Below are positions 1 through 64,000 of a DNA stretch of 64,000 nucleotides, piece by piece. The stretch is from a bacterium (lineage in GTDB: Bacteria > Eisenbacteria > RBG-16-71-46 > CAIMUX01). The translations under genes were made by a program, and so were the position numbers. The notes beneath the pieces were generated by a model that was given only the letters and a program-made list of their open reading frames with translations, made no database searches and had not been told where the DNA came from. Where the stretch lies: the NCBI GenBank assembly GCA_030431975.1, contig JAUIHP010000005.1, positions 62,001 through 126,000 of the forward strand. Reading direction: 5' to 3'. Within the stretch, counting starts at the first letter, position 1. Each line of letters starts with the position of its first letter.

Positions 1-458
1 TCGTCCATGGCCCGGGAACGCCCGACCAGGTTCTCCACTGCCACCTGTTGGGAGAGTTTCCCGCGCAGGTGCGTGTTCTCGCGACGCAACTGTCCGACTC
101 CGGCGGCCCGTTCAACCGCCATCTCGACTCGATCCGCCGAGAACGGTTTCGTCAGATAGTCGAAAGCGCCCAGCCGCATCGACTCAACGGCGCTTTCGAC
201 GGAGCCGTGGCCGGTCATCATGAGAACGGGAGTGTCGGGACACTGCTGCCGGATTTCCGGGAGCAGGGAGAGCCCATCTCTTCCCTTCATCCGGATATCG
301 AGAAGCACGATCTCCGGCACAGTCTTCCCGACCTCGCGGAGTGCTTCCTCCGCTCCGGTCGCTTGGGTGACCTCGTAACCCTGTCGGGTCAGAGTTTGCT
401 CGAGAAACTCGCGCAACAAAGGTTCATCATCAACGATGAGGATTCGTGATCTCGACAT
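1..458 (-). CDS. NtrC-family sigma-54 response regulator, N-terminal part (cut by window edge)
   Basis: Only the first 152 residues are inside the window; the gene continues past base 1. The visible part is a receiver domain with the acidic pair at residues 10-11, phospho-acceptor D54 (LLDIRM), T82 and K104 (YLTKP). The sequence ends at NLVGRSRAM, which is how the AAA+ domain of sigma-54 activators begins, so the full protein is very likely an NtrC-type activator. The start ATG at 458-456 overlaps the kinase stop as TGATG, implying translational coupling and a cognate pair. Next to flagellar genes this resembles FleR/FlrC (inference); the AAA+ and HTH domains are not visible. Confidence 0.85.
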   Translation of the reverse strand, partial: MSRSRILIVDDEPLLREFLEQTLTRQGYEVTQATGAEEALREVGKTVPEIVLLDIRMKGRDGLSLLPEIRQQCPDTPVLMMTGHGSVESAVESMRLGAFDYLTKPFSADRVEMAVERAAGVGQLRRENTHLRGKLSQQVAVENLVGRSRAMD

Positions 459-1669
459 CAGGCGGCCTCCTTGTGAGACTCGATCCGTGGTTCATCCGCA
501 GAACGCGCGAGCGCACGTCCCCTCTCCTTGGTTGGGTCGAAACGGAGAGGAGCGCCTGACTCGGCGGGAAAGTCGAGAACGACCGAAGTTCCGCGCCCCT
601 GGGCGCTGACGACGTGGATTTCGCCGCCATGGACTTCGATCGTTCGCCGAACGATCGCCATGCCGAGACCGGTTCCCCCCGGTTTCGTTGTGTAGAACGG
701 TTGAAAGACGCGCGAAACTTCCTCCGCGCTCAGTCCGCAGCCACTGTCACGAATGACGATGCGAACCCGTTCCCGTCCGTTGATGCCGCCGGTGGAGCGC
801 ACACGGAGGCTGATCGACCCCTTGTCCTCCATCGCGTCCATCGCGTTGTTGAGCAGGTTGGCCAAAGCCTGAAGCAGAAGCCGACGATCTCCCCGAATGG
901 CGGGGACTCCGCGCTCGACTCCCATGTCGATGACGATGCCGTTGCGCCAACGGGGCGAAACTTGAAGCGAGGCCGCACCTTCCGCCAGCAGGGACTCGAC
1001 GGAGATCGTCTCCCACCTGGGCTCGACCGGCCGGCTGTACTCGAGCAGGTCTTCGACGATTCGATTGGCTGCGTCACAACCCTGAAGAATCTTCTCGACG
1101 CGGGACCGGGAGTCCGAGTCCGCTTCGACATCACGTTGAAGAAGGCTGGCGAACCCCTGAATGACTCCGAGGGGATTTCGCAACTCGTGAGCGACCGTCG
1201 CCGACATCCGTCCAAGGGCGGCAAGGTCGCGTGTCCGCTCCAGCTCGCGGCTCAGTTCATGCATGGCCGTCCGGTCGTGGAACGCAAACAGTGTGACGAG
1301 ATGTTCCCGGGTTGGCGTGTCCGTCCCATGCAGGGAACGCGACGTGGCCGCCGCTGCCACGACTTCGTAGACACGAGCGCCGGTTTCCTCCCTCGACCAT
1401 CGCAGCTCGAAACGACGCGGTTGGGTCCCAACCTCTTTCGCTTCCTGGCGCAACCGTTCCAGGACGAGCGGCGGCAAGCCCGGTTCGGTCCCAAAGGACG
1501 GCTCGTGCAGTCCATCAGAGACATGCGTGAGTTGGCCTTTGAAATCGAGCGCGACGACGCCGTCCGCGATCGATTCGAGCAGTGCTTCGAGCGTGAGGCT
1601 AAGCTGCTCTTTCTGCGTCAGCTGATCGTGGAGTCGAGCGAACTCCGTTCCTGATGTCGATGGGCTCAT
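458..1669 (-). CDS. soluble PAS-type sensor histidine kinase (FleS/FlrB-like)
   Basis: 403 residues with no membrane segment. An N-terminal coiled stretch leads into a PAS-like region around residues 25-135, which begins LEALLESIADGVVALD as in FleS/FlrB kinases. The HisKA domain has its phospho-acceptor histidine at about H161 (AHELRNPLG). The HATPase domain has the N box (LLNNAMDAM), G1 box (DSGCG) and G2 box (GTGLG). The start ATG at 1669 overlaps the upstream stop by 4 bases, and its own stop overlaps the following response regulator. It should phosphorylate that regulator. A role in the flagellar hierarchy is inferred from domain layout and location; the signal sensed is unknown. Confidence 0.85.
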   Translation of the reverse strand: MSPSTSGTEFARLHDQLTQKEQLSLTLEALLESIADGVVALDFKGQLTHVSDGLHEPSFGTEPGLPPLVLERLRQEAKEVGTQPRRFELRWSREETGARVYEVVAAAATSRSLHGTDTPTREHLVTLFAFHDRTAMHELSRELERTRDLAALGRMSATVAHELRNPLGVIQGFASLLQRDVEADSDSRSRVEKILQGCDAANRIVEDLLEYSRPVEPRWETISVESLLAEGAASLQVSPRWRNGIVIDMGVERGVPAIRGDRRLLLQALANLLNNAMDAMEDKGSISLRVRSTGGINGRERVRIVIRDSGCGLSAEEVSRVFQPFYTTKPGGTGLGMAIVRRTIEVHGGEIHVVSAQGRGTSVVLDFPAESGAPLRFDPTKERGRALARSADEPRIESHKEAA

Positions 1670-3996
1670 GGGTTCTTAAGCTCCTCGATTCTTGAAGCCA
1701 CGTCCGATTCCCAACCCAGTGAGCCTAGTCTTTCTCGGGCAAAGCGGGTCCAGAAGGCCTCCGGGTGTTGCTCGATCAGTTCTTCATAGGCGTGACGAGC
1801 CGCTTCGACCCGTCCCTTGATGAAGTGGCAGTTTCCGATCTGATATCGAGCCCAGATCTTTTCGTCCTCGGGCGCATCGACGGCCAGAAGCTCTTCGTAG
1901 GCGTCGAGAGAGGCATCGATCTCTCCGTGCTGAAACTCCAGGTCGGCGGAGCGGGCCAGTCCGCGAAGGGAAAACGGACCTGTCACTTCACGAGCCAACT
2001 CCCGGTAGAGAGCGAGCGCTTCCAAACCGCGTTTGTCTTCGTCGGCCAGGCGTGCGCGCATGAGCAGAGCCTCGGCCCCTCCGGGATCGTCCGGCGAGAC
2101 TTGCTTCAGGTGTTCTTCCGCGCTCCGGGCCTTTCGGGCGAGGAAGTCCTCGCGGCCGAAGGCGTAGTGGTAGCGGGCTCTCCAGCCCGTGTCCTCGTAG
2201 AGGTGTCCCCAGTTCTCCATCCGCTCGAGCACGGACTCGCGGTCGCCGTTGTCGAAATAGATGGCCAGGAGTTTCTCGAAGAACTCAGGCCCCAGGTAGG
2301 TCGTGTTCGGAAGCTCGCCCATCAGGTAGAGGGAAGCGGTCTTCCCGGCGCGGTCCGTGGTCATATAGATCTCGTGGAGGAGCAGGCCCGCCTGTAGTCC
2401 TGCGGGATAGTCGCCGTAGTAGCGAAAGCAACGTTCGGCCCGGCGTTCCGCTCCCTCGATGTCGTTGACGAGCCAGTCCTCGATCGCCGCCTCGAGAAGA
2501 TGTCGAGCCCGACGCGCACGCAGGGAGTCGGCCGACTCCAGCGGATCTTCCTCGTCGAAGTCCTTCCAATCCTCAAACTCCTCTTCGGCCATCAATCGGT
2601 CGTTGAGCTCTTCGTCGCTCAGCACGTCGCCGTCGGGCGTCTCCGTGATGTCTTCGACGTTGTCTTGGCCGAGCAGCTCTTCCAGCGTTTCTCGCATGCT
2701 GTCGAGCTTGTGCTTTTCGTTCTTTCCGGCCGATTCCCTGGAGTCCTCTCCGTCATCCGGGCCGGTCGCGACATCTTCGGGTGATTCGGAATTCGTCGTT
2801 TCCGTGGAGTCCGTCGCCACGGCCGGGGTTTCGCGTGTCGCCAAGACTCCCGGGTCCGATCTCCACTGGTCGTCTGCAATGTCGATCTCGTTCGCCAGGT
2901 CGTCGTCCTGCCTGTCGTCCTGCCTGTCGTCCTGCCTGTCGTCCTGCCCGTCGTCCTGCCCGGCGTCTTGCCCGTCACCTTCGCCTTCGCTCGGGTCCTC
3001 GGTTGTCTCTGAGGGAGTGTCCGACTCCGCAGAGTCGTCTTCGGAGTCGGTGGAAGCCTCGTCCCGGGACTTCTTCGAGTTGACTCTGGCAAGAATGTCC
3101 GCGATGTCCTCGATGCCGCGTTCCAGCACCTCTTCGGGAGACTCGTCCGTACTGTCTTCAGCTGTGTTGGCTGTGTTGGCTGTGTCGGCTGTGTTGGCGT
3201 TGCCGGCGTTCTCGGTCTTGTCGGCTTCGTCGGTCTTGCCGGTGTTGCCGGCTGTCTCGGCGGCGCCCGACTTGTTCACCGCATTCGACGCAGCCCTGCC
3301 AGCGTCAGCCGTATCCGCGGCTTGCCTCGTATCCGTGGCGTCCGCCGCTTCTGCCTTCGCGACAGCCTCATCGGGATCGGTCTCACTCTTGTCGTCGGAA
3401 TCCCGTTTCGCCGCGGTCTCGGGCTTCTCAAAAGCATCGGCCGCGGCTGCCGTCAGGCTCTCGACCATCTCGCCCGCCCCTTCCAGGTGCAGGCCTTCTG
3501 CCGTGACAATGGCCGTCGGCGCTTTCAAGTTCGCCGCTTCGACCAGCACGTGAATCTCGTTGCCGACCCGCCGCGCTTCGTAAGGTGTGATCTTGTTCAA
3601 CTCCAGAGTCATGCGAACCCGGCGATCCAGCGGGTTGTTCGCAAACTGGCTGGTTCGGAAGATCTTCACCGGCCCGCGGTCGAGTTCGACTTCGTAGAGC
3701 GCCGGTGCGTTGGGAAGGACGCTGAGCGCATCGGCAAAATCGAGAATGATTCGTGGCGGATTGGCCAAGGTCCAATGAGCCCACGTGGCCTGGGTCGGTA
3801 TTTTCAGAACGAACCAACCGGGCTGACTCTCGATCTGAACGCGTTTGATTTCGAACTTCGGGGCCGGGTCCGCGGCCTCGACCGGCGAAACAAACGGTCG
3901 CAAAACCCCGCACGCCAACAGCACCAACGTCCCCACGACGAAGGCCGCGCGCAAACCAGGCCCCTTGGCTGTCAGAGATGCCATTCTAAGCTGCAT
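1666..3996 (-). CDS. AMIN-domain protein with long acidic low-complexity linker and C-terminal TPR repeats
   Basis: 776 residues from the ATG at 3996, which has a GGGAGG ribosome site 10 bases upstream inside the preceding gene (11-base overlap). Positions further upstream would give a longer frame but lack a ribosome site. An N-terminal hydrophobic segment (about residues 12-33) is a signal anchor. An AMIN-like domain (about 50-155) contains NPPRIILDF and NPLDRRVRMTLEL. About 300 residues rich in D, E, S, T and A follow, including four DDRQ-type units. The last about 270 residues are helical TPR-like repeats. AMIN domains target envelope proteins to peptidoglycan or secretin-type complexes, so an envelope scaffold is likely. 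I know no named family with this architecture. Confidence 0.7.
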   Translation of the reverse strand: MQLRMASLTAKGPGLRAAFVVGTLVLLACGVLRPFVSPVEAADPAPKFEIKRVQIESQPGWFVLKIPTQATWAHWTLANPPRIILDFADALSVLPNAPALYEVELDRGPVKIFRTSQFANNPLDRRVRMTLELNKITPYEARRVGNEIHVLVEAANLKAPTAIVTAEGLHLEGAGEMVESLTAAAADAFEKPETAAKRDSDDKSETDPDEAVAKAEAADATDTRQAADTADAGRAASNAVNKSGAAETAGNTGKTDEADKTENAGNANTADTANTANTAEDSTDESPEEVLERGIEDIADILARVNSKKSRDEASTDSEDDSAESDTPSETTEDPSEGEGDGQDAGQDDGQDDRQDDRQDDRQDDDLANEIDIADDQWRSDPGVLATRETPAVATDSTETTNSESPEDVATGPDDGEDSRESAGKNEKHKLDSMRETLEELLGQDNVEDITETPDGDVLSDEELNDRLMAEEEFEDWKDFDEEDPLESADSLRARRARHLLEAAIEDWLVNDIEGAERRAERCFRYYGDYPAGLQAGLLLHEIYMTTDRAGKTASLYLMGELPNTTYLGPEFFEKLLAIYFDNGDRESVLERMENWGHLYEDTGWRARYHYAFGREDFLARKARSAEEHLKQVSPDDPGGAEALLMRARLADEDKRGLEALALYRELAREVTGPFSLRGLARSADLEFQHGEIDASLDAYEELLAVDAPEDEKIWARYQIGNCHFIKGRVEAARHAYEELIEQHPEAFWTRFARERLGSLGWESDVASRIEELKNP
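2903..2962. repeat. 12-bp in-frame tandem repeat in the AMIN protein gene
   Basis: About five near-perfect copies of a 12-bp unit (GTCGTCCTGCCT on the plus strand, the last copies varying at one base) encode repeated DDRQ/DDGQ on the minus strand. The copy number could vary without changing the frame. Confidence 0.85.
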
Positions 3997-4897
3997 GAGA
4001 TTCCGACCTCCCTGTCGGCTCCTCCATCGAGTGAACGATTCCACGCGGCCCCAACAGTTCGACGTCCTCGACTTCCAGCGAATCTCCGGCAAGAAGGTCA
4101 AAGGACGGCCCGGAAAGCGCGAGCGCCTTCCACAATTCCTCCCGGGCTCGGCGGCTCCCGACCGCGCTCGTACCGGATCCCACCCGCGCCGTCAGGCGAT
4201 TCTGATCCCCAAGAATCTGGAGCACTTCCGGTTCGGAAAAGAGGTGAAGGTGACCGGGGGTCAGCGTGTCCCCGTCCAGAAGGGGACGGACAGGCCAGGC
4301 CAGCGAACGCGCCCACTCATCGGAAAGGACGCGGCAGAGGCGCGCACCCTCCGGTACCCGGACGACGACGGAGCGTGTTCGCGGCAGTTGCGAGACCCAG
4401 TCATGAAGGTCGACGAGGTGGCGCGTCTCCGGTAGGCAGACGATCGGACCGTCCGCCGTCAGATCCTCCGCGAAGGGAAAGGAGTGCTCCTCCGGATAGT
4501 GCACATCCTCGAGGTGCCAGGCCAGGTGTCGAAGGTGAAGGTCGTGGTGACCTTTCAACCGCTGCGGAGGAGTTCCCTTCGTCGGAAGAAGATCTCGCGC
4601 ACCCAGCTTCATCCCTTCCCAGGCCGTCCGAAATCCGTCCGTCGTGTCCGGGGTCAACAGGATGATCTTGGATGCGACTTCCGGTCCGACGGCTCGCAGG
4701 AGCGTGAGCACCTCCATCCGCCGAAGGACACAGGGGATGAAGGCAAGGTCATAGGGCTGACGCTGAAAGCGCGACTGAACGAGGCGTCCATCCTCGTGCA
4801 CGACCTCGAAGACGACACGCCCGACGAGTTCCTCCAACAGTTCGCGCAGCTCGGAAGCAATGACCCCACTGTCTGTCGAAAGCAGATAGCTCTTCAC
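3986..4897 (-). CDS. degenerate CheB-like protein (pseudo-receiver plus inactive methylesterase-like region)
   Basis: 303 residues from a GTG start at 4897 that overlaps the upstream stop as GTGA. Residues 1-125 resemble a receiver fold (YDLAFIPCVL, KIILLTPDT, GARDLLPTKG), but the phosphorylatable Asp is not evident. Residues about 150-300 follow the CheB methylesterase layout: LLDGDTLTPGHLHLFS corresponds to the family's EDGD.L.PG..YIAP. The Ser of GASTGG and the His of QHM are missing (GPIVCLPETRHL; VVVRVPEG). The domain is also shortened. If the match is right it is a catalytically dead CheB relative, perhaps a binding module. The assignment is by eye and is moderately uncertain. Confidence 0.5.
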   Translation of the reverse strand: MKSYLLSTDSGVIASELRELLEELVGRVVFEVVHEDGRLVQSRFQRQPYDLAFIPCVLRRMEVLTLLRAVGPEVASKIILLTPDTTDGFRTAWEGMKLGARDLLPTKGTPPQRLKGHHDLHLRHLAWHLEDVHYPEEHSFPFAEDLTADGPIVCLPETRHLVDLHDWVSQLPRTRSVVVRVPEGARLCRVLSDEWARSLAWPVRPLLDGDTLTPGHLHLFSEPEVLQILGDQNRLTARVGSGTSAVGSRRAREELWKALALSGPSFDLLAGDSLEVEDVELLGPRGIVHSMEEPTGRSESHAA

Positions 4898-5214
4898 TCT
4901 TGGGAACCCTCTCCGGAAGCGGTGCTCGCATCGCGCCGACCGGCGTTGCGGGCCAACTTTGCGCAAAGCGCGTGAGTCGCCTTCTCGAGCAGTTCCTCGA
5001 CCTGGGCTTCCCGGACTCCCAGGACCATGGCGATCTCGGCGCTGAGCAGAGACTCGTAGTAGCGAAGGGCCAGAACCACCTTCTGCCGCTCGGGAAGAGA
5101 GGCAATGGTCTTATCCAGGTAGTCCTGTCCTCGTTGCTCGAGGATCAGATCGACCTCGCTCCGAAGCCGTGCGGTGATTCCTGCTTCTTCGAGCAGGGGC
5201 TCGATACCCAACAT
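4894..5214 (-). CDS. stand-alone sigma-70 region 4 protein
   Basis: 106 residues from the ATG at 5214, preceded by AAGGAGGAA at good spacing. The core LPERQKVVLALRYYE followed by AEIAMVLGVREAQVEELL is a sigma region 4 helix-turn-helix, closest in style to FliA (sigma-28). Regions 2 and 3 are absent: no core-binding or -10 recognition part is encoded upstream in any frame of the 236-base spacer. It overlaps the CheB-like gene by 4 bases. It may be a DNA-binding or RNA polymerase-interacting accessory factor rather than a sigma factor. The possibility of a decayed fliA is weakened by the intact frame, good ribosome site and coupling. Confidence 0.7.
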   Translation of the reverse strand: MLGIEPLLEEAGITARLRSEVDLILEQRGQDYLDKTIASLPERQKVVLALRYYESLLSAEIAMVLGVREAQVEELLEKATHALCAKLARNAGRRDASTASGEGSQE

Positions 5215-5280
5215 GGACACTTCCTCCTTCGTCGGGGCCAAACAAAAGCATGCGCGGCTCCCCCGACAGCTGGAGGGAGA

Positions 5281-5297
5281 AGAAAGTGCAGTGCCAA
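5281..5297 (-). promoter_or_regulatory. candidate sigma-54 promoter of the sigma4/CheB-like/AMIN operon
   Basis: The minus strand reads TTGGCACTGCACTTTCT. The -24 element is a perfect TTGGCAC, and the -12 element at the right spacing is TTTCT rather than TTGCT. It lies 67 bases upstream of the ATG at 5214 in a 236-base spacer that holds no gene, right after a sigma-54 activator gene. The weak -12 element keeps confidence moderate. Confidence 0.45.
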
Positions 5298-5450
5298 GAA
5301 GTAGGGGAAAACCCGAACTGAGGGAAAGAAAGCCGGAAGTGCCCACCGGGGAAAGAATTGCCCGACCCGGAAGAAAGCGGGACCTCGGTGAATCAGGTCA
5401 GTAGATTGGGGACGGGGTGGCCAGGAGGTGAAGGATCGACCACCCGCTGA

Positions 5451-6878
5451 TCAAGGACTGGCCGGTTCGTCCGTCGGTTCCAGCTCGTACTCCTTCACCT
5501 TGGTCCGAAGCGTCTGGCGGGCAATACCCAGGAGTTCCGCTGCCCGGGTCTTGTTGCCGTTGCAGTGCCGGAGCGCATGGGCGATCGCCGCCTTCTCCAC
5601 ATCGGCCAGGGGGACGACCCGCTCGGTCCGAAAAACGACCTCGCCCTGATCCTGACCGACCCGGGGAGTGTCCGGACCCCGCAGGACCCGCGATGGAAGA
5701 TCGTCCGGCAACAACTCCGGACCGTCCGCCATCAAAGCTGCGTGTTCCATCAGGTTCTTGAGTTCGCGGACGTTTCCCGGCCAGGAATACTCGCAGAGTT
5801 TTTCCATGACCTTGGTCGAGATCCCGGTCACTCGCCCCCCGACCTCGCGTGTGTAACGATCGAGGAAGTACCGCGACAGCAGCGAAATGTCCTCCGGGCG
5901 GTCGCGCAGCGGCGGAACGTGGACCGGAATGACCGAAAGACGATAGTAGAGGTCTTCGCGGAACCGCTTGGCCTCGACCTCCTGAAAGAGGTCCTTGTTC
6001 GTGGCGGCAATGAAGCGCGTGTGAACCTTGGTGTCGCTGGTCGCACTCAGCCGCCGGAACGTACGGGTTTCGAGGACGCGCAAGAGCTTGGCCTGCAGAG
6101 CCAGCGGCATCTCTCCGATCTCGTCGAGGAAGAGGGTGCCGCGGTCGGCGATCTCGAGGAGCCCCTTCTTCGGCCTTCGCGCATCGGTGTACGCCCCGGC
6201 TTCATAACCGAAGAGCTCGCTTTCGAGCAGGGCCTCGGGCACTGCCGCACAGTTGAGGTCGACAAACGGACCTTTGGCCCGGCTGTAAAGGTGGACGAGC
6301 CGGGAGATGAGTTCCTTCCCGGTCCCGGTTTCCCCGCGGACAAGGACGGTCGTCGTCCCCGCCTGAGCGACACGCCGTACCTTCTCCAGCAACTCCTGCA
6401 TGCGCTCACTCTCGCCAAAGACCGCACCGCCGAGTTCGCGTTCGCTGAGAATGCGAGTGGATTCCACTTCCTTCTGCAGTTCGAGTTCGGAGAGGGCGTT
6501 GCGAATGAGCAGGCGAAGTTGGGGAAGCTGAAGAGGCTTGGTCAGGTACTGGTAGCAGCCCAGCTTCATGGCCTCGACGGCCGACTCGATTCGTCCGTAG
6601 GCCGTCATCATGATGACGGGAGTACGCTCACGGATCGCTTTGATCTTTCTCAGAACATCGAGCCCACTCTCTCCGGACTCTTTCAGGTTCTGATCGACCA
6701 GCACGAGATCGATGGTCTCGGACTCGACGCGAGACAGCGCTTCCTTGCCCGTGGCCGCGACGTGAACGGTGGTGGATTCGTTGGCCAATGCTTCAGCCAG
6801 CGTGATGCGAATCGATTCTTCGTCATCCACGACCAACAACGTGTAGTGGAAGTCAGTCGTCGTCACGTCTTCGTTCAC
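5451..6878 (-). CDS. NtrC-family sigma-54-dependent response regulator (REC, AAA+, Fis HTH)
   Basis: 475 residues from a GTG at 6878 with AGGAGG just upstream, inside the end of the kinase gene (26-base overlap). The receiver domain has D18/D19, phospho-acceptor D62, T92 and K114. The AAA+ domain has Walker A GETGTGKE (182-189), the Walker B region LFLDEIGEM and the arginine-finger region FREDLYYRL. The sigma-54 contact loop reads GAYTDA (228-233) instead of GAFTGA. A Fis-type HTH (NKTRAAELLGIARQTL) ends the protein. It should activate sigma-54 promoters after phosphorylation by the adjacent kinase. Flagellar targets are inferred from context. Confidence 0.92.
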   Translation of the reverse strand: MNEDVTTTDFHYTLLVVDDEESIRITLAEALANESTTVHVAATGKEALSRVESETIDLVLVDQNLKESGESGLDVLRKIKAIRERTPVIMMTAYGRIESAVEAMKLGCYQYLTKPLQLPQLRLLIRNALSELELQKEVESTRILSERELGGAVFGESERMQELLEKVRRVAQAGTTTVLVRGETGTGKELISRLVHLYSRAKGPFVDLNCAAVPEALLESELFGYEAGAYTDARRPKKGLLEIADRGTLFLDEIGEMPLALQAKLLRVLETRTFRRLSATSDTKVHTRFIAATNKDLFQEVEAKRFREDLYYRLSVIPVHVPPLRDRPEDISLLSRYFLDRYTREVGGRVTGISTKVMEKLCEYSWPGNVRELKNLMEHAALMADGPELLPDDLPSRVLRGPDTPRVGQDQGEVVFRTERVVPLADVEKAAIAHALRHCNGNKTRAAELLGIARQTLRTKVKEYELEPTDEPASP

Positions 6879-8376
6879 CTTGCCTCCTCTCGATCGGTAG
6901 ATCGAGGATTGCAGTTGTGCCTTTGTTGTCTACGGGACGCAGGCTGAGAAAACCACCGTGGGCCTGCACGATCGACTGCGACAGGGAGAGCCCGAGTCCG
7001 GTCCCTCGCGGACGGGTCGTAAAAAAAGGATTCCAGATCCGATCGAGGAACTCTTTGGGAATCCCTCCCCCGGTATCTTCGATCCGAATCTGGACAAAAC
7101 GCTGTTTCGGGGCTTCGCCGACCCGACGGACCTTGTCGGTGGACCGCCTTCCGGGGCCGCGGCGCCGGTAGGGTGAGCGCCGGACGACGAGAGTGCGAAT
7201 CGTCAGCGCACCACCGCCGGACATGGCGTCTCGCGAGTTCCGGATCAGGTTGAGTAGAACCTGCTCGATCTGCCCCGGATCGAAGAAGAGGCGAGGGATT
7301 CGTCCCCGCACCCGATCATCGACACGGATCCCGGATTCTTCCAGCTCCGCGCGGGTCAACTCGAGGACCCGCTTCAGCGAGTCTTCGATCTGCCCGGAAC
7401 ACATCTGCGGACGGTTCGGTCTGGCGTAGCCGAGAAGTCCCTCGACGATGCGATTGAGCCGATCCGTTTCGTCGAGAATGATCCGGATGAACCTCTGTCC
7501 CTTGTGGTCCGGATCCAGGTCTTCGAGGAGCACCTGAGCCCCGTTGGCAATTCCGGTCAGCGGATTGCGGATCTCGTGGGCGACCCCGGCCGAGAGCTCG
7601 CCGAGCACGGCCAGTCGTTCCTTTTGTCGGTCCGCTTCCTCGTGACGGCGCTCTTCGGAAAGGTCCTGAAAGAAGGCATGAAGACGAAAGGGACTACCGT
7701 CGTCATGATCGTGCCGCGACATCTGAAGGCGAATCGGGATCTCTTCCCCGTCGGGACGACGAATGAACAGTTCGAGCGGTCCCTCCGGTTGACGCAACGC
7801 CCGGAGCAGCGGGCTTTCGCTGAGCGAAACAGGACGGAGAACGCGCGCGCAGTCGCGACCCAGGACTTCGTTACGGGAGACACCGAGGATGGCTTCCGCT
7901 TTGCCTCCGATATCCAAAACGCGCCCCAGGGCATCGACCGTCAGGAACCCGAAGGGCAGCGCAGAATCGATGGCGTCCCGGAGTCCGCCAAGAGAAAGGG
8001 AGCGCAAGCTCTCCCTCTGGTACTGCAGATAGATGGCGAGACTCTCCTCGGACTCTTCGGAGAGCGGAGAGGCCTCCCTGCCCGGAAACAGGACTCCACC
8101 GACGGGTTCATCCCGCCATTCGATGGTGACGGCGTGAAAGCCGTGCTCCAGCTTGCGGACGCCACCGGTCCACGAGTCGCTCGAGGTCAATTCGACTTCG
8201 AGGGTCTCCTCGACTTCCAGGCCGCTGTCATAAACGGGGTGCGCGGTACCATCCGCATGCAGCAGATAAAGGCGGACCGGGCCGCCGGCCGCGACCTCTT
8301 CGAGGATGGCCAGGATGGAACGCGGAAAGTCGCTGCGACTCCATTCCGTGGCTACGCTCTGTTGGGCCCTTCCCAT
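6853..8376 (-). CDS. NtrB-like cytoplasmic sensor histidine kinase
   Basis: 507 residues, no membrane segment. Residues 15-120 form a GAF-like region, 130-245 a PAS domain (FGFLTVDALGRVLDIGGKAE), and the HisKA motif AGVAHEIRNPLTG carries H267. The HATPase domain follows, with N box LLNLIRNSRDAM, G1 box DTGGG and G2 box RGTGLGLS. A basic 30-residue insertion (SPYRRRGPGRRSTDK) sits between the N and G1 boxes. The reading frame overlaps the downstream response regulator by 26 bases, so the two form a cognate pair. The ribosome site is weak. The 149-base spacer upstream separates it from the PilZ gene. Confidence 0.9.
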   Translation of the reverse strand: MGRAQQSVATEWSRSDFPRSILAILEEVAAGGPVRLYLLHADGTAHPVYDSGLEVEETLEVELTSSDSWTGGVRKLEHGFHAVTIEWRDEPVGGVLFPGREASPLSEESEESLAIYLQYQRESLRSLSLGGLRDAIDSALPFGFLTVDALGRVLDIGGKAEAILGVSRNEVLGRDCARVLRPVSLSESPLLRALRQPEGPLELFIRRPDGEEIPIRLQMSRHDHDDGSPFRLHAFFQDLSEERRHEEADRQKERLAVLGELSAGVAHEIRNPLTGIANGAQVLLEDLDPDHKGQRFIRIILDETDRLNRIVEGLLGYARPNRPQMCSGQIEDSLKRVLELTRAELEESGIRVDDRVRGRIPRLFFDPGQIEQVLLNLIRNSRDAMSGGGALTIRTLVVRRSPYRRRGPGRRSTDKVRRVGEAPKQRFVQIRIEDTGGGIPKEFLDRIWNPFFTTRPRGTGLGLSLSQSIVQAHGGFLSLRPVDNKGTTAILDLPIERRQGERRRDDD

Positions 8377-8525
8377 GGATCCATCCCTGTCGGCTCGGAA
8401 GGCTTGGGCTCAGTTCGGCCGTTTGTCAGTTCGGCCGCTTCTCGGTTCAACCGCTTCCCTGCGGTTTTGTCTGTCCGCCACCGTAGAGCGGACTGGGGGG
8501 AGGATATTCGAGGCCGAAGGGCCCC

Positions 8526-9212
8526 TCAAGCCGATTCCGACCGGCCTCCACGACGGATCCGCCGGTATTCATCGAAGAGCCGGCGCAGGATCCGCTGGCG
8601 ATCCGGCTCTTTGATCTCTATGAAACGGCAGGCGACGGTGTCGTGATCCCCGTCCCGGCGTACACGCAGGGCCTCCAGTCTGACGAGCAATGAATCCTTC
8701 TGGTCGTCCAACTGCAGATACCCCTTCCGAACCTCTCCCTTCCCGATCGAGCCGGGAGGGACAGAGACGCAACACCCGCCTCCACTCAATTCCACGACAT
8801 TGCCCATGACCTGAAGCTGTGAGTCGTGATGACGGAAAACGATGCGGAGTCGGACCGGCATCCGGAAGAAGGCGCGCTGGGCTGTGTCCTCGCCGTGAAC
8901 TTCGAGCGTGAGATTTGCTTCACCCACGTCGACGACGACCCCGGTCCAGGACGTCGTGCCTCCGTCCATTCGCACGCGCACACCCTGGCCGACCGCGGGC
9001 GGCGTTATCGTTGGCTTATCCGGATCTTGTGGGGAGAAATGCAAGCCGAGGCGGGAGCCGTCCTCTCCGGCACTTGCGGTTTCGATGATGGCCTGGACGC
9101 GGAAGGTCCCGGCCCACTCCACGAAGACGGCGTCATTGAGCGCGACTCCGGAGGGTGCGACTCCGGAGGGCCCGACTCCGGAGGGGCCGTCGGCGTGAAC
9201 GTCGTCGTCCAA
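8526..9212 (-). CDS. PilZ-domain protein (YcgR-like c-di-GMP effector candidate)
   Basis: 228 residues from a TTG start at 9212 with AAGGA about 9 bases upstream, 5 bases after the FlgM-like gene. The N-terminus has a short PSGV repeat. A YcgR-N-like beta domain (30-110) is followed by a PilZ domain with RAFFRMPVRLRI (the RxxxR element) and VELSGGGCCV where the family has D/NxSxxG. The Glu replacing Asp/Asn may weaken cyclic-di-GMP binding. YcgR proteins brake flagellar rotation when bound to cyclic-di-GMP, and the location at the end of a flagellar operon fits. Ligand binding is not certain. Confidence 0.75.
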   Translation of the reverse strand: MDDDVHADGPSGVGPSGVAPSGVALNDAVFVEWAGTFRVQAIIETASAGEDGSRLGLHFSPQDPDKPTITPPAVGQGVRVRMDGGTTSWTGVVVDVGEANLTLEVHGEDTAQRAFFRMPVRLRIVFRHHDSQLQVMGNVVELSGGGCCVSVPPGSIGKGEVRKGYLQLDDQKDSLLVRLEALRVRRDGDHDTVACRFIEIKEPDRQRILRRLFDEYRRIRRGGRSESA

Positions 9213-9217
9213 GGCGA

Positions 9218-9643
9218 CTATCCTTCGTGGCCGCCGCCGCTCTCTTCCGCCGGCAGCGGATGAGGATGACCGCCTTCGGGGTCCTTGCCGCTCAACGAAT
9301 CGATGAGGCCACGCGTGATCCGCTCACCGGTGTAGTAGCCCAACGAAATCCTCATCTTTGCCTCGATCACCTTGTCGAGACGCACACCCGGCTCGTCACC
9401 GAGTTCCTCCCGTAGGGCATCAGCCAGTTCCTGGATTTCCTTGGGAGTCAGGGTCGCGTCGGTATCCGTACCCGCCGCCCCCGCGGCCACGTCTGCGGCT
9501 ACATCTGCGGCTACGTTCGCGTCTGCGGCCAACTCCGCGTCTGCCGCCGGTCCGGCCGGATGATCCTGTCCGTTCCGGCCGCGACGGGCCTCGGCCGCCG
9601 CGCGCAACTCTTCGATGGAAACGATCTTCTTGGGCTCGCTCAT
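9218..9643 (-). CDS. FlgM-like anti-sigma-28 factor candidate
   Basis: 141 residues from the ATG at 9643, which overlaps the upstream stop as ATGA. The N-terminal half is disordered and alanine-rich, with AADVAADVAAG-type repeats. The C-terminal part VRLDKVIEAKMRISLGYYTGERITRGLI, read in two stretches, matches the FlgM core pattern VR.DKV..LR..I..G.Y.v....A..LI. FlgM binds and holds FliA until the hook is complete and is then exported. The protein is longer than typical FlgM (about 100 residues) because of the Ala-rich region. The candidate is supported by a sigma-28-like flagellin promoter upstream; a fliA gene is not in the window. Confidence 0.6.
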   Translation of the reverse strand: MSEPKKIVSIEELRAAAEARRGRNGQDHPAGPAADAELAADANVAADVAADVAAGAAGTDTDATLTPKEIQELADALREELGDEPGVRLDKVIEAKMRISLGYYTGERITRGLIDSLSGKDPEGGHPHPLPAEESGGGHEG

Positions 9644-9942
9644 GCCTGGTCCTCGATCCATCGACTTGTCGACGAACCCTCCGATCGGAAGGCCCGGCTG
9701 CGACGAAGGTTCGTCAAAGCTTCCTGTGCCCGTCGGCGCTCCGCGCCGAGAGCCTGATTCATGCGGACGATTCTTTCCGTCCATTCCCGTACCTGCGCTT
9801 CAGGATAGGAAGTGCCCTTGGCAGGGTCAATGCTACGGACAGTCCGCTGGAATTCCATGAGTTCATCACGAACCGCGTCGAAATCCCCCGCCGTCAGAAG
9901 GGACTCCGCCCGTTCCAAACAGGTTCCCGGGTCACGCTGCAT
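9640..9942 (-). CDS. small helical protein, FliT-like chaperone candidate
   Basis: 100 residues; the ATG at 9942 lies inside the end of the FlaG-like gene (11-base overlap) with GGGGAGG upstream. It is entirely helical: ERAESLLTAGDFDAVRDEL near the start and RIVRMNQALGAERRR later. This follows the FliT layout (a first helix with A..GDWD.L, then an IL.LN..I helix). FliT chaperones the filament cap protein FliD, and this gene lies two genes after fliD. Similarity is low, so it could be another export chaperone. Confidence 0.45.
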   Translation of the reverse strand: MQRDPGTCLERAESLLTAGDFDAVRDELMEFQRTVRSIDPAKGTSYPEAQVREWTERIVRMNQALGAERRRAQEALTNLRRSRAFRSEGSSTSRWIEDQA

Positions 9943-10198
9943 CCTGGAAAGCCTCCCCTAGTTTTTTCATGGACTCGTGAAGTTGGTGAAGTTCCGCCGC
10001 CGAAAGCGTGGCCACCGTGGCGCCGTCGGTCCCGCTCAGGACCTGGACGGCAAGCGATGGGGTCAATCGAAGCGCGGGTGCGCCCGGTTCCCGCGAAAAA
10101 CGCTCGTTCCAGTGCTCGACGAGCTCCTGGAGGTGGGTCCGGGAAAAGTGAAGACCCGGATCACCGGGTGGAGCGTTGGTGTAGCTGCCTCCGTTCAG
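9932..10198 (-). CDS. FlaG-like protein with non-ATG (probably CTG) start
   Basis: An 88-residue frame fills the gap between fliD and the FliT-like gene. It contains no ATG, GTG or TTG before its conserved part, so a standard start search misses it. The likely start is CTG at 10198, 7 bases after GGAGGA. The C-terminal part (LRLTPSLAVQVLSGTDG, then ATVATLSAAELHQL) follows FlaG, whose pattern is VV.VVD..TGEVIR.IP.EE.L.L. FlaG affects filament length and is typically encoded beside fliD. Its stop overlaps the next gene's start by 11 bases, which supports translation. The start codon is inferred. Confidence 0.55.
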   Translation of the reverse strand: MNGGSYTNAPPGDPGLHFSRTHLQELVEHWNERFSREPGAPALRLTPSLAVQVLSGTDGATVATLSAAELHQLHESMKKLGEAFQDAA

Positions 10199-10229
10199 GG
10201 CGATGTCCTCCGCCCCGAATCCGCGGGGC

Positions 10230-11639
10230 TTAGCTGCCGAGGAGACTGCTCGTTCCCAATCGGCTTGAGAGATAGTTCTGTTCGCTGGTCAACGTTCCGA
10301 TCAGGGTCTGCAGCTCGGCCAACCTTTGCAGCAGCGCCTCTTCACGAATGGCCAACGTCTCTTCGAAGGCGGCAATTCTGGAGTCGAACAAATCCTGGCG
10401 CGCTTCCGCGGCCTCGATCTGCTGATCTACGATTCCGCCGACTCGGGAATAGGAATCGAGGAACGTCTCCAGACGGGCTGCGACACCCGTCTCGCCTCCG
10501 ATCAATTCTTCGACCGTTTCCGGCTCTGTCTGAAGGGACGTTCTCAGCACCGATTCGTTGATGCTGAGGCGGCCTTCCCGATCGGCCTCGATGCCCACCG
10601 AGGCCAAGCCTTTGAGGACGCCGTTGACTTCCAGGGGATCGGTCAGGAGCTGCCGAAGACCCGTGCGAAGATTGCGGAAGGTCGAGGCGCCCGCCAGGAT
10701 GCCCCGGTCGTTCCCTTCGTCGTCACTGGGGCGTGTCAGGTTCCGGATCTCGTCGAGCGCGGCATTGTAGGATTCGACGAAAGACTGGACCTCTTCCAGA
10801 ACCTGATCTTCGTCACGCTGCACTTCGAAGGACTCCGGTCCCTCGGAGACGGTGATCAGACTCAGGCTGATTCCGCTGAGCACGTTCTCGATCCGGTTCG
10901 TCGAGGACTTCACTTCAAGGCCGTCAATCTCGATGTGCGCGTCGGCCGCCTGTTGCACGGTTCCCCGAAGGTTGCCGTTCTCGTCGATCCCGCTTCCGAT
11001 CTGCAGTTGGGAGAAGAGAGACCCCTCGAGATCGGTGATCCCGGTGATCTGGCCGGCCTCCCCCGAGCCCTTGGCCTGCACGAGCAGACGGACCTCACCG
11101 CCGCCGACGCGCACGAGCGACGCCGACATCAGTTCGGACTGCGAGGAAACCGCGGAAACGACCTCCGCCAGAATCGCTTCGTTGTCTGCATCGGCCGAGA
11201 CCGAGACTTCGATTTCCTCGATGGTCTCGCCGGCCTGAACTTGAAACTTGTACGTCGCGCCCTCAGGACCCGGCGCCGGATTGAAGCTCGTTTCGTCTCC
11301 CACGATCGCGGCTGAAGCCAACGACTGGCGGCTGGCCAACGAGTGGACCTGAATCGTGTGCAGTCCCGGCGCGGCGGTGTTGCCGGCCGTGGCGCGGTAA
11401 CTCGAGGTCTCTCCGCTAACCTGGAAACGCCGGATGGGCGAAAGTGAGCCGGACTGTGAGAAGTCGCTGGCGATTCTACGGAGCGAGGAAAGCCGGCTTG
11501 CGATCGTCCGCTGCGCACTCAGCTGCGCACCGACGGTCGCCCTTTGGTTTTCGATCTGGACGAGCGGCTGTCGCTCGATCGTCATGAGAGCGTCCGTCAG
11601 GTCGAGCAGAGCCTGTCCGGTTGCGGAGACGACTTCCAT
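10230..11639 (-). CDS. fliD: flagellar filament cap protein FliD
   Basis: 469 residues. The N-terminal heptad-rich segment (LLDLTDALMTIERQPLVQIE) and FliD_N region lead into the central FliD_C domain (EIDGLEVKSSTNRIENVL, ISLSLITVSEG). A C-terminal coiled coil (EETLAIREEALLQRLAELQ) ends with the usual YLSSRLGTSSLLGS-like tail. FliD caps the filament tip and folds exported flagellin. The ATG at 11639 has AAGGAAC upstream. It lies 103 bases after fliS and heads the group that includes the FlaG-, FliT- and FlgM-like genes. Confidence 0.93.
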   Translation of the reverse strand: MEVVSATGQALLDLTDALMTIERQPLVQIENQRATVGAQLSAQRTIASRLSSLRRIASDFSQSGSLSPIRRFQVSGETSSYRATAGNTAAPGLHTIQVHSLASRQSLASAAIVGDETSFNPAPGPEGATYKFQVQAGETIEEIEVSVSADADNEAILAEVVSAVSSQSELMSASLVRVGGGEVRLLVQAKGSGEAGQITGITDLEGSLFSQLQIGSGIDENGNLRGTVQQAADAHIEIDGLEVKSSTNRIENVLSGISLSLITVSEGPESFEVQRDEDQVLEEVQSFVESYNAALDEIRNLTRPSDDEGNDRGILAGASTFRNLRTGLRQLLTDPLEVNGVLKGLASVGIEADREGRLSINESVLRTSLQTEPETVEELIGGETGVAARLETFLDSYSRVGGIVDQQIEAAEARQDLFDSRIAAFEETLAIREEALLQRLAELQTLIGTLTSEQNYLSSRLGTSSLLGS

Positions 11640-11716
11640 GGTTCCTTACGTTCCTTCCTCATGATCGCGGCGTCTTCGAACTGATGTATTGCCGTAGGCT
11701 GTGCCGAAGCTCTCCG

Positions 11717-11732
11717 GCCCCGCTCGCGGGGC
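11717..11732 (-). other. GC-rich hairpin between fliS and fliD
   Basis: GCCCCG-CGAG-CGGGGC forms a perfect 6-bp stem in the 103-base fliS-fliD spacer. No U-run follows, so it is more likely an RNA stability or attenuation element than a full terminator. Confidence 0.4.
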
Positions 11733-11742
11733 ACGCGTTTTC

Positions 11743-12069
11743 TTACGCAGACGACGACGGGGAAGGAGCGGCGAGCGCCCCTTCCCAAGCCGTCAAAAGT
11801 TCCCGGAGATTCCGTTCCACACTGTCCAGGTCACCTTCCCGGGCCTGGTGCAGCATGTACTCGTACATTCGAAGCAGACTCAGGGCGAGATCGCCCTTTT
11901 CGAGATCCAGTCCCCCCATCAACTCTTCCAGAGCCCGAACCACCACTTTACGCCGGCCAGTTTCGCAGGCGTGAATCGCGTGTCGGTACACCTGGGCCAG
12001 AAGACGATCTGTCCCGGCTCCGTCCATTTGCTGTTGCCGGTAGACCTGACGAGGATCACGAGGGTGCAT
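11743..12069 (-). CDS. fliS: flagellin export chaperone FliS
   Basis: 108 residues, the usual FliS length is about 120-130. It shows the family pattern: an early Y with Q-rich helix (QVYRQQQ), DRLLAQVYRHAIHACE, ALEELMGGLDLEKGDLALSL, and LLRMYEYMLHQA before a final helix ending in LLTAWEGAL. FliS binds the flagellin C-terminus and prevents premature polymerisation. A strong ribosome site (GGAGGTAACC) precedes the ATG at 12069. It lies 73 bases downstream of the flagellin gene, as in many flagellar clusters. Confidence 0.9.
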   Translation of the reverse strand: MHPRDPRQVYRQQQMDGAGTDRLLAQVYRHAIHACETGRRKVVVRALEELMGGLDLEKGDLALSLLRMYEYMLHQAREGDLDSVERNLRELLTAWEGALAAPSPSSSA

Positions 12070-12142
12070 CGGTTACCTCCTCAAGCCAACCAGGACCAAG
12101 CCGGTTTCGACCGAATCATCGAATTCCCGTTCGACGGATCGT

Positions 12143-12982
12143 TTATCCGAAGAGCGAGAGAATCGACTGCGAGTTCAAGTTGGCCTGGGCCAACATCGCC
12201 GTCGACGTTTGCTGCAGGATCTGCATCTTGGTCAGATCCAGCTGCTCCTTGGCCAGGTCCGCGTTCCGAATTCGGCTGAAGGCCGCTTCGGTGTTGATCT
12301 GAGCCACGGAGACGTTTCCTTCCTTGATCGTGAAACGATTGATGAGTGACCCCAAGTTCGTCAGGGCGGAACTCACCGTGGAGATCGCGTTGTCGATCTC
12401 GTCCAGATACTGGGTCGAGGTCGTACTGTCGATCGCATCGTCACCCGTCAAGGCGATCAGGTTCGTCATTCCGAGGTCGGTCGGAGTAAACGCTTGCGTC
12501 GTGTACTGAGTACCGCTCCGCTCCGCCGTCTGGAAATTGAACGTTGTGCTCGAGTTGAGGAGGCTCACGCCGTTGAACTCGGTGTCCTGGGCGATGTCCT
12601 CGATCTCGGCGACGAGGTTGACGAGCTGGCGACTGATCGCCTGTCGTTCCTCGGTACCGAGGGTGTCGTTTGCAGCCGTCACGACCTTCTCGCCCATGGA
12701 GACGAGAATGTCGTTGATGCTGAGAAGACCGCCTTCAGCAACGGAGAGCAGGTTCTTGGCCTGACCAATGTTGTCGAAAACGGCTTGGAGAATCCGGTTT
12801 CGCGCGTCCAGCTTGGTCGAGATGGAAAGACCGGCCGGATCGTCTCCCGCCGAATTGATCTTCTTACCCGTACCGAGCCGGAGCTGGTGCGTGGCGACGT
12901 CGTTGTTCACGTCGCGCAGAGTCCCCAAGATGTTCAGCCCCTGAATATTGGAGCGGATTCTAGTTAGATCGCTTACAGCCAT
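12143..12982 (-). CDS. fliC: flagellin (short form)
   Basis: 279 residues. The conserved N-terminal D0/D1 region contains RLGTGKKINSAGDDPAGLSI and EIEDIAQDTEFNGVSLL. The conserved C-terminal D1/D0 region contains SRIRNADLAKEQLDLTKMQI and ends LNSQSILSLFG. The variable outer domain between them is very short (about 60 residues), so the filament surface should be almost only D0/D1. ATG at 12982 with GGAGGTC upstream. A sigma-28-like promoter and a structured 88-base leader lie upstream. This is the only flagellin gene in the window. Confidence 0.96.
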   Translation of the reverse strand: MAVSDLTRIRSNIQGLNILGTLRDVNNDVATHQLRLGTGKKINSAGDDPAGLSISTKLDARNRILQAVFDNIGQAKNLLSVAEGGLLSINDILVSMGEKVVTAANDTLGTEERQAISRQLVNLVAEIEDIAQDTEFNGVSLLNSSTTFNFQTAERSGTQYTTQAFTPTDLGMTNLIALTGDDAIDSTTSTQYLDEIDNAISTVSSALTNLGSLINRFTIKEGNVSVAQINTEAAFSRIRNADLAKEQLDLTKMQILQQTSTAMLAQANLNSQSILSLFG

Positions 12983-13019
12983 CTTCGATGACCTCCGGGA
13001 ATTGGCCGCCTGAGCGACC

Positions 13020-13049
13020 GGGTGTCCATACCCTGTGGCGGGTCCCCCG
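13020..13049 (-). promoter_or_regulatory. candidate CsrA-binding hairpins in the flagellin leader
   Basis: Two small hairpins present GGA in their loops. CGGG-GGA-CCCG lies at 13049-13039, and GGGT-ATGGAC-ACCC at 13033-13020. A third GGA lies in the ribosome site CCCGGAGG. CsrA binds GGA motifs in hairpin loops, and B. subtilis hag has such a pair repressed by CsrA and relieved by FliW. With csrA and fliW directly upstream, the same control is likely here. Confidence 0.6.
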
Positions 13050-13076
13050 ACACGAGTGACGGGTTACCTGGTCTGA

Positions 13077-13103
13077 TTTTCGGAGTCGATACGGACATCT
13101 TTA
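13077..13103 (-). promoter_or_regulatory. sigma-28 (FliA)-like promoter of flagellin
   Basis: The minus strand reads TAAAGATG, an 11-base spacer, then TCCGAAAA. The sigma-28 consensus is TAAAGTTT-N11-GCCGATAA. Spacing is exact, with matches to 6 of 8 bases in each element. The predicted transcription start is near 13070, giving a leader of about 88 bases. Confidence 0.65.
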
Positions 13104-13240
13104 GGGAACGGTCGGGAGTTGGACGGTGTGCGGTCAATTCTTGGGGGCAGAGCTTCACAGCGGGACGGGTGGCGCCTGGTAAGGGCGGAGAGCGCCCTCT
13201 GCGAAAGGCGAACGGGACAGTGAGATCGGTGGAACGAAGG

Positions 13241-13271
13241 CAAAAACAAAAGCGAGGCGGTCACCTCGCTT
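13241..13271 (-). terminator. intrinsic terminator after csrA
   Basis: On the minus strand AAGCGAGG-TGACCG-CCTCGCTT is followed by TTGTTTTTG. The 8-bp GC-rich stem plus U-run is a strong rho-independent terminator. It separates the flgN-flgK-flgL-fliW-csrA unit from flagellin. Confidence 0.85.
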
Positions 13272-13279
13272 CCATAAGC

Positions 13280-13301
13280 TCGACTTATTCAAGTAAGTCG
13301 A
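13280..13301 (-). other. 8-bp hairpin just after the csrA stop
   Basis: TCGACTTA-CTTGAA-TAAGTCGA is a perfect inverted repeat 4 bases past the stop codon, upstream of the terminator. It could protect the 3' end or be a binding site. Confidence 0.5.
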
Positions 13302-13304
13302 AAT

Positions 13305-13559
13305 TTATTCCCCGACTTCGCCTCTTTTCTTACCCTTGTTGAAGATTTGGGCGACTTCTTTCAGGGCACGACTGGATATGCCAGACGCACGCCGGTTCTC
13401 GTCGCGAATTCGTTCATAGATTTCTTCACGGTGGACGGCGACGTTGGGCGGAGCATCGATTCCGAGCTTCACTTGCCCGCCCTTGACATCGAGGATAATG
13501 ATCTTGATCCGATCCCCAATGCGTATGTTTTCGCCCAACTTCCGTGTCAGGATCAGCAT
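13305..13559 (-). CDS. csrA: carbon storage regulator CsrA
   Basis: 84 residues from the ATG at 13559, with GGGGAGG upstream. The sequence begins [16 protein letters not shown] and contains [21 protein letters not shown], which are diagnostic of CsrA. The C-terminal tail (about 25 residues past the core) is longer than in E. coli. CsrA binds GGA hairpins in mRNA leaders and blocks translation. It follows fliW, as in Gram-positives and spirochaetes, and its likely target is the adjacent flagellin leader. Its own ribosome site also contains a GGA. Confidence 0.96.
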
Positions 13560-13614
13560 TGCTTGCCTCCCCGGATGGCGTCGGCCGCCGAGCCAGGTGC
13601 TTGTCCCCCAACGA

Positions 13615-14097
13615 CTACCGGTAGACCTGAGCCCGTAGGCGGGAGCGGTCCGAGGACGTTTCCGCCGCATCCTCCAACTGAATCGGATGCCTGAAGGCGT
13701 AGGAAGGGTTGTAGACCACGACCTGCTTCGCTACACGGTTCCGGGTATTCAATACCACAGGACCCTTCAGATTGGCAGTAATCTTCTCAGGACCGTCCGA
13801 AGGTGTCACCAGCACATAAGTTTCGGTGACATCGCCCTCAGCGATGTCCAGGAGATCCAGATCGGATTCGGCAAGCGGTGCTTTGTACCCCTCGCCGTAG
13901 GCCAGCTTCGGGTCGACGACCGCGAAGCACAAATCCGGATCTTCCTCGCAAACCAACCAACGGAACGGGCCACAGCCCGGGGCGTCGACCAGAACATACT
14001 TCTTCCGGTCTTCGAATCCGAGAATCCCGTCCGGCATGTACACGCTCGCTTCCGCGGAGACCTCGATCTCGCCGAGCGTCTTGGACCGGAGAATCAT
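13615..14097 (-). CDS. fliW: flagellar assembly factor FliW (CsrA antagonist)
   Basis: 160 residues from the ATG at 14097, which has GAGGA at good spacing; a GTG two codons earlier is too close to it. Family features are TLGEIEV near the start, [18 protein letters not shown], and [21 protein letters not shown] near the end. FliW binds CsrA and releases flagellin translation when free flagellin is low. The C-terminal 20 residues are unusual. It sits 14 bases after flgL and before csrA. Confidence 0.93.
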
Positions 14098-14111
14098 GAC
14101 CACGTTCCTCG

Positions 14112-15023
14112 CTAGATGTAGTTCAAGAGACTTGCCTGAAGAATCCTCGACCCCGCATTGAGCGCGGCATCGAGGGCCACCTGGTTCTGGTTGAACTCGA
14201 GAAGAGCTCGCGCGACATCCAAGTCTTCGACCTGCGTTCGCGATGCTTCGTTCTCGACCTCATCCGCTTCCAGGCGGATCTTCATGGACTCGGCTCTCGT
14301 CAGAAGGGATCCCACCAACGTGTGAGTTCCCACTACTCGATCTTGCGCATCCTCGAGGCCCTGTGCGGTATCAACGATCCCTTGCTGATCACCCGCGAGC
14401 AGTGCATCTCGAAGATCCAGAAGCGTTTGAAACAGCTCCTGTTCCTCTCCGAATACATCGGAACCCGAAACATGGATGCTGAGAGAAAGATCACGACCAA
14501 CCTGTCTGACAACGTCTCCATCGATGCCGTTGGGGTTGACCGTCACACTTTGTACGAGATCGTCCTCGCCGATCGTCATGGTGTATGCGGATTCGAGCGT
14601 TCGCGTTCCCGAGAAGAGATGAACGTCGGCGAACTGCGCGTTTCCGAGGTCGACCAACTCCTGTAGAACCTGATCGATCTGACGAGCCAACGCATCGCGT
14701 CCGTCCTGACCCTTGGCGTCGTCCGCTCCCTGCACCTGCAGACTCCGCGCCTCGATGACCTTCTCCTGGATGAGAAACATCGTGGAGTCGACCGCGTTGA
14801 GGTGTGAGAGAACGACACCCATGTTCTTCTGATACTGGGCATTCGCACGCAGACGTTCGCGGTACTGCATGGCCGTGTTCGTTCCGACCGGGTCGTCCGA
14901 CGGCTGGCGGATGGCCTTTCCGTCGGCCAAACCACGCTGCAGTTTCAGGACCGTCTGCTGAGACTCGAGAACGGCACGCGCAATCGTGTCATGAAGCGCG
15001 CCGGTGGAGACTCGATACGTCAT
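14112..15023 (-). CDS. flgL: flagellar hook-associated protein FlgL (HAP3)
   Basis: 303 residues, typical for FlgL. Flagellin-like ends: an N-terminal helix with LQRGLADGKAIRQPSDDPVG and a C-terminal helix with VEDLDVARALLEFNQNQVAL and ASLLNYI. The middle contains NAQFADVHLFSGTRT, a FlgL signature. FlgL joins the hook-FlgK junction to the filament. ATG at 15023 has only a weak ribosome site. It follows flgK, separated by a spacer with an 11-bp tandem repeat. Confidence 0.93.
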   Translation of the reverse strand: MTYRVSTGALHDTIARAVLESQQTVLKLQRGLADGKAIRQPSDDPVGTNTAMQYRERLRANAQYQKNMGVVLSHLNAVDSTMFLIQEKVIEARSLQVQGADDAKGQDGRDALARQIDQVLQELVDLGNAQFADVHLFSGTRTLESAYTMTIGEDDLVQSVTVNPNGIDGDVVRQVGRDLSLSIHVSGSDVFGEEQELFQTLLDLRDALLAGDQQGIVDTAQGLEDAQDRVVGTHTLVGSLLTRAESMKIRLEADEVENEASRTQVEDLDVARALLEFNQNQVALDAALNAGSRILQASLLNYI

Positions 15024-15052
15024 TTCGGGTGGGCCTTTCGATGCGGTTCATC

Positions 15053-15085
15053 GGTTCGGACTTGGTTCGGACTTGGTTCGGACTT
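15053..15085. repeat. 11-bp tandem repeat between flgK and flgL
   Basis: Three perfect copies of GGTTCGGACTT, followed by a partial fourth, fill much of the 79-base spacer just upstream of the flgL start. The function is unknown. Confidence 0.8.
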
Positions 15086-15102
15086 GGTTTCGGACTCGTG
15101 GT

Positions 15103-16458
15103 CTAGATAGCGAGGAGCACGTCGATCATCTGTGATGCCGTCGTGAACACCCGGGCCGCCGCTTCGTACGCCTTCTGACTTTCGACGAGGTTCGTCAGCT
15201 CTTCATCCAGACTGACTCCGTTCACGGCCTGCCGTTGGTTCTCGACCGCTTCCAGTGCCACACCTTGCGATGTACTGAATGAATCGGCTTGGCGCGCCAT
15301 GCTGCCGACTCCGTTCACGAGTTGTCGGTAGTAGTCCCCCGGAGTCGCCGTCCCTTGAAGCAGGAATCGGGAGTCACGAAGCTGCGCGATGGCGACAGCA
15401 ATGTCGTTGTCACCCGGATCACCGGAGCTTCCCGCGTTGATGAGGCTCGGATCGTTCTGGACCTCGAGCGTCACCTCCATGTCTTCGGCGGTCGAGCCCC
15501 GAAAGAAGTCGACGCCGGTCGGCCCCGCGCGATGCAGTTGATTGACCTGTTGGACGAGCCCGCCGACCAGAGTGTCGAACTGCGACATGACCTCCGGGAT
15601 GACTTCCTCCCGAGCGTGGACCAGTCCGCCCAACTGTCCGCCGATGTTCGAGGGCGCAGTCCCATCGGAGGCAAAGACGATGCGGACATTGAGTCGGCCG
15701 CTGACGGTGTAGCGGTCGGCACGCAGAGATGTCACCTCGGTGCCGTCGACGACGGTACGGCTCCCCAAACGCACGACGACCGTTCCGTCGGCGCGTTCGA
15801 GGTGCTCCGCTCCCGCCTGGTCCGCAAGACCGTCCAAAAGGAGATCCCGCCGGTCACGAAGATCGGCGTCCGTTCCGCCCGTCGTTTCCGACTGTTGGAT
15901 CATGAGATTGAGTCGAGCGACCTCATCCAGCTGTTCGTTGATTTCGACGACGCGCTGGGCAATGTTGGTGTCGGTCGACTCCAGAAGGTCCCGGAAACGG
16001 GAGCGCTGGTTGGCCAAGCCGTCGGTCAACTCCTCGCCGGCGCGCAGGACGACCGAACGTGTCCCGAAATCTTCCGGCTGGTTTGAAAGCTCGTACCAGG
16101 CGTTGAAGAAGTTGTCGAGAAGCGCGGCGACACCGGTGTCCGAAGGTTCACCGATGACCCCTTCGATCTGGCCCAGAACCTGGGAGCGGGCTTCCCACTC
16201 ACCCGCCAGGGCTTTCTCCTGGCGAAACTGCGCATCGAGAAACGTATCGCGCGCGCGCTGTACGTCTTCGAGTCGAACTCCCGTTCCGACGATGCCCCAC
16301 GGGGTCTTTTCCGGAACGTCCGGAACCAGATTGGGACGTTGACGAGAGTATCCCTCGGTGGCCACGTTCGCGATGTTGTGGCCAGTGATGGTCATGGATG
16401 ACTGATGCGCAAGCAGCGCGCGCCGGGCGATTTCCAGTCCTTGTATGAGTCCGGGCAT
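15103..16458 (-). CDS. flgK: flagellar hook-associated protein FlgK (HAP1)
   Basis: 451 residues. The N-terminus has the rod/hook-family motif MTITGHNIANVATEGYSRQR. The C-terminus carries GVSLDEELTNLVESQKAYEA and ends ASQMIDVLLAI, both characteristic of FlgK. FlgK is the first junction protein on the hook. The protein is shorter than the E. coli homologue (547), lacking part of the variable domain. It lies 12 bases after flgN. Confidence 0.95.
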   Translation of the reverse strand: MPGLIQGLEIARRALLAHQSSMTITGHNIANVATEGYSRQRPNLVPDVPEKTPWGIVGTGVRLEDVQRARDTFLDAQFRQEKALAGEWEARSQVLGQIEGVIGEPSDTGVAALLDNFFNAWYELSNQPEDFGTRSVVLRAGEELTDGLANQRSRFRDLLESTDTNIAQRVVEINEQLDEVARLNLMIQQSETTGGTDADLRDRRDLLLDGLADQAGAEHLERADGTVVVRLGSRTVVDGTEVTSLRADRYTVSGRLNVRIVFASDGTAPSNIGGQLGGLVHAREEVIPEVMSQFDTLVGGLVQQVNQLHRAGPTGVDFFRGSTAEDMEVTLEVQNDPSLINAGSSGDPGDNDIAVAIAQLRDSRFLLQGTATPGDYYRQLVNGVGSMARQADSFSTSQGVALEAVENQRQAVNGVSLDEELTNLVESQKAYEAAARVFTTASQMIDVLLAI

Positions 16459-16470
16459 GATTCGTGACCT

Positions 16471-16980
16471 TTACGCCGACCGGTCGAAGAGGGAGGGTGA
16501 CGAGGACTCGGACGGACGAGGGCCGACTCCAGGCCGCGAGCCGTAGGTTCCGGGACCCAGACTCTTGGAAGCCAACTCGCCGATCCGTGCCCGTTGGGAA
16601 TCGATCCAGTGAGAGCTGCGCGCGGAGAGCCAGGCGCAACGCCGTGTCAGGTCCTCGATGCGCATGCGAAGCAGTCGCGCTTCCTTGCGCAGTTCTTCGA
16701 AGGCCGCCTGCTCCCTGACCGGGATCTTCTTGAGCCAGGCGGAAAATTCTTCCCTACCCGCGAGAATTCCCTGTCGGGCCTGGCTCGCTTCGACTGCGGT
16801 GTTGAGGGCCGACTCCTGGTCGTTCAGGGCCGCTTCCACCTCTACGGCAGGTCGGGCCAGACGCAACGCGCTCCAGACCCCCTGTTGTTTCTCCAAGAGG
16901 TACTGGGAGGCGGCGATCTCTTCCTCGAGAACCGCTCGCACCGTAGCCGGCGACGGAATGGCCGGGGAGTCCGGAACCAT
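16471..16980 (-). CDS. flgN: FlgN-type export chaperone for FlgK/FlgL
   Basis: 169 residues, mostly helical. It fits the FlgN layout: an early helix (LEEEIAASQYLLEKQQGVWSAL), a central REEFSAWLKK.P segment and a long helix (LRKEARLLRMRIEDLTRR). A TYGSRPG motif near the end resembles the Y...G tail of FlgN. The direct position before flgK and flgL, its usual clients, is strong support. The ATG at 16980 has GGAGGAGG upstream. The C-terminus is rich in Pro, Ser and Arg. Confidence 0.75.
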   Translation of the reverse strand: MVPDSPAIPSPATVRAVLEEEIAASQYLLEKQQGVWSALRLARPAVEVEAALNDQESALNTAVEASQARQGILAGREEFSAWLKKIPVREQAAFEELRKEARLLRMRIEDLTRRCAWLSARSSHWIDSQRARIGELASKSLGPGTYGSRPGVGPRPSESSSPSLFDRSA

Positions 16981-17010
16981 GGGTGACCTCCTCCTGGGTC
17001 GATGTCCCTC

Positions 17011-17027
17011 GTGGGCGGCATGCCCAC
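17011..17027 (-). other. hairpin upstream of flgN
   Basis: GTGGGC-ATGCC-GCCCAC is a perfect 6-bp stem in the 95-base spacer between the TauE-like gene and flgN, about 30 bases before the flgN start. No U-run follows it. Confidence 0.4.
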
Positions 17028-17075
17028 ACCACGGAGATCGACCGGAGTGCGGGGTTTCTTGATTTTTGTGAGGGC

Positions 17076-17810
17076 TTACCCGAAGAGAGGATCGACGACG
17101 AGACGGAGAGCCAGAAGGAGCAGGACGACGCGGAACGCTACCTGGAACTTGTCCTCAGGTGTCCGCCCCAGCAACCAGGTGCCGAGGAAGGTTCCGCCGA
17201 CGGCGCAGGCCAGGAGCGGAAGGATGAGGTCGAGGTGCGACCGGTAGTCGAATCCCAAACTGAGAAAGGCCGGGACCTTGAGCCCGTGACCAAAGACTTG
17301 CAGGAAGGCTTTCGTGGCAACGATCCGCTTCCGGTCCAGGTCCTTGCGAAGGAAGAATGCCGCCAGGTACGGACCCGCCGCACCGACCAGAAGGGTCAGG
17401 ATTCCCGCACCGACACCGGCCGGCAGAAACACCCACTTTGACTTCCCAAGCTCGAGCCGCTTTGGCTTCCACCGATCCCAGGCCAGGAAAGCCAGCACGA
17501 AAAGTCCGATGGCGGGACGAAACCAGGACAGGTCCGAGTCATTGTAGAGAGGTCGGGCCAGAAGCACGCCGACGATGAGACCCGGAACGTAGAACGCCGC
17601 GATGGACCACTCGACGTGCGGCAGAAGGCGAAGCGCGCGCGTGCCGTTGCTGGTGAGCTGGACGATTCCGTGAATGGGAACGACCAGGACCGGATCGAGG
17701 ACCGCGGCCATGACCGCGATGAGCATCACTCCCCCACCCATTCCGATGATGCCCGAGACCGTCGCAGACGCCAAAGCGGCGATGATCAGAATCCAGAAGT
17801 CGTGACTCAT
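17076..17810 (-). CDS. TauE/SafE-family sulfite/anion exporter (second of a pair)
   Basis: 244 residues from the ATG at 17810, which overlaps the stop of the first copy as ATGA. It is predicted to have about 8 membrane helices. The family's Gly-rich motif occurs in GIIGMGGGVMLIAVMA in the first half, with a related turn GAAGPYLAAFF in the second. TauE/SafE proteins move organosulfur or other anions out of the cell; the substrate is not predictable. It shows only distant similarity to its neighbour, so the pair may act together or have diverged. An in-frame extension upstream is antisense-like composition, not part of the gene. Confidence 0.8.
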   Translation of the reverse strand: MSHDFWILIIAALASATVSGIIGMGGGVMLIAVMAAVLDPVLVVPIHGIVQLTSNGTRALRLLPHVEWSIAAFYVPGLIVGVLLARPLYNDSDLSWFRPAIGLFVLAFLAWDRWKPKRLELGKSKWVFLPAGVGAGILTLLVGAAGPYLAAFFLRKDLDRKRIVATKAFLQVFGHGLKVPAFLSLGFDYRSHLDLILPLLACAVGGTFLGTWLLGRTPEDKFQVAFRVVLLLLALRLVVDPLFG

Positions 17811-18562
17811 CCGCTGCCTCCCGAGAAGAGCAGCTTGGCCACCGCGCCCAGTGCGGAGATCAGCACGACGTAGCGAACCCACCTGAGCCCGTGCCCCACC
17901 ACCCAGTGGGCGCCGAGGATGCCTCCCGCGACGTTGCCGATGGCCAGGATCAGTCCCGCCGTCCAGTTGACCTGTCCGGAGTAGGCAAAGTAGGCCAGCG
18001 CTGCCGCGTTGTAGATCGCGGCCAGCGCAAACTTGAGAGCGTTCCCGCGAACGACGTCGAAACCCGCGCCCAGGACGAAGAATCCCAGCACGAAGGTTCC
18101 GATGCCGACTTGGAGAAACCCTCCGTAGAAGCCCAGGAGAGCGATGATCGGCCAGTGCCAAAGCTGGATCCGCCCTCCCTCCGGAGCCTCGCGGGTCCAT
18201 TTCTTCGGGTCGAGGAACAGCGTCACGATCATGAGGGCGAGAAGAACGGCGGAAACGCGCCGAAAGAGATCTTCGTCGAGGTGGGACGCGAGCATCGCTC
18301 CCGGAATCGCACCCAGGACCATCGGCGGCAGGACCTTGGGAAGCGAGGACCAGGGCATGACCCCGTGTCGATGGTAGGTTGCCGTTCCGGACGCGCATTG
18401 CAGCACGATCGCGATACGGTTGGTCGCGTTGGCTACCTGCGGCGGAAGCCCGGCCGCCATGAGCAGGGGAAACGTGATGAACGATCCGCCGCCCGCAAAC
18501 GCGTTGGCGACGCCGGCAAAGAAGCCGCCGATGATGAGGACCGTGGCGTCGAGCGGGCTCAC
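17807..18562 (-). CDS. TauE/SafE-family permease (first of a pair)
   Basis: 251 residues from a GTG at 18562 that overlaps the uracil-DNA glycosylase stop as GTGA. The N-terminal motif GGFFAGVANAFAGGGSFITFP and the later YGGFLQVGIGTF are the two TauE/SafE repeats. About 8 membrane helices span nearly the whole protein. The direct overlap with an unrelated DNA repair gene upstream and another permease downstream suggests co-transfer as one cassette into the flagellar cluster. Confidence 0.85.
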   Translation of the reverse strand: MSPLDATVLIIGGFFAGVANAFAGGGSFITFPLLMAAGLPPQVANATNRIAIVLQCASGTATYHRHGVMPWSSLPKVLPPMVLGAIPGAMLASHLDEDLFRRVSAVLLALMIVTLFLDPKKWTREAPEGGRIQLWHWPIIALLGFYGGFLQVGIGTFVLGFFVLGAGFDVVRGNALKFALAAIYNAAALAYFAYSGQVNWTAGLILAIGNVAGGILGAHWVVGHGLRWVRYVVLISALGAVAKLLFSGGSG

Positions 18563-19272
18563 GAGATCCCCCGGATCTCATTTGCGCGCCGGAAGATTTT
18601 CGAGAACATCGCTCGGGTCAAACGTCCGGTCTGAGTGTTTTGTCGACTGGGATGGTAGGAGCCGATCAGCGTTCGGTCCGGCGACGCCCACTCCGCGCCG
18701 TGTGCGAACCGCGGAGGCGGACTTTCCGGGAGTGATTCCCACGGCCCCTCCGGATCCTTCCACAAACGCACGACTTCGTCCCAGGCGAGCTTTCCCAGGG
18801 CGACGACGACCGGCGCGGTTCGTACGCGGTGCAACTCTTCGTAGAAGAAGCCGCGGCAGGTCTCGACCTCGGCGGCGACCGGTCGATTTCCGGGAGGGAC
18901 ACAGCGGACGACATTGGTGATCCGGGTGCGATGGAGTTTGAGACCGTCGCGGCGATGTTTGCACTCGGGCTGATTGGCCAGACCGTGTTCGTGGAGAGCA
19001 CGAAAGAGAAAGTCACCGGAAGAATCACCGGTGAACATGCGTCCCGTGCGGTTGGCGCCGTGCGCTCCCGGCGCAAGGCCGACGATGAAAACTTCGACAC
19101 GGTGGTCGCCGAACGACGGAACCGGCTTACCCCAGTAGTCGTCGTCGAGGTAGGCGCGGCGTTTGACGCGAGCCACGTCTTCCCGATGGTCGACGAGGCG
19201 AGGACAGCGACGACATCGAACGATCTCTTTCTCGAGAGCGGTCCAACTGCGCGCCCGTTGTGCCTTCGCCAA
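18559..19272 (-). CDS. family 5 uracil-DNA glycosylase (UdgB-like)
   Basis: 237 residues from a TTG at 19272 with GGAGG 5 bases upstream. Cysteines at RCRRCPRL plus later C residues (PECKH, VRCVPPGN) are placed for the 4Fe-4S cluster of family 4/5 enzymes. Motif 1 reads GLAPGAHGANRTGRMFTGD, the family 5 form, with Ala in place of a catalytic acid. Motif 2 reads GSYHPSRQNTQTGRLT. The enzyme should remove uracil and deaminated purines from DNA. It is unrelated to the flagellar genes around it. Confidence 0.88.
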   Translation of the reverse strand: MAKAQRARSWTALEKEIVRCRRCPRLVDHREDVARVKRRAYLDDDYWGKPVPSFGDHRVEVFIVGLAPGAHGANRTGRMFTGDSSGDFLFRALHEHGLANQPECKHRRDGLKLHRTRITNVVRCVPPGNRPVAAEVETCRGFFYEELHRVRTAPVVVALGKLAWDEVVRLWKDPEGPWESLPESPPPRFAHGAEWASPDRTLIGSYHPSRQNTQTGRLTRAMFSKIFRRANEIRGIS

Positions 19273-19365
19273 TCCAACCTCCGTTTCGATCGAATCGCGA
19301 AGATAGCACGATCAGAGGTGTTTTGCGTTGGGGGCGTCGGGGCGTCGGGGGCGTTGGGGGCGCGG

Positions 19366-20178
19366 TTAACGGAGAGTGGTCAGGTCATTCTCGATCCGGA
19401 ACTTCCGCTCGAGTTCGAGAACCCGATCGACATAGTGCTCCGTCTCGCGATACGGCGGAATCCCGTCGTACTTCGCCACCGCACCCGGTCCGGCGTTGTA
19501 GGCAGCGAGAGCCTTGCGCACGTCACCAAACCGGTCGAGCTGTTGGCGAAGGTAGTTCGCGCCGCCGCGAAGGTTCTCTTCGGCGTCAAAGGGATTGTCC
19601 ACTCCGACCTCCTCGGCCGTCCCCGGCATCAGTTGCAGCAGGCCCTGAGCTCCCTTCGAGGAAACGGCGCGGGGATTCCCTCCCGACTCGACTTCGACCA
19701 TGGCACGAAGAAGTGTCGGAGGCACATTCTGCTCGGTCGCGGCCGCGTGGATCATGCCCTCGAGACTTGACGGCGGAGCACCGGACGCAGTTTGTCCCGG
19801 CGGCGTCATCGACGGTAACGGCCACTGATCCGTGAGGCTTCGGGTCAGAGCTTCTTCGACAAAGTAGGAGTAGACTCCGCTTCCCGATCCTCCCGACAAT
19901 CCTCCGTTTGCAATACTGGAAGTCATCGGCTCCAGCACTTCCCGAAGAATCGCCGCCTGCAGTTCCCGCTCGACCGTCGTCACCATTTCGTTCCGGTCGG
20001 AAGGAGACGTCTTTGGATCCTGGGTCAGGGCCTTTCCCAACACGGCTTCGAACCGTGATCCTCCCTCCAGAGGAATGAAGGATCCACGATCGGAAGAAAG
20101 AGTCGTCGTCACCGTCGACCGGATTTCGGACGGACGAGGCGAGAGCGGAATGCCTTTGATCGGTAGCTCGGAACTCAT
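19366..20178 (-). CDS. flgJ: FlgJ rod-cap-like domain fused to a soluble lytic transglycosylase
   Basis: 270 residues. Residues 40-115 resemble the FlgJ rod-binding domain (RFEAVLGKAL, AAILREVLEPM, GVYSYFVEEAL). Residues 138-262 form a family 1 lytic transglycosylase domain with catalytic Glu about E164 (VESGGNP) and the SKGAQGLLQLMPGTA and AYNAGPGAV motifs. In Salmonella the second domain of FlgJ is a glucosaminidase; the SLT version serves the same task of opening peptidoglycan for the rod. It lies 9 bases after flgI, the usual flgI-flgJ order. Confidence 0.85.
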   Translation of the reverse strand: MSSELPIKGIPLSPRPSEIRSTVTTTLSSDRGSFIPLEGGSRFEAVLGKALTQDPKTSPSDRNEMVTTVERELQAAILREVLEPMTSSIANGGLSGGSGSGVYSYFVEEALTRSLTDQWPLPSMTPPGQTASGAPPSSLEGMIHAAATEQNVPPTLLRAMVEVESGGNPRAVSSKGAQGLLQLMPGTAEEVGVDNPFDAEENLRGGANYLRQQLDRFGDVRKALAAYNAGPGAVAKYDGIPPYRETEHYVDRVLELERKFRIENDLTTLR

Positions 20179-20187
20179 GACCGCGCC

Positions 20188-21306
20188 CTAGAGGATGACC
20201 AGCTCGGCGTCCAGAGCGCCTGCTTCTTTCAGGGCCTGGAAGATGGCGATGACGTCTCGCGGGGAAACACCCAATGTGTTCAGTGCATCCGCCAGCTCAC
20301 TGAGAGACGAGCTCGACGGCAGCGAGAAGAAGGACGCCCTTTCGTCATCGACATCGATCTCGGAGTTTTCCGCTCGCTCGGTCTCCGTGCCCGGAGGGCT
20401 GAACGGCTCGGGCGTGTAGACATCCGTTTTGTTGTCGATGCGAATGGAAAGATTTCCGTGGGCAATGGCGACGGGACGAATGCGAACATCCCCGCCGGCG
20501 ACGATGGTTCCGGTCCGTTCGTTGATGACGACCCGCGACGGAACGCCGGGCTCAACCTGCACTTCGCCGAGCTGGGCCATGAGTGAAACCAGAGACGGAA
20601 CTCCCTCCGTCGGGATTCGAACCGTTCCCGGATCGACGGCAACCGCTCCCGGTTGCACCGCAGAAACGGCGTCGGCGATCCGCTGGGCGGTGACCACATC
20701 CGGACGGTTGAGACCCAAGTCGAGGAACTCCGCGTCCAACGTCATACCCAACTCACGTTCGACGAGTGCACCGCTGGGAATGCGCCCCACGGTTACGGAG
20801 TTTTGCGAGACCGAAGACCCGTCCGGGCTGTCCGCGCTGAAACCGCCGACAGAAATCGGTCCCTGCGCTACGGCATAAACACGACCGTCCGCGCCTTCCA
20901 GCGGAGTCTGAATGAGGATGCCGCCACGCAGCGAACTGGCGTCCCCGATCGACGCGACCGTGACGTCGATCCGGCTGCCCTGCCGGGAGTAGGCCGGCAA
21001 TGTCGCCGTAACCATGACCGCGGCCACGTTCTTTACGTTCATTTCGTCCGGGGACACGGTGAGACCGACGCTTTCCAACAGGTGACTCATCGAGCGAAGC
21101 GTAAAACCCGTGCCTTTCTTGTCGCCGGTGCCGTCCAATCCCATGATGAGTCCGTAACCGACCAGCTGGTTTTCACGCACACCGCGGAAGTGGGCCAGAT
21201 CCCGGATGCGTGCCGCTTCCGTCACCGAAGTAGCTACGGTGAGGAACGCGATCCAGAGCGCGATGACGGCGCGAATCTGAAACGGAAGCGACCGGACGAT
21301 AGGCAT
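20188..21306 (-). CDS. flgI: flagellar P-ring protein FlgI
   Basis: 372 residues. A cleavable signal peptide (hydrophobic 12-30, ending SVTEAA) is followed by RIRDLAHFRGVRENQLVGYG and IMGLDGTGDKKGTGFT, both hallmarks of FlgI. The C-terminus SVSPRDVIAIFQALKEAGAL-like stretch is also typical. FlgI forms the periplasmic P-ring around the rod. A Ser-rich insertion (SLPSSSSL) precedes the last helix region. ATG at 21306 with GGAGC upstream; it lies 24 bases after flgH. Confidence 0.96.
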   Translation of the reverse strand: MPIVRSLPFQIRAVIALWIAFLTVATSVTEAARIRDLAHFRGVRENQLVGYGLIMGLDGTGDKKGTGFTLRSMSHLLESVGLTVSPDEMNVKNVAAVMVTATLPAYSRQGSRIDVTVASIGDASSLRGGILIQTPLEGADGRVYAVAQGPISVGGFSADSPDGSSVSQNSVTVGRIPSGALVERELGMTLDAEFLDLGLNRPDVVTAQRIADAVSAVQPGAVAVDPGTVRIPTEGVPSLVSLMAQLGEVQVEPGVPSRVVINERTGTIVAGGDVRIRPVAIAHGNLSIRIDNKTDVYTPEPFSPPGTETERAENSEIDVDDERASFFSLPSSSSLSELADALNTLGVSPRDVIAIFQALKEAGALDAELVIL

Positions 21307-21330
21307 GAAAGGCTCTGCTCCGTAGTGGAT

Positions 21331-21972
21331 CTAAAAGATCCAGCTGAGAATGCGATGGAAGATGCCGGGACGGGACGAACTCTTGCCGATGCCCTTTCCG
21401 TCGTACTCGATCCGCACTTCGGACAGAAGGGTGCTTTGGATCGTGTTGTCGGACCGGATGTCCTCCGGACGAGCTACACCATGTAGGGTGAATCGGTCCT
21501 CTTCACCGTTGAGCGTAATCAGCCGGGAGCCCTCGATGATGAGGTGCCCGTTCGGCCGGATGTCCCGAACCACCGCGGTCAAAGTGGTGGTCAGGTTGCC
21601 GGACAGCGACACGGAACCGCTTCCGTCCAGCTCGTTCTTGGTTTCCGCATCGAAACCGAAAAGAGGCAGGAAGTCGAGGGAGCCCGTGCCCGGGCCACCC
21701 GAGGCTTCGATCGAGGCTTCCTTGCTTGCCGAGAGGCTCGAACGGTTCGATCCGGTGGCGCTTTCGGAGACCCGAATCGTGATGAGGTCACCGACCTGCA
21801 TCGCTTTGCGATTCGTGTAGCGGAATCCGGTTCGGTCATCCCAGAGAGAACCGGAGTCATCCGCCACGGCCGATCCGGCAGTAGCGAGGAGGAGAATCAG
21901 AGTCCCCAATAGTGCGGCCGGGATTCCAGTGAGACGTGCGGCGACACGTGCGTTGGGATGTGTGCTCTTCAT
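21331..21972 (-). CDS. flgH: flagellar L-ring protein FlgH without a lipobox
   Basis: 213 residues from the ATG at 21972, which overlaps the flgA stop as ATGA. Family motifs are SLWDDRTGFRYTNRKAMQVGDLITI and, near the C-terminus, the region GVARPEDI.SDNTI and EVRIEYDGKG. FlgH forms the outer-membrane L-ring. The signal peptide ends in ATAGSAVADD with no cysteine anywhere near it, so the usual N-terminal lipidation of FlgH seems absent. Starting upstream would not restore a lipobox. Confidence 0.92.
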   Translation of the reverse strand: MKSTHPNARVAARLTGIPAALLGTLILLLATAGSAVADDSGSLWDDRTGFRYTNRKAMQVGDLITIRVSESATGSNRSSLSASKEASIEASGGPGTGSLDFLPLFGFDAETKNELDGSGSVSLSGNLTTTLTAVVRDIRPNGHLIIEGSRLITLNGEEDRFTLHGVARPEDIRSDNTIQSTLLSEVRIEYDGKGIGKSSSRPGIFHRILSWIF

Positions 21973-22916
21973 GATCCGCTTCGCTTTGATTCGACCCGGA
22001 CACGTCCGGGAGACTCGACCATGGCCACACAATCGTGGCGCGCGCCTTCGACACGAACAGAGACGCGATCTCCCATCCAGCCGTCCTTCCTGGCCAATCC
22101 GACGGTGTGCAGTTGAAGACCCGGGGCGCTGTAGACCACCGCCACTGTTTCACCCCGGCGAACGAAAGGCGCCGGGCCCAGATCGTCTTCGTGAAGCCAG
22201 GCGCCAGCGGAAAGGGGACGCAGAGGAACCAAACCCTCGGGAGGTTCGACGCGGTTCACTCCCGGCGGAAACCACCCCGGAACCAGTTCGACATCTTGCG
22301 CTTCCAAAACCTCGCCCTTACGAAGAGCTCTGGCCAAACGGTAGCCGTCACCGTGGACTTCGACTGCGCCGGTCACGAGCAGTCGCCCCGTCTGCAAACC
22401 CTCGCCGTAGACGACGCGGGCCACAACCTGGTCGGAACAAGGATCACCCGGCACCAGTTCGACGCGAACGGAAGGTTCCGCGACGAGCCGCTCCCGCATC
22501 GACTGCGAAAGCGTCCATCGAACCCGGAGTCTCTCCTGCCCGCAGTTCTCGGCTACGGTGTGAACGACGTCATTGAAGAGATCCGCAGCAGCAGCTTCCA
22601 CGCCGGCGGACTCATCTACTTCGAGATCTTCGGTGCGAGACGGGATGCGACTTCCTGTCGCATCCTCGAGGAACACATCCCTGTTCCCCGTCTCGTCCGA
22701 AGTCGCTCTTGTGTCGGGCGCCGTGAGCAGTATCCAGCCGGCGCCCATGATACCGAGGCAGAGGCGAACAAAGAGGGAAGAGAACGGCGGGAGACTCCTG
22801 CTCTGCGCACAAGACCGAACCCGTTCCCCCCGGTTTCCCGGTGAGTTCGATCGGCCATGCACCGCCGTCCATGGCGCCCGCCGATCTCTTCCCTCCTTGT
22901 TGCCTGCTTGATTCAA
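21969..22916 (-). CDS. flgA: P-ring assembly chaperone FlgA
   Basis: Up to 315 residues from a TTG at 22916; the start is uncertain because no good ribosome site is in frame (an ATG at 22748 would give 259 residues but a poor signal peptide). The C-terminal SAF domain has RLARALRKGEVLEAQDVELV, PLSAGAWLHEDDL and PFVRRGETVAVVY, typical of FlgA. A hydrophobic segment near residues 45-65 is the likely export signal. FlgA guides FlgI assembly in the periplasm. It lies just after flgG and overlaps flgH by 4 bases. Confidence 0.85.
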   Translation of the reverse strand: MNQAGNKEGRDRRAPWTAVHGRSNSPGNRGERVRSCAQSRSLPPFSSLFVRLCLGIMGAGWILLTAPDTRATSDETGNRDVFLEDATGSRIPSRTEDLEVDESAGVEAAAADLFNDVVHTVAENCGQERLRVRWTLSQSMRERLVAEPSVRVELVPGDPCSDQVVARVVYGEGLQTGRLLVTGAVEVHGDGYRLARALRKGEVLEAQDVELVPGWFPPGVNRVEPPEGLVPLRPLSAGAWLHEDDLGPAPFVRRGETVAVVYSAPGLQLHTVGLARKDGWMGDRVSVRVEGARHDCVAMVESPGRVRVESKRSGS

Positions 22917-22928
22917 TTCGCTAACCCG

Positions 22929-23714
22929 TTAGGCCGGTCGGATGCTGACGGCGGTCCGCATCATTTCGTCCGCGGACTCGATGGCCCGCGAGTTCACTTC
23001 GAAAGCCCGCTGCGCCAGAATCATCTGAATCATTTCGTCAACGATCTCCACGTTGGAACGTTCGAGGGCTCCTTGAACGATCGTCCCGAAACCCAGTTCG
23101 CCCGGCGTCGAAAGTTGTGCCGCGCCACTCGCACCGGTTTCCGCGTAGAGGTTCTGGCCCTCAGCGGAAAGACCGGCCGGGTTACTGAACCGCGCCAACA
23201 GCAACTGACCGACTTCCGTCGCTCCGGCCGTTCCAGCCTGCTCGACAAGGATCCGTCCGTCAGCAAGGATGGCCACACTCACAGCATCGTCCGGCAACGT
23301 AATCTCCGGCTGGACCGCGTAGCCCTGCGCGGTGACCAATCGGCCGTCCGCATCGAGGCGGAGCGCACCGTCGCGGATATAGGCCTGCGAGCCGTCCAGT
23401 TTGTTCACCTGCAGAAACCCGTCGCCCTGAATGAGAACGTCGAGCGGGTTTCCGGTCACTTCAGAGTCGCCCTGGGTCAGGATCTTCTGCGTGTCGGCAG
23501 CGCGACTTCCATGTCCCACCTGAAGCGGAGCCGGGCGCGTGCCCGGTGCGCCGTCTCCAGCGGGCGAAAGCGTCTGATAGAGCAGGTCCTCGAATCCGGG
23601 ACGGCTCTTCTTGTAGCCCGTCGTGTTGACGTTGGCCAGATTGTGGGCAACCGTGTCGAGGAAGAGCTGCTGTGCTTTCATCCCGGACGCGGCGCTTCGC
23701 ATGGCTCTAAGCAA
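22929..23714 (-). CDS. flgG: flagellar distal rod protein FlgG
   Basis: 261 residues from a TTG at 23714 with GGAGAG upstream; the in-frame ATG four codons later is too far from the ribosome site. N-terminal motif AHNLANVNTTGYKKSR and C-terminal NVEIVDEMIQMILAQRAFEV are diagnostic of FlgG, and the length of about 261 is standard. FlgG forms the distal rod. It follows flgF and precedes flgA, the common order flgF-flgG-flgA-flgH-flgI-flgJ. Confidence 0.96.
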   Translation of the reverse strand: MLRAMRSAASGMKAQQLFLDTVAHNLANVNTTGYKKSRPGFEDLLYQTLSPAGDGAPGTRPAPLQVGHGSRAADTQKILTQGDSEVTGNPLDVLIQGDGFLQVNKLDGSQAYIRDGALRLDADGRLVTAQGYAVQPEITLPDDAVSVAILADGRILVEQAGTAGATEVGQLLLARFSNPAGLSAEGQNLYAETGASGAAQLSTPGELGFGTIVQGALERSNVEIVDEMIQMILAQRAFEVNSRAIESADEMMRTAVSIRPA

Positions 23715-23800
23715 TCTTCACTCTCCTGTTTCCTCTGCCGTTCCCACTTCACTTCCACTACCACCGGCTGCGACCGTGCTGCCACTGTGCAGCGACGGAG

Positions 23801-24547
23801 CTACGACGAAGCCCAACGGACGAGCTGGGCGACACTCTGATCCTGTGTCATCAACGCGGACTGGTTGGCTTCGTAGTTTCGAAGCACCGCCATCATTTCG
23901 ATCATGGTCGAGACCGGGTCGACGTTGGACGCTTCCAACGAGCCCTGCGCGACCTGAAACACTTCCAAATTGGTCCCCGGTGCGTCAGACAGGAGAAGTC
24001 CCCGTCCACCGTGGCGGAGCGCGCTCGCGTCATCGAACGCAACGACCTGAAGCCGTCCCACCGCTTCGCCGTCGACCAGAATCATCCCATCAGCCTGGAC
24101 ACCAAAGGTCGCTCCCTCCGGAAGCTCGACCGGGCCGCCGTCCGCCAGAATCGGGTAGCCGCTGGAATGAAGCAGTTGCCCTTCGGGGCTGCGCGACAAA
24201 GACCCGTTTCGCGTGTAGGCCGTACCCGTCTCCGCCTGCACGGAGAAGAAACCGTCACCGACCAACGCCACGTCGAGTGGACGATGTGTCGGATCCAGTG
24301 CCGCCGGATCCAAAACCAACTGCGAGTGCACGGACGGGCCGTTCACTCGAAACTGTCCCGGAGGAAGGGCACCCGCAGCCGGCTCTCCTGTCAGAGACGG
24401 TCCGTTTGCCGCGGCCAGTCGTTCGAAACCGACGTGGTCCGCGCGGTAGCCCGGCGTCGACATGTTGGCCAGGTTGTTGGCCAGGATCTCCTGCGCTCGC
24501 GAGAGCGGAGTCAGGGCCGAGGCTGATATGCGAATGCCCGAGTTCAT
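23801..24547 (-). CDS. flgF: flagellar proximal rod protein FlgF
   Basis: 248 residues from the ATG at 24547. N-terminal EILANNLANMSTPGYRADH is the rod-protein signature; C-terminal EASNVDPVSTMIEMMAVLRN closes the family fold. The shorter length and position before FlgG favour FlgF over a second FlgG. GGAGG lies about 14 bases upstream, within the predicted 5' end of a transcript from a sigma-54-like promoter. It is the first gene of the flgF-flgJ operon. Confidence 0.9.
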   Translation of the reverse strand: MNSGIRISASALTPLSRAQEILANNLANMSTPGYRADHVGFERLAAANGPSLTGEPAAGALPPGQFRVNGPSVHSQLVLDPAALDPTHRPLDVALVGDGFFSVQAETGTAYTRNGSLSRSPEGQLLHSSGYPILADGGPVELPEGATFGVQADGMILVDGEAVGRLQVVAFDDASALRHGGRGLLLSDAPGTNLEVFQVAQGSLEASNVDPVSTMIEMMAVLRNYEANQSALMTQDQSVAQLVRWASS

Positions 24548-24899
24548 AGTTCCAGGTACTTTCCTCCGGCTGTTATTCAGGCAGGAGCCATGCCAAGTAC
24601 GAGGGGAAACGGACAACGTCAGGCTGAGAGTGGCGGGTTCCCCCGAGCAAACCGTTGTAGATGCGACAGTTTCGCCCTGATGGTGACGCGGACGGGACGG
24701 CGAATTCCGGCTCGCTCACCCGATTCCAAGCGCGGCCTGCGTTCTTGGGCGAGCCTCAAGTGGGCAAAGACGGACCGGCGCCCGGCATGTTTTTCGCCCC
24801 TCAGCCAACCGCTCTTCGCCGGAGACGTTGGACCTCCCGCGCCTTAGGGAGTAAGGTCTTCGCGACGAAACCGGCCCGCTCGATGGAGTTCTGGTTCCC
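24548..24899. other. divergent promoter region between flgF and the phosphatase gene
   Basis: 352 bases without a gene separate two divergently transcribed genes. The flgF side has a sigma-54-like promoter. On the phosphatase side I see no convincing -35/-10 pair, only a moderate ribosome site (GGAG, 11 bases before the ATG at 24900). Confidence 0.6.
24580..24596 (-). promoter_or_regulatory. sigma-54-like promoter of the flgF operon
   Basis: The minus strand reads TTGGCATGGCTCCTGCC, with GG and GC 10 bases apart as sigma-54 requires, and matches to 10 of 13 defined bases of TTGGCACG-N4-TTGCA. The expected start at about 24569 is 22 bases before the flgF ATG. This fits class II flagellar genes driven by NtrC-type regulators. 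Confidence 0.6.
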
Positions 24900-27449
24900 A
24901 TGGCCTTGCGTCTGCGACTCTTCCGATTCGTAGTCGTGACGTTGACCGCCCTGGCCTTGGCGTCCACGGCCTACGAAGTCTCTCGGATCCCCGCTCAGCC
25001 CGTTCTCGGAATGAGCGAGCAGGGGACGCAGGTCCGGCTTGTCCGCGAAGGAGGTGCCGCCTGGAAGGCCGGCCTACGGGACGGTGACCGGATCGTGGAG
25101 ATCGACGGCCGTCCCGCCTCCGAGTTCATCGACGCTTCGGCGTTTCTACGCTCCAAGCAGGGACGGACCCAGTTGGTCGTGACCCGCCCCGGCCGCACGT
25201 TCTCCGTAGAACTGATCCCGGACACCGCACCGCCGTCCGAAGTCGCCTGGGACATTGCCTTCGCCGCCGCGGCGACCGTGATCCTGCTCATCGGGGCGTT
25301 GGTGGCGATCCAGCGGACGACCGTTGTCGGCGGGGTCTTTTTCGGCATCTGCCTTGGGCTCGCAATTCTGATCTTCCGACCGTTCGCGCCGCCGACGGAA
25401 CCCGCGCAGTCCCTGGTCACCGTAATCGTCCGGGCGATCGGTGCGTTGTTACCCGCTCTGTTTCTTCACTTCTTCACGCTGTTCCCGTTTGAAAGGCGAT
25501 GGATCAAAGACCGCCCCTGGATCCAAGGACTCATCTACATTCCGTTCCTTTTCCTCGGGCCCGTTCTCATCGGCGGAACACTCACCCGGGATCGGCTCGG
25601 GATCGACCTTCCCGTCTGGGAAAGGATCTCGGAACTCGGTCCTGCGCTTCACTGGGTGATCGCCGTCGGACTCTCCCTGTTTCTCTTTTTGCGCAGTCAT
25701 CGATCGAGTCCGCTTCCGATCGTTCGGCGCAAATTCAACGTCACGTTGATCGGGGCGCTTCTCGGGCTCGTGCCAATGCTTCTGGTCATCATTGTTCGGT
25801 CGTTCCTTCCCGATCTGCCCCTGCCCGGCGACCGACTCGCCATTCTGACTATCGTCTTCGTTCCAGCGTCCTTCGGGTACGCCATCCTCCGTCGCGGGAT
25901 CATGGATACGGAAGTGCTGGTTCAGCGCAGCTATATATACTCCGCAGCGATCAGCGCGTTCATTCTGCTCTACTTCGGCTTCTTCTTCGTGATGAGGTCG
26001 TTGCTGCAGGACGCTCCCCGATTCGAATGGAATGTCGGGACCGGAATTGCGCTCGCGTTTGCTCTCTTCCTCATGAGTCCGGCGCGCAAGCGGCTGCAGG
26101 ATCTCCTCGATCGATGGATCTATCCCGACCGGTACGAGATTCGACGGCCCCTTCGTGATACCGCCGTGCGTTTGCGGGAAGCAGCGGGGACGGGCAACGT
26201 CGAGTCGTCGATCCTCTTGACCCTGGACTCGACTCTGCGGCTTGAACGCGCCGTTCTTTTTCGGCCGGAGCGTGTTGACAGAAACGAAAGGTCGGAGAGA
26301 CCCGAGAGACTCGATACCTCGGACCGAACCGATCGCTCTGATGGCCAGCGATTCGTTTCGCGGTGTTCTCTCGGGTTCGGGAGCCAGGAACGCGTCGTCA
26401 TGACGAACGGGAACGAACTCGTGCTTTCGCGGCACTTGGCCGGACCTATTTTGCGCAGCGGGCGCCCGATCCGTCGCGTCGACCTCGAAGACGAGCTTCC
26501 CTACGGGTACCTGCCCGAGACTGATCTGATCGCGCTGCGGGCCGTGTCCGCGCGGGTCCTCGTTCCTCTTTCTTCCCCGCGCGAGGATCTGGGCATCCTG
26601 GCACTCGGGCCGAAGGACTTCAGCGAGCGCTACGCCGACACCGACCTCGACCTTCTGGAAGGATTTCAGGCACAGGCCGCGCTCGCCCTGGAAAACGAGG
26701 TCCTCGAACGGCAGAAAGCCGAACGGATACAGCTGGAGGAGGAGCTCGACGTCGCCCAGTCGATTCAGAAGCAGTTGCTGCCGACATCGCTTCCCCGGTT
26801 GCCGCGGGTCGACCTGGCCGGGGGCTGCAACATGAGTGCGGCCGTCGGAGGTGACTTGTACGACTGCCGGATGCTCGAAGACGGGGCGCTCCTTCTCGCC
26901 ATCGGGGACGTGACCGGCCACGGAATCGCCGCGGCTCTTCTCATGGCGAATGTCCAGGCGACACTTCAGGCGCAGGTCCTGGCCGGCTCGAGGCCCGACC
27001 AAGTGATGGGATCCCTCAATCGCCAACTCTGCGCCATCGAGGCGCCGGAACGCTTCGCTACGTTCTTCGCCGCGCGTTTCGATCCGGCAGACGGTCGGCT
27101 GGTTTACTGCAACGCCGGTCACCCGCAACCCATCCTGGCGCGCCGGAGCGGATGCGTGGAACGACTGGATCAAGGAGGGCTTCTTCTCGGAATCGTGACG
27201 GACGCCGAGTACACCGTGGGCCAGGTCTCCGTCGATGTTGGTGACGTGCTGCTCTTTCATACCGACGGTGTCATCGAGCAGGGAGGGACCGAGGGGGCGT
27301 TCGACGAAACACGACTCGTGGAGTTTGTGGCAGCCAATCGTCACCTCTCCGCTGCCGACCTGCTCGGCCGGGTTCGGGAGCAGATTGACGCACCCGTTGA
27401 CGAGAGCCACGCCGATGATGCGACGCTTTTGGTTGTGAAGGTGCTTTGA
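24900..27449 (+). CDS. membrane PP2C-type (SpoIIE) phosphatase with PDZ, 7-8 TM and GAF domains
   Basis: 849 residues. An N-terminal membrane helix (8-26) is followed by a PDZ domain (35-105; AWKAGLRDGDRIVEIDGRP). A block of about 8 membrane helices (112-395) includes LHFFTLFPFER, and a GAF domain follows (about 430-600). A coiled-coil helix with AQSIQKQLLP leads into a SpoIIE/PP2C domain (640-849) with metal-binding GGDLYDC, GDVTGHGIAAAL, FHTDGVIE and ADDATLLVV. It should dephosphorylate Ser/Thr on a target such as a STAS protein in a partner-switching circuit. No anti-sigma kinase is adjacent; a STAS gene lies in the division cluster 31 kb away. Confidence 0.9.
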   Translation: MALRLRLFRFVVVTLTALALASTAYEVSRIPAQPVLGMSEQGTQVRLVREGGAAWKAGLRDGDRIVEIDGRPASEFIDASAFLRSKQGRTQLVVTRPGRTFSVELIPDTAPPSEVAWDIAFAAAATVILLIGALVAIQRTTVVGGVFFGICLGLAILIFRPFAPPTEPAQSLVTVIVRAIGALLPALFLHFFTLFPFERRWIKDRPWIQGLIYIPFLFLGPVLIGGTLTRDRLGIDLPVWERISELGPALHWVIAVGLSLFLFLRSHRSSPLPIVRRKFNVTLIGALLGLVPMLLVIIVRSFLPDLPLPGDRLAILTIVFVPASFGYAILRRGIMDTEVLVQRSYIYSAAISAFILLYFGFFFVMRSLLQDAPRFEWNVGTGIALAFALFLMSPARKRLQDLLDRWIYPDRYEIRRPLRDTAVRLREAAGTGNVESSILLTLDSTLRLERAVLFRPERVDRNERSERPERLDTSDRTDRSDGQRFVSRCSLGFGSQERVVMTNGNELVLSRHLAGPILRSGRPIRRVDLEDELPYGYLPETDLIALRAVSARVLVPLSSPREDLGILALGPKDFSERYADTDLDLLEGFQAQAALALENEVLERQKAERIQLEEELDVAQSIQKQLLPTSLPRLPRVDLAGGCNMSAAVGGDLYDCRMLEDGALLLAIGDVTGHGIAAALLMANVQATLQAQVLAGSRPDQVMGSLNRQLCAIEAPERFATFFAARFDPADGRLVYCNAGHPQPILARRSGCVERLDQGGLLLGIVTDAEYTVGQVSVDVGDVLLFHTDGVIEQGGTEGAFDETRLVEFVAANRHLSAADLLGRVREQIDAPVDESHADDATLLVVKVL

Positions 27450-27945
27450 CCCGTACGGACCGGCGGCTCAAGTCCGGATCGGGAACGGCCGAAAATGAAA
27501 CAGACAGAAACGGCACCGTCGCCTGCCATGGAGGGTAGGGTGCGCTTCGGCGCAGCGGGTCGGGAGCAGGCTTCGGTGTATGCGAAGTCGGCCGCAAGGC
27601 CCTGGGGTTGGCCACGCACGGGAATCCGGCGGGGCTCCTCAAGGGAGGTTCGGATGCTGTTCCGTCTGTTGTTGATACTCATGACCGTCCGTTTCGCGCT
27701 CGACATCTTCTGGTGGTTGAAGCGCTGAGAACGGACTGGGACATTGTGGAGCGCTAGGCTCGCCAGCAGCGTGCCGAAAGCCCCACGTCGGTTGCCGCGG
27801 TCACCTGCCGCCGGCCGACAACCGCGATCGCCTCGAGACAGAGGGATCGCGTCGCCCCCTCTTCGCTCGGTCACCCTGACCGGGTCGCGGTCCCCCACGC
27901 CATTCGAATGTTCCGCCATCGACTTCAAATGTTCCGCCACCGACT
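27450..27945. other. convergent intergenic region
   Basis: 496 bases lie between the ends of the plus-strand phosphatase and minus-strand HNH genes. It contains one possible 24-codon membrane peptide and a 21-bp tandem repeat at its right end. I see no convincing terminator for either neighbour. Confidence 0.5.
27654..27728 (+). CDS. possible 24-residue single-pass membrane peptide
   Basis: A 25-codon frame starts at ATG 27654, 5 bases after a strong GGGAGG site. The peptide begins MLFRLLLILMTVRFALDIF and ends WWLKR: one hydrophobic helix with basic ends. The region has no other gene, so it is not a shadow of a longer one. Its function is unknown; a promoter was not identified and chance cannot be excluded. 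Confidence 0.4.
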   Translation: MLFRLLLILMTVRFALDIFWWLKR

Positions 27946-27949
27946 TCAA
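27908..27949. repeat. 21-bp tandem repeat at the end of the HNH gene
   Basis: Two copies of a 21-bp unit beginning ATGTTCCGCCA differ at a single base. The second copy contains the HNH gene stop codon. Confidence 0.85.
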
Positions 27950-30864
27950 TGGGCAGACTCAGCGAACTGACACCGACCGCCCGCTACGAGCGTTCTCCAG
28001 CCCTCTCCGCCAAGGTTCCAGATCAGTTCGTTGGGAGCCGCTCCCGAGACTTTGATCGAGCCTCGACTGTGCACACCTTGTAGATGGCAGGCGGCGCACA
28101 AAGTGACTTTGTTGTCCGGCTCATCCGATCCGTTGGCCGACCGGAAGACGATGTGATGAACCGTCAGGTTCCGCCGCGCCGTGCAGAGTGGATTCTGACA
28201 CTGGAACCCGTCCCGGCAGAGTACGGAGAATTCCGCCGTGCGACGTCGAAAGTCCCGGTCCTCGTCCACCCATCCCGCCTGCACATGTAGTAGGAGAACT
28301 TCCAGGCACCACCAGTCCGGTTTGTCATCACCGTAGCGCGCACGCAGGACGGCGAAGGCGCGGGCCAGGGCATCAACGGTTTCAGGCGCGATGCGAAGGT
28401 AAAGGTGGGTCTTCGTCGGGGCCTTCGGATCGGGAATCCCTATCGCTGCGGTAGCCGTTTCTATTGCTGAGAAGTGGGGCGCAGAGAATGTCGCACCGTT
28501 GGTCGCCGTCTGGCGCGCAGAGAATGTCGCATCGCCATCTTCCGGCCCACCGCAGTTCACATCGGAGTCGAGTTCGGATTCGGGTTCGGCACAGGCAACG
28601 GCTTCGGCTTCGGCTTCGGCTTCGGCTTCGGCACAAGCAACGGCATCGGCATCGGCATCGGCATCGGTATCGGTATCGGTATCGGTATCGGCATCCGCGC
28701 CCACATTGGCTTGCGCGCAGGATCCTGAGTCGGATTCTGCATCTCGAACCCATCGATGGAACTCTTCGGATCCGAGAAGGTGCGGATCCACTTGTAGCCT
28801 GCCCGCAACCCGATTCCAGAGCGACTGGATCGGTGGCTGGAGTCGGGGCTGCGCCCGAAGAGACTCATTCCTGGGACGCAACTCATCGTGGGCCACAGCC
28901 CACTCGACCTGCTTCCTAAAGTCTTTGAGAGGAATCGAAAGGGCACGTTCGATCCAACGCCGAAGGGACGCCTCGTCAGCGCCGGCCCGTTCGAGTCGCT
29001 CCAGCTGGTGCAGAACCGGTGTGCGTATGCGCGGATCTGATTCAGCGACACGAAACGTACGGGATGCGTCGAGAGGACGAAGCCACCGGTAGACGGTCCG
29101 CGAGGTCCGACACAGCCGAGTCTCGACGTACTCGTCAAAGGAGGAGAAACCGAGCCGAACGAAGGACCGATCCTTCTGGATTTGCCGAAGACAGTCCAGA
29201 CGCCGACGCTCGAGGACGCGTCCCTCCGCCTCCAAGAGATTCAAGCGCCGAACCACCGCTCGAACCTCCGAAAGGGTGGGAGGATTCCCCTCGCGCACGG
29301 CCTCCGGGTTTGCTGCGACGGTCTCCGTGTTTCCGGTCTCCGCGCTTCCGGTCTCCTTGTTTCCGGTCTCCTTGTTTCCGGCCCCCGCCTGCGTGTTCCC
29401 GCCACCGGCCGAAGCCCTCGCGGCGGCGGCCTCCGTCGTCCGCGCCTTCTCTGTCCTTCTGTTCTCCAGGATGAGGTTCTCGAGCCGGTCGCGCAGCCTT
29501 CGCGACAGCTCCCGTTTCCTCTCCCGATGATGCTCCGACCAAAGACCCGTTCGAAGCTCTGAACGATCCAAACGCGACGTGACAAAGTTTCGCCCGTCCG
29601 TCTGCTCCTCGGGAATGCCGTTATAGAATGACCATCCCTCTTCCCCCGGGGCCGGCTCGGTCACTCCCCGTTCCCGGGCCTGCTTTTTCCAGAAGGTAAG
29701 CCACGGCCCCGGGCGCTCGACATCCCCGGCCAGAGACGAGTAGACGTACGTATCGAGTTCCGGCTGCAGATCCTGTGCCGGGGCGACAGGCGAGGTGTTA
29801 TGTGACCTTGGATCCGCTGCGGTCACAAAGAGAGGTGGCCAGTGCACGCGCCGGTGCCACTCCTCGCCTTCATCACGGCTCACACCGGCAAGAAAAGAGG
29901 CCATGGCAACATCGAGGTATTCCTGTGGCGTGGCGGTGTGCCCCACGCGACGGCTCACCGTTTCCGCGAACGACTGACAGATCCAAGGTGTCTGAGCCGG
30001 ACAGCGAATCCGCAACGGCTGGTGAGTTTCCGACTGCGAAGTCCCTGCCTTTTCCCAGGACGAGAGCCCACTCTCTTCCGCTGGCTCGTTTTGAGACTGC
30101 GCGATGGCCAGGCGCAACTGATCAGGCGTCATCCTCAGAGCCCGGCGAAGCCACATAGCCTCATTTGTGGAGGTCAGACTCCCAACGAGGAGCTTCAATT
30201 GGGCCTCGGAGACAAGTCCATGCTTGTACGCGCTCCGCGCAAGAGGGAGCGGCTGAAGTTGCTTCCAGAGCCGCACTTGGTCTTGCCAGCTGCGATTGGA
30301 AATGCCAAGGCACTGCTGAGCGAAATCCTGCCGATGGGCGTACCCCAGTCGTAGCGGATCCACCGAGCTGTGCAACTCGGCCAAGAGCAAGAGCCTTTCC
30401 ATGCGCAGTCGGCCCAATCGGGCCTGGGCCTCTACCAAGCAGGCATCATTCCACACGGGATGCCCGGTACCGCATGCAATCTCGTCACGGGACACTTCGG
30501 GGGCCAGGTCCGGACTCAGCGGGTTCACCGGGTTCACCGGGTTCACCGGGTTCACCGGGTTCACCGGGTTCACCGGGTTCAACGAATTGATCGGCATCGA
30601 CGCATTGGCCGGGCTTCCCTCACTTGTCGGGATTGTCAGACTTGTCGGGATTGTCAGACTTGTCGGGATTGTCAGACTTGTCGGCCTCGACGGACCCGCA
30701 GGACCCGCAGGTATCGCAGGTATCGCAGGTATCGCATGTATCGCATGTATCGCATGTATCGCATGTACCGATCCGCTGGGACTCAACCCGCTAGCTGTAA
30801 CCAGGTATGGCTCGTGGCCAGTTTGCGTCGATGCACAATCCACTCTTGTACAGTTACTCGCCAT
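27946..30864 (-). CDS. HNH endonuclease-like protein with many low-complexity repeat tracts
   Basis: 972 residues from the ATG at 30864 with GAGGTGAG upstream; a longer frame upstream reads through repeats without a ribosome site. The first 130 residues hold repeat tracts (HAI, TSLTIP and NPV units). Two related helical modules follow, each with an LRLGYAHRQDF/VRLGFSSFDEY-type motif. The C-terminus is a zinc-type HNH domain: FQCQNPLC, LTVHHIVFRS and LCAACH. The linker before it has DTDTD and AEAEA tracts. Similar DUF222/13E12-style HNH proteins occur in multiple copies in many bacteria with unclear roles. A nuclease function is likely from the motifs; its target is unknown. Confidence 0.75.
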   Translation of the reverse strand: MASNCTRVDCASTQTGHEPYLVTASGLSPSGSVHAIHAIHAIHAIPAIPAIPAGPAGPSRPTSLTIPTSLTIPTSLTIPTSEGSPANASMPINSLNPVNPVNPVNPVNPVNPVNPLSPDLAPEVSRDEIACGTGHPVWNDACLVEAQARLGRLRMERLLLLAELHSSVDPLRLGYAHRQDFAQQCLGISNRSWQDQVRLWKQLQPLPLARSAYKHGLVSEAQLKLLVGSLTSTNEAMWLRRALRMTPDQLRLAIAQSQNEPAEESGLSSWEKAGTSQSETHQPLRIRCPAQTPWICQSFAETVSRRVGHTATPQEYLDVAMASFLAGVSRDEGEEWHRRVHWPPLFVTAADPRSHNTSPVAPAQDLQPELDTYVYSSLAGDVERPGPWLTFWKKQARERGVTEPAPGEEGWSFYNGIPEEQTDGRNFVTSRLDRSELRTGLWSEHHRERKRELSRRLRDRLENLILENRRTEKARTTEAAAARASAGGGNTQAGAGNKETGNKETGSAETGNTETVAANPEAVREGNPPTLSEVRAVVRRLNLLEAEGRVLERRRLDCLRQIQKDRSFVRLGFSSFDEYVETRLCRTSRTVYRWLRPLDASRTFRVAESDPRIRTPVLHQLERLERAGADEASLRRWIERALSIPLKDFRKQVEWAVAHDELRPRNESLRAQPRLQPPIQSLWNRVAGRLQVDPHLLGSEEFHRWVRDAESDSGSCAQANVGADADTDTDTDTDADADADAVACAEAEAEAEAEAVACAEPESELDSDVNCGGPEDGDATFSARQTATNGATFSAPHFSAIETATAAIGIPDPKAPTKTHLYLRIAPETVDALARAFAVLRARYGDDKPDWWCLEVLLLHVQAGWVDEDRDFRRRTAEFSVLCRDGFQCQNPLCTARRNLTVHHIVFRSANGSDEPDNKVTLCAACHLQGVHSRGSIKVSGAAPNELIWNLGGEGWRTLVAGGRCQFAESAH
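28599..28692. repeat. hexanucleotide repeat tracts in the HNH gene
   Basis: GGCTTC-type and ATCGGC/ATCGGT-type 6-bp units, broken by one interruption, encode the AEAEA and DTDTD/DADAD tracts on the minus strand. Period-6 arrays keep the frame when they expand or contract. Confidence 0.85.
30521..30583. repeat. 9-bp tandem repeat (NPV-coding) in the HNH gene
   Basis: Six perfect copies of GGGTTCACC and one variant encode repeated Asn-Pro-Val in the N-terminal region of the HNH protein. Confidence 0.9.
30623..30684. repeat. 18-bp tandem repeat (TSLTIP-coding) in the HNH gene
   Basis: Three perfect copies of an 18-bp unit beginning CTTGTCGGGATTG, plus a partial fourth, encode TSLTIP hexapeptides. 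Confidence 0.9.
30711..30766. repeat. 9-bp tandem repeat (HAI/PAI-coding) in the HNH gene
   Basis: About six copies of GTATCGCAT or GTATCGCAG encode the HAI and PAI triplets close to the N-terminus of the HNH protein. Confidence 0.88.
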
Positions 30865-30892
30865 CGTCTCACCTCGGAAGAGCAATGAATGT

Positions 30893-30909
30893 GTTCTACA
30901 ACTTAGAAC
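30893..30909. promoter_or_regulatory. palindromic operator-like site upstream of the HNH gene
   Basis: GTTCTA-CAACT-TAGAAC is a perfect 6-bp inverted repeat with a 5-base centre, 29-45 bases before the HNH start codon. The position and symmetry suit a repressor dimer. The binding protein is unknown; it is not a standard LexA box. Confidence 0.4.
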
Positions 30910-31168
30910 GAAGAAAGGCCCCAAAGGTTTCACAGAAAAGAACAAATGTTCGATAATCTCTCCTCGACCTCCTGTGTCACCGGGCGAGTCGGTGAACTGG
31001 ACGGAGATCGGTCTTCCTATCCGGATTTCCTGACCGGATTTCTGACCGGCCAGATCTCGTGACCAAATTCCCTGACAGGTCAGCCAGCCCAGCTCCTGGC
31101 CCCAGTGTCCCTGCACAATCTCCCCGACCCGGCTCGCGCCGGAGCAAGCGAGGAGGCAAGTGCGCGGG

Positions 31169-31384
31169 CGGGCGGGTTGGTGGGCCGGTGGCGGGCCAGC
31201 GGGCATACTGGCGCGCTAGCGAGCGCAGTTGGTGGCAGGCACGCTGGCGCACAGACGGGCGCACGTGCGGGCAGGTACGCTGGCGCACAGGCGGGCGCGC
31301 ATGCCGGCCGGCGCGACTGTGCGCAGGCGAGCGCGCAAGCCGGCGGGCACGCTGGTACACAGACGGGCGGATCAAGAAGGGCGC
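31169..31384. repeat. 36-bp degenerate tandem repeat
   Basis: About six units with 36-base spacing start at 31169, 31205, 31241, 31277, 31313 and 31349. The clearest share ACGCTGGCGCACAGACGGGC. Units at 31241 and 31277 are the most alike; outer ones have diverged. The spacing is too short and the units too varied for a CRISPR array. Confidence 0.75.
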
Positions 31385-31487
31385 CGCATCGCCATCGTGA
31401 AACCAGGTACGGAAAAAAGCGAGCTATCTACCTGCCAGCCGATCTATACATCAAGGTCGTGAGAGGTGGCAGGATGGCCGCCAGATG

Positions 31488-32285
31488 CTAGAAGTAGGCT
31501 AACCCCAACGCACCGACAATGAGGCAGTACACGCCGAACCAACCGAAGCGTCCCTGCCGCACAATACGCAGCAACGTCCCGATAGCCAGGTAACCGGAGG
31601 CGAAGGAGACAACGAGGCCGATTCCGTACTCGAGGAGTCCTCCGCTGGAGATTCCTTCCGACACGTCCTTCAACTGAAAGGCGACGGCACCGAGGATGAT
31701 GGGGACCGAAAGCAGGAAGGAGAACCGCGCAGCTTCCTCGGGTTTCACACCGACAAGCAGCCCGCCGGTGATGGTCGAGCCGCTGCGTGAAATGCCGGGG
31801 AACAGAGCCAACATCTGAAAGAGTCCGAACACCACGGCTCGGAATGGATTGACCTCACGCTGACCTTTGGGAACGCGCAACGTGGAAAGCAAGAGCGCCC
31901 CGGTCACGAGCAGTCCGCCGCAGGTGAAGCGTGGATCCTGGAACGCAGATTCGATTCGGTCCTCGAGGAGAACTCCGGCGACCGCAGCGGGAATCGTTCC
32001 GAGAACGAGAAGCCCGATCATCCGCATTGCTTTCGTGCTCGCTTCGTCGCGGCGACCACCTACAAAGCGGAGACCTTCCCGGATGAGCTCCATCAGGTCG
32101 TTGCGATAGTACAGAACGACCGCCAACAGCGTTCCGACGTGTAGGACGATCTCGAGGGCGACGCCTTCCGACTCGACGCCAAGGAGTGCCTGCGTCAATA
32201 CGAGGTGTCCCGAAGAGGAAATGGGAAGGAACTCGGTCAGCCCCTGAACCAAGGCCAAAATGACGACCGCGATGAGCGGATTCAT
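31488..32285 (-). CDS. uppP: undecaprenyl-diphosphate phosphatase UppP (BacA)
   Basis: 265 residues from the ATG at 32285 (a TTG two codons upstream is also possible), overlapping the trpA end. Family motifs are GLTEFLPISSSGHLVL near the N-terminus, with the catalytic Glu, and FPGISRSGSTI in the centre, with the catalytic Arg. About 8 membrane helices. It recycles undecaprenyl diphosphate for peptidoglycan and surface polysaccharides and gives basal bacitracin resistance. It is the last gene of a TPR-trpA-uppP unit. Confidence 0.95.
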   Translation of the reverse strand: MNPLIAVVILALVQGLTEFLPISSSGHLVLTQALLGVESEGVALEIVLHVGTLLAVVLYYRNDLMELIREGLRFVGGRRDEASTKAMRMIGLLVLGTIPAAVAGVLLEDRIESAFQDPRFTCGGLLVTGALLLSTLRVPKGQREVNPFRAVVFGLFQMLALFPGISRSGSTITGGLLVGVKPEEAARFSFLLSVPIILGAVAFQLKDVSEGISSGGLLEYGIGLVVSFASGYLAIGTLLRIVRQGRFGWFGVYCLIVGALGLAYF

Positions 32286-32287
32286 CG

Positions 32288-33166
32288 TCAATCGCGCCTC
32301 GCGCCCGGCCCCGCCCCGCCGCCGTGACCCGAACCCGGCCCGCCCGAAGTCACTCCGCCGTCGTCGAGCGCTGCCCGAACTCCGGAAAGAAACTCGAGCA
32401 CGGCGTCCGCGCCATCGGTCTCCAACATCTCGATGAGACGCGCGCCGAGGACGACTCCGTCGGGACTCTCCCCCTCACCGCCCCCGCCGGCAGCCACCCG
32501 GACGGCGTCTTCCGGAGACCGGATGCCAAAGCCGACGACGACCGGAAGCTCGGATTGATCGTGAATCCTTGCGACCTGGGCGTGAAGGTTCGAAGCGAAG
32601 GAGTGTCCCTGTCCAGTCACTCCGGTTCGCGAGACACAGTACAGAAATCCGGTGGCGGCGGCAGCCAACGCGGGGATCCGCTCGGCCCTCGTCGTCGGAG
32701 CGACGAGCACCGCGGTCTCTATTTCCCGGTCGGCCAGGGCCTTCCAAAGCTCGGGGATTTCTTCGGGCGGCAGGTCTGACATCAGGACGCCGCCGACTCC
32801 AGCCGTCACGGCATCGTCGCAGAACCGCTCGATTCCGTAGGCCACAATGGGATTTACGTAGGTCATGAGGACGACGGGCAGGCCCCAGTCGTCACCGCGC
32901 TCCCGAACCTTCTCCAGGATCACTCGAAGACTGACTCCCGCCTCGAGAGCGGCTTGGGACGCGCGCTGAATCGTCTTTCCGTCGGCCAACGGATCCGAGA
33001 AGGGAACACCGAGCTCGAACACATCCGCGCCGGCCCGTTTCAGTCCGGAAGCGACGGCGTCGAACGCATCCCAGTCCGGGTAGCCCGCGGTGAAATAGGG
33101 AATGATGGCGCTCTGTCCGGCGTCACGCCGAGCCTGAAGAACAGAACGAGGTAGCAACCGACTCAT
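32288..33166 (-). CDS. trpA: tryptophan synthase alpha chain (orphan)
   Basis: 292 residues from the ATG at 33166, which overlaps the upstream TPR stop as ATGA. Catalytic residues are in place: Glu of ADVFELGVPFSDP and Asp of PLADGKTIQ. TrpA cleaves indole-3-glycerol phosphate. Two oddities: a Gly/Glu-rich insertion (GGGGEGESPDG) sits before the last strand, and the phosphate-binding GS is replaced by GA (VVLGARLIE). The C-terminus has a Gly-rich tail. No trpB is adjacent, unlike the usual trpBA pair; trpB should lie elsewhere. Confidence 0.92.
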   Translation of the reverse strand: MSRLLPRSVLQARRDAGQSAIIPYFTAGYPDWDAFDAVASGLKRAGADVFELGVPFSDPLADGKTIQRASQAALEAGVSLRVILEKVRERGDDWGLPVVLMTYVNPIVAYGIERFCDDAVTAGVGGVLMSDLPPEEIPELWKALADREIETAVLVAPTTRAERIPALAAAATGFLYCVSRTGVTGQGHSFASNLHAQVARIHDQSELPVVVGFGIRSPEDAVRVAAGGGGEGESPDGVVLGARLIEMLETDGADAVLEFLSGVRAALDDGGVTSGGPGSGHGGGAGPGARRD

Positions 33167-34248
33167 TTGCGCTTCAAACGCTCCGCTGCCTGGTAACAAA
33201 GGCGAGCTTTGTCGTATTGACCACGCTTGTCATACGCCACGCCCAGATAGAAATGGGCCTGGCTGTTCCTGGGATCGAGTTCGCAAACGCGCGTCAGACA
33301 CTCGACCGCCCGCCCGGGTTGGTCCTTCTTGTTGTACGTCAAACCGAGGTGGTAAAGCGCGCGCACCGAATCGGGCCTCGTCTCCAGGCACTGCTGGAAG
33401 TGACGCATTCCGACTTCGTACTGCCCCCGTTTGAAGGAGAGAAGGCCGAGGTGGTAGTTCGCCTCCCAATGACCAGGTTCCAGAGCGAGAACTCGCCTCA
33501 GGGCGGCCTGGGCATCGTCCGGCGAGTCGTCCATGAGAGCGACACCGATATTGAACTGGGCAAGGACATTGGAAGGGTCGAGGTCCATGGCGGCCTGAAA
33601 CTCACTGAGAGCCTCACGTTGCCGGCCGAGATCCCCGTAGGCCGCGCCAAGGTTGAGGCGGCTCTCCACGCTCCTCGGGTCGAGCTGCAACGCGCGCTGA
33701 AAGCAATCGATCGCGCGTTCGGGCTGACCCAGCTCGTCGAACAGGATTCCAAGGTTGATGTGCGCCTTGGTCATCTCCGGATCGGACTTGAGACACTGTT
33801 CGAACGCCTGAATGGCATCTCGTTCACGCCCCATTCGCATCAGGGTTACGCCGATGCGGAAGAACGCCTCCGGATGGTCGGGATCGAGTTCCAGAGACTT
33901 GTCGTGGGCGGCCAAGGCCCCGTCCCAGTCCTCGGTCGCTTCGAGCAGCCGACCCCGAAGCGTCCAATACTGTGCCTCCTCCCGGAGAGGCTTCTCGTGA
34001 CGTTCAAACCAGTCGATCGCACGGTCCAGGTCGCCCGACTTCGTGTGCGCTTCGGCCACGAGTTCGAGCAGGGCCAAAGTTCCGGCCCCCTCCGCGAGAC
34101 GTGCATCGAGTTTGGAGACGGCGGCCGGGACGCGGCCCCCGTCGAGATAGGCGCGAACCAGTTGGACGAGCGCAGGATCGTCGTGGGATTGATGAGCGGA
34201 ACGCTCGAGGTCCGCGATGCGTTTGTGCGTTTTTTCTTCTGGACTCAA
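33163..34248 (-). CDS. tetratricopeptide repeat protein
   Basis: 361 residues from a TTG at 34248 with AAGGG upstream. At least eight consecutive 34-residue TPR units cover residues 75-355; clear ones contain HPEAFFRIGVTLMRMGRERDAI and KAHINLGILFDELGQPERAI. There is no signal peptide or membrane segment, so it is cytoplasmic. TPR arrays bind proteins; the partner is unknown. It is translationally coupled to trpA, which does not by itself indicate a shared function. Confidence 0.85.
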   Translation of the reverse strand: MSPEEKTHKRIADLERSAHQSHDDPALVQLVRAYLDGGRVPAAVSKLDARLAEGAGTLALLELVAEAHTKSGDLDRAIDWFERHEKPLREEAQYWTLRGRLLEATEDWDGALAAHDKSLELDPDHPEAFFRIGVTLMRMGRERDAIQAFEQCLKSDPEMTKAHINLGILFDELGQPERAIDCFQRALQLDPRSVESRLNLGAAYGDLGRQREALSEFQAAMDLDPSNVLAQFNIGVALMDDSPDDAQAALRRVLALEPGHWEANYHLGLLSFKRGQYEVGMRHFQQCLETRPDSVRALYHLGLTYNKKDQPGRAVECLTRVCELDPRNSQAHFYLGVAYDKRGQYDKARLCYQAAERLKRK

Positions 34249-34341
34249 GGTACCCTTCGAAGCTCTGACGGCAAGGTAGGAAGTTCGCCGTGCCCCGTAG
34301 ATCCGGACATTAGAGAGCGCGTGTTGTCAAGTCAACCCGGC

Positions 34342-34374
34342 CAAAAACGAAAGCGGTCCCAATGGGACCGCTTT
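34342..34374 (-). terminator. intrinsic terminator after the MglA-like gene
   Basis: On the minus strand AAAGCGGTCCC-ATT-GGGACCGCTTT is followed by CGTTTTTGG. The 11-bp perfect stem and U-run form a strong terminator 38 bases beyond the stop at 34412. Confidence 0.9.
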
Positions 34375-34411
34375 CCTGCAATCGAACGGAACTGGAACGC
34401 CGCGGCGCTTG

Positions 34412-36154
34412 CTATGCGGCCTTCTTCCCCTCCGCGGACTCGATCCGAATCTTGAGGACGAGTCCATGTTGGAGATCTTCCGGAGACAGTCGAACCGGAA
34501 CCACGACCTCTCGCGGCTCGGCTCCGGCAATCTGGCCCGGAATCTGAACCTCACCCGGCACCCTCCCCGCCGCGAGCGACGATGAGGACTCGGGTCCGAA
34601 CTCGAACGGCGACGATGACGCCGCGGGGTCAGACGTAGCCGGAGCTGCCGAGTCATCAGTCGATGCCGATGCCGATGCCGCCGCCGGGGCCGGGGCCGAG
34701 GCCGACGAATCCATCGATGCCGGGGCCGACTCTGTGGAACTCGTACCCGCAGACCCAGCTTCCGCCGACGACCCGAATGCGCCCGTTCCTTCCAGTTCCA
34801 GACGTAGGCCCGGTTCCGAAGGCGCGCTCGCCGCCTCGGTTTCGGCAGGTGAGGTCGAAGCCGCATCGAAGAAGCTGTTTCGCGTCGAGCCCTCGGCGGA
34901 GTCCGCCCCACCGGAAGCAGAGGTCCCCGCCGCGGTCGCCTCTGGGGCCATTTCGATGGGAGCCACTTCCGGTGCGGAATCGGACATGGACTCACCTTGC
35001 GAATCGTCACCGCGGCGTAGCCAGCGGGCCAAACGCCCGCGTACGCCGCCACCATTTTCCTGCTTCGGCTCGCGGGAAATCGGCGGCAAATCGTCATCGT
35101 CCACCGACGACGCTGCCGGAGGTTCGACCGAGGTCGGCGGCGAGTTGGATGTGCTCGAATCGTTCGTCGACGAGAGGTTCGTCTCCGGTCCGGCGAAGGT
35201 CTCAAAGACCGGCTGGCTCTGAATGGCCGGCTCCTCGCCGATCGGCGCCGACATCGAGGGGAGTTCGGTCTCACCGGCGCCTGCGCCCGAGCCCGCACTC
35301 GAACCGCCGGCCGTCGGCGTTGCCGCACCACCACTCGGAGTCCCCGAAGTCGCGTCGGCAGCTGGAGGCGCTTCCACCGGAGCCGACATCGACGGGAGCT
35401 CGTTCTTCATGGTCGGCGGAGCCGCCGGCGGCGTCCCACCAATCGGGGCAGCCGGAGCGGAAGTCGGAGGCGCCGGAGCCGGGGCCGAGCCGATAGCGGG
35501 TGCGCTCGGTTGCTGAACCGGGGCGCCACCCACGGTCGGAGCCTCGGTCGCTCCCACGACCGGAACACCGACTTCCTGAGAAAGCTTCTTCAGCAGGAGC
35601 TTGGACACTCCCTTGAAGGTGTCGATGACACCCGTTCCCTTGGTCGCCACAGCTTCGAAGGTCGGAACACCCAACGGGTTCAGTACCTGATCGAGCTCAG
35701 CGACAGAATAGACCTCAGGAAGGTCGCGCTTGTTGTATTGAAGCGCCCAGGGAATCGTATCGATGTCGAGGCCGTGCTCCCGAAGATTCTCCTTCAGGTT
35801 CTCGAGGCTTTCGACATTCTCGTCCATCTTGCCGCGCTTGGAGTCGGCGACGAAGACGACCGCATCCACACCCTTCAGAACGAGCTTACGGGTCGCGTTG
35901 TAGTAAACCTGACCCGGAACGGTGTAGAGGAGAAAACGGGTCTTGAAACCGGAGAGTTCTCCCAATTGAACCGGAAGAAAGTCGAAGAAGAGGGTTCGCT
36001 CCGTCTTCGTCTTCATCGAGACCATCTTGCCGCGATGGTTGCCGGGGATCGAGCCGTAGATGTACTCCAGGTTGGTGGTTTTTCCACTCAAACCCGGTCC
36101 GTAGTACACGAGCTTGGCGTTGATCTCTTTTCCGGAGTAGCTGACGAGAACCAT
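34412..36154 (-). CDS. MglA-family small GTPase with a very long low-complexity tail
   Basis: 580 residues. Residues 1-195 are a complete MglA GTPase: G1 YYGPGLSGKTTNLEYIY, G3 TVPGQVYYNATRK, G4 QYNKRDLP, then EAVATKGTGV. MglA GTPases set cell polarity and control motility. The usual length is about 195 residues; here about 310 residues of Ala/Pro/Ser/Gly/Glu-rich sequence follow. These include repeated ELPSMSAP units and a short conserved-looking end (EVVVPVRLSPEDLQHGLVLKI). A ribosome site GGGAGGG precedes the ATG at 36154. No MglB (Roadblock) gene is adjacent. The tail could tether or target the GTPase. Confidence 0.85.
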   Translation of the reverse strand: MVLVSYSGKEINAKLVYYGPGLSGKTTNLEYIYGSIPGNHRGKMVSMKTKTERTLFFDFLPVQLGELSGFKTRFLLYTVPGQVYYNATRKLVLKGVDAVVFVADSKRGKMDENVESLENLKENLREHGLDIDTIPWALQYNKRDLPEVYSVAELDQVLNPLGVPTFEAVATKGTGVIDTFKGVSKLLLKKLSQEVGVPVVGATEAPTVGGAPVQQPSAPAIGSAPAPAPPTSAPAAPIGGTPPAAPPTMKNELPSMSAPVEAPPAADATSGTPSGGAATPTAGGSSAGSGAGAGETELPSMSAPIGEEPAIQSQPVFETFAGPETNLSSTNDSSTSNSPPTSVEPPAASSVDDDDLPPISREPKQENGGGVRGRLARWLRRGDDSQGESMSDSAPEVAPIEMAPEATAAGTSASGGADSAEGSTRNSFFDAASTSPAETEAASAPSEPGLRLELEGTGAFGSSAEAGSAGTSSTESAPASMDSSASAPAPAAASASASTDDSAAPATSDPAASSSPFEFGPESSSSLAAGRVPGEVQIPGQIAGAEPREVVVPVRLSPEDLQHGLVLKIRIESAEGKKAA

Positions 36155-36434
36155 GGTGTTTGAGTCCCTCCCGGAGAACGTGCTCGCCGGTTCAGAATGG
36201 ACATCCTTGCCTTCATCGTCCTATCGGCCGGTCCCAGCCGTCTCTTGAAGCCGCGATCCCAAGTCGCGCGCAGATTCCCTTCAATGGGCCACATCCAAAC
36301 AATGAGGAAAGAACTGCCTATGTGTCGCGACGCCTGAGCGACCTCTCAGACCGCCTCGAGGATGCGGTCGACGACCGGCGTCTTGACAGTCGGCCGGAAC
36401 TTTCGAAGGAGGCGACCGGCCGTAAACAGAGGGC

Positions 36435-38624
36435 TCAACCGATCTTGAGGAAGGAGAAGGACTCTTCGTGGCGGGCCAGCACGGCCGTCCGCAGTCCCTC
36501 GTTCACAGACTGGTCCAACCGCGGATCCGCCGACAGAATTTTGCCCGCCACCTCACGGGCCTGAAGCAGCACGTCTTCCTGAGAAACGAGATCGGCAACC
36601 CGCAGGGTGGGAATCCCGTGCTGCGCCGTACCGAGAAGACTCCCGGGCCCGCGCAGACGCAGATCCGCCTCCGCCACGGCAAAACCGCTGTCCTCCTTCG
36701 TCATGACATCGAGGCGCGCCTTGGTTTCCTCAGCAAGGTTCGACGGCGCCATCATGAAGAAATGGGACTCGCCGCCTCCGCGCCCCACACGGCCACGCAA
36801 CTGGTGCAGCTGGCTGAGCCCGAACCGCTCCGGATGCTCGACGACCATGACCGTGGCCTGGGGAATGTCGACTCCGACTTCAACAACGGTCGTGGAGACC
36901 AGACACGGTGTCTCTCCTTCCCGAAAACGACGGATCGCCTCTTCCTTCTCTTCACCTTTCATCCGCCCGTGAAGAAGGCCGATGGTGACGCCGACAAAGG
37001 CCGGATGCGCACTGAGCTGTTCCTTCATGCTGGTCGCATCCTTCAAGTCCGTCTGTTCGGATTCTTCGACCAATGGATAGACGAAGAAAGCGCGTTCGCC
37101 GCCGCGGGCAAGATCAGCCACGAACTGCAGCAGACCTTCCCGCTTCTTTGGCGGAACGAGATAGCTTTTCGGCGGGATGCGTCCCGGCGGTTTCTCCATG
37201 AGCAGGGACAGGTCGAGATCACCATGCAAAGTCAGACTGAGCGTGCGCGGAATCGGTGTCGCACTCATGACCAGGCAGTGCGGAGCCTTTCCCTTCTCTG
37301 CGAGACGGGCACGCTGCATGACTCCGAAACGATGCTGTTCGTCGACGACGACCAGGCCGAGCTTGCGAAATCCGACTTTGCTTTCCTGAAGCGCGTGCGT
37401 TCCGACGACGACATCGATCGAACCCGTGGCCAGCCCGCTGAGGATACGACGCCGATCGGCGGCGCCGGTGCGACCGATCAGGACTTCGACACGACGCCCC
37501 AAAGGAGCAAACCATCGGGAGAAGGACTCCCCCTGCTGAAGGGCCAGGATTTCGGTCGGAGCCATGAACGCGACCTGGGCATCGTTCTCGAGCGCCGTGG
37601 CGGCGGCCAATGCTGCCACGATGGTCTTTCCGGAGCCGACATCGCCCTGCAACAACCGGCTCATCGGCCGCTCCAGGGCCATGTCCGATCGAATGTCCTC
37701 GAGGACACCCTCCTGTCCCTGGGTCAGTGCGAAGGGAAGGTCTTCCCGCAGCTTGGTGTCCAACTCGCCGGTGCCGGGTAGCGCCGGCGCTACCGAGTTC
37801 TGAGCTCGCTCGTACTTCAGCCAACCGAGGGCGAGCTGCAACAGCAGGTACTCCTCGAAGGCCAGACGTACGCGGGCCTCTTCGGCATCGGGGATGCTCC
37901 TGGGAAAGTGAATCCGCTCGAAGCACGGTCGCAACGCCGGGTAACCGTAGCGGGTTCGAACCGCCTCCGGAATGACATCGACCAGCGCGTCGCCACACTT
38001 CTCGAGCGCGGTCTGGACCCAAACCCGAATCTGTTTCTGCGTGATGCCCGCCGTCAGCGAGTAGAGGGGAACGACCCGTCCTCCGTGCAGCGGCCGCGGA
38101 GGTGTGGCCGGACCGGAACGACCGGGATAGCGTTGGGCCGGAGTCGCGCGACCGCGCTCCAGCTCCCCCTGCGCCGGGTCCACCTTGTCCAGCAGCTCAA
38201 ACTCCGGAGCCTGGAACTGGAGCCTCGACCCACGGTACCGCGCGACCTTTCCGTGAAGAAGGACACGCCGCCCCGCGACCAGAGAACGAGCCAGGTAGGC
38301 CTGGTTGAACCATATCGCGCCGCCGCGACCGCCACGATCATCGATCAGGTCCACTTCCACGATGGTCTGACCGCGTTGCGCTCGCCGACTTCGCACCTTC
38401 TCGACCTGGACGATGGCCGTGACCTTGGTGTCCTCTTCCAAGTCGGCCAGCGCCGTCAGCTTCGACCGGTCCATGTAGCTGCGCGGGCAGTGCCACAGCA
38501 GGTCCAGAACCGTGAAGATTCCGAGCTTGGTCAACTTCGTCGCCCGAGCGGGACCGACTCCTGAAAGAAACTGGATCGGACTCGAGGGATCCATCGGACC
38601 CGGCTTCGACGAAGACGGACTCAC
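36435..38624 (-). CDS. recG: ATP-dependent DNA helicase RecG
   Basis: 729 residues from a GTG at 38624 that overlaps the upstream stop as GTGA. An N-terminal wedge/OB domain (about 20-185; FLSGVGPARATKLTKLGI) precedes the SF2 helicase domains. Helicase motifs include Walker A LLQGDVGSGKTIVAA, DEQHRFG (DExH), SATPIPRTL, and the C-terminal QLRGRVGRGG. RecG regresses stalled replication forks and branch-migrates Holliday junctions. Length and all motifs are normal. The insertion GRATPAQRYPGRSGPATPP in the wedge region is low-complexity. Confidence 0.96.
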   Translation of the reverse strand: MSPSSSKPGPMDPSSPIQFLSGVGPARATKLTKLGIFTVLDLLWHCPRSYMDRSKLTALADLEEDTKVTAIVQVEKVRSRRAQRGQTIVEVDLIDDRGGRGGAIWFNQAYLARSLVAGRRVLLHGKVARYRGSRLQFQAPEFELLDKVDPAQGELERGRATPAQRYPGRSGPATPPRPLHGGRVVPLYSLTAGITQKQIRVWVQTALEKCGDALVDVIPEAVRTRYGYPALRPCFERIHFPRSIPDAEEARVRLAFEEYLLLQLALGWLKYERAQNSVAPALPGTGELDTKLREDLPFALTQGQEGVLEDIRSDMALERPMSRLLQGDVGSGKTIVAALAAATALENDAQVAFMAPTEILALQQGESFSRWFAPLGRRVEVLIGRTGAADRRRILSGLATGSIDVVVGTHALQESKVGFRKLGLVVVDEQHRFGVMQRARLAEKGKAPHCLVMSATPIPRTLSLTLHGDLDLSLLMEKPPGRIPPKSYLVPPKKREGLLQFVADLARGGERAFFVYPLVEESEQTDLKDATSMKEQLSAHPAFVGVTIGLLHGRMKGEEKEEAIRRFREGETPCLVSTTVVEVGVDIPQATVMVVEHPERFGLSQLHQLRGRVGRGGGESHFFMMAPSNLAEETKARLDVMTKEDSGFAVAEADLRLRGPGSLLGTAQHGIPTLRVADLVSQEDVLLQAREVAGKILSADPRLDQSVNEGLRTAVLARHEESFSFLKIG

Positions 38625-39475
38625 CGGCCCGCCTTTCGCACATGCCGAACGCCGTCCGCGGAAACGACGGCGGAATCCTGGATCGTTCGATCCTCACGGC
38701 GAACGACGTGAACGGCCGCCACTCCCTCTTCAAAAAAGGTTCGCGCACGCTTCAGGCCGTCGCACTCGTACTCGTTGCACTTGTAGGCGCGTCGGTCCCG
38801 CGGTAGCGCGCATCCGGTTTGTGTGTGAAAAACGCAGGAGCCGCCCACGCTTCGTTCGGGAAGCATCTCTTCGTAGTAGCGTCGTAGGTCCTTTGCCGGG
38901 ACTCGATCCCGCGCCAGGATTTCCTCTACACGCGGCGCGGTGAGAAACGCGTGGGTACCGCCGGCGTGACAACAGGCTCCCTGACAGGCCGCGCAGACCG
39001 AAAGAGCCAGGTCAGGCGCTGCCGGCGAACCGCCGGTGTTTTCAGGTGCGGAACGGTCCTGGGTCACGGCGCCGCCGCACGCGCGAGATGCGTCCTCTGC
39101 AGGGTCTTGTGCAATCGCCGCTGTGCCTCGATCCGGCCTCGTTTCCTCGCGGCTCGTCTCGATCTCCGTCAGGATCTCATCCAGATTGCCAAGGAACTCC
39201 GAGCGACGACGCGCCGACAACGGACGAAGTCGCGAGGGACGAGCCGGAACGACCACGGAATGCTCCGCCGTGGTCGCCGTCGCCGCATCCCGGCGCGCAA
39301 GGACGCCGTTGGCCCGGTCGCGCTCTCTGTCGATATCGGCATCCAGCTGCGCCTGCCGACATTTCCAGTCGGAACAGACACCGCCCGCGTATCGCTGGTG
39401 CGGAGTCAGTTCTCCATCACAGTGGAGACATCTTTGTGGCTTGAGAAACTGCACGTCTTTGAAACTCCGCCGCAA
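38621..39475 (-). CDS. cysteine-rich protein with two putative metal-binding parts (YkgJ-like C-terminus)
   Basis: 284 residues from a TTG at 39475 (a GTG eight codons later is an alternative). The N-terminus has RCLHCDGEL and GGVCSDWKC, arranged like a four-Cys zinc ribbon. The C-terminal half has CAACQGACCHAGG, then SCVFHTQTGCALPRDR and YKCNEYECDG. This spacing resembles YkgJ/Fe-S or zinc cluster proteins (CxxCxxxCC). The two parts are joined by a disordered linker. It overlaps recG by 4 bases. I cannot name a function. Confidence 0.6.
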   Translation of the reverse strand: MRRSFKDVQFLKPQRCLHCDGELTPHQRYAGGVCSDWKCRQAQLDADIDRERDRANGVLARRDAATATTAEHSVVVPARPSRLRPLSARRRSEFLGNLDEILTEIETSREETRPDRGTAAIAQDPAEDASRACGGAVTQDRSAPENTGGSPAAPDLALSVCAACQGACCHAGGTHAFLTAPRVEEILARDRVPAKDLRRYYEEMLPERSVGGSCVFHTQTGCALPRDRRAYKCNEYECDGLKRARTFFEEGVAAVHVVRREDRTIQDSAVVSADGVRHVRKAGR

Positions 39476-39539
39476 TAGAACTCCGGACGGAGGGGACGAC
39501 GCAACGGAAATGGAGCCTCAGCAGTGCGAAGAGATCGGA

Positions 39540-40355
39540 CTAAGCCGCTCGAAGGCGCTCCAGCCAGGTGCGCGCGTCGTCGTATCCGGGATTCAGACGC
39601 AACGCTTCCTGAAAGCACGCACTCGCCTCGTTCAGCGAGCCGGACCGAGCGTGGAGCACACCCAATCGAAAGTGAAGGTCCGGGTACTGCGGCCGAATCC
39701 GCAGGGCCTTCTCCAGCAGCGATCGCGCGACTTCGGGCGGCGAGTGATCAAACGCGTCCAAAGCCTCGGCCACCGGACGCTCTTCGCCTTCGCGAAGTTC
39801 GAGTTCCTGCAGGATCGCCGAGCGCCACTCTTCGGGCGAACGGCTCTCGAAGAATTCGGGGTCGGAAGCCAGATCAACCGGCTCGGACCGCAGGAAGCCG
39901 TCCTCGAGAAGTTGACGCAGCTCTTCACGGGCACTCTCTGAACCCTGCCGAAGGCGATGGGAGGCCAGGTGCGCTCTCGCCTCGGCCAGTCCGGGATGCA
40001 CGTCCAGCGCCTGCTCGTAGTAGTGCGCAGCGCGACCGAAGTCGGATTGGCCGTCATAGAGTCGGCCCAGGTGCAGCAGCAGGTCGGGATAGCGACAACC
40101 CGCCTCAACGGCGTCTTCAAAGGCTAGGCGGGCCGGCTCGACTTCCTTGCGGCGAAGCAGGGACCAGCCCATTTCCATGCGGGCTTCCGCCCAGTAGAAG
40201 CGAGCGAGCCGGCTCTCGGGATCGTTCGGATGGTGTGTATGGTCCAGGTAGGACTGGAACGCTTGGCAGGCTTCGGCAAAACGCCGCTCATTGTAGTAGT
40301 CGATGCCTTGTCGATACGCATCGGCCTTGCGGCGCCGCCACCAGGCGAAACTCAT
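39540..40355 (-). CDS. TPR-repeat protein
   Basis: 271 residues, ATG at 40355. TPR-like units occur at residues 10-45 (AYRQGIDYYNERRFAEACQAF), 88-155 (PDLLLHLGRLYDGQSDFGRAA), and near the end (PDLHFRLGVLHARSGSLNEA). The N-terminal WWRRRKADA is basic, but there is no signal peptide. It lies between ftsZ and the cysteine-rich gene. Binding partner unknown. Confidence 0.8.
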   Translation of the reverse strand: MSFAWWRRRKADAYRQGIDYYNERRFAEACQAFQSYLDHTHHPNDPESRLARFYWAEARMEMGWSLLRRKEVEPARLAFEDAVEAGCRYPDLLLHLGRLYDGQSDFGRAAHYYEQALDVHPGLAEARAHLASHRLRQGSESAREELRQLLEDGFLRSEPVDLASDPEFFESRSPEEWRSAILQELELREGEERPVAEALDAFDHSPPEVARSLLEKALRIRPQYPDLHFRLGVLHARSGSLNEASACFQEALRLNPGYDDARTWLERLRAA

Positions 40356-40433
40356 GGAACCGTCCTCCCCCGAAGGGCCCGGTCCGGTCCGGAACCGGGT
40401 CTCTCAGGGGGTATCGGCCCTCTCGGGGGGCAT

Positions 40434-40473
40434 CTTTCATCCGGGGTCGGCAATGGACCAACCCCGGTGAAAG
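40434..40473 (-). terminator. long hairpin directly after ftsZ
   Basis: On the minus strand CTTTCACCGGGGTTGGT pairs with CGACCCCGGATGAAAG, with few mismatches, around a short loop. It begins immediately past the ftsZ stop. There is no good U-run, so it may only pause transcription or protect the dcw transcript end. Confidence 0.5.
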
Positions 40474-40474
40474 A

Positions 40475-42235
40475 TCAGTCGACGATGCGTTTCCGGAGGA
40501 ACGTCGGCACATCGAGGCGACGATTACCGGCCTCATCGGCCAGGTCCTCACCCTCCGGACGGGCCCACCGGGACCGGCTCAGTCCGGGATCCGAGGTCGG
40601 AAGTCCCGTCGCGTTTGCCTCGGAAGGATCCAGGTCCCTCCCGCCGGACACCCGCTCCCGTTCCGGAAGACGGCCACCGGGCTGGCGACCGGGCGAAGAC
40701 TCGTAGCGTCCCTCGGGTTCCTGCACCCTGTTCCGGGTGTTGGCCTCCGGCGGAGTGATGAGCCGAGCCTCTCCGACGACCTCGTGGGTCTCCTGGGACC
40801 GGGTTCCCGCCGGCCTGGATGAAGCCGGCCGACCCGAGACCGGTGCACCGGCGCCGCCCTGGGCGGTCGCAGGATGAGCCGCGGGGCGTGGTTGCTGCCG
40901 AACCTCGCCTCCGGGGTGAGGTGTCCGTGCACCGGCGTTCGCCGGCACGGGCTCGCGAGTCCGACGGCCATCGGCCGGGCTCGGATAGTTGGGATCGACC
41001 GCTTCCCGCCGTTGGACCGGAGACCCCTCATGGGTCGGACGAGCCGGTGCTCCACGGGAGTGGCCGTTCGTGGCCCGGACGGCAGGCTCCGGCGTGGCTT
41101 CGCGGTATGGGGCGGCCTGTCCGTTCTGCGGGTGCGCAGCGCCCGCAGCGGCCGGGTCTGAGGTCACGTACGGTTCGGCCGGCGTCTCGACCGGACCGGC
41201 GGCGGTGACCGGCGGCTCGGAGGGCGCCCCCGCAGGCTGCTGGCGGACCGCGACCGCATCCGCGGCCCCTTCTGCTTGAAGCTGCGGGAAACCGGTCGCG
41301 ACCAAAGTGACTCGGATGTCTTCGTCCATCGTCTCGTCGACGACCGCGCCCCAGAAGACGTCGGACTCTTCGCCGACCTGGTCGGAAACGAACTGGGCCG
41401 CCTGAGCCGCCTCGTGGAAGCCCATTCCCGGGCCGCCCTGGATGTTGATGAGGACGGCTGCGGCGCCGCCGATCTCCAGATCCTCGAGCAACGGCGACGA
41501 AACCGCCTTCTGCGCCGCTTCCAGCGCGCGATTCTCTCCGGAGGCCGCTCCCGAACCGAGAAGCGCGTTGCCGCGACCGCGCATGACGGTGCGAACGTCG
41601 GCAAAGTCGAGATTGATGATTCCGTGTCCCATGATCAGGTCGCTGATACCGCGGGTCGCCTGGAACAGAACTTCATCCGCCATGAGGAGCGCTTCGTCAA
41701 AGCTCGTTCCCGGGGGAACGATCTGCATGAGCTTGTCGTTGGGAATGGAGATCAGCGTATCGACGTGCTCGGCCAGCTGCTCGAGTCCCCGACGGGCGCG
41801 TCCCAGCTTCTTCTTGCCTTCGAAGTTGAAGGGCTTGGTCACGATGCCGACGGTGAGGACGCCGAGTTCCCGGGCAATGCGCGCGATGACCGGCGCGGCT
41901 CCCGTTCCCGTACCGCCACCCATTCCGGCCGTGATGAAGATCATGTCGCTGCCTTCGATGATGCGCTCGATCGACTCGGCATCCTCCTCGGCAGAAAGCT
42001 TTCCGATTTCCGGATCACCACCGGCGCCCAGGCCGCGGGTCGTCGCCTTGCCGATGGGCAGGCGATTGTGGCAGGCAGAGCGTTCCAGTGCCTGCATATC
42101 CGTGTTGCTGACCCAGAACTCCACGTCCTTGAGCCCGGCCTGGATCATCCGATTGACAGCATTGGAGCCACCGCCGCCTACTCCAAAAACCTTGAGGAGC
42201 GCGGGCGACCCTCCGTTGTCGACAAATTCCAGCAT
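40475..42235 (-). CDS. ftsZ: cell division GTPase FtsZ with extended C-terminal linker
   Basis: 586 residues from the ATG at 42235, which has GGAGGG at 8 bases; a GTG at 42316 would add 27 unconserved residues. The tubulin signature GGGTGTGAAP, the N-terminal FGVGGGGSNAVNRM and the T7 loop NLDFADVRTVM are intact. The globular domain ends near residue 315. A Pro/Arg/Glu/Ala-rich linker of about 250 residues follows, much longer than the usual 50-150. It ends in the conserved peptide RLDVPTFLRKRIVD that binds FtsA and other partners. FtsZ forms the division ring. It is the last gene of the dcw cluster. Confidence 0.97.
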   Translation of the reverse strand: MLEFVDNGGSPALLKVFGVGGGGSNAVNRMIQAGLKDVEFWVSNTDMQALERSACHNRLPIGKATTRGLGAGGDPEIGKLSAEEDAESIERIIEGSDMIFITAGMGGGTGTGAAPVIARIARELGVLTVGIVTKPFNFEGKKKLGRARRGLEQLAEHVDTLISIPNDKLMQIVPPGTSFDEALLMADEVLFQATRGISDLIMGHGIINLDFADVRTVMRGRGNALLGSGAASGENRALEAAQKAVSSPLLEDLEIGGAAAVLINIQGGPGMGFHEAAQAAQFVSDQVGEESDVFWGAVVDETMDEDIRVTLVATGFPQLQAEGAADAVAVRQQPAGAPSEPPVTAAGPVETPAEPYVTSDPAAAGAAHPQNGQAAPYREATPEPAVRATNGHSRGAPARPTHEGSPVQRREAVDPNYPSPADGRRTREPVPANAGARTPHPGGEVRQQPRPAAHPATAQGGAGAPVSGRPASSRPAGTRSQETHEVVGEARLITPPEANTRNRVQEPEGRYESSPGRQPGGRLPERERVSGGRDLDPSEANATGLPTSDPGLSRSRWARPEGEDLADEAGNRRLDVPTFLRKRIVD

Positions 42236-42395
42236 GGACGATCCCTCCAGCGGATCCGGCGTCCGTGCCGAATCCTCGAACACCAGGTTGTATTGATGAG
42301 GCTTCGAGGACTTCACGGCCGGTGATCCTCCCCCATTCAGTTTTCATATCATGTTGCGGCGCTTACTACCAGCGTGACCTCGGATCCGATCTCCT

Positions 42396-43616
42396 TTAGG
42401 AGAGAAAGTTGGTCCGAAACCACTCTCGCACCGGCCGGGAGACCCGTCCCAGGACTCCGGTCGATGCTCTTCCCCCTTCCGACGGGGCGAATTGGAGCAG
42501 ACCAATGGCAACGGAGAGCCGGGGATCGAAGGCCAGGTCACTGACCCCGGACACCCCTTCCGAAGAACCCAGTCGACTGGGCATTCCAAAGACCCGCTCA
42601 GCCAAACGATCGATGTCGGGCAGTCGGGAGCCGCCTCCTGTGAGGACGACACCTCCGCCCAGCGACTCCACATCGACGACCCGTTCAACTTCCGTGCGCG
42701 CCAGCTCGAGAATCTCCTCGGCCCGCGCTTCGATGATGTCGACGAGTTGCCTGAGCGGCGTTTCCTGACTCTCCCTGCCACCGACACCCATGACCTCGAC
42801 GACGTCGACACCACCCATACCTTCTGCGAGAGCGCGCCCGGAAGCAACCTTCAGTCGCTCCGCATGCTCCAGCGGAGTGCGCAGTCCCACGGAAATGTCA
42901 TGGCTGATGGCCCGTCCGCCGTAAGCCGTGGCCGCGGTGTGGCGAACGCTTCCACCTTCGAAGACGGCAATGTCCGTAGTTCCGCCGCCGATGTCGAGGA
43001 GAACCACGCCGAGCCCCTTCTCGTCCGCTCCCAGAACCGCTTCGGCAGCGGCCAGGGGCTGAAGGATGAGGCTGTCGACGCGAACTCTCGCCCGTTCGAT
43101 CGCGCGCAACAAGTTCTGCATCGCCGTCGTCTGCACCGTGACCATGTGGACCTCGGCCTCCAGCCGAACACCGGTCATGCCAATCGGGTCCTGAATCTCT
43201 CGTTGGTCATCGACGGTGAACGCGCGCGGTAGAACGTGCAGCAACTCACGGTCACCGGGAATGGCCACCGCCCGCGCCGCCTCGAGAACGCGGTCGACAT
43301 CTTCGGGTCCGACGACCTTGTCCTTCCGGGAAACGCCGATGACGCCCGTCGAGTTGAGAGAGCGCACGTGGTCGCCACTGATTCCGGCCACCACTCCCTT
43401 GGACGACACCCCGGCCATCCGTTCCGCCTGCTTCATGGATGCGGAGACAGCATGGGCCGCGGCGTCCAGGCCCACGATCAGGCCTCGGTCCACGCCTTCG
43501 CACGGTTCTTCACCGACACCGAGGACAGTGAGTCCGCCCCCGTCATGGAGCTCCGCGATCACGGAAAACACCTTGGTCGTTCCGACGTCGAGTCCGGTCG
43601 TGATGCGTCCGCTCAT
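42396..43616 (-). CDS. ftsA: cell division protein FtsA
   Basis: 406 residues. Actin-fold ATP-binding motifs: GLDVGTTKVFSVIAE, LLDIGGGTTDIAVFEGG and VLTGGGSRLPDIDRLA. SHDISVGLRTPLEHAERLK is the usual FtsA region. The C-terminal amphipathic helix (PVREWFRTNFLS) is the membrane-targeting sequence. FtsA anchors FtsZ filaments to the inner membrane. The ATG at 43616 overlaps the ftsQ stop as ATGA. The 160-base spacer to ftsZ lacks a gene. Confidence 0.96.
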   Translation of the reverse strand: MSGRITTGLDVGTTKVFSVIAELHDGGGLTVLGVGEEPCEGVDRGLIVGLDAAAHAVSASMKQAERMAGVSSKGVVAGISGDHVRSLNSTGVIGVSRKDKVVGPEDVDRVLEAARAVAIPGDRELLHVLPRAFTVDDQREIQDPIGMTGVRLEAEVHMVTVQTTAMQNLLRAIERARVRVDSLILQPLAAAEAVLGADEKGLGVVLLDIGGGTTDIAVFEGGSVRHTAATAYGGRAISHDISVGLRTPLEHAERLKVASGRALAEGMGGVDVVEVMGVGGRESQETPLRQLVDIIEARAEEILELARTEVERVVDVESLGGGVVLTGGGSRLPDIDRLAERVFGMPSRLGSSEGVSGVSDLAFDPRLSVAIGLLQFAPSEGGRASTGVLGRVSRPVREWFRTNFLS

Positions 43617-44617
43617 GACAGACCTCCCTCCGTGATGAGCTTCAGGGAATCTCCGAGGTCAGGGTCTTCCGTCACCTTCCGTAGTTCGTACCACTCTTCT
43701 TCGGGGAGACGAACGACGATGCGATCCCGAAAGCGCATGTCGAGAACGGCGTCGGTTCCGACGTTGCGCCGGGCCAGGTCGTCCAAGACCCACGGGACCT
43801 GCGCCCAAAGGTGATCGTTGAGGTAGGGATCCCAAAGGACGACTCGCTGCGAGTCGCGAAAGAAGAGACGGAAACGGTGCGCCTCTTCGAACTCGATCTG
43901 GGAAACCGTGGCCCAGAATTCCGGCTGCTCGCTGCGAACCTTCATGAGCTGATCGAACCAGTCCGGAGAGGTATCCATCACGATCTGCTGCCCGGACTCT
44001 TCGTCCGCAGCGACCGGGCCGGTCAGAAGCGGTAGATCCGCAGGGTCCTTTCCCGCCAGCGGCATCAAGAGCATCCCGTCCGCGGCCACGACCAAACTCT
44101 CGTCGCCGACGCGTCGCAGCACCGGCATTCGTTCCTGGACGACCAGGGAAAGACCCAGACGCGGCGTCAATTGCCAGTCGAGCGACGCGACGCGGGCATC
44201 GACATGCGGACCGAACTCCCGGACGCAAGCCAAGGCGCCCCACCACGAGATGCCGGGCGTGAGACCCATCTGATTCAGGAGCTCGCTACCATCGACGACG
44301 CGATTGTTCTCGACTTCGAAAGTATGGACCGCCCAAAGTGGACGACCGGTCGCCAGCCCGTGAACGCCTACCGCGGCCAACACCACGAGAAGGACAAGCG
44401 GAAGAACCCAGTGTTTCTTCGATTCCCGATTGCGTTCGCGCGTTCCCCGCTCGACGGAGAAGGGTTTTACACTCGGCTTCGGAGAGGCCGGTAGCGTTTT
44501 TCCCGTCGGTCGCTGTCCCAGTTGCAACGATTCGAATCGGGCGCGAATCTGGGGATCCACTTTCGGCAGATCACGACGACGACCCGAGTTCGATCGAAGG
44601 GGAAAGCGCTCAGACAT
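43613..44617 (-). CDS. ftsQ: cell division protein FtsQ
   Basis: 334 residues from the ATG at 44617 with GGAGG upstream, overlapping the murC end by 8 bases. A basic cytoplasmic segment of about 65 residues precedes a single membrane helix (about 68-85; HWVLPLVLLVVLAAVGV). A POTRA domain (TFEVENNRVVDGSELL, to QERMPVLRRVG) and the FtsQ beta domain follow. FtsQ is the periplasmic scaffold of the divisome. The sequence is divergent, but topology, length and gene order make it secure. Confidence 0.88.
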   Translation of the reverse strand: MSERFPLRSNSGRRRDLPKVDPQIRARFESLQLGQRPTGKTLPASPKPSVKPFSVERGTRERNRESKKHWVLPLVLLVVLAAVGVHGLATGRPLWAVHTFEVENNRVVDGSELLNQMGLTPGISWWGALACVREFGPHVDARVASLDWQLTPRLGLSLVVQERMPVLRRVGDESLVVAADGMLLMPLAGKDPADLPLLTGPVAADEESGQQIVMDTSPDWFDQLMKVRSEQPEFWATVSQIEFEEAHRFRLFFRDSQRVVLWDPYLNDHLWAQVPWVLDDLARRNVGTDAVLDMRFRDRIVVRLPEEEWYELRKVTEDPDLGDSLKLITEGGLS

Positions 44618-46049
44618 CACGCGCCTCCACGACCGAGGGCGAACGGGCTTCGGAACGGTTCGCTTCAGCCCGGGACTGCTCGTAGCGGGCCAGGATCGGT
44701 TCACCCCAACGGCTGACCGAGCCGGCGCCTAAGGTGACGAAGACGTCGCCCGGTTGCAGCTCGCGAGAGAGTTTGGCGACCGCTTCCGTCTCGTCGGCGA
44801 CCCGCAGCACTTCCGTCTCCCGCAAGGTGCGCAAAGGGTCGACGATCAAGTCCGTACTCACTCCCGAGATCGGGCTTTCCCCGCCCGGGTAGATATCGGA
44901 CAGAGCCAGAACGTCGACCTTGGCCAGGACCTCCGCGAACTCCCGCGCCAATCCCTGCGTTCGGCTGTAGCGGTGAGGCTGAAAGAGCACGACGAGACGA
45001 CGGTCCGAGTACACGGAGCGAACCGCCGAGAGTACGGCAGCGATCTCTGTTGGATGGTGACCGTAGTCGTCGATCGGAACGACGCCACTGCGTTCGGGAT
45101 GAATCTCGAATCGACGCCCGACACCCTCAAAGCCCCGAAGCGACTGCAAACACAGCGCCGGATCCAAATCGAGTTCCAGTCCGACCGCGATCGCGGCCAG
45201 AGCGTTGAGGACGTTGTGTCTTCCCGGAAGGCTGACGCTGGTCTCACCCAGGCGTTCCCCGTCCCGATAGACGGTAAAGACCTGCTCGAGGCCCTCGATG
45301 TGAACGTTGTCCGCGTACAATCGGTTGCTTTCACTGAAACCGTAGGTGAGCACCCGCTTCCGCATCTTGGGCAGAATCGATCGAACGTTGGGATCATCGC
45401 CGCAGACGATGGCCAGTCCGTAGAACGGGACCCGGCGCATGAACTTGGCGAAGGCGCGGCAAACCGAGTCGAGACCGCGATAGCGATCGAGGTGTTCGCG
45501 GTCGATGTTCGTAATCACGGCAATGCGTGGCGACAGGTCGAGGAAGGACCCGTCACTTTCGTCGGCTTCCGCGACGAGAAAGTCACTCTTGCCGAGGACG
45601 GCGTTGCCGCCCAGCTTCTTCAAACGCCCACCCACGACGACGGTCGGATCCATTCCCGCACGGTCCATGAGGTGACCGACCAACGATGTCGTCGTCGTCT
45701 TGCCGTGAGAACCGGCGACGGCGATTCCCGTCTTCAGCCGCATGATCTCGGCCAACATCTCCCCTCGCTTGAGAAGAGCAATTCCCTGGGAGCGGGCGCG
45801 CCGACGCTCCGGATTGGACGGACGAATGGCCGAGGAGATGACGACGAGGTCGGCTCCGTCGACGTTCGAGGCCTCGTGACCCGCGAAAACACGGGCGCCC
45901 AAGGATTCCAGACGCTCGGTGACGTCGTTGCGTGAAAGATCGCTACCCGTGACCCGGTAGCCCATGCTGAGCGCAACTTCGGCCAGTCCGCTCATCCCCG
46001 TTCCGCCGATTCCGACGAAGTGGATCTGCTCGACCCGCGCCGGGCTCAT
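44610..46049 (-). CDS. murC: UDP-N-acetylmuramate--L-alanine ligase
   Basis: 479 residues. N-terminal nucleotide-binding motif HFVGIGGTGMSGLAEV, ATP-binding AGSHGKTTTTSLVGHL, central EADESDGSFL and NIDREHLD, and the C-terminal DDYGHHPTEIAAVL are all MurC signatures. It adds L-Ala to UDP-MurNAc in the cytoplasm. ATG at 46049 overlaps the murG stop by 4 bases. murB and ddl, which often follow murC, are absent here. Confidence 0.96.
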   Translation of the reverse strand: MSPARVEQIHFVGIGGTGMSGLAEVALSMGYRVTGSDLSRNDVTERLESLGARVFAGHEASNVDGADLVVISSAIRPSNPERRRARSQGIALLKRGEMLAEIMRLKTGIAVAGSHGKTTTTSLVGHLMDRAGMDPTVVVGGRLKKLGGNAVLGKSDFLVAEADESDGSFLDLSPRIAVITNIDREHLDRYRGLDSVCRAFAKFMRRVPFYGLAIVCGDDPNVRSILPKMRKRVLTYGFSESNRLYADNVHIEGLEQVFTVYRDGERLGETSVSLPGRHNVLNALAAIAVGLELDLDPALCLQSLRGFEGVGRRFEIHPERSGVVPIDDYGHHPTEIAAVLSAVRSVYSDRRLVVLFQPHRYSRTQGLAREFAEVLAKVDVLALSDIYPGGESPISGVSTDLIVDPLRTLRETEVLRVADETEAVAKLSRELQPGDVFVTLGAGSVSRWGEPILARYEQSRAEANRSEARSPSVVEARDV

Positions 46050-47560
46050 GCGTCCTCCTTGCCGGTGGAGACGGCAGTTCCGCCTCCACGACGACGCCGA
46101 CGACGCGCAGTGTTCGGAGCTTCGCTGGTCTCGCCACTCATGCGACGACCACCGCCACCGCCTTGGGATCCACTGTCTCCGGATCGTTCACCGCCGCGGC
46201 GACGTCGATTGTCGTCGGACCGGCCCGATCGACCGGATCCGCCACGGCCACCGCGTCCGCCGCCGGAGCGATCCCGACCTCCCTGTCCACCGCTTTGTCC
46301 GCCTTGTCCGCCTCCCGAACGGCGACCCCGCTGGCCGTCACCGCCCGAACCGCGGCCGGACCCGCCGGCTCTGGATGTACGGTTGCCCCCCTGTCCGCCA
46401 CGTCGCTGCGGACCGGAGCGACGATCGGATCCCGAGTCACTGTCCGCGTTGTCGTCGTCCGTACCGACTCCGCTGCCGAACTGCATGATTGCCGCAGCAA
46501 TGGTTTCCGTTGCGTCGGGACGGGCCACGCTGCGAGCGTTCATGGCCATCTTCCGCAACTCCGTCGGGTCTTCGAGCATTTGCGTGATCTGTTCGAAGAG
46601 ACCCTTTCCCCCGAGGAAGCGATCCTCGAGTAGAACCGCAGCCCCCGCCTCGCGCATCTGCTCGGCGTTTTGCATTTCGTAGTCGTTGGTCGCTTTGGGA
46701 TTCGGAATGAGGATGGACGGCAGTCCGGTGGCCGTCAGTTCAGCGATGGTCATGGCGCCCGCCCGGCTGACGACCAAGTCCGCCACTTCGTAAGCGTCGC
46801 CCATATTCGGGATGAACCGGCGAACCCAACTCTTGACCTTTTGTTCGCGGCAGCGTTCGACCATCCACTCGTGATCGCGTTGCCCCGATTGGATGAGGAA
46901 CTGCACATCCTCGCGCTCTTCGAAGTAGCCCAATACGTCGACGATCGCTTCGTTGATCGAGTGCGCACCTTGACTTCCACCGAGAACGAGAACCGTCTTG
47001 CGCTCTTCATCGAGCCGGAACTGGCGCAGCGCCCGGGTACGGCTTCCGCTGAGAACCTGGGAGCGAAGCGGATTCCCGGAGAGTCGCAGATGACCTCTCT
47101 TCGGAAAGAATGGCCGTGCACTGGAGAACCCGAGAAAGACCCGGTCGGCAAAGCGAGAGGCGAACCGATTGGTCCGGCCGGGAACGCTGTTGCGCTCGTG
47201 CAGGACGATCGGAACTTTCGAAAGTCGCGCCGCGGCCACGACGGGAATGCTCGGGTAACCGCCGGATGAAAAGACGACGTCCGGCTGAAACTCGCTCAGG
47301 ATCTTCCGCGCGTCGGTCGTCGCCCGCACCGAAGCCCAAAGGGATCGCAGCGTTTTGTGGTTGGGCTTTTCCGGATAGGCGATCGTTTCCAATCCCTTGA
47401 AAGCGAAGCCGGCCTCGGGAACTTCGCGGGACTCGATTCCGTCCGAGGATCCGATGAAAAGAATGTTCTCCGCCCCAAGTTGGCCTTGAACGGCTTCCGC
47501 CACGGCCAATGCGGGATAGAGATGACCGCCGGTTCCCCCGGCAGTGAAGACTGCTTTCAC
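46046..47560 (-). CDS. murG: MurG glycosyltransferase with an RGG-rich C-terminal tail
   Basis: 504 residues from a GTG at 47560 overlapping the ftsW stop as GTGA. Residues 1-365 are a standard MurG: TAGGTGGHLYPALAVAE, SSGGYPSIPVVAAA, VLVLGGSQGAHSINEA and the UDP-GlcNAc site SRAGAMTIAELTATGLPSILIP. It makes lipid II from lipid I at the membrane. The usual end is near residue 360. About 135 residues rich in Gly, Arg, Ser and Gln follow, with many RGG and GGQGG units, ending RRRRRRGGG. Such RGG tails are typical of RNA-binding proteins and unexpected on MurG. The frame continues smoothly with the overlap to murC, so it is not an annotation error. Confidence 0.95.
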   Translation of the reverse strand: MKAVFTAGGTGGHLYPALAVAEAVQGQLGAENILFIGSSDGIESREVPEAGFAFKGLETIAYPEKPNHKTLRSLWASVRATTDARKILSEFQPDVVFSSGGYPSIPVVAAARLSKVPIVLHERNSVPGRTNRFASRFADRVFLGFSSARPFFPKRGHLRLSGNPLRSQVLSGSRTRALRQFRLDEERKTVLVLGGSQGAHSINEAIVDVLGYFEEREDVQFLIQSGQRDHEWMVERCREQKVKSWVRRFIPNMGDAYEVADLVVSRAGAMTIAELTATGLPSILIPNPKATNDYEMQNAEQMREAGAAVLLEDRFLGGKGLFEQITQMLEDPTELRKMAMNARSVARPDATETIAAAIMQFGSGVGTDDDNADSDSGSDRRSGPQRRGGQGGNRTSRAGGSGRGSGGDGQRGRRSGGGQGGQSGGQGGRDRSGGGRGGRGGSGRSGRSDDNRRRRGGERSGDSGSQGGGGGRRMSGETSEAPNTARRRRRRGGGTAVSTGKEDA

Positions 47561-48708
47561 GACACCCTCGATGGACTCCTCGTGAACGTCGGAGCTCTTC
47601 GCAGGGTCACGGACTGGGGCCGAACCGAGCGGGACACCGCCAAAAGCAATCCCATCGCCGCAAGATTGACCATGAGCGAGCTACCACCATGACTGATGAA
47701 CGGTAGCGGGACTCCGGTCACCGGCCCCATGCCCAGAACCACGAACGCATGCAGAAAAACGTTCATGGCCAAAGACAGGGTGATACCGGCGGCGAGGAGG
47801 CGCGAGTACGGATCCGCGGCCAGGCGCGCGATCCGTAGACCTCGATAGATGACGATGCCGAAGAGCACATAGAGCACGAGGATTCCGATGAATCCTAGTT
47901 CCTCCCCCACGACTCCCAAGATGAAGTCCGTGTGGGGGAATGGTAGATAGAAGTACTTCTGCAATCCTTCTCCCAGTCCCTTGCCGGTCCATCCACCGGA
48001 CCCGACGGCAATCAGGGACTGTTCGACCTGATATGGAAGGTCTCCCGAGCCTTGACCCTCCAGAAACAATTTCACACGGCGCAGCTGGTACGGCTGCAGC
48101 AGAAACGCCCCCAAAGCCAGTGGGGCTGCGGCGACTGCCAGACGCCAGATGGGTTGTCCGGCCAGAAACAAGAGGCCGAACCCCAGCAGGACGATGAGTA
48201 GCGCCGAAGACAAGTTCGGTTGGATCAGCACGAGTCCCGCCGTCCCGAAGACGGCGAGAAGGGGCCATCCCAGTCCCCGCCAACCACTCGAAGCCCAATC
48301 ATCCCTGCGGGCCACGAACGAGGCGATGAATACAATCAGCGCGAGCCGGGCAATCTCCGCGGGTTGGGCGGAAATCGGTCCCAACTTGAGAAAGCGCCGC
48401 GTCCCGCGTCCCCCCGTCGTGAATCCCTCCGGGAAGATCAGCAGGATCAAAGCCAAGATCGACAGACCCAGAATCCAAAGGGCCGGCCGACCCCGAAACC
48501 GAAAATGCGAGACGCGGGACAACATCGCCATGGCCACGAATCCGAGGATCAGCTTCGGAAGCAGCGACTGGACGTAAGCCGTTTGCGAACTCGCTTCTAC
48601 GGTCGCGAGAATAGCACTGGAAGAATAGACCATGAGGACCCCGAGGAGACAGAGGAAGATGACGGCTCCCAGGAGCACATTGTCCATGCTCTTGGCTTGA
48701 GTTCTCAT
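47557..48708 (-). CDS. ftsW: lipid II polymerase/division protein FtsW
   Basis: 383 residues with about 10 membrane helices. SEDS-family motifs: GGRGTRRFLKLGPISAQPAEIARLAL near the middle, FPHTDFILGVVGEELGFIG and, near the C-terminus, TGVPLPFISHGGSSL. FtsW polymerises glycan strands with FtsI at the septum. ATG at 48708 overlaps the murD stop as ATGA and its own stop overlaps murG. Confidence 0.96.
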   Translation of the reverse strand: MRTQAKSMDNVLLGAVIFLCLLGVLMVYSSSAILATVEASSQTAYVQSLLPKLILGFVAMAMLSRVSHFRFRGRPALWILGLSILALILLIFPEGFTTGGRGTRRFLKLGPISAQPAEIARLALIVFIASFVARRDDWASSGWRGLGWPLLAVFGTAGLVLIQPNLSSALLIVLLGFGLLFLAGQPIWRLAVAAAPLALGAFLLQPYQLRRVKLFLEGQGSGDLPYQVEQSLIAVGSGGWTGKGLGEGLQKYFYLPFPHTDFILGVVGEELGFIGILVLYVLFGIVIYRGLRIARLAADPYSRLLAAGITLSLAMNVFLHAFVVLGMGPVTGVPLPFISHGGSSLMVNLAAMGLLLAVSRSVRPQSVTLRRAPTFTRSPSRVS

Positions 48709-50165
48709 GCGGAAACCTCTCTCCGGACCCGGACCAGGTCACGAAACCGGTCCCCCCGATCCTCGAAATCCTGAAACATGTCAAAACTGGCGCAGCCGGG
48801 GCTGAGCAGAACGGTCGCGCCGCGCCCGGCCGGGCCGGTCGGGCTGGTTGGGCTGGATGGGTTGGTCGGGTTGGCCACGGCGGCCTCGCCATCGGCCGCC
48901 ACAGAGAGAGCGGCATCCAGGGCATCAGCCATCGTCCCGTGGTGGCTCGTTCGGGGATGGGACCAGGCCGCGTCGATCTCCGAGGCGGCCTCTCCGATGA
49001 GATAAACCGCCTGGACGCGGCGCGCTATCTGCTCCCGCAACTCCGAAAAATCCTGATCCTTGCCCACCCCGCCGGCAATGAGGTGAATCGAGCCCGGGAG
49101 AGCTTCGAGTGCAACGGCGACCGAACCGAGGTTGGTCGCCTTGGAATCGTTGATGCAGCGCACTCCCCGAACCTCTCCGACGTTCTCAAGCCGATGTGGG
49201 AGCCCGGGAAACGACCCCAGAGACCGACAAATCGAGTCGGTGCCGGTTCCGAAGGCACTCGCGGCCGCCGCCGCCGCCATTCCGTTTTCGACGTTGTGGG
49301 ATCCGGGAAGAGCCAGGCGATCGACGAACTCGAGCGGCGACTCCTCCCCGTTCAAACGAAGCCAGACCCGTCCTTCACGGACGAAACATCCGTCCTCGCC
49401 CCGGTCCAGAAGACGCGTCCGAAGCACCCGCGACGGAGCCGAGTTCGCGAACTCATCCAACTCGTCACCCCCACCCAGGACAACCGTGTCAGTTGGCGTC
49501 TGCCGCGCAAAGATCGCGGCCTTGGCCGACTTGTATTCGCGAAAGGTACCGTGTCGATCCAGGTGGTCCGGCGTGACGTTGAGAACGGTGGCCACGTCGG
49601 GTCGAAATGTCCGCGTGTCCTCCAGTTGGAAGCTGGAGACTTCGGCGACAAAGGTGGCCTCGGGCCGATCCACGACGACTTCGGCGAAAGGACGGCCGAT
49701 GTTGCCGACGACTTCGACGTCCGAACCGTCTTCCTGCAGCATGTGTCCCAGCCAGGCGGTCGTCGTTGATTTTCCGTTCGTACCCGTAATGGCCAGGACC
49801 GGGCCGCGAGCCGCAAGCGCTGCCAGTTCGAACTCACCGATGACCGGAATCTCCCGGCGCATGGCTTCCTGCACGAAATCGATTCTTCGGTCCACGCCCG
49901 GAGACTTCACGAGCAGGTCACAACCATCCAGGGATGAAGTCGGGTGCGGACCCACAACGACATTCGCACCCGCTTCACGGCACGCATCGAGACGTTCCAG
50001 AAGAACGGGAGCCGTCGGTTCGCTGAGCCCAAGCAGGACCGTTTCGCACCCTCGCTGCAGAAGCAGTCGCGCGGCAGCCAAGCCGGAACGAGCCAAGCCG
50101 AGAACCACGACACGAGGTCGCGGCTTCGCTTTCAGGCCAAGTTCCTGCATGGGCCAACCCGTCAC
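48705..50165 (-). CDS. murD: UDP-N-acetylmuramoyl-L-alanine--D-glutamate ligase
   Basis: 486 residues from a GTG at 50165 (an ATG five codons later has no ribosome site). Motifs: VVLGLARSGLAAARLL, LAITGTNGKSTTTAWLGHM, EVSSFQLED, LNVTPDHLDRHG and INDSKATNLGSV; the end is LLSPGCASFDMFQDFEDRGD. It adds D-Glu to UDP-MurNAc-Ala. A low-complexity insertion (NPTNPSSPTSPTGPAG) precedes the last strand. It follows mraY after a spacer dominated by a hexanucleotide repeat. Confidence 0.96.
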   Translation of the reverse strand: MTGWPMQELGLKAKPRPRVVVLGLARSGLAAARLLLQRGCETVLLGLSEPTAPVLLERLDACREAGANVVVGPHPTSSLDGCDLLVKSPGVDRRIDFVQEAMRREIPVIGEFELAALAARGPVLAITGTNGKSTTTAWLGHMLQEDGSDVEVVGNIGRPFAEVVVDRPEATFVAEVSSFQLEDTRTFRPDVATVLNVTPDHLDRHGTFREYKSAKAAIFARQTPTDTVVLGGGDELDEFANSAPSRVLRTRLLDRGEDGCFVREGRVWLRLNGEESPLEFVDRLALPGSHNVENGMAAAAAASAFGTGTDSICRSLGSFPGLPHRLENVGEVRGVRCINDSKATNLGSVAVALEALPGSIHLIAGGVGKDQDFSELREQIARRVQAVYLIGEAASEIDAAWSHPRTSHHGTMADALDAALSVAADGEAAVANPTNPSSPTSPTGPAGRGATVLLSPGCASFDMFQDFEDRGDRFRDLVRVRREVSA

Positions 50166-50201
50166 GAGACTCTCTTTCCTTCCGATTCCGGTCCCGAATC
50201 C

Positions 50202-50267
50202 GTTCCGGTTCCGGTTCCGGTTCCGGTTCCGGTTCCGGTTCCGGTTCCGGTTCCGGTTCCGGTTCCG
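50202..50267. repeat. hexanucleotide microsatellite between mraY and murD
   Basis: Eleven perfect copies of GTTCCG lie in the 172-base spacer upstream of murD, ending about 36 bases before its start. Neighbouring sequence holds more decayed copies. Copy-number change would alter the spacing but not any coding frame. Confidence 0.92.
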
Positions 50268-50337
50268 ACTCAGACTCGGATCAGATTCAGATTCACGTTC
50301 GTACTCCCGGATCGAAGTACGACGACCTTCAACTTCA

Positions 50338-51426
50338 CTACTGAAGTTTGATCGTGCTCAGAGTGACCAGGGCGAGAAGGATCCCGAGGATCCAAAACCG
50401 AACCACGACCTGATTTTCGTGCCACCCCGACAACTCGAAATGATGGTGGATCGGCGCCATCTTGAAGATGCGTTTCCCTCGCGTCCGGAACGAGATGACC
50501 TGGATCATGACCGAAAGAGTCGTCATGACAAAGATACCGCCGACGAGGACCAGCAGCAGCTCGCGCTTGACGAGAATCGCAAGTACACCCAGCGAGCCAC
50601 CCAGGGCCAGGGAGCCTGTGTCCCCCATGAACACTTCTGCAGGGTGACAGTTGAACCAGAGAAAGCCGAGCGCGGCTCCCACCAACGCACCTGCGAAGAT
50701 CGAGATCTCACCCGTTTCTTCCAGGAACGGCATGTTGAGGTACTCGGCAAAGTTGACGTTCCCCGAAAGGTAGGCCAGCGCGCCGAACGCGGCCGCCGGT
50801 GGCACGACCAATCCGATGGCGAGCCCGTCGAGCCCGTCACTCAGGTTGACCGCATTCGAGGCCCCGGTAATGACGAGGATGACGAAGGGAACGTAGAAGA
50901 TTCCGAAGTCGAGCAGCTTCTCTTTGAGGAAGGGCACGCTCGTCGATGTCGCCGGCACATCCCCGAAGGGTTGGAACCAAAGGATTCCAAAGCCGACACC
51001 AGCGCCGACCAGAACCTGAAAGAGCAGCTTGTAGCGTCCTTGCAGACCCGTCTTGACCTTCTTGACGACACGCAGATAGTCATCGAGAAAACCCGTCAGT
51101 CCCAGCCCAACCGTCGTGAAAACGAGCAACCAGATCGATGTGTTCGTCAGGTTGGCCCAGAGCAATGTGGGCACGACGACCGAAACCAGGATGAGAATCC
51201 CTCCCATCGTCGGCGTTCCCGCTTTGATCTGATGGGAAGACGGGCCCTCTTCGCGAATTTTCTGGCCAACCTTGAGCTGCCGCAAACGACCGATGATGTA
51301 GGGCCCCATCAAGAAGGAAATGAGAAGCGCCGTGATCGTGGCGTAGGCCGTTCGAAACGTGATGTATCGAAAGACATTGAAGACCGAGAAGTCTTCGTGC
51401 AGCGGAAAGAGAAGGTGATAGAGCAT
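50338..51426 (-). CDS. mraY: phospho-N-acetylmuramoyl-pentapeptide transferase MraY
   Basis: 362 residues with about 10 membrane helices. Motifs: GTPTMGGILIL, GFLDDYLRVVKK, NAVNLSDGLDGLAIG, FMGDTGSLALGG and APIHHHFELSGWHE. It attaches MurNAc-pentapeptide to undecaprenyl phosphate to make lipid I. ATG at 51426, 13 bases after murF. Confidence 0.97.
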   Translation of the reverse strand: MLYHLLFPLHEDFSVFNVFRYITFRTAYATITALLISFLMGPYIIGRLRQLKVGQKIREEGPSSHQIKAGTPTMGGILILVSVVVPTLLWANLTNTSIWLLVFTTVGLGLTGFLDDYLRVVKKVKTGLQGRYKLLFQVLVGAGVGFGILWFQPFGDVPATSTSVPFLKEKLLDFGIFYVPFVILVITGASNAVNLSDGLDGLAIGLVVPPAAAFGALAYLSGNVNFAEYLNMPFLEETGEISIFAGALVGAALGFLWFNCHPAEVFMGDTGSLALGGSLGVLAILVKRELLLVLVGGIFVMTTLSVMIQVISFRTRGKRIFKMAPIHHHFELSGWHENQVVVRFWILGILLALVTLSTIKLQ

Positions 51427-51439
51427 GGCTGGGCTTCTT

Positions 51440-52810
51440 TCAAAGGGGGTTGCCAGGGGTAGGACTCTCGAGGATCCGTTCGAGAGAAAGCCGGCGTGAC
51501 GCTTTGAGAAGGACGAGATCTCCTTCCCTCACAGTTTCGGCCAGCCAGGTAGAAGCGGCTTCCCGCAAAGCGCTCCACCTCAAGTTACCTACCCCCGGCA
51601 AGTCTTGGTTCTGGAACTCTTCGAACTCCGGTCCGACGAGAATGACTTCGTCGATGTCGGAGATTTCGTTGACGAGTCCCTGGTGTACCTCACGGGAAAG
51701 GTCGCCCAGCTCGGAGAGTTCCCCGAGAACGAGAACGCGGCGTCCCGAGTGCGGGACCTCCCGTAGAAATCGAATCGCCAACTCCGTCGACTCGGGACTG
51801 GCGTTGTAGCAATCGAGAATGACGTCGGCTCCGCGCCACTTGCGCGGCTCCATTCGGAGCGGCTCCGGTTGCAGTCCGGAAAGACGCGGACCCAGTTCGT
51901 AGGCGTCCAGACCAAGCGCGCGAACACAGGCGATCGCAGCCAGCGCCGAGAGCACCGGACCCGGACCCAGAAGATGAAGTTCAAGAGTCCCCGTGTCCGG
52001 TGTCGAGAAGCGGGTTCCCCGCCCGTGATACAGGATCGCGCCGACGGGATGAACGTCCGCCTGCGGTGAGAATCCGAAGGTGAGGCGAGGCCGCTCCCGG
52101 AGTGGCTCCGGAAGTCGTTCCAACACCCAGTCGTCGTGGGGCAGCACCAGAGTGGCGCCATCGGCGAGCCCATCGGCAATCTCGAGTTTGGCGGCCAGAA
52201 TCTCTTCCCGCGACCCCAGGTGCCCGACGTGAGCCAGTCCAACACTCGTAATCAACGCCAGGTCCGGCTCGGCCAACTTCGAGAGAAGAGAGATCTCCCC
52301 CCGGTGATTCATTCCCATCTCGACGACGGCAAACTCGTGGTCCGGACACAGACCCAGAAGCGTCCAGGGAACTCCAAAGTGATTGTTTCGGTTTCCCTCG
52401 GTCGACCAAACATGCCCCGCCCCCGACAGGAGAGAACCCAAGGCGTTCTTCGTCGTCGTCTTTCCGCTGGAACCGGTCACGGCGACAACGGGGCCACCGT
52501 TCCACATCTTTCGATGGCCGTGCGACCAGGTCTGCCAGCCACGTAGCGTGTCGTCGACGATGACAGCGGGAACGTCGACCGGCTGCGGTTCGTCGACAAA
52601 GACGCCGCACACCCCGCGCTCGAAGGCCGTCTCTACATAGTCGTGGCCGTCGTGACTCTCTCCCCGAAACGCCAGGAAGAAGTCGTCCTTTTTCAACGTT
52701 CGTGTATCGCTGGATAGCTGGTCATAGGAAACACGCAGCCCTCCGTCGCCATCGACGCGTCCACCGGAGAGGGCGGCCACTTCCGCCAATGTCCAGGAGG
52801 CGGTGGTCAT
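51440..52810 (-). CDS. murF: UDP-MurNAc-tripeptide--D-alanyl-D-alanine ligase
   Basis: 456 residues from the ATG at 52810 that overlaps the murE stop as ATGA; a longer open frame upstream runs antiparallel in composition inside murE and is not real. Motifs: DSRT-like SSDTRTLKKDDFFLAFRG, AVTGSSGKTTTKNALGSLL, EGNRNNHFGVPWTLL, EMGMNHRGEI, and ILDCYNASPES. It completes the UDP-MurNAc-pentapeptide. Confidence 0.95.
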   Translation of the reverse strand: MTTASWTLAEVAALSGGRVDGDGGLRVSYDQLSSDTRTLKKDDFFLAFRGESHDGHDYVETAFERGVCGVFVDEPQPVDVPAVIVDDTLRGWQTWSHGHRKMWNGGPVVAVTGSSGKTTTKNALGSLLSGAGHVWSTEGNRNNHFGVPWTLLGLCPDHEFAVVEMGMNHRGEISLLSKLAEPDLALITSVGLAHVGHLGSREEILAAKLEIADGLADGATLVLPHDDWVLERLPEPLRERPRLTFGFSPQADVHPVGAILYHGRGTRFSTPDTGTLELHLLGPGPVLSALAAIACVRALGLDAYELGPRLSGLQPEPLRMEPRKWRGADVILDCYNASPESTELAIRFLREVPHSGRRVLVLGELSELGDLSREVHQGLVNEISDIDEVILVGPEFEEFQNQDLPGVGNLRWSALREAASTWLAETVREGDLVLLKASRRLSLERILESPTPGNPL

Positions 52811-54678
52811 GCCCCCGACCCCTTCGAGAAGCCGAGATCTTCCAGAAGTCGGCCCGCCACTTCCCGGTCGTCGAATGGAACGGTGGCGTGCGCCTGAATC
52901 TGGACCGTCTCGTGGCCCTTGCCCGCGATGAACACCGCGTCGCCCGCTTCGGCCAGCTGAAGCGCGGCCTCGATCGCTCGCTCCCGACTGGCACAGTCGA
53001 TGGCCGTCCCCTCGGTCGAGCGAATCCCGTCGAGGATGTGATTGCGGATCCGGGAAGGCTCCTCTCCACGAGGGTTGTCGTCGGTGACGATGATCTGGTC
53101 CGCGATGAAGGTCGCGACCCGTCCCATCTGAAAGCGCTTGGTCTTGTCCCTCTCCCCTCCGCAGCCAAAGACGAGAACGATCCGGCCGTCGACGAACGGG
53201 CGCAGGCTCTCGACGGAACGCAGAAGCGCTTCTGGCGTGTGGGCGAAGTCGACGACGACCAGAAAGGGTTGTCCTCGGTCGACCCGCTCCATCCGGCCTG
53301 GAATACCCGGTGTCGCTTCGAGACCGCGGCGGATCGCATCCGGGTCCATGCCCAGGCGCAACCCGATCCCCGCGGCCGTGAGGAGATTCTGGGCTTGGAA
53401 CGTACCGAGGAGTTTCGTCTGCAGTTCCATCTCGCCCTGCGGATGGCGCACGCGGACGAAGAGTCCCTGGGGGCGCGGTTCGACCTGAAGGGCCTCGATT
53501 TCGGCGGCGGCGGGATCGGTCAGGCGCTGCCACTTGGTGGATGGCGTTGAGACGGTTTGCGAGTCGGAGTCGGAATCGGTGTGCGAGTCCATATCCGAGT
53601 CCATATCGGAATCCTTGTCGGGTTCCGACTTCGGATCGACCAACGTTTCCTTCACGCGTTCCGCCTCGAAAGGATGGGCCGAAGGTCCGGCATCCAACCA
53701 CTCCCGATCCTCCGTCGGATCGAAAAACCGCCAGACATCGTCATCGGTCCCGGCACCGGTCCCGGCACCGGTCCCGGCATCGGTCCCGCCATCGTCCGTC
53801 GTGGCCACATCCGTTGTGCCCGCGCCCGGCGTGCCCGTGCCCGTGCCCGTGCCCGTGCCCGTGCCCGCATCCGGCGCGCCCCCGTCCGTCGTGCCTGTAC
53901 TCTCGCCGAGCAACTGACCGATGTACGGATCACTCCCGTTGACCACAGCCAGAGCCGGTGTTTCTTCCGGTCCCCGCTCCCAGGAACGAAACAAGAGCCC
54001 CTTCGCCGTCGCGTAGGAATCCATGTCTCCATGAAAGTCGAGATGGTCCTGACTGAGATTGGTGAATGCGACGATCGGAAACCGCGTCCCATAGGTCCGA
54101 CGCTGATGCAGAGCGTGGGAAGAGACTTCGACGGCGACGAGTTCGTAACCTTCATCGGCAACGCGAGCCAGCTCTGCCTGAAAGTCAGGCGCCACGGGAG
54201 TTGTGAACGGTTGCGGGCGCAGACGGTCCGGAGAACCAATCCCCAAGGTGCCGAAAACCGCGGCCCGCTTTCCAGCGGCCGCGGCCATCGATTGCACCAT
54301 CCAGGTCACGGAGGATTTCCCGTTCGTCCCGGTCACGCCGATGACCGTGAGGCGTCGGGAAGGATGGTCGTGCCAAGCACAGGCCAGAAGAGCGAGCGCC
54401 TTGCGGCTGTCGTCGACCTGCAGGTAGTGAGGAGCGTCGTCAATCTGATCACGTTCGCCGATGATGAGAACCGCGCCACGTCGCACGGCGCGTTCGGCGA
54501 GGTCGTGCCCGTCGCGGGTCGCGCCGCGCACACACACGAAGACGCCGCCGGCCGGCAGGCGGCGGTCGTCGTGGTCGATGCCGGTGACGAGAAGGTCATC
54601 GCCCGGCCACGCGCCTCGGGGTTTGGGATTCACGGAGGAGAGCTCCCGAAGCAAACTCCCCAGCGAAACGTTCTTCAA
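52807..54678 (-). CDS. murE: UDP-MurNAc-dipeptide--meso-DAP ligase with a low-complexity insertion
   Basis: 623 residues from a TTG at 54678 with AGGAG upstream; a GTG at 54717 is the alternative, and either overlaps ftsI. Motifs: VTGTNGKSSVTWMVQSM, YGTRFPIVAFTNLSQDHLDFHG and DDNPRGEEPSRIRNHIL; DNPR is the meso-DAP-specific form. Between residues about 270 and 390 lies an insertion not found in typical MurE (about 490 residues). It holds GTGTGTGTGTG and DAGTGAGTG tracts, then a DSDMDSDMDSHTDSDSD tract. It falls in the loop before the strand that follows the central domain. Confidence 0.93.
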   Translation of the reverse strand: MKNVSLGSLLRELSSVNPKPRGAWPGDDLLVTGIDHDDRRLPAGGVFVCVRGATRDGHDLAERAVRRGAVLIIGERDQIDDAPHYLQVDDSRKALALLACAWHDHPSRRLTVIGVTGTNGKSSVTWMVQSMAAAAGKRAAVFGTLGIGSPDRLRPQPFTTPVAPDFQAELARVADEGYELVAVEVSSHALHQRRTYGTRFPIVAFTNLSQDHLDFHGDMDSYATAKGLLFRSWERGPEETPALAVVNGSDPYIGQLLGESTGTTDGGAPDAGTGTGTGTGTGTPGAGTTDVATTDDGGTDAGTGAGTGAGTDDDVWRFFDPTEDREWLDAGPSAHPFEAERVKETLVDPKSEPDKDSDMDSDMDSHTDSDSDSQTVSTPSTKWQRLTDPAAAEIEALQVEPRPQGLFVRVRHPQGEMELQTKLLGTFQAQNLLTAAGIGLRLGMDPDAIRRGLEATPGIPGRMERVDRGQPFLVVVDFAHTPEALLRSVESLRPFVDGRIVLVFGCGGERDKTKRFQMGRVATFIADQIIVTDDNPRGEEPSRIRNHILDGIRSTEGTAIDCASRERAIEAALQLAEAGDAVFIAGKGHETVQIQAHATVPFDDREVAGRLLEDLGFSKGSGA

Positions 54679-56794
54679 CGGCTTGGAACTCCTTCCAGGC
54701 ACGACAATCTTTGGCACTGAGTTCGATGCGACAGGACTCGCCGGGACGAATCAGGGTCCCGGCCTTCGGCGATTGAGCGATGACCCATCCTGCACCGACG
54801 ACCTCGGGCACGGCGCCGACGGCGTCGACGCGCAACCAGGCGTCACGCAGCGAGAGTCCGGCCAGGTCCGGCATGCGTCCGGCTTCTGCAGCCGGATCCA
54901 TCTCCAACGTTACGACGCTGCCCGGGAGGAGGCGCGTTCCAGCGGGTGGACGAGTCGCCAGCACACGATCTCCTTCGCCCTCGAACCGGGGCAAAAGCTC
55001 CGATTCGAGCACGACCCGACGGGCCGAAGGGGCCGTCAGTCCCCGGGCCTCCGGCACTGCCCGATGGGAGTCACCGTTCGGGTCCGGGCCGGGGGCGGTG
55101 ATGGAAGCCAACACTTCCCCACCACCCAAGAGTGGACGAACGTCCGCAAGAATTTGGCGGAAGACCGGAGCAGCGACGCTCCCTCCATAGATGTCGCCAC
55201 GCGGCTCATCGAGCACGACTACGCAAAGCACCTCAGGGTCGTCCCAAGGGGCAAAACCGACGAACGAGGCGACGTAGCTTTCCTTGCTGTACCGCCCCAG
55301 CTCCTTGACGTACTTCTGCGCAGTTCCGGTCTTCCCCGCCACTCCGTATCCTTCGACTTCTGCTGCCGATCCCGTTCCTTCGGTCACGACACCGCGAAGA
55401 ATGGTTCGCATGGCCGCGGCTACTGCCGGGCGCAAAACGCGCCGCACGACTGCCGGTTCCCGTCGTTCCATGACGTTCCCCGACGCATCGCGCAACTCTC
55501 GAACCAGGAGAGGACTCATCAACAAACCTTCATTGGCGATCGCGCCGTACGACATGGCCAACTGGATTCCCGTGCAGGAAACCTCCTGACCAAACGCCAT
55601 GGTGACGAGCGACCGCAGCGACCACGCGGAGGGTTCGGGGATCCGTCCCCGCCCCTCGCCCGGAAGTCCCACTTCCGAACTCAGTCCGAAGCCAAAGGCT
55701 CTTTCCATTCGGTAGAACCCTTCCGCGCCGACCCGCTCGGCGATGAGCCCCGCTCCGATGTTCGAAGACTGAGCCATCACCTCCCACGCGGGAACGACCG
55801 CGCAGGGATGGTCGTCGCGGATGGGACGACCACCTGGAACCTCTCGCTCTCCATCCATGCAGTCGATGAGCTCGGCAGCGCTCAGCCGGCCTGCTTCGAG
55901 AGCAGCGGAGAACGGAACGATCTTGTAGACGGACCCCGGCTCGAAAACGTCGGTGGCCGCCCGCATCTTCAGACTCTCGGCCGCCCACGTCGAAGGATCG
56001 AGAGGATCCGCCGACGGAAGCGAAACGAGCGCCAGGACCTCTCCGGTTTGCGGCCGGGTGACGACGGCAAAACCCGACGACGCCTCCTGCTGATCCATGG
56101 CCTCGGAGAGGTGGGCATAGGCAATCTCCTGCATGCGGCTGTCGATCGCGAGAACGAGATCGCCACCGGGCTCCGGTTGCTCCAGGACATAGGTCTCGAG
56201 CCCCTGGAAGTGGTCGTTGTAGCGATCCGAGACTTCGACGAGCTTTCCGCCGGTTCCGCGCAGGTGCTGGTCGAACATGACCTCGAGTCCGCCGAGAGCC
56301 TCTTCCTCCCGATTGACGAGACCGACCAGAGGTGAGGCCGCCTCTCCACGACGGTAGAGACGCTTGGCCTCTGTCTGAGCAATGAGCTCGGGAAACTGCG
56401 CCGTCAACTCGTCGACCGCAGCTTCGTCGACAAGTCCCCGGTCCACCCAGACAAAGCGGCGATCACTCTGCTTCTTCATCTGAGCCAGGAAGACCTTTTC
56501 GTCGACGATTCCATGCGCAGCCAGGGCCTGAGCCAGGGCTTCCGGATCCTTGGAAATCTTCGGGTCGACGGCGAGAGAACGATTGGAAACGGTTTCGGCG
56601 AGAATGGCGCCGTCAGAGGTCGCGATCTCGCCGCGATTTGCGGCCAACGGACGAATGTCGCCCTGACGCTGAATCGCGCAGGACTCCCAATGGTCGTGTT
56701 CGATGACCTGAACCTGAAAGGCCCGGGCCACGACGACGATCCAGAGAACGGCGATGAAGCCGCTCAGGATTCCGAACCTAGCGGACGGACGCAC
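54596..56794 (-). CDS. ftsI: peptidoglycan transpeptidase FtsI (PBP3-like) with two PASTA domains
   Basis: 732 residues from a GTG at 56794 with GGAG and AAGG upstream. An N-terminal membrane helix (7-27) and the dimerisation domain precede the transpeptidase domain: SxxK at S288-K291 (PGSVYK), SxN at S343-N345 (QSSN) and KTG in GVAGKTGTAQKY. Two PASTA domains follow (about 595-715; PEARGLTAPSARRVVL, PDLAGLSLRDAWLRV). It cross-links septal peptidoglycan with FtsW. C-terminal PASTA domains are common in Gram-positive SpoVD/Pbp2x types and rarer in outer-membrane bacteria. Confidence 0.93.
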   Translation of the reverse strand: MRPSARFGILSGFIAVLWIVVVARAFQVQVIEHDHWESCAIQRQGDIRPLAANRGEIATSDGAILAETVSNRSLAVDPKISKDPEALAQALAAHGIVDEKVFLAQMKKQSDRRFVWVDRGLVDEAAVDELTAQFPELIAQTEAKRLYRRGEAASPLVGLVNREEEALGGLEVMFDQHLRGTGGKLVEVSDRYNDHFQGLETYVLEQPEPGGDLVLAIDSRMQEIAYAHLSEAMDQQEASSGFAVVTRPQTGEVLALVSLPSADPLDPSTWAAESLKMRAATDVFEPGSVYKIVPFSAALEAGRLSAAELIDCMDGEREVPGGRPIRDDHPCAVVPAWEVMAQSSNIGAGLIAERVGAEGFYRMERAFGFGLSSEVGLPGEGRGRIPEPSAWSLRSLVTMAFGQEVSCTGIQLAMSYGAIANEGLLMSPLLVRELRDASGNVMERREPAVVRRVLRPAVAAAMRTILRGVVTEGTGSAAEVEGYGVAGKTGTAQKYVKELGRYSKESYVASFVGFAPWDDPEVLCVVVLDEPRGDIYGGSVAAPVFRQILADVRPLLGGGEVLASITAPGPDPNGDSHRAVPEARGLTAPSARRVVLESELLPRFEGEGDRVLATRPPAGTRLLPGSVVTLEMDPAAEAGRMPDLAGLSLRDAWLRVDAVGAVPEVVGAGWVIAQSPKAGTLIRPGESCRIELSAKDCRAWKEFQAVEERFAGEFASGALLRESQTPRRVAGR

Positions 56795-57242
56795 GCACCT
56801 TCTCCGTGCTTCGCGTCGACGCGAGCGCTTCGGTCAGGATGAGTTCGGATCCGCGACGCAGGTCCTGGGCAAGTTCAGCCTGAAGCGTGCGACGAACGAC
56901 CGGCTCGGTCGGAAGCTGCACTTCCGCGCGCGGACCTTCCAGGGCCAGCCCGCTCGTACCTGCAACCTGATGAAGCTCAGCGTAGGCCCGACGCCCGTCG
57001 AGCTCCGCGGAGTGGATGGTCATGTCCGTGGTCAGTTGCTCGATCTCATCCTGCAGCTGATGGACCTCACTGACCTGCTCGGCCACGACGGTGGTCAGCC
57101 AGACCCGGCCGAACCCCGCAACGAAGATGACAAGAAGCGCGAGCGCCAAGAGCGTCTTGCGCCGTGCGCGCTGACGATCTTCGGCGAACGAACGCGAAAC
57201 CCCGAGCCGCGACCGCATCGCTTTGACATCGACCTGATTCAT
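56778..57242 (-). CDS. ftsL: cell division protein FtsL
   Basis: 154 residues from the ATG at 57242 overlapping the rsmH stop as ATGA. A basic cytoplasmic N-terminus, one membrane helix (about 31-52; LLALALLVIFVAGFGRVWL) and a periplasmic coiled coil (EVHQLQDEIEQLTTDM) give the FtsL topology. FtsL joins FtsQ and FtsB to activate FtsWI. Sequence is not conserved in this family; identification rests on topology and its place between rsmH and ftsI. Confidence 0.85.
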   Translation of the reverse strand: MNQVDVKAMRSRLGVSRSFAEDRQRARRKTLLALALLVIFVAGFGRVWLTTVVAEQVSEVHQLQDEIEQLTTDMTIHSAELDGRRAYAELHQVAGTSGLALEGPRAEVQLPTEPVVRRTLQAELAQDLRRGSELILTEALASTRSTEKVRASVR

Positions 57243-58174
57243 TCCCCTGATTCCCCCTTCTTCTCGAAGGCGCGCAATTTCGCGCTTCGAGCCCTCCGAT
57301 TCCGACCTACCTCTTCCCGACCTGGAGCCAGCGGCTTTTTCTGCAGAGCGATGAAGTCACCTTCCGAACCGGTGTTCTCTTTGCTCCAAACTTTGAGTTT
57401 CCGGTCCTCATGTCCCGCGTAGGAAAGGACGACGAGACGACCGCCCGGTCGCAGCCATTCGGCCGCATGGGCGAGCAGCGCGTCCAGACGCGGCATTTCT
57501 TCGAGAACGACGACACGTAAGGCCTGGAAGATTCGTGAGAGTTCGCCCGCATCGACGTTGCGATCGATGCGACGCTCGTCCACTCGACGAAGCGCGCGAA
57601 CAAGGTCACCGGTCGTTTCCAGTCCGCCGCGTCGAGCCTCGACGATACGCCGGGCATAAAGCTCCGCACGTCGCAGGTCCCCAAACTCGCGGAGCAGTTC
57701 GGCGAGTTCAGACTGCGAGGCGCCCTGCACGAGTTCGGCCGCGTTTCGTGGAACGTCCGGATCGACGGCCATGTCGAGAGGTACGTCCTGTTGATAGGAC
57801 ATCCCGGCATCGGGTCGATCGAGCGTGTACGAATTGAGACCGAGGTCGGCAAGGATCCCGTCGAACCCGTCCAGTCCTTCCGAACGGAGGACAAGGTCGA
57901 GACGGGAGAAGCTGCCCCTGTGGAAACGGACCTGATCACCGGTGTTCTCCAGCCGCTCACGGGCGACTTCCAGAGCCACGGGATCCTGGTCCAGACAGAT
58001 CAGCCGGCCCGGCGACGCCAGGCGTTCGAGAATCTCTTTAGAGTGACCCCCGGTTCCGGTGGTCGCGTCGCAGTAGACGCCGGTCGCGTCGTGGAGCAGA
58101 AACTCCAGGACTTCCCCGACCATGACCGGAACATGCAAATCCGCCAAGGGACGATAGATCCCCCCAGAAAGCAC
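57239..58174 (-). CDS. rsmH: 16S rRNA (cytosine-N4) methyltransferase RsmH
   Basis: 311 residues from a GTG at 58174; a TTG ten codons later is an alternative and neither has a strong ribosome site. Motifs: HVPVMVGEVLEFL, the SAM site CDATTGTGGHSKEIL, LDQDPVALEVA, GILADLGLNSYTLD and ILRRVDERRIDRN-type region. It methylates C1402 of 16S rRNA. It is the standard third member of the dcw cluster. Confidence 0.95.
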   Translation of the reverse strand: MLSGGIYRPLADLHVPVMVGEVLEFLLHDATGVYCDATTGTGGHSKEILERLASPGRLICLDQDPVALEVARERLENTGDQVRFHRGSFSRLDLVLRSEGLDGFDGILADLGLNSYTLDRPDAGMSYQQDVPLDMAVDPDVPRNAAELVQGASQSELAELLREFGDLRRAELYARRIVEARRGGLETTGDLVRALRRVDERRIDRNVDAGELSRIFQALRVVVLEEMPRLDALLAHAAEWLRPGGRLVVLSYAGHEDRKLKVWSKENTGSEGDFIALQKKPLAPGREEVGRNRRARSAKLRAFEKKGESGE

Positions 58175-58301
58175 GAGACCGGTCGGTCCGAGATCACTCC
58201 ATCACCCGAGGAGGTATTTGGGCAGGGAGCCATCCACATTTAAGCCCGAGAGCGAACTCGAGGCCGACCGATCTCGACAAATCAACAGAGCGCGAAACAG
58301 T

Positions 58302-58721
58302 TCAGTTGGGAGACGGCGCCCACGGTCCCATGAGGGATCCCCAGGAAGTGCCACCCCAGGCCGAAAACGACTCGGAACCTTCTTCTTCGCCAGCGAAGGC
58401 TCCGTCCCCTGCGTCTTCCACCGTTTCGAACAGATCCCAATCCGACGCCTCGAGGGCGTAGCGCAGAATCTGCTCGCAGTAAGGGTTGAGCCCGACCATC
58501 CGAATCGGAGGCAGGCTCGAATGAATCTCGCGGACGCGCGCGATGAGGGCGCGGACCGCACGAAAATCGATGTGCGCGGTGTCGGTAAAGTCCAAGGTCA
58601 CAGCCAAAGTCCCACCCGTCCGGACCAGCCAGACCACGAGTTCGTCGACCTCACCGTGGGCAACCCGAGCCGGGAGGGCATAACGTTGGACCTTGTTTCC
58701 CATGGGTCCAGGCAGCATCAT
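58302..58721 (-). CDS. STAS-domain protein (anti-sigma factor antagonist-like) in the dcw cluster
   Basis: 139 residues; the ATG at 58721 overlaps the mraZ stop as ATGA and GGGGAGG lies just before it. Residues 15-105 have the STAS order of strands and helices: LAVTLDFTDTAHIDFRAVRAL, VREIHSSLPPIRMVGL, QILRYALEASDWDLF. The phosphorylatable Ser before helix 1 appears as D (HIDFRAV), so classical phospho-switching may not apply. The last 35 residues are acidic, then Gly/Trp-rich. STAS proteins bind partners in switching cascades. This gene is not a usual dcw member. Confidence 0.65.
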   Translation of the reverse strand: MMLPGPMGNKVQRYALPARVAHGEVDELVVWLVRTGGTLAVTLDFTDTAHIDFRAVRALIARVREIHSSLPPIRMVGLNPYCEQILRYALEASDWDLFETVEDAGDGAFAGEEEGSESFSAWGGTSWGSLMGPWAPSPN

Positions 58722-59185
58722 TCCTCCCCAAGGTCCTGGCCGAAGAAGTCGGAAGCCATGTCCTCGAGCGACGGATCGTCGGCGCCGAGTTCTACGTGCT
58801 TGGCGTAGGTCTCCGGCTTCCAGATTTCGATCCGATCGAAGTTACCGACGACGGCGACTTTGTCTTTCTTGGTCAGACCTGCGTATTCGATTTGGCGTTG
58901 GTTGAGGAGCACGCGCCCCTGGGCGTCCAGCCTCTCGACCGAACCACCGCGGGTGAGAAGCCGCTGGAACCGCCGGGCCTTCTCATCGGAGAGGAACCGG
59001 GAGTTGCGGAAGCGACCCGCGATTTGCTTGATTTCCGAAGCTGGGAACATGAAGAGACAACCATCCAAACCATTGAGAATTGCGAGCTTCTTGTCTTCGG
59101 GGAGTTCATCACGGAAACGGGAGGGAATACTGAGACGGCCTTTCTCATCAAGGACGAACTCCTGGTCGCCTAGAAAGAGAGCCAT
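58718..59185 (-). CDS. mraZ: transcriptional regulator MraZ
   Basis: 155 residues, two AbrB-like swapped-hairpin repeats: EFVLDEKGRLSIPSRFRDEL and SVERLDAQGRVLLNQRQIEY. MraZ represses its own operon in E. coli by binding TGGGN direct repeats. The first gene of the dcw cluster, ATG at 59185, lies just downstream of four such repeats. It overlaps the STAS gene by 4 bases. Confidence 0.96.
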   Translation of the reverse strand: MALFLGDQEFVLDEKGRLSIPSRFRDELPEDKKLAILNGLDGCLFMFPASEIKQIAGRFRNSRFLSDEKARRFQRLLTRGGSVERLDAQGRVLLNQRQIEYAGLTKKDKVAVVGNFDRIEIWKPETYAKHVELGADDPSLEDMASDFFGQDLGEE

Positions 59186-59196
59186 GTCGTTACCCT

Positions 59197-59236
59197 AGTC
59201 CCCCAGTTGCCTCCACATCTCCCCACTTCGCCCCAC
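59197..59236 (-). promoter_or_regulatory. MraZ operator: four 10-bp direct repeats
   Basis: The minus strand reads GTGGGGCGAA, GTGGGGAGAT, GTGGAGGCAA, CTGGGGGACT in direct succession, i.e. TGGGG/TGGAG every 10 bases. MraZ boxes are TGGGN repeats with 10-bp period, usually three or four. They lie between the -10 element and the mraZ ATG, ideal for autorepression. Confidence 0.85.
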
Positions 59237-59243
59237 CGATCGG

Positions 59244-59272
59244 AATGTACGGTGAGGGTTCGGCGGCGTCAA
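59244..59272 (-). promoter_or_regulatory. sigma-70 promoter of the dcw cluster
   Basis: The minus strand shows TTGACG, a 17-base spacer, and TACATT. Start of transcription is expected near 59237, at the edge of the MraZ boxes. This is the best housekeeping promoter in the window. Confidence 0.75.
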
Positions 59273-59293
59273 GCCGCTACAACGGCTTTTTTT
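59271..59293 (+). terminator. terminator-like hairpin facing the plus strand
   Basis: AAGCCG-CTACAA-CGGCTT followed by TTTTT lies at the -35 edge of the mraZ promoter, oriented to stop plus-strand transcription. No plus-strand gene reads into it, so it may block antisense transcripts or be incidental. Confidence 0.4.
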
Positions 59294-59543
59294 GCAAAAG
59301 CCTGAATTGGCTAATCCCATTTCATAGAGACGGTTAGGCTGTTCGGTAGTCTTTTGGGGAATTCGCTCGGACTACGTGTCGAGCGTTCCGGAACCGCAAG
59401 TGGTGCGGTTGGCAGGCATTTGGAAGGAAGAGCGGGCCGGGGGTATCGCCCGAGAGTCCCGTTCCCCTACCGGCGTTCGGGCGAAATCCGGGAAGCGCAT
59501 GGGGCGTCCGCCTCCCGGATTGGCAAGATCAGGCGGGGTCGGG

Positions 59544-61850
59544 CTATCGGGCCAAGCGCACGACCGTCGCTTCGGAGTGTTCTCCAGCAACTCGGGCGAA
59601 GTACACACCCGCTGCGACCAGGTGGCCCCACCGGTCCCGGCCGTCCCATATCGCGACAGTTTCCGCGTCGGCGCCCGCGTCGGCGCCCGAGTCGGTCCCC
59701 GAGCCGGCCCTGGTTGGCGCCAGTGTGCGAACGAGCCGGCCGCCCGCGTCCACGATCACGACCGGACTCCCCTTCGAGTCCGGACTCCTCCACTGAAACG
59801 TTTGCCGCCCCGACGCCGGATTCGGCCATGCGGCGAGCGTACTGGCATCAAAGAACGCTTCCGGCTGCGAAGGCACGTCCGTGGTCGTCTCCAGACACGG
59901 CAGGTCACAAACCTGAAGGCCCTCTTGGATCATGGCACCGTCAAAGTAGTCGAACGCGGTGTAGAGCTGGTCCGGCCCCAGGAAAAACGTGTCGGCATCC
60001 GGCTGTTGGGCCCAAGGGACAACGGCCGGACTCCCCGGATTCGAGACGTCGAAGACGACCTGGGCGCCCAAACTCAAATAGTCCCCGTTCCGCTCGACCC
60101 GTCCGGTTCGACCGAAGATGAACGTCCCGAGCACCGGGTTTTGCGGATCGGTGGCGTCGACGACCTGCAATCCACCGTCGGCACTCATGTAGACGTAACC
60201 GTCCTTGGCTTGAACGTCACCCCACTGAGTTGTCACTGGGATGGAACCGCGCTGCAGCGGGTTCGAGGCATCGGAAACATCGACCACCGTCAGGGTCTCG
60301 CCGTCGTTCAGGTAGGCGAAGTTGCCATCCACGGCCACCCAGGCCGCATCGATCGCGAGCGCACCCAGGACTTCGACGTCCAGCGGATCGGAGATGTCGA
60401 GGATCCGAAACCCTCCTCCATTCCCCCCACCGTTCACGATGCTCCGCGCCACATAGACCTTGGACCCAACGACCTCGATGTCCGTGACCGGCGGATAGGT
60501 GTCTTCAGCGTGCCAGGTTCCGAGAAGGTCCGGGTTGACCGGATCCGAGCCGTCATAGATGTCGATCCGCGACTGCTCCGGGAACGTGTTGTAGAGCCGA
60601 ACCATCCGATCGCCGGAAAACCGAAGGGCTCCATTCGTCCCGAAGGTGTCGTACTCCGTCCCTGCCAGCGTCGTCAACAGGGAGGGATTGGCAGGGTCCG
60701 TCACATCGATGAGCTGTACCGGATTGGAAAGGCCGAGAATGGTTTGCGATCCGATCGTAGTCAGGGACATGACTTCCCGACTCCCGACACCCACGAGTTC
60801 GCTGACCAAGTTCGGCGGTGCGACTTCCCCTCGCGCGTATTCCTCGACGACTCCATCCGACTGGAAGAAGATGAGGGACTCGGAACGAAGGATGGGCGAG
60901 CCCCCCCACCCACCATCCGTGAGCGACGGAAGGTTGCCCGGATCCGAATAGTCGACCGGCGTTTGGCCCCAGTATACGACCTGCTCCTGCGGATCCACGA
61001 GAATTCGGCTGTTCTGGTTTCCTCCGTGGAGCAGGACCAAATCCAACTCCGCGGGAACCGGCTGGTCCGGGCTGACCGCAAAGGTTCCCAGACAACGGTC
61101 CCCGTCCCATTCCGTCGCGGGGAAGTCGTAGAGGCTGTTGGCCAGGAACAGAAGCCCGTCCCGGATCTCAACCTGACCTTCGTTCTCGGAGTCATACGCT
61201 CCCAGCTGGAAGGGCCCCCAATCCTCGACGGCCACGGACATGTCCGCCGGATCTGAAACATCGATGGTCTTGAAGGAAGGCACGACGTAGGCCACGGTAC
61301 CGTTGACGGCAAATCCGGTCCCGCCCTGGGCGACCGAGCCCAACAGGGCAGGGGCCGAAGGCGTGGAAACGTCAAAGACCGAGAGAGAGCTGTCGTATAG
61401 CACGTAGGCCAGGCTCCCGACGATCTCGACGTGTTGCGCGTTACCCGTGTCCCCCTGAAACACCGGTTGCGGATCGGCCGCGTCCGCAACGTCGAAGATG
61501 TTGAGGCCCGACGAATTGTCGGCCACGTAGAGCAGAGAACCGACCCGTTCGAGGTCGGAAACCGTACCGGTCGTAGGATAACTCGTGACGAGAAGCGGAT
61601 CCGCTACGTCACTCAGATCGTAGACGTCGATCGATCCCGTACAGCACCCGGCAACGTAGGCGAGACCGTCGATCTCCAGAACGTCCAGCGGCAATTGGGA
61701 CGAATGGGTTCCGGCGCCGAGCCAATGCATGTAGGGGCTGTAGTCAAAACAATCTGATGCCGTCGCAGGAACTGCGGCTCCCAATCCCATCATCGCGACC
61801 CAAACAGACCAGGAATGTCGTCCACGGGACAGTGCGTACTTGATCGTCAT
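59544..61850 (-). CDS. secreted LVIVD-repeat beta-propeller protein with FlgD-Ig-like C-terminal sorting domain
   Basis: 768 residues from the ATG at 61850 with AGGAGAA upstream. A signal peptide (hydrophobic 14-30, cleavage after PATAS) is followed by about 12 LVIVD-type units of the form ..VDVSDPANP..L (for example LQVVDATDPQNPVL), predicted to form one or two propellers. The C-terminal 85 residues hold WPNPASGRQTFQW, a segment VVIVDAGGRLVRTL, a GSGTDSGADAGAD spacer, then IWDGRDRWGHLVAAGVYFAR. This FlgD-Ig/T9SS-like module is known to direct secretion or surface attachment in FCB bacteria. Function of the propeller is unknown. Confidence 0.85.
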   Translation of the reverse strand: MTIKYALSRGRHSWSVWVAMMGLGAAVPATASDCFDYSPYMHWLGAGTHSSQLPLDVLEIDGLAYVAGCCTGSIDVYDLSDVADPLLVTSYPTTGTVSDLERVGSLLYVADNSSGLNIFDVADAADPQPVFQGDTGNAQHVEIVGSLAYVLYDSSLSVFDVSTPSAPALLGSVAQGGTGFAVNGTVAYVVPSFKTIDVSDPADMSVAVEDWGPFQLGAYDSENEGQVEIRDGLLFLANSLYDFPATEWDGDRCLGTFAVSPDQPVPAELDLVLLHGGNQNSRILVDPQEQVVYWGQTPVDYSDPGNLPSLTDGGWGGSPILRSESLIFFQSDGVVEEYARGEVAPPNLVSELVGVGSREVMSLTTIGSQTILGLSNPVQLIDVTDPANPSLLTTLAGTEYDTFGTNGALRFSGDRMVRLYNTFPEQSRIDIYDGSDPVNPDLLGTWHAEDTYPPVTDIEVVGSKVYVARSIVNGGGNGGGFRILDISDPLDVEVLGALAIDAAWVAVDGNFAYLNDGETLTVVDVSDASNPLQRGSIPVTTQWGDVQAKDGYVYMSADGGLQVVDATDPQNPVLGTFIFGRTGRVERNGDYLSLGAQVVFDVSNPGSPAVVPWAQQPDADTFFLGPDQLYTAFDYFDGAMIQEGLQVCDLPCLETTTDVPSQPEAFFDASTLAAWPNPASGRQTFQWRSPDSKGSPVVIVDAGGRLVRTLAPTRAGSGTDSGADAGADAETVAIWDGRDRWGHLVAAGVYFARVAGEHSEATVVRLAR

Positions 61851-62006
61851 AGAGGTTCTCCTAGCGGCAAAGGCAGGACCAACGAGAGGGGAACTTGAAT
61901 ATGACAGATCAAGGGTGGACGGCACAACCAACCTACTGCGCATTTGCACAAGCGTTTTGTACGAGTGGGCCGCTCGTGCCCGGACGTCCGTTGGTCGAGA
62001 AAACAG

Positions 62007-63278
62007 CTACGGAAGAATGGCGTCCAGCTCAGCGGCCAGCCGACCCGTTAGGCTCCTCCGCTCGTACCCGTCGATCGACTCACGAGTCGCACCCGTAGCA
62101 TCGTCGGCGAGAACTCGCTCCAACCCTTCCGCTACCGTCTCGGGCTTCTCTGGATCCGCGACCCACCCCGCATCCAGCGCCCGGATCTGTTCCGCGGCCG
62201 CACCATCAGGCGGCACGACCGCCAGGATCGGACGACCGGACCTCAGATACTCGAAGACCTTCCCTGGAAGAATGAGGGAACCGCGATCTGAGTTCTGCTC
62301 CAGCAGCAACAAGACTCGTGCGCCGAGCAGCGCCGCCACCGACTCGGAGTGCGGACAGCTAGCCTCGAATCGAATGACATCCGCGAGCCCAAAGTCTGCG
62401 ACGGCCTGCGCATGCTCATCGTAGTGGCCGCCCATGAACAACGTCCTTGCTTGCGGCAGCCCATTCGGATTTCGCTCCAGAAACAAACGCAAACCCTGAA
62501 GGTAAGCGTTCAGCGGTCGCTCCGGGTTGAGCTGTCCCGCATGAAGCACGGGACAGTCCGCACGGTGATTCGCCGACGCCGGCACGTCCGCGAAGTCACT
62601 TTCGTCGAATCCATTCGTGATGACCCGAAGCCGGTCTGCAGAAACCTGCGGCACCAACCGCTGAAAGTCGACTTTCGTCGCTTCCGACGTGACGACGATG
62701 CGGTCCGCTTCGGTGAGGACCCGAGTCTCGAGATGCCGATGCAGCTTGTGGTGAGCCCCGGTCGGAGGTGCGTAGGACATTCGCCGCGTCCACGGATCCC
62801 TAAAGTCCGCGAGCCACGGCAGTCCCTTTCGCCTGAGTCCGCGCCCAAGCAGATGCGCGCTGTCGGGAGAGGATGTCGTGATGACGGCGTCGAACTTCGT
62901 CTCGCGCATCATGTCGTCCAAGACACGACGGGCAGGGATCACCCAACCGATGTACGCGTCGGGGACGAGAAGCGAACGAGCCACGGAACGCAACCAGCGA
63001 GTCTTCCGCGCCGAACGTCGCGTGCTCTTTCCGCCGCCTCCCAGGAAACGGGATCCCCAGTGCGGTGCGCGAACGACCTGGATTCCGGACGCTTCGCGGG
63101 CGAGCGTTTCATCCTGCAGCCAGTAGCCGGCCGGTCCGGTAAGTACGGTCGGTTCCCAACCGAACTCCGGCAGGTAGCGGGCGAACTTGAGCGTCCGCTG
63201 CACACCGGCGCCGCCATGCGGCGGAAAGAAATACGCGATGTAGAGAACGCGTTTGACGGATCCCGTGGCGTCGGTCAT
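62007..63278 (-). CDS. family 4 glycosyltransferase
   Basis: 423 residues, ATG at 63278. N-terminal YIAYFFPPHGGAGVQRTLKFARYLPEFGWEP is typical of GT4 (GT-B fold) enzymes. The acceptor domain has PWLADFRDPWTRR. The C-terminal domain carries the EX7E-like region (PGKVFEYLRSGRPILAVVPPDG), where the nucleotide-sugar is bound. It likely builds a surface polysaccharide or glycoprotein glycan. The sugar and acceptor cannot be predicted. It stands between two secreted propeller genes. Confidence 0.88.
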   Translation of the reverse strand: MTDATGSVKRVLYIAYFFPPHGGAGVQRTLKFARYLPEFGWEPTVLTGPAGYWLQDETLAREASGIQVVRAPHWGSRFLGGGGKSTRRSARKTRWLRSVARSLLVPDAYIGWVIPARRVLDDMMRETKFDAVITTSSPDSAHLLGRGLRRKGLPWLADFRDPWTRRMSYAPPTGAHHKLHRHLETRVLTEADRIVVTSEATKVDFQRLVPQVSADRLRVITNGFDESDFADVPASANHRADCPVLHAGQLNPERPLNAYLQGLRLFLERNPNGLPQARTLFMGGHYDEHAQAVADFGLADVIRFEASCPHSESVAALLGARVLLLLEQNSDRGSLILPGKVFEYLRSGRPILAVVPPDGAAAEQIRALDAGWVADPEKPETVAEGLERVLADDATGATRESIDGYERRSLTGRLAAELDAILP

Positions 63279-63329
63279 CCGGGCAAACTCGTCACCGCCG
63301 TCGCGTCTGCCCCTCGCGTATCGCCGGGA

Positions 63330-64000
63330 CTAGCGACAGTCGCCATCGACGATCGCGACCCCGACGGACTCGGAGTCTTTCGGGCCAACCAACCGGACGA
63401 TGTAGAGGCCGACCGCGACGGATTCACCATCCTTGCGCCCGTCCCAAATGACGTCGCCCGGACTCACGTCGTCGAACTCCGCCATGATCGATCCGTCGAG
63501 ATCGAGGACCGTGCCCGAAACGCGGCCACCCGCCCCGAGGACGCGAAGACCGTCCGTGCACCCCATCACATACGGATTTGGGTAGATCCCGAGCGAAGCG
63601 GCGTCGTCGTCAGTCGACCCGGCGAAGGGTCGGAAGCTGGCAAGACCGCGTGAGGTTCCACACCATACGGTCAGACCGTCATTCGACACGGCCAAGGCAT
63701 TGACGTTCGGATTGGGAAGAAGTGGGGACTGATAGTTGGTGAAGAGAAATCCGGCTTCGTTCTCCGGATTGGGAACGAGACGGGTGATCCCGGTATCGCG
63801 CGAAGCCACCCAGGCCCCACCGTCCGGAGTGGTGACCAACGCCGTGATTTCAGCGGCGGGAACCCGATCGAAACGAGGTCCATAGCTCTGGATGCTTCCC
63901 CGGTCATAGAGCGAGAGTCCACTCGTCGTCCCGATCCAGACCCGCCCCATGGAATCGATCTCGAGCCTGCGAACCGCATCCCCAATGATGCGCTGTCCCT
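63330..64000 (-). CDS. secreted propeller protein with FlgD-Ig-like C-terminus (N-terminal part outside window)
   Basis: The open frame continues past base 64000; 223 C-terminal residues are visible. Repeats of the two-component-regulator propeller type appear: RIIGDAVRRLEIDSMGRVWIGT, and then ITALVTTPDGGAWVASRD and NALAVSNDGLTVWCGTSRGL. The end has LGIYPNPYVMG, then GTVLDLDGSIMAEF and DVIWDGRKDGESVAVGLYIVRL. This is the same PNP plus FlgD-Ig-like module as in the 768-residue protein, so both use the same export or anchoring route. It lies 51 bases upstream of the glycosyltransferase start. Confidence 0.8.
   Translation of the reverse strand, partial: GQRIIGDAVRRLEIDSMGRVWIGTTSGLSLYDRGSIQSYGPRFDRVPAAEITALVTTPDGGAWVASRDTGITRLVPNPENEAGFLFTNYQSPLLPNPNVNALAVSNDGLTVWCGTSRGLASFRPFAGSTDDDAASLGIYPNPYVMGCTDGLRVLGAGGRVSGTVLDLDGSIMAEFDDVSPGDVIWDGRKDGESVAVGLYIVRLVGPKDSESVGVAIVDGDCR

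Follow-up and report, generated by a model that had tools for sequence, protein, structure and literature searches.

How the kinases of flagellar assembly checkpoints learn that the base of the motor has been built is a standing question in the field. The kinase/regulator pairs of V. cholerae, P. aeruginosa and C. jejuni need the MS ring, the rotor and the export gate in order to activate flgB-type operons, and in some species an unidentified factor may act between the base and the kinase (PMC7064773). We describe here a locus from an uncultured phylum in which the genes of two undescribed adaptor-like proteins and of a putative motor spoke have been brought together, in several genera, with that of a putative kinase of this type. 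What could these proteins be doing next to such a kinase?

The stretch of DNA that was analysed (the window) comprises bases 62001-126000 of contig C28 in a 6.2-Mb draft genome (G000). In a narrowed alignment of its AMIN/TPR protein the nearest named records were only three, all of them metagenome-assembled genomes of Candidatus Eisenbacteria. The comparison covered 385 genomes, 47 from the phylum and 338 from outside it.

Organization of the operon and its surroundings

Five genes, all on the minus strand, overlap successively by 4, 11, 4 and 1 bases (Table 1). The two 4-base overlaps read GTGA and ATGA and the last junction reads TGATG; the coordinates, the strand and the overlaps are all as given in the initial annotation. 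The last gene, encoding RR2, is cut by the edge of the window; it extends 942 bases further, to C28:61058, and is followed by flgB. The complete RR2 has 466 residues and consists of a receiver, a sigma-54 AAA+ domain and a Fis HTH.

Table 1. Features of the operon and of its upstream neighbours (window coordinates)
Feature	Position	Strand	Basis or remark
Predicted sigma-54 (-24/-12) promoter, TTGGCACTGCACTTTCT	5281..5297	-	Scored scan, 22/26; site kept in relatives
sigma4, 106 aa, sigma-28-type region 4 only	4894..5214	-	Best matches FliA region 4
Pseudo-CheB, 303 aa, GTG start at 4897	3986..4897	-	Degenerate receiver and dead methylesterase-like domain
AMIN - acidic linker - TPR protein, exported, PflA-type, ATG at 3996	1666..3996	-	Domains, architecture
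Kinase 2 (HK2), 403 aa, soluble sensor kinase with AtoS-like N-terminal region	458..1669	-	
Regulator 2 (RR2), receiver part of NtrC-type regulator	1..458	-	Start at 458
RR1, NtrC-type regulator, GAYTDA loop, conserved upstream neighbour	5451..6878	-	
HK1, PAS sensor kinase	6853..8376	-	Overlaps RR1

An unbroken flagellar locus of roughly 50 kb (about C28:32,000-79,000) surrounds the operon, which is flanked on one side by a second kinase/NtrC pair and on the other by flgB-flgC-fliE-fliF, and is therefore part of the flagellum gene set. Downstream come flgB, flgC, fliE, fliF, fliG, fliH, fliI, the gene of a FlgY-like MgtE_N protein, flgD and flgE, and then fliL, fliM, more export genes, flhF, flhG and fliA. 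Upstream lie RR1/HK1 (an NtrC regulator and a PAS kinase), a PilZ protein, fliD, fliS and flagellin, followed by csrA, fliW, flgL, flgK and flgN. Several of these gene names were assigned from similarity to neighbours, gene order and reading of the N-terminus by eye.

A sigma-54-like promoter had been proposed upstream of the operon, and a site is indeed found there. It was scored with weights based on the sigma-54 consensus, and only eight positions on both strands of the whole 64-kb window score at least 22. A plain consensus search of the whole window returned nine sites compared with 9.7 expected, which is the chance level, so the promoter assignments rest on position and conservation only. 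In all six loci in which sigma4 comes first, a site lies 47-83 bases before it and scores 22-26 out of 26 (in the five relatives, 23-26 at -47 to -68). Sigma-54-type sites also precede flgB in the window genome (candidate site ATGGCACGGTGCTTTCT at C28:60819), G004, G005, G010 and G028, that is in five of five. The sites before sigma4 and before flgB fit a sigma-54 cascade, in which we infer the pairing of each regulator with its promoter. A scan for sigma-28 promoters gave nothing usable.

It should be noted that the sigma-54 contact loop of RR1 reads GAFTDA or GAYTDA, and not GAFTGA, in all of the sequences read (G000, G004, G005, G006, G007 and G028). Next to HK1, a PilZ-domain protein (window 8526-9212) could provide a c-di-GMP input to the flagellar locus.

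A kinase/regulator pair of probable checkpoint type

HK2 carries HisKA and HATPase domains with an intact H-box (VAHELRNP) and has no transmembrane segment; its N-terminal region is AtoS-like, and a PAS domain is detected in relatives. RR2 has the receiver aspartate (LLDIRM), a GSFTGA loop and an HTH_8 domain. A soluble kinase with a PAS region, a sigma-54-activating NtrC-type regulator, the position of both genes right before flgB-flgC-fliE and the sigma-54 site upstream of flgB are all shared with FlgSR, FlrBC and FleSR (PMC7064773). By this analogy, HK2/RR2 is best read as the pair that would control the flgB rod-hook operon at an assembly checkpoint, and the initial description of a FleSR-like pair holds in its parts and in its position. 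The pair differs from the known ones in its place at the end of an operon whose first two genes encode a sigma-28 region 4 fragment and a pseudo-CheB and which includes a putative motor scaffold gene, and in having a second kinase/NtrC pair just upstream. In one family (f3; L027, L028 and L030) HK2 has a glutamine in place of the glutamate after the H-box histidine (HQLRNP or HQIRNP), which is unusual among HisKA kinases.

The AMIN/TPR protein resembles a motor spoke

The third protein has an N-terminal hydrophobic segment or signal sequence, a predicted beta-sandwich (residues 51-170) that matches AMIN above the Pfam cut-off in the window protein (1.2e-4), a linker with 31% Asp+Glu and a C-terminal TPR solenoid (residues 488-773), which is YbgF-like in seven of seven AMIN/TPR proteins. 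The acidic linker contains a short tandem repeat (window 2900-2965; QDDRQDDRQDDR), and its length may vary between strains.

In Foldseek, almost the entire model aligned with chain 9hmf_K of the C. jejuni motor scaffold (probably PflA, judging by its 773 residues), with an E-value of 1.2e-4 and a TM-score of only 0.12; generic solenoids dominate the fold matches, and many unrelated ones match the TPR part better than the scaffold. The structure models are middling (mean pLDDT of about 60), and the scaffold chain is not among the best 60 matches in a profile search of PDB sequences. Given the TM-score and the better-matching solenoids, the protein may be a homologue of PflA, and the label PflA-type refers to its architecture and context. 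PflA of C. jejuni and H. pylori follows the same plan of beta-sandwich, linker and TPR solenoid (PMC12222027, PMC11392913), and its beta-sandwich has been called AMIN-like (PMC11870540). According to the same preprint, TPR proteins encoded near flagellar genes, found in about half of flagellated species, are likely PflA relatives across phyla (PMC11870540); the AMIN/TPR gene lies in just such a position. The likeness to the PflA, MotC and FlcA spokes extends from the signal sequence, AMIN-type beta-sandwich, flexible linker and TPR solenoid to the location of the gene inside a flagellar cluster that also encodes a FlgY-type partner (PMC12222027, PMC11870540, PMC11392913). On the other hand, the acidic linker is very long, the gene sits between regulators, the TPR solenoid is shorter than that of PflA and no match was found at the sequence level. 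By architecture and context we file the protein with the PflA-type spokes of the motor, which are already known as a kind of part.

The initial annotation had cast it instead as an envelope-anchored scaffold that might sense the envelope or the flagellar base and signal to HK2 through sigma4 and the CheB-like protein. In every locus that shows both, the AMIN/TPR and HK2 genes are indeed neighbours, and they overlap in five genomes (G000, G004, G008, G010 and G028), and contact with peptidoglycan is possible for AMIN domains (PMC11870540). However, HK2 has neither a transmembrane nor a periplasmic part, no portion of the AMIN/TPR protein is cytoplasmic, and sigma4 and pseudo-CheB lack an export signal. 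Since a structural role of the PflA type (PMC12222027, PMC11870540) accounts for the gene without any signal path, the signalling claim is weakened, and we consider it improbable.

A CheB relative without its catalytic triad

Pseudo-CheB alone has no Pfam match. The profile of its family, however, aligns with CheB proteins of solved structure along the receiver and into the esterase domain as far as its midpoint, and in Foldseek CheB ranks first with the predicted model. Like CheB, the protein would consist of a receiver and a C-terminal esterase-like domain, both covered by the profile match; unlike CheB, it forms a clade of its own (support 100/100), is encoded outside any chemotaxis operon and has a C-terminus that does not resemble that of CheB. 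All three residues of the catalytic triad (Ser, His and Asp) are missing in eight of eight members, which bears out the suggestion that this CheB relative is non-catalytic. The true CheBs of the phylum keep the triad wherever it is covered (one sequence stops before the Asp). The search of the 385 genomes returned nine members, all in one order, and outside the phylum only three weaker matches, covering the same stretch as true CheBs. In the literature covered, which includes few subscription journals, no description of a triad-less CheB relative in flagellar gene control was found.

The phospho-acceptor Asp of the receiver is kept in five pseudo-CheBs (G003, G004, G006, G007 and G010) and lost in those of the window, G002 and G008. 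Judging from this loss, the usual switching by phosphorylation would not be open to the protein of the window genome.

The architecture retained from CheB, together with the separate true CheB genes in the genome, could also suggest that the operon is a mere transcriptional unit: HK2/RR2 would be the checkpoint, the AMIN/TPR protein a motor part, and sigma4 and pseudo-CheB would tune the chemotaxis array or receptor adaptation. With the triad gone and not a single chemotaxis gene in the operon, such tuning appears quite unlikely.

The sigma4 fragment has lost the DNA-recognition residues of FliA

Sigma4 consists of sigma-70 region 4 only (Pfam Sigma70_r4_2, 9e-9), regions 2 and 3 being missing, and its closest relative by sequence search is region 4 of FliA (sigma-28). 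The first helix, LPERxRLVLALRYYE, is still recognisable. The recognition helix reads ESRVSQ in 11 of 11 FliA proteins of the phylum; its Arg and Gln are lost in seven of seven sigma4-only proteins, and no new conserved set replaces the FliA-invariant residues. Because of this loss it is unlikely, from the sequence, that sigma4 reads the -35 element as FliA does. A protein-binding role is likelier, and the earlier label of a 'DNA-binding' sigma fragment is not supported.

Two-subunit sigma factors such as SigO/RsoA exist in Bacillus, and with its recognisable region 4 fold sigma4 might be half of such a factor for flagellar promoters or a small DNA-binding regulator. This is very doubtful: the FliA-invariant residues of the recognition helix are lost in all seven members without a new conserved set in their place, and no gene for a region-2-only partner is seen in the operon.

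Conservation of the set within the phylum

Whether the set recurs as a unit was the test posed at the outset. The full order sigma4, CheB-like, AMIN/TPR, HK2, RR2, flgB, flgC, fliE is found in two relatives (G004 and G010), and three short contigs (G002, G008 and G009) hold as much of it as their length allows. Two other families have reduced forms: sigma4-AMIN/TPR-HK2-RR2-flgB, without the CheB-like gene, in G005, and CheY-like receiver-sigma4-AMIN/TPR-HK2-RR2-flgB in G028, which belongs to a different family within the class. A sigma4/CheB-like pair lies between RR1 and flhG-fliA in G006, without the other three genes, and in G003 a CheB-like gene precedes flhG-fliA at the start of a contig. 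In G007 sigma4 is not recognisable. The set is thus neither confined to the window genome nor scattered. Of the 47 phylum genomes, eight have the AMIN/TPR protein, complete or for the most part (in G002 only a part is on the contig), and FliG is detected in seven of these eight.

In G005 a multi-pass membrane protein, by eye probably a glycosyltransferase-like enzyme, is encoded between RR1 and sigma4 (L056:9341-11017), which have no direct junction there. The genomes G006 and G003 (L025 and L026) encode FliA, FlhG, pseudo-CheB and related proteins, yet the FliG domain search found no FliG in either, although one of them is listed as 100% complete; the flagellum may have been lost with the regulators kept, or the assemblies may have gaps.

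Flagellated genomes of family f10 (G034, G038, G041 and G046) have only an RR2-type regulator before flgB, with no sigma4, CheB-like, AMIN/TPR or HK2 gene in that neighbourhood. In the tree, the flgB-adjacent regulators of f10 and RR2 fall into one clade (98/99), the f10 rows covering about half of the alignment. A sensible reading is that of an ancestral flgB-linked regulator, with the kinase, the spoke, sigma4 and pseudo-CheB gained in one branch.

Among the 338 genomes sampled outside the phylum, a sample that is no proof of absence, no comparable set was found, and in the genomes sampled both the sigma4 fragment and pseudo-CheB were found only in this phylum. The AMIN/TPR search of the 385 genomes gave only weak partial matches outside it. 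The five that were examined do not represent the same system: the neighbouring genes place three of them, which are PilQ-like, in pilus loci, a fourth is an AMIN protein of no assigned class, and the match in G077 is part of an RR-TPR-HK-RR set on a contig on which no flagellar gene is seen.

This distribution bears on a more prosaic account, in which sigma4 and pseudo-CheB are functionless relics of fliA and cheB from an ancestral fla/che operon. Both descend from genes of flagellar or chemotaxis operons, the pair of G006 and the pseudo-CheB of G003 adjoin flhG-fliA, catalytic and DNA-reading residues are gone, and one or the other protein is missing in some relatives. Nevertheless, the reading frames have stayed open in several genera and families whose proteins share 20-45% identity, the overlapping starts persist, the strong sigma-54 promoter right before sigma4 is kept in six of six loci, and five pseudo-CheBs keep the phospho-acceptor Asp. 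We regard decay as rather unlikely; that two 'broken' signalling proteins are kept together across related genera points towards a further level of control over the flagellum that has not been described.

A model for the operon

Overall, the operon is probably best explained by a flagellar checkpoint pair combined with a motor spoke and two non-catalytic adaptors. Counting against this explanation are the absence of pseudo-CheB in G005, the lack of a recognisable sigma4 in G007 and the fact that flagellated relatives in one family live without sigma4, the CheB-like protein, the AMIN/TPR protein and HK2 near flgB.

The five genes would form a middle-tier flagellar operon of Candidatus Eisenbacteria. 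We infer that HK1/RR1, with RR1 as the likely activator, would turn on the operon with sigma-54 at its conserved promoter. Once the MS ring, the rotor and the export gate are in place, HK2 would, by homology and position, phosphorylate RR2, which with sigma-54 would switch on the adjacent flgB rod/hook operon. In the periplasm, the AMIN/TPR protein may, to judge by its architecture, build PflA-type motor spokes with the FlgY-type protein of the locus. These three steps are ordinary in kind; the fourth is new and hypothetical. Sigma4 would no longer read DNA while still presenting some of the surface through which region 4 contacts proteins, and with pseudo-CheB (in one lineage, with a CheY-like receiver) it would form a split, PhyR-like mimic/adaptor switch. 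By binding either the flap of RNA polymerase or an inhibitor of sigma-28, the switch would act on sigma-28 activity and could make the late genes await the checkpoint.

In PhyR, the receiver governs a domain that mimics a sigma factor and thereby captures an anti-sigma factor. The analogy is one of working only: a receiver-type protein and a sigma-like piece are kept together in both systems, but here they are two separate proteins from two genes, with no fusion, and region 4 is of the sigma-28 type and not of the ECF type (sigma4 scores only 15 bits against PhyR_sigma-like, with a cut-off of 27). Within this order FlgM, a short and divergent protein that may escape such a search, was not recognised except for one sub-threshold match in G004, so that a region 4 decoy has no visible classical target; weak FlgM matches exist in G028 and in family f10. 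One of the latter (G038, L125:15448-15774) lies near flagellin genes, in a family without the sigma4 operon. That sigma4 and pseudo-CheB form a split sigma-mimic switch coupling sigma-28 (late flagellar gene) activity to the checkpoint, a PhyR-like logic invented independently for flagella, is put forward as a tentative and doubtful proposal.

The initial annotation knew of no described system with this composition. This remains true of the sigma4/pseudo-CheB pair, which is undescribed, and does not apply to the AMIN/TPR protein or to the kinase/regulator pair: three of the five parts are of known kinds. Should sigma4 and pseudo-CheB prove to act as adaptors or to mimic a sigma factor, flagellar timing would have gained a new kind of component, and the two would illustrate how protein-binding regulators can be made by recycling a sigma factor and an enzyme of chemotaxis.

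A further small protein near fliA

Directly 3' of fliA, at L133:7285-8963 (window genome, C28) and at the corresponding place in L134-L137, L139 and L140, a small acidic protein is encoded, which in most relatives ends in an ID(L/I/V)(Q/K/E)A-like motif. It is followed by a membrane protein with a weak C-terminal match to DUF6115. A sigma-28 gene with this protein after it is reminiscent of sigD-swrB in Bacillus.

Follow-up and report, generated by a model that had tools for sequence, protein, structure and literature searches.

A flagellin leader beside fliW-csrA with a conserved predicted CsrA hairpin, and AGAA-loop leaders in relatives that carry FlbT

The 64,000-nucleotide stretch of bacterial DNA analysed here (the window) carries a flagellin gene directly behind fliW and csrA, and the question it raises is whether the leader of the flagellin mRNA is the site at which CsrA would control flagellin synthesis. 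The reading preferred here is that this leader serves as the CsrA target in a CsrA-FliW-flagellin homeostasis circuit, with a probability of about 0.86.

Genes and leader elements of the locus

Pfam matches give the gene order flgK-flgL-fliW-csrA-flagellin-fliS-fliD, flgL being named from its position (Table 1). The genome of the window has one CsrA and one FliW, and neither FlbT nor FlaF was found in it (G000). csrA and fliW, beside which a preliminary description of this DNA had placed the leader, lie directly upstream of it, and the leader elements are flanked by a terminator-like hairpin 3′ of csrA and by the flagellin ATG. The csrA terminator is supported mainly by its position, because shuffled sequences give as many terminator-like sites (5 observed in the scanned 7 kb and 5.3 in shuffles).

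Table 1. Coordinates of the flagellin locus and its leader elements (positions of the window)
Feature	Positions	Strand	Basis or remark
fliD	10230..11639	-	FliD_C 7.2e-46
fliS	11743..12069	-	PF02561 9.1e-09
flagellin (ATG at 12982)	12143..12982	-	Flagellin_N 2.5e-29, Flagellin_C 8.3e-19
Shine-Dalgarno with GGA, CCCGGAGG, predicted weak CsrA site 2	12992..12999	-	direct reading of letters
spacer hairpin GGUCGC-UCAG-GCGGCC, site 1 to Shine-Dalgarno	13004..13019	-	MFE; ensemble probability ~0.25
site 1, hexaloop hairpin GGGU-AUGGAC-ACCC, main predicted CsrA site	13020..13033	-	direct reading of letters
site 0, triloop hairpin CGGG-GGA-CCCG, possible extra CsrA site	13039..13049	-	direct reading of letters
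sigma-28-type promoter TAAAGATG-N11-TCCGAAAA	13077..13103	-	direct reading of letters
intrinsic terminator after csrA	13246..13275	-	13-pair stem and T run
csrA, 84 aa (start at 13559)	13305..13559	-	PF02599 8.9e-25; R44/I51/N55, second C-terminal helix
fliW	13615..14103	-	PF02623 1.1e-29
flgL	14112..15023	-	Flagellin_N 1.2e-11; FlgL name inferred from position
flgK	15103..16458	-	FlgK_D1 3.8e-49

FliW of the window matches the solved FliW of 5dmb (6.1e-16), and its CsrA aligns over residues 2-72 with the CsrA of this FliW-CsrA complex. This CsrA has R44, I51, N55 and the C-terminal helix LKEVAQIF, and so carries the features named for FliW binding in the available parts of two papers (PMC7829508, PMC13407953); V51, N55 and the C-terminal extension are needed for FliW binding by CsrA of C. 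jejuni (PMC7829508), and N55 by that of Geobacter (PMC13407953). Among the 47 genomes from the class of the window, CsrA is present in 34 and FliW in 9, all nine of which also have CsrA. Residues were compared in 26 of these 34 CsrA proteins (9 from genomes with FliW and 17 from genomes without; the other 8 were left out). A second, LREVA-like C-terminal helix is present in 9/9 of the former and in 0/17 of the latter, which were judged by eye and have Pro/Gly-rich or charged tails instead. I51 occurs in 26/26 and N55 in 25/26. Because the helix divides the two groups and N55 is found in both, it is the second helix that tracks FliW within the class; N55 was rejected as a marker of FliW, since 16 of the 17 FliW-less proteins keep it. 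The FliW-less CsrA proteins (loci L108-L126, compared with L128-L135) have thus retained I51 and mostly N55 with the second helix gone.

The flagellin gene is likely preceded by a sigma-28-type promoter, as read from the letters. TAAAG-N15-CCGA matches once in the whole window, at the flagellin leader; this match carries little weight by itself, because 21 of 100 shuffled windows contain at least one, and weight is added by its position and by the presence of T[AC]AAG-N15/16-CCGA in five of the six other class leaders of window-type flagellin, the leader of G005 having none. A sigma-28 family protein (TIGR02479, 255 bits) is encoded on the contig of the window, beyond the window itself (G000:C28:36032-36703). 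Spacing, class leaders and this protein together support the sigma-28 promoter of the earlier claim, here read as the leader's own.

All leader elements named in the preliminary description were found again on the minus strand where it had placed them. The GGA of site 1 lies 18 nt from that of site 0 and 31 nt from that of the Shine-Dalgarno (SD) element; the SD GGA (12996-12994) stands in the context CCGGA and departs from the ANGGA rule. The three GGA elements that had been proposed differ in standing: site 1 is conserved and covarying, the SD element is a weak candidate with CCGGA in place of ANGGA, and site 0 is plausible, with a position that is not conserved. The folding check that had been proposed gave a divided answer as well. 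The MFE fold contains GGGT-ATGGAC-ACCC and the spacer hairpin but not CGGG-GGA-CCCG, whereas the ensemble reverses this order, with a probability of ~0.26 for the site 1 hairpin and ~0.70 for that of site 0. The main hairpin reaches ensemble probabilities of 0.06 in G005 and 0.01 in G028, and of >0.79 in G009, G010, Calditrichota and CSMAG. CsrA binding may itself favour the short hairpin. The stability of the whole leader (z -1.04 against shuffles) is uninformative and was rejected as evidence.

Conservation of the main hairpin and the predicted circuit

The genome of the window (6.19 Mb) has a single match to GGGTAYGGANACCC, the pattern of the main hairpin. Over the 47 class genomes this pattern has 8 matches, of which 4 lie at flagellin leaders (the window, G009, G010 and G028) and 4 elsewhere; the reversed control pattern has 6. 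A hexaloop with a stem score at least equal to that of the window was found in 1 of 1000 shuffles of the window leader. For comparison, 13 leaders of window-type flagellin were gathered: that of the window, six from class relatives and six from four named records (two KSB1, two Calditrichota (Calditrichaeota), one 'bacterium' CSMAG and one Anammoxibacter). The nearest named flagellins to that of the window are from KSB1 (51%) and Calditrichota (49%). Two results count against the circuit: no FliW turned up in the named loci of KSB1, CSMAG and Anammoxibacter, and the window flagellin as query had no match in the FliW-carrying genomes G003 and G007. Nine of the 13 leaders carry an A-N-GGA-N hexaloop hairpin between -30 and -70 (shuffles, 0.5%), as against none of 16 flagellin leaders of FliW-less relatives and none of 30 from the class of another genome, G355 (shuffles, 0.2-0.5%). 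The four of the 13 that lack it are those of G004, G008, one KSB1 and Anammoxibacter. They too count against the circuit, G004 and G008 lacking the hairpin although they have FliW.

The nine hairpin-bearing leaders were aligned (A3) and the other four excluded. Over this alignment 94.4% of the cells of the four stem pairs are paired, a percentage biased high because the rows were picked for having the hairpin. Stem covariation reaches 0.542, a value attained by none of 500 shuffles (0.193), and shifting the pairing partner abolishes the signal. UA, CG, AU and GC all occur as the apical pair, and GGA is invariant. This change of pair type is not explained by the choice of rows alone, and the proposed covariation check came out in favour of the main hairpin. 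In G028 (L130, C135) the hairpin precedes a flagellin gene ~11 kb from csrA-fliW on the same contig; the hairpin therefore goes with flagellin and not with the csrA end. Two ANGGA hexaloops, 18 nt apart, are seen in this leader despite the distant csrA-fliW. The G010 leader has a second GGA hairpin of 9 pairs, and ANGGA, in place of the CCGGA of the window, is found at the SD of several relatives. Conservation of the third hairpin (site 0) was considered and rejected, as relatives have no counterpart at the same position.

By analogy with known systems, CsrA would bind and repress at this leader and FliW would relieve the repression. Sigma-28 would transcribe a flagellin mRNA whose leader, counted from the promoter, should be ~90 nt long. 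The first pocket of a CsrA dimer would take the GGA of the hexaloop hairpin and the second either the GGA near the SD, 31 nt off, or the upstream GGA, 18 nt off, by which translation would be blocked. With flagellin exported, free FliW would sit on the C-terminal helices of CsrA and the mRNA would be released; with export halted, FliW would be held by flagellin and CsrA would stop translation. The preliminary view of a CsrA-repressed and FliW-relieved leader draws support from the genes, the promoter match, the hairpin, its covariation and the CsrA residues, and fits less well at its SD site, CCGGA. Rfam gave no match at the gathering score in the window and seven relative loci (8 sources), and so none to a CsrB-like antagonist small RNA with many GGA hairpins.

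Several features of the leader could also be expected if its hairpins were by-products of GC-rich sequence and the SD GGA were a ribosome site, with CsrA directed at other genes and flagellin controlled by sigma-28 and anti-sigma only: the leader is no more stable than its shuffles, the main hairpin has a low probability in the ensemble, and it is missing from 2 of the 7 class leaders of window type. Conservation and covariation of the hexaloop, a pattern unique in the genome, its absence from the leaders of FliW-less relatives and the FliW-contact features of CsrA make this unlikely. Equally improbable is that FliW is mainly an export or assembly factor and that CsrA acts on the stability of flagellin mRNA rather than by blocking the ribosome, since several relatives keep a GGA close to the SD or in it, as fits a block of translation; CsrA of B. 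subtilis does also lower the hag transcript level, by a mechanism given as unknown in the available part of PMC6529632.

The possible third site named in the preliminary description leads to a stronger form of the preferred reading, compatible with it, in which all three sites work: sites 0 and 1 would clamp one CsrA dimer, the SD element would take a second, and the leader would be both target and CsrA sponge. This is doubtful, as the site 0 triloop lacks the A of ANGGA and lies outside the MFE fold, its position is not conserved and the extra sites of relatives stand at other positions, though its 18-nt spacing to the main site equals the optimum quoted for a CsrA dimer (PMC4894983), its hairpin is the more probable one in the ensemble, and the paired hexaloops of G028 and the second hairpin of G010 speak for it.

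AGAA-loop leaders in genomes with FlbT

FliW and FlbT are mutually exclusive within the class, and the leader hairpins differ accordingly. FlbT is found in 7 and FlaF in 10 of the 47 genomes, and FliW and FlbT never occur in the same one. The FlbT-carrying genomes have a flagellin distant from that of the window (~25% identity), and each of the seven has two sigma-28 matches over the cut-off, which together suggest a second flagellar system. Among their leaders, counted over the retrieved flagellin copies only, 13/13 show an AGAA-loop hairpin between -45 and -49, and 12/13 show AGAA near the SD (L137-L143, L147, L162; families f10/f8). The stems of these hairpins differ, among them CCGGC/GCCGG, CGTTGGC/GCCAGCG, CGGGC/GCCCG and CGCGGGC/GCCCGCG, and a single alignment of the f10/f8 leaders (A2) mixes two loop lengths. 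Neither the upstream AGAA element nor that at the SD occurs in any of the 13 FliW-type leaders, and 12 sources with AGAA leaders had no Rfam match at E 0.5 or below. In G023, G030, G017 and other f10/f7 genomes, sigma-28 and CsrA are present with no match to the window flagellin; these genomes may be filament-less, have a divergent flagellin or contain gaps.

Four further leaders come from genomes without a FlbT match. Both leaders of G041 (82% complete, FlbT not found) have AGAA, which is absent from those of G006 and G020, genomes in which FlbT was likewise not found and FlaF lies directly 3′ of flagellin (L146 for G006; L137:3793-3857 and L212:15855-17237 for G020). Judged by these two loci only, AGAA thus tracks FlbT and not FlaF. 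The G020 leader has GGA loops at both AGAA places, cgggcAUGGAgcccg and ctctcttCGGACaaggggg.

AGAA hairpins also occur in flagellin leaders of two FlbT-carrying genomes from other groups, G355 and G311 (L160, L161). The class of G355 is probably Alphaproteobacteria, an assignment made because its flagellin matches alphaproteobacterial plasmid genes (26-45% identity). In 30 flagellin leaders listed from this class (L163-L192, part of a longer list, from three families with many close relatives), the upstream AGAA hairpin is present in 29, the SD element in 29 and both in 28, against 0.03% in shuffles; their stems are of many different kinds, and FlbT lies within ~1.5 kb in 27 of the 30 loci. A covariance model (R1) built from 20 of these leaders has a stem covariation of 0.479 against 0.159. 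Over the 47 class genomes it gave 21 matches at E ≤ 1, of which 6, ranks 1, 2 and 4 included, are flagellin leaders of FlbT-carrying genomes; its specificity is limited, because the other 15 lie elsewhere and are taken as chance. A local search over 19 loci gave seven matches at E ≤ 1, all of them flagellin leaders. R1 missed the leaders of G014, G025 and G041 (two), as well as five further ones of FlbT-carrying genomes (one each in G032, G038 and G046, two in G033), and had no match in six named plasmid records.

Of these records, that of Pelagibacterium has both AGAA elements and FlbT annotated beside flagellin. The AGAA hairpin is absent from the other five (two Azospirillum, one Methylobacterium, Acetobacter and Pseudorhizobium), including Azospirillum ramasamyi, where FlbT is annotated beside flagellin, and so a universal AGAA element in Alphaproteobacteria was rejected. 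A search of plasmid DNA with the FlbT locus of G311 gave no match. The plasmid leaders of Pseudorhizobium flavum (L208:1661-1810, 2860-3009) have gggCATGATGcc-like hairpins with AUGAU loops and no AGAA, possibly another loop variant.

These leaders make the AGAA loop a candidate recognition element of FlbT. We lean slightly towards a single leader plan, the first hairpin lying ~35-65 nt upstream and the second at the SD, under which the loop would specify its reader, A-N-GGA for CsrA/FliW and AGAA for FlbT/FlaF; one or the other would be used by each lineage of the class, the plan would have arisen more than once, and the AGAA pair would be the RNA element of FlbT. This exchange of loops among relatives deserves to be followed further. 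If AGAA is read by FlbT, the FlbT target becomes directly testable and could be predicted in genomes elsewhere, and the two flagellin checkpoints would offer a clean example of convergence in RNA regulation.

Comparison with known flagellin checkpoints

FlbT-FlaF has been called possibly analogous to CsrA-FliW (PMC4894983). The Caulobacter pair resembles the predicted circuit in that a protein with an opposing partner binds the flagellin 5′UTR (PMC4347634, PMC3930126), and differs in being made of other proteins, FlbT being absent from the genome of the window. Binding of the 5′UTR by Caulobacter FlbT is credited to Anderson and Gober 2000 (as cited in PMC3930126, PMC4347634), and the available part of PMC4347634 lists FlbT without a motif and its mechanism as 'unresolved'. 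An AGAA element of FlbT was not found in the literature searched, most subscription papers lying outside it, and Anderson and Gober 2000 may describe leader structures.

CsrA of Geobacter sulfurreducens, which binds FliW, is like that of the window in having a C-terminal extension and N55, and the flg operon of this species contains csrA and fliW; the gene order there is csrA-fliW, and the available part of the paper describes no flagellin leader (PMC13407953). The CsrA-FliW-Hag system of B. subtilis likewise has fliW-csrA genes, and there CsrA occludes the SD of the flagellin mRNA and FliW is a noncompetitive inhibitor of CsrA (PMC6529632). It belongs to another phylum and has another leader sequence, and binding in the window is a prediction from sequence.

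The closest parallel is CsrA-FliW-FlaA of C. jejuni, where the flagellin 5′UTR has two ANGGA hexaloop stem-loops, the second over the RBS (PMC4894983). The preliminary description had called the full circuit informative in an outer-membrane bacterium. As novelty this does not stand: C. jejuni, itself an outer-membrane species, has the circuit with a two-hairpin leader of the same kind, so that it is not new outside Gram-positives (PMC4894983). C. jejuni and the window further share the sigma-28 promoter, FliW and compensatory stem changes. They differ in that fliW lies apart from csrA in C. jejuni and beside it in the window, in the distance from the main site to the SD element (21 nt in C. 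jejuni and 31 nt, with CCGGA, in the window), and in the possible upstream third GGA of the window (PMC4894983). What the window adds to these systems is a class that has been little studied, to which it extends a known checkpoint on flagellin and in which the CsrA hexaloop has, by its covariation, been retained.
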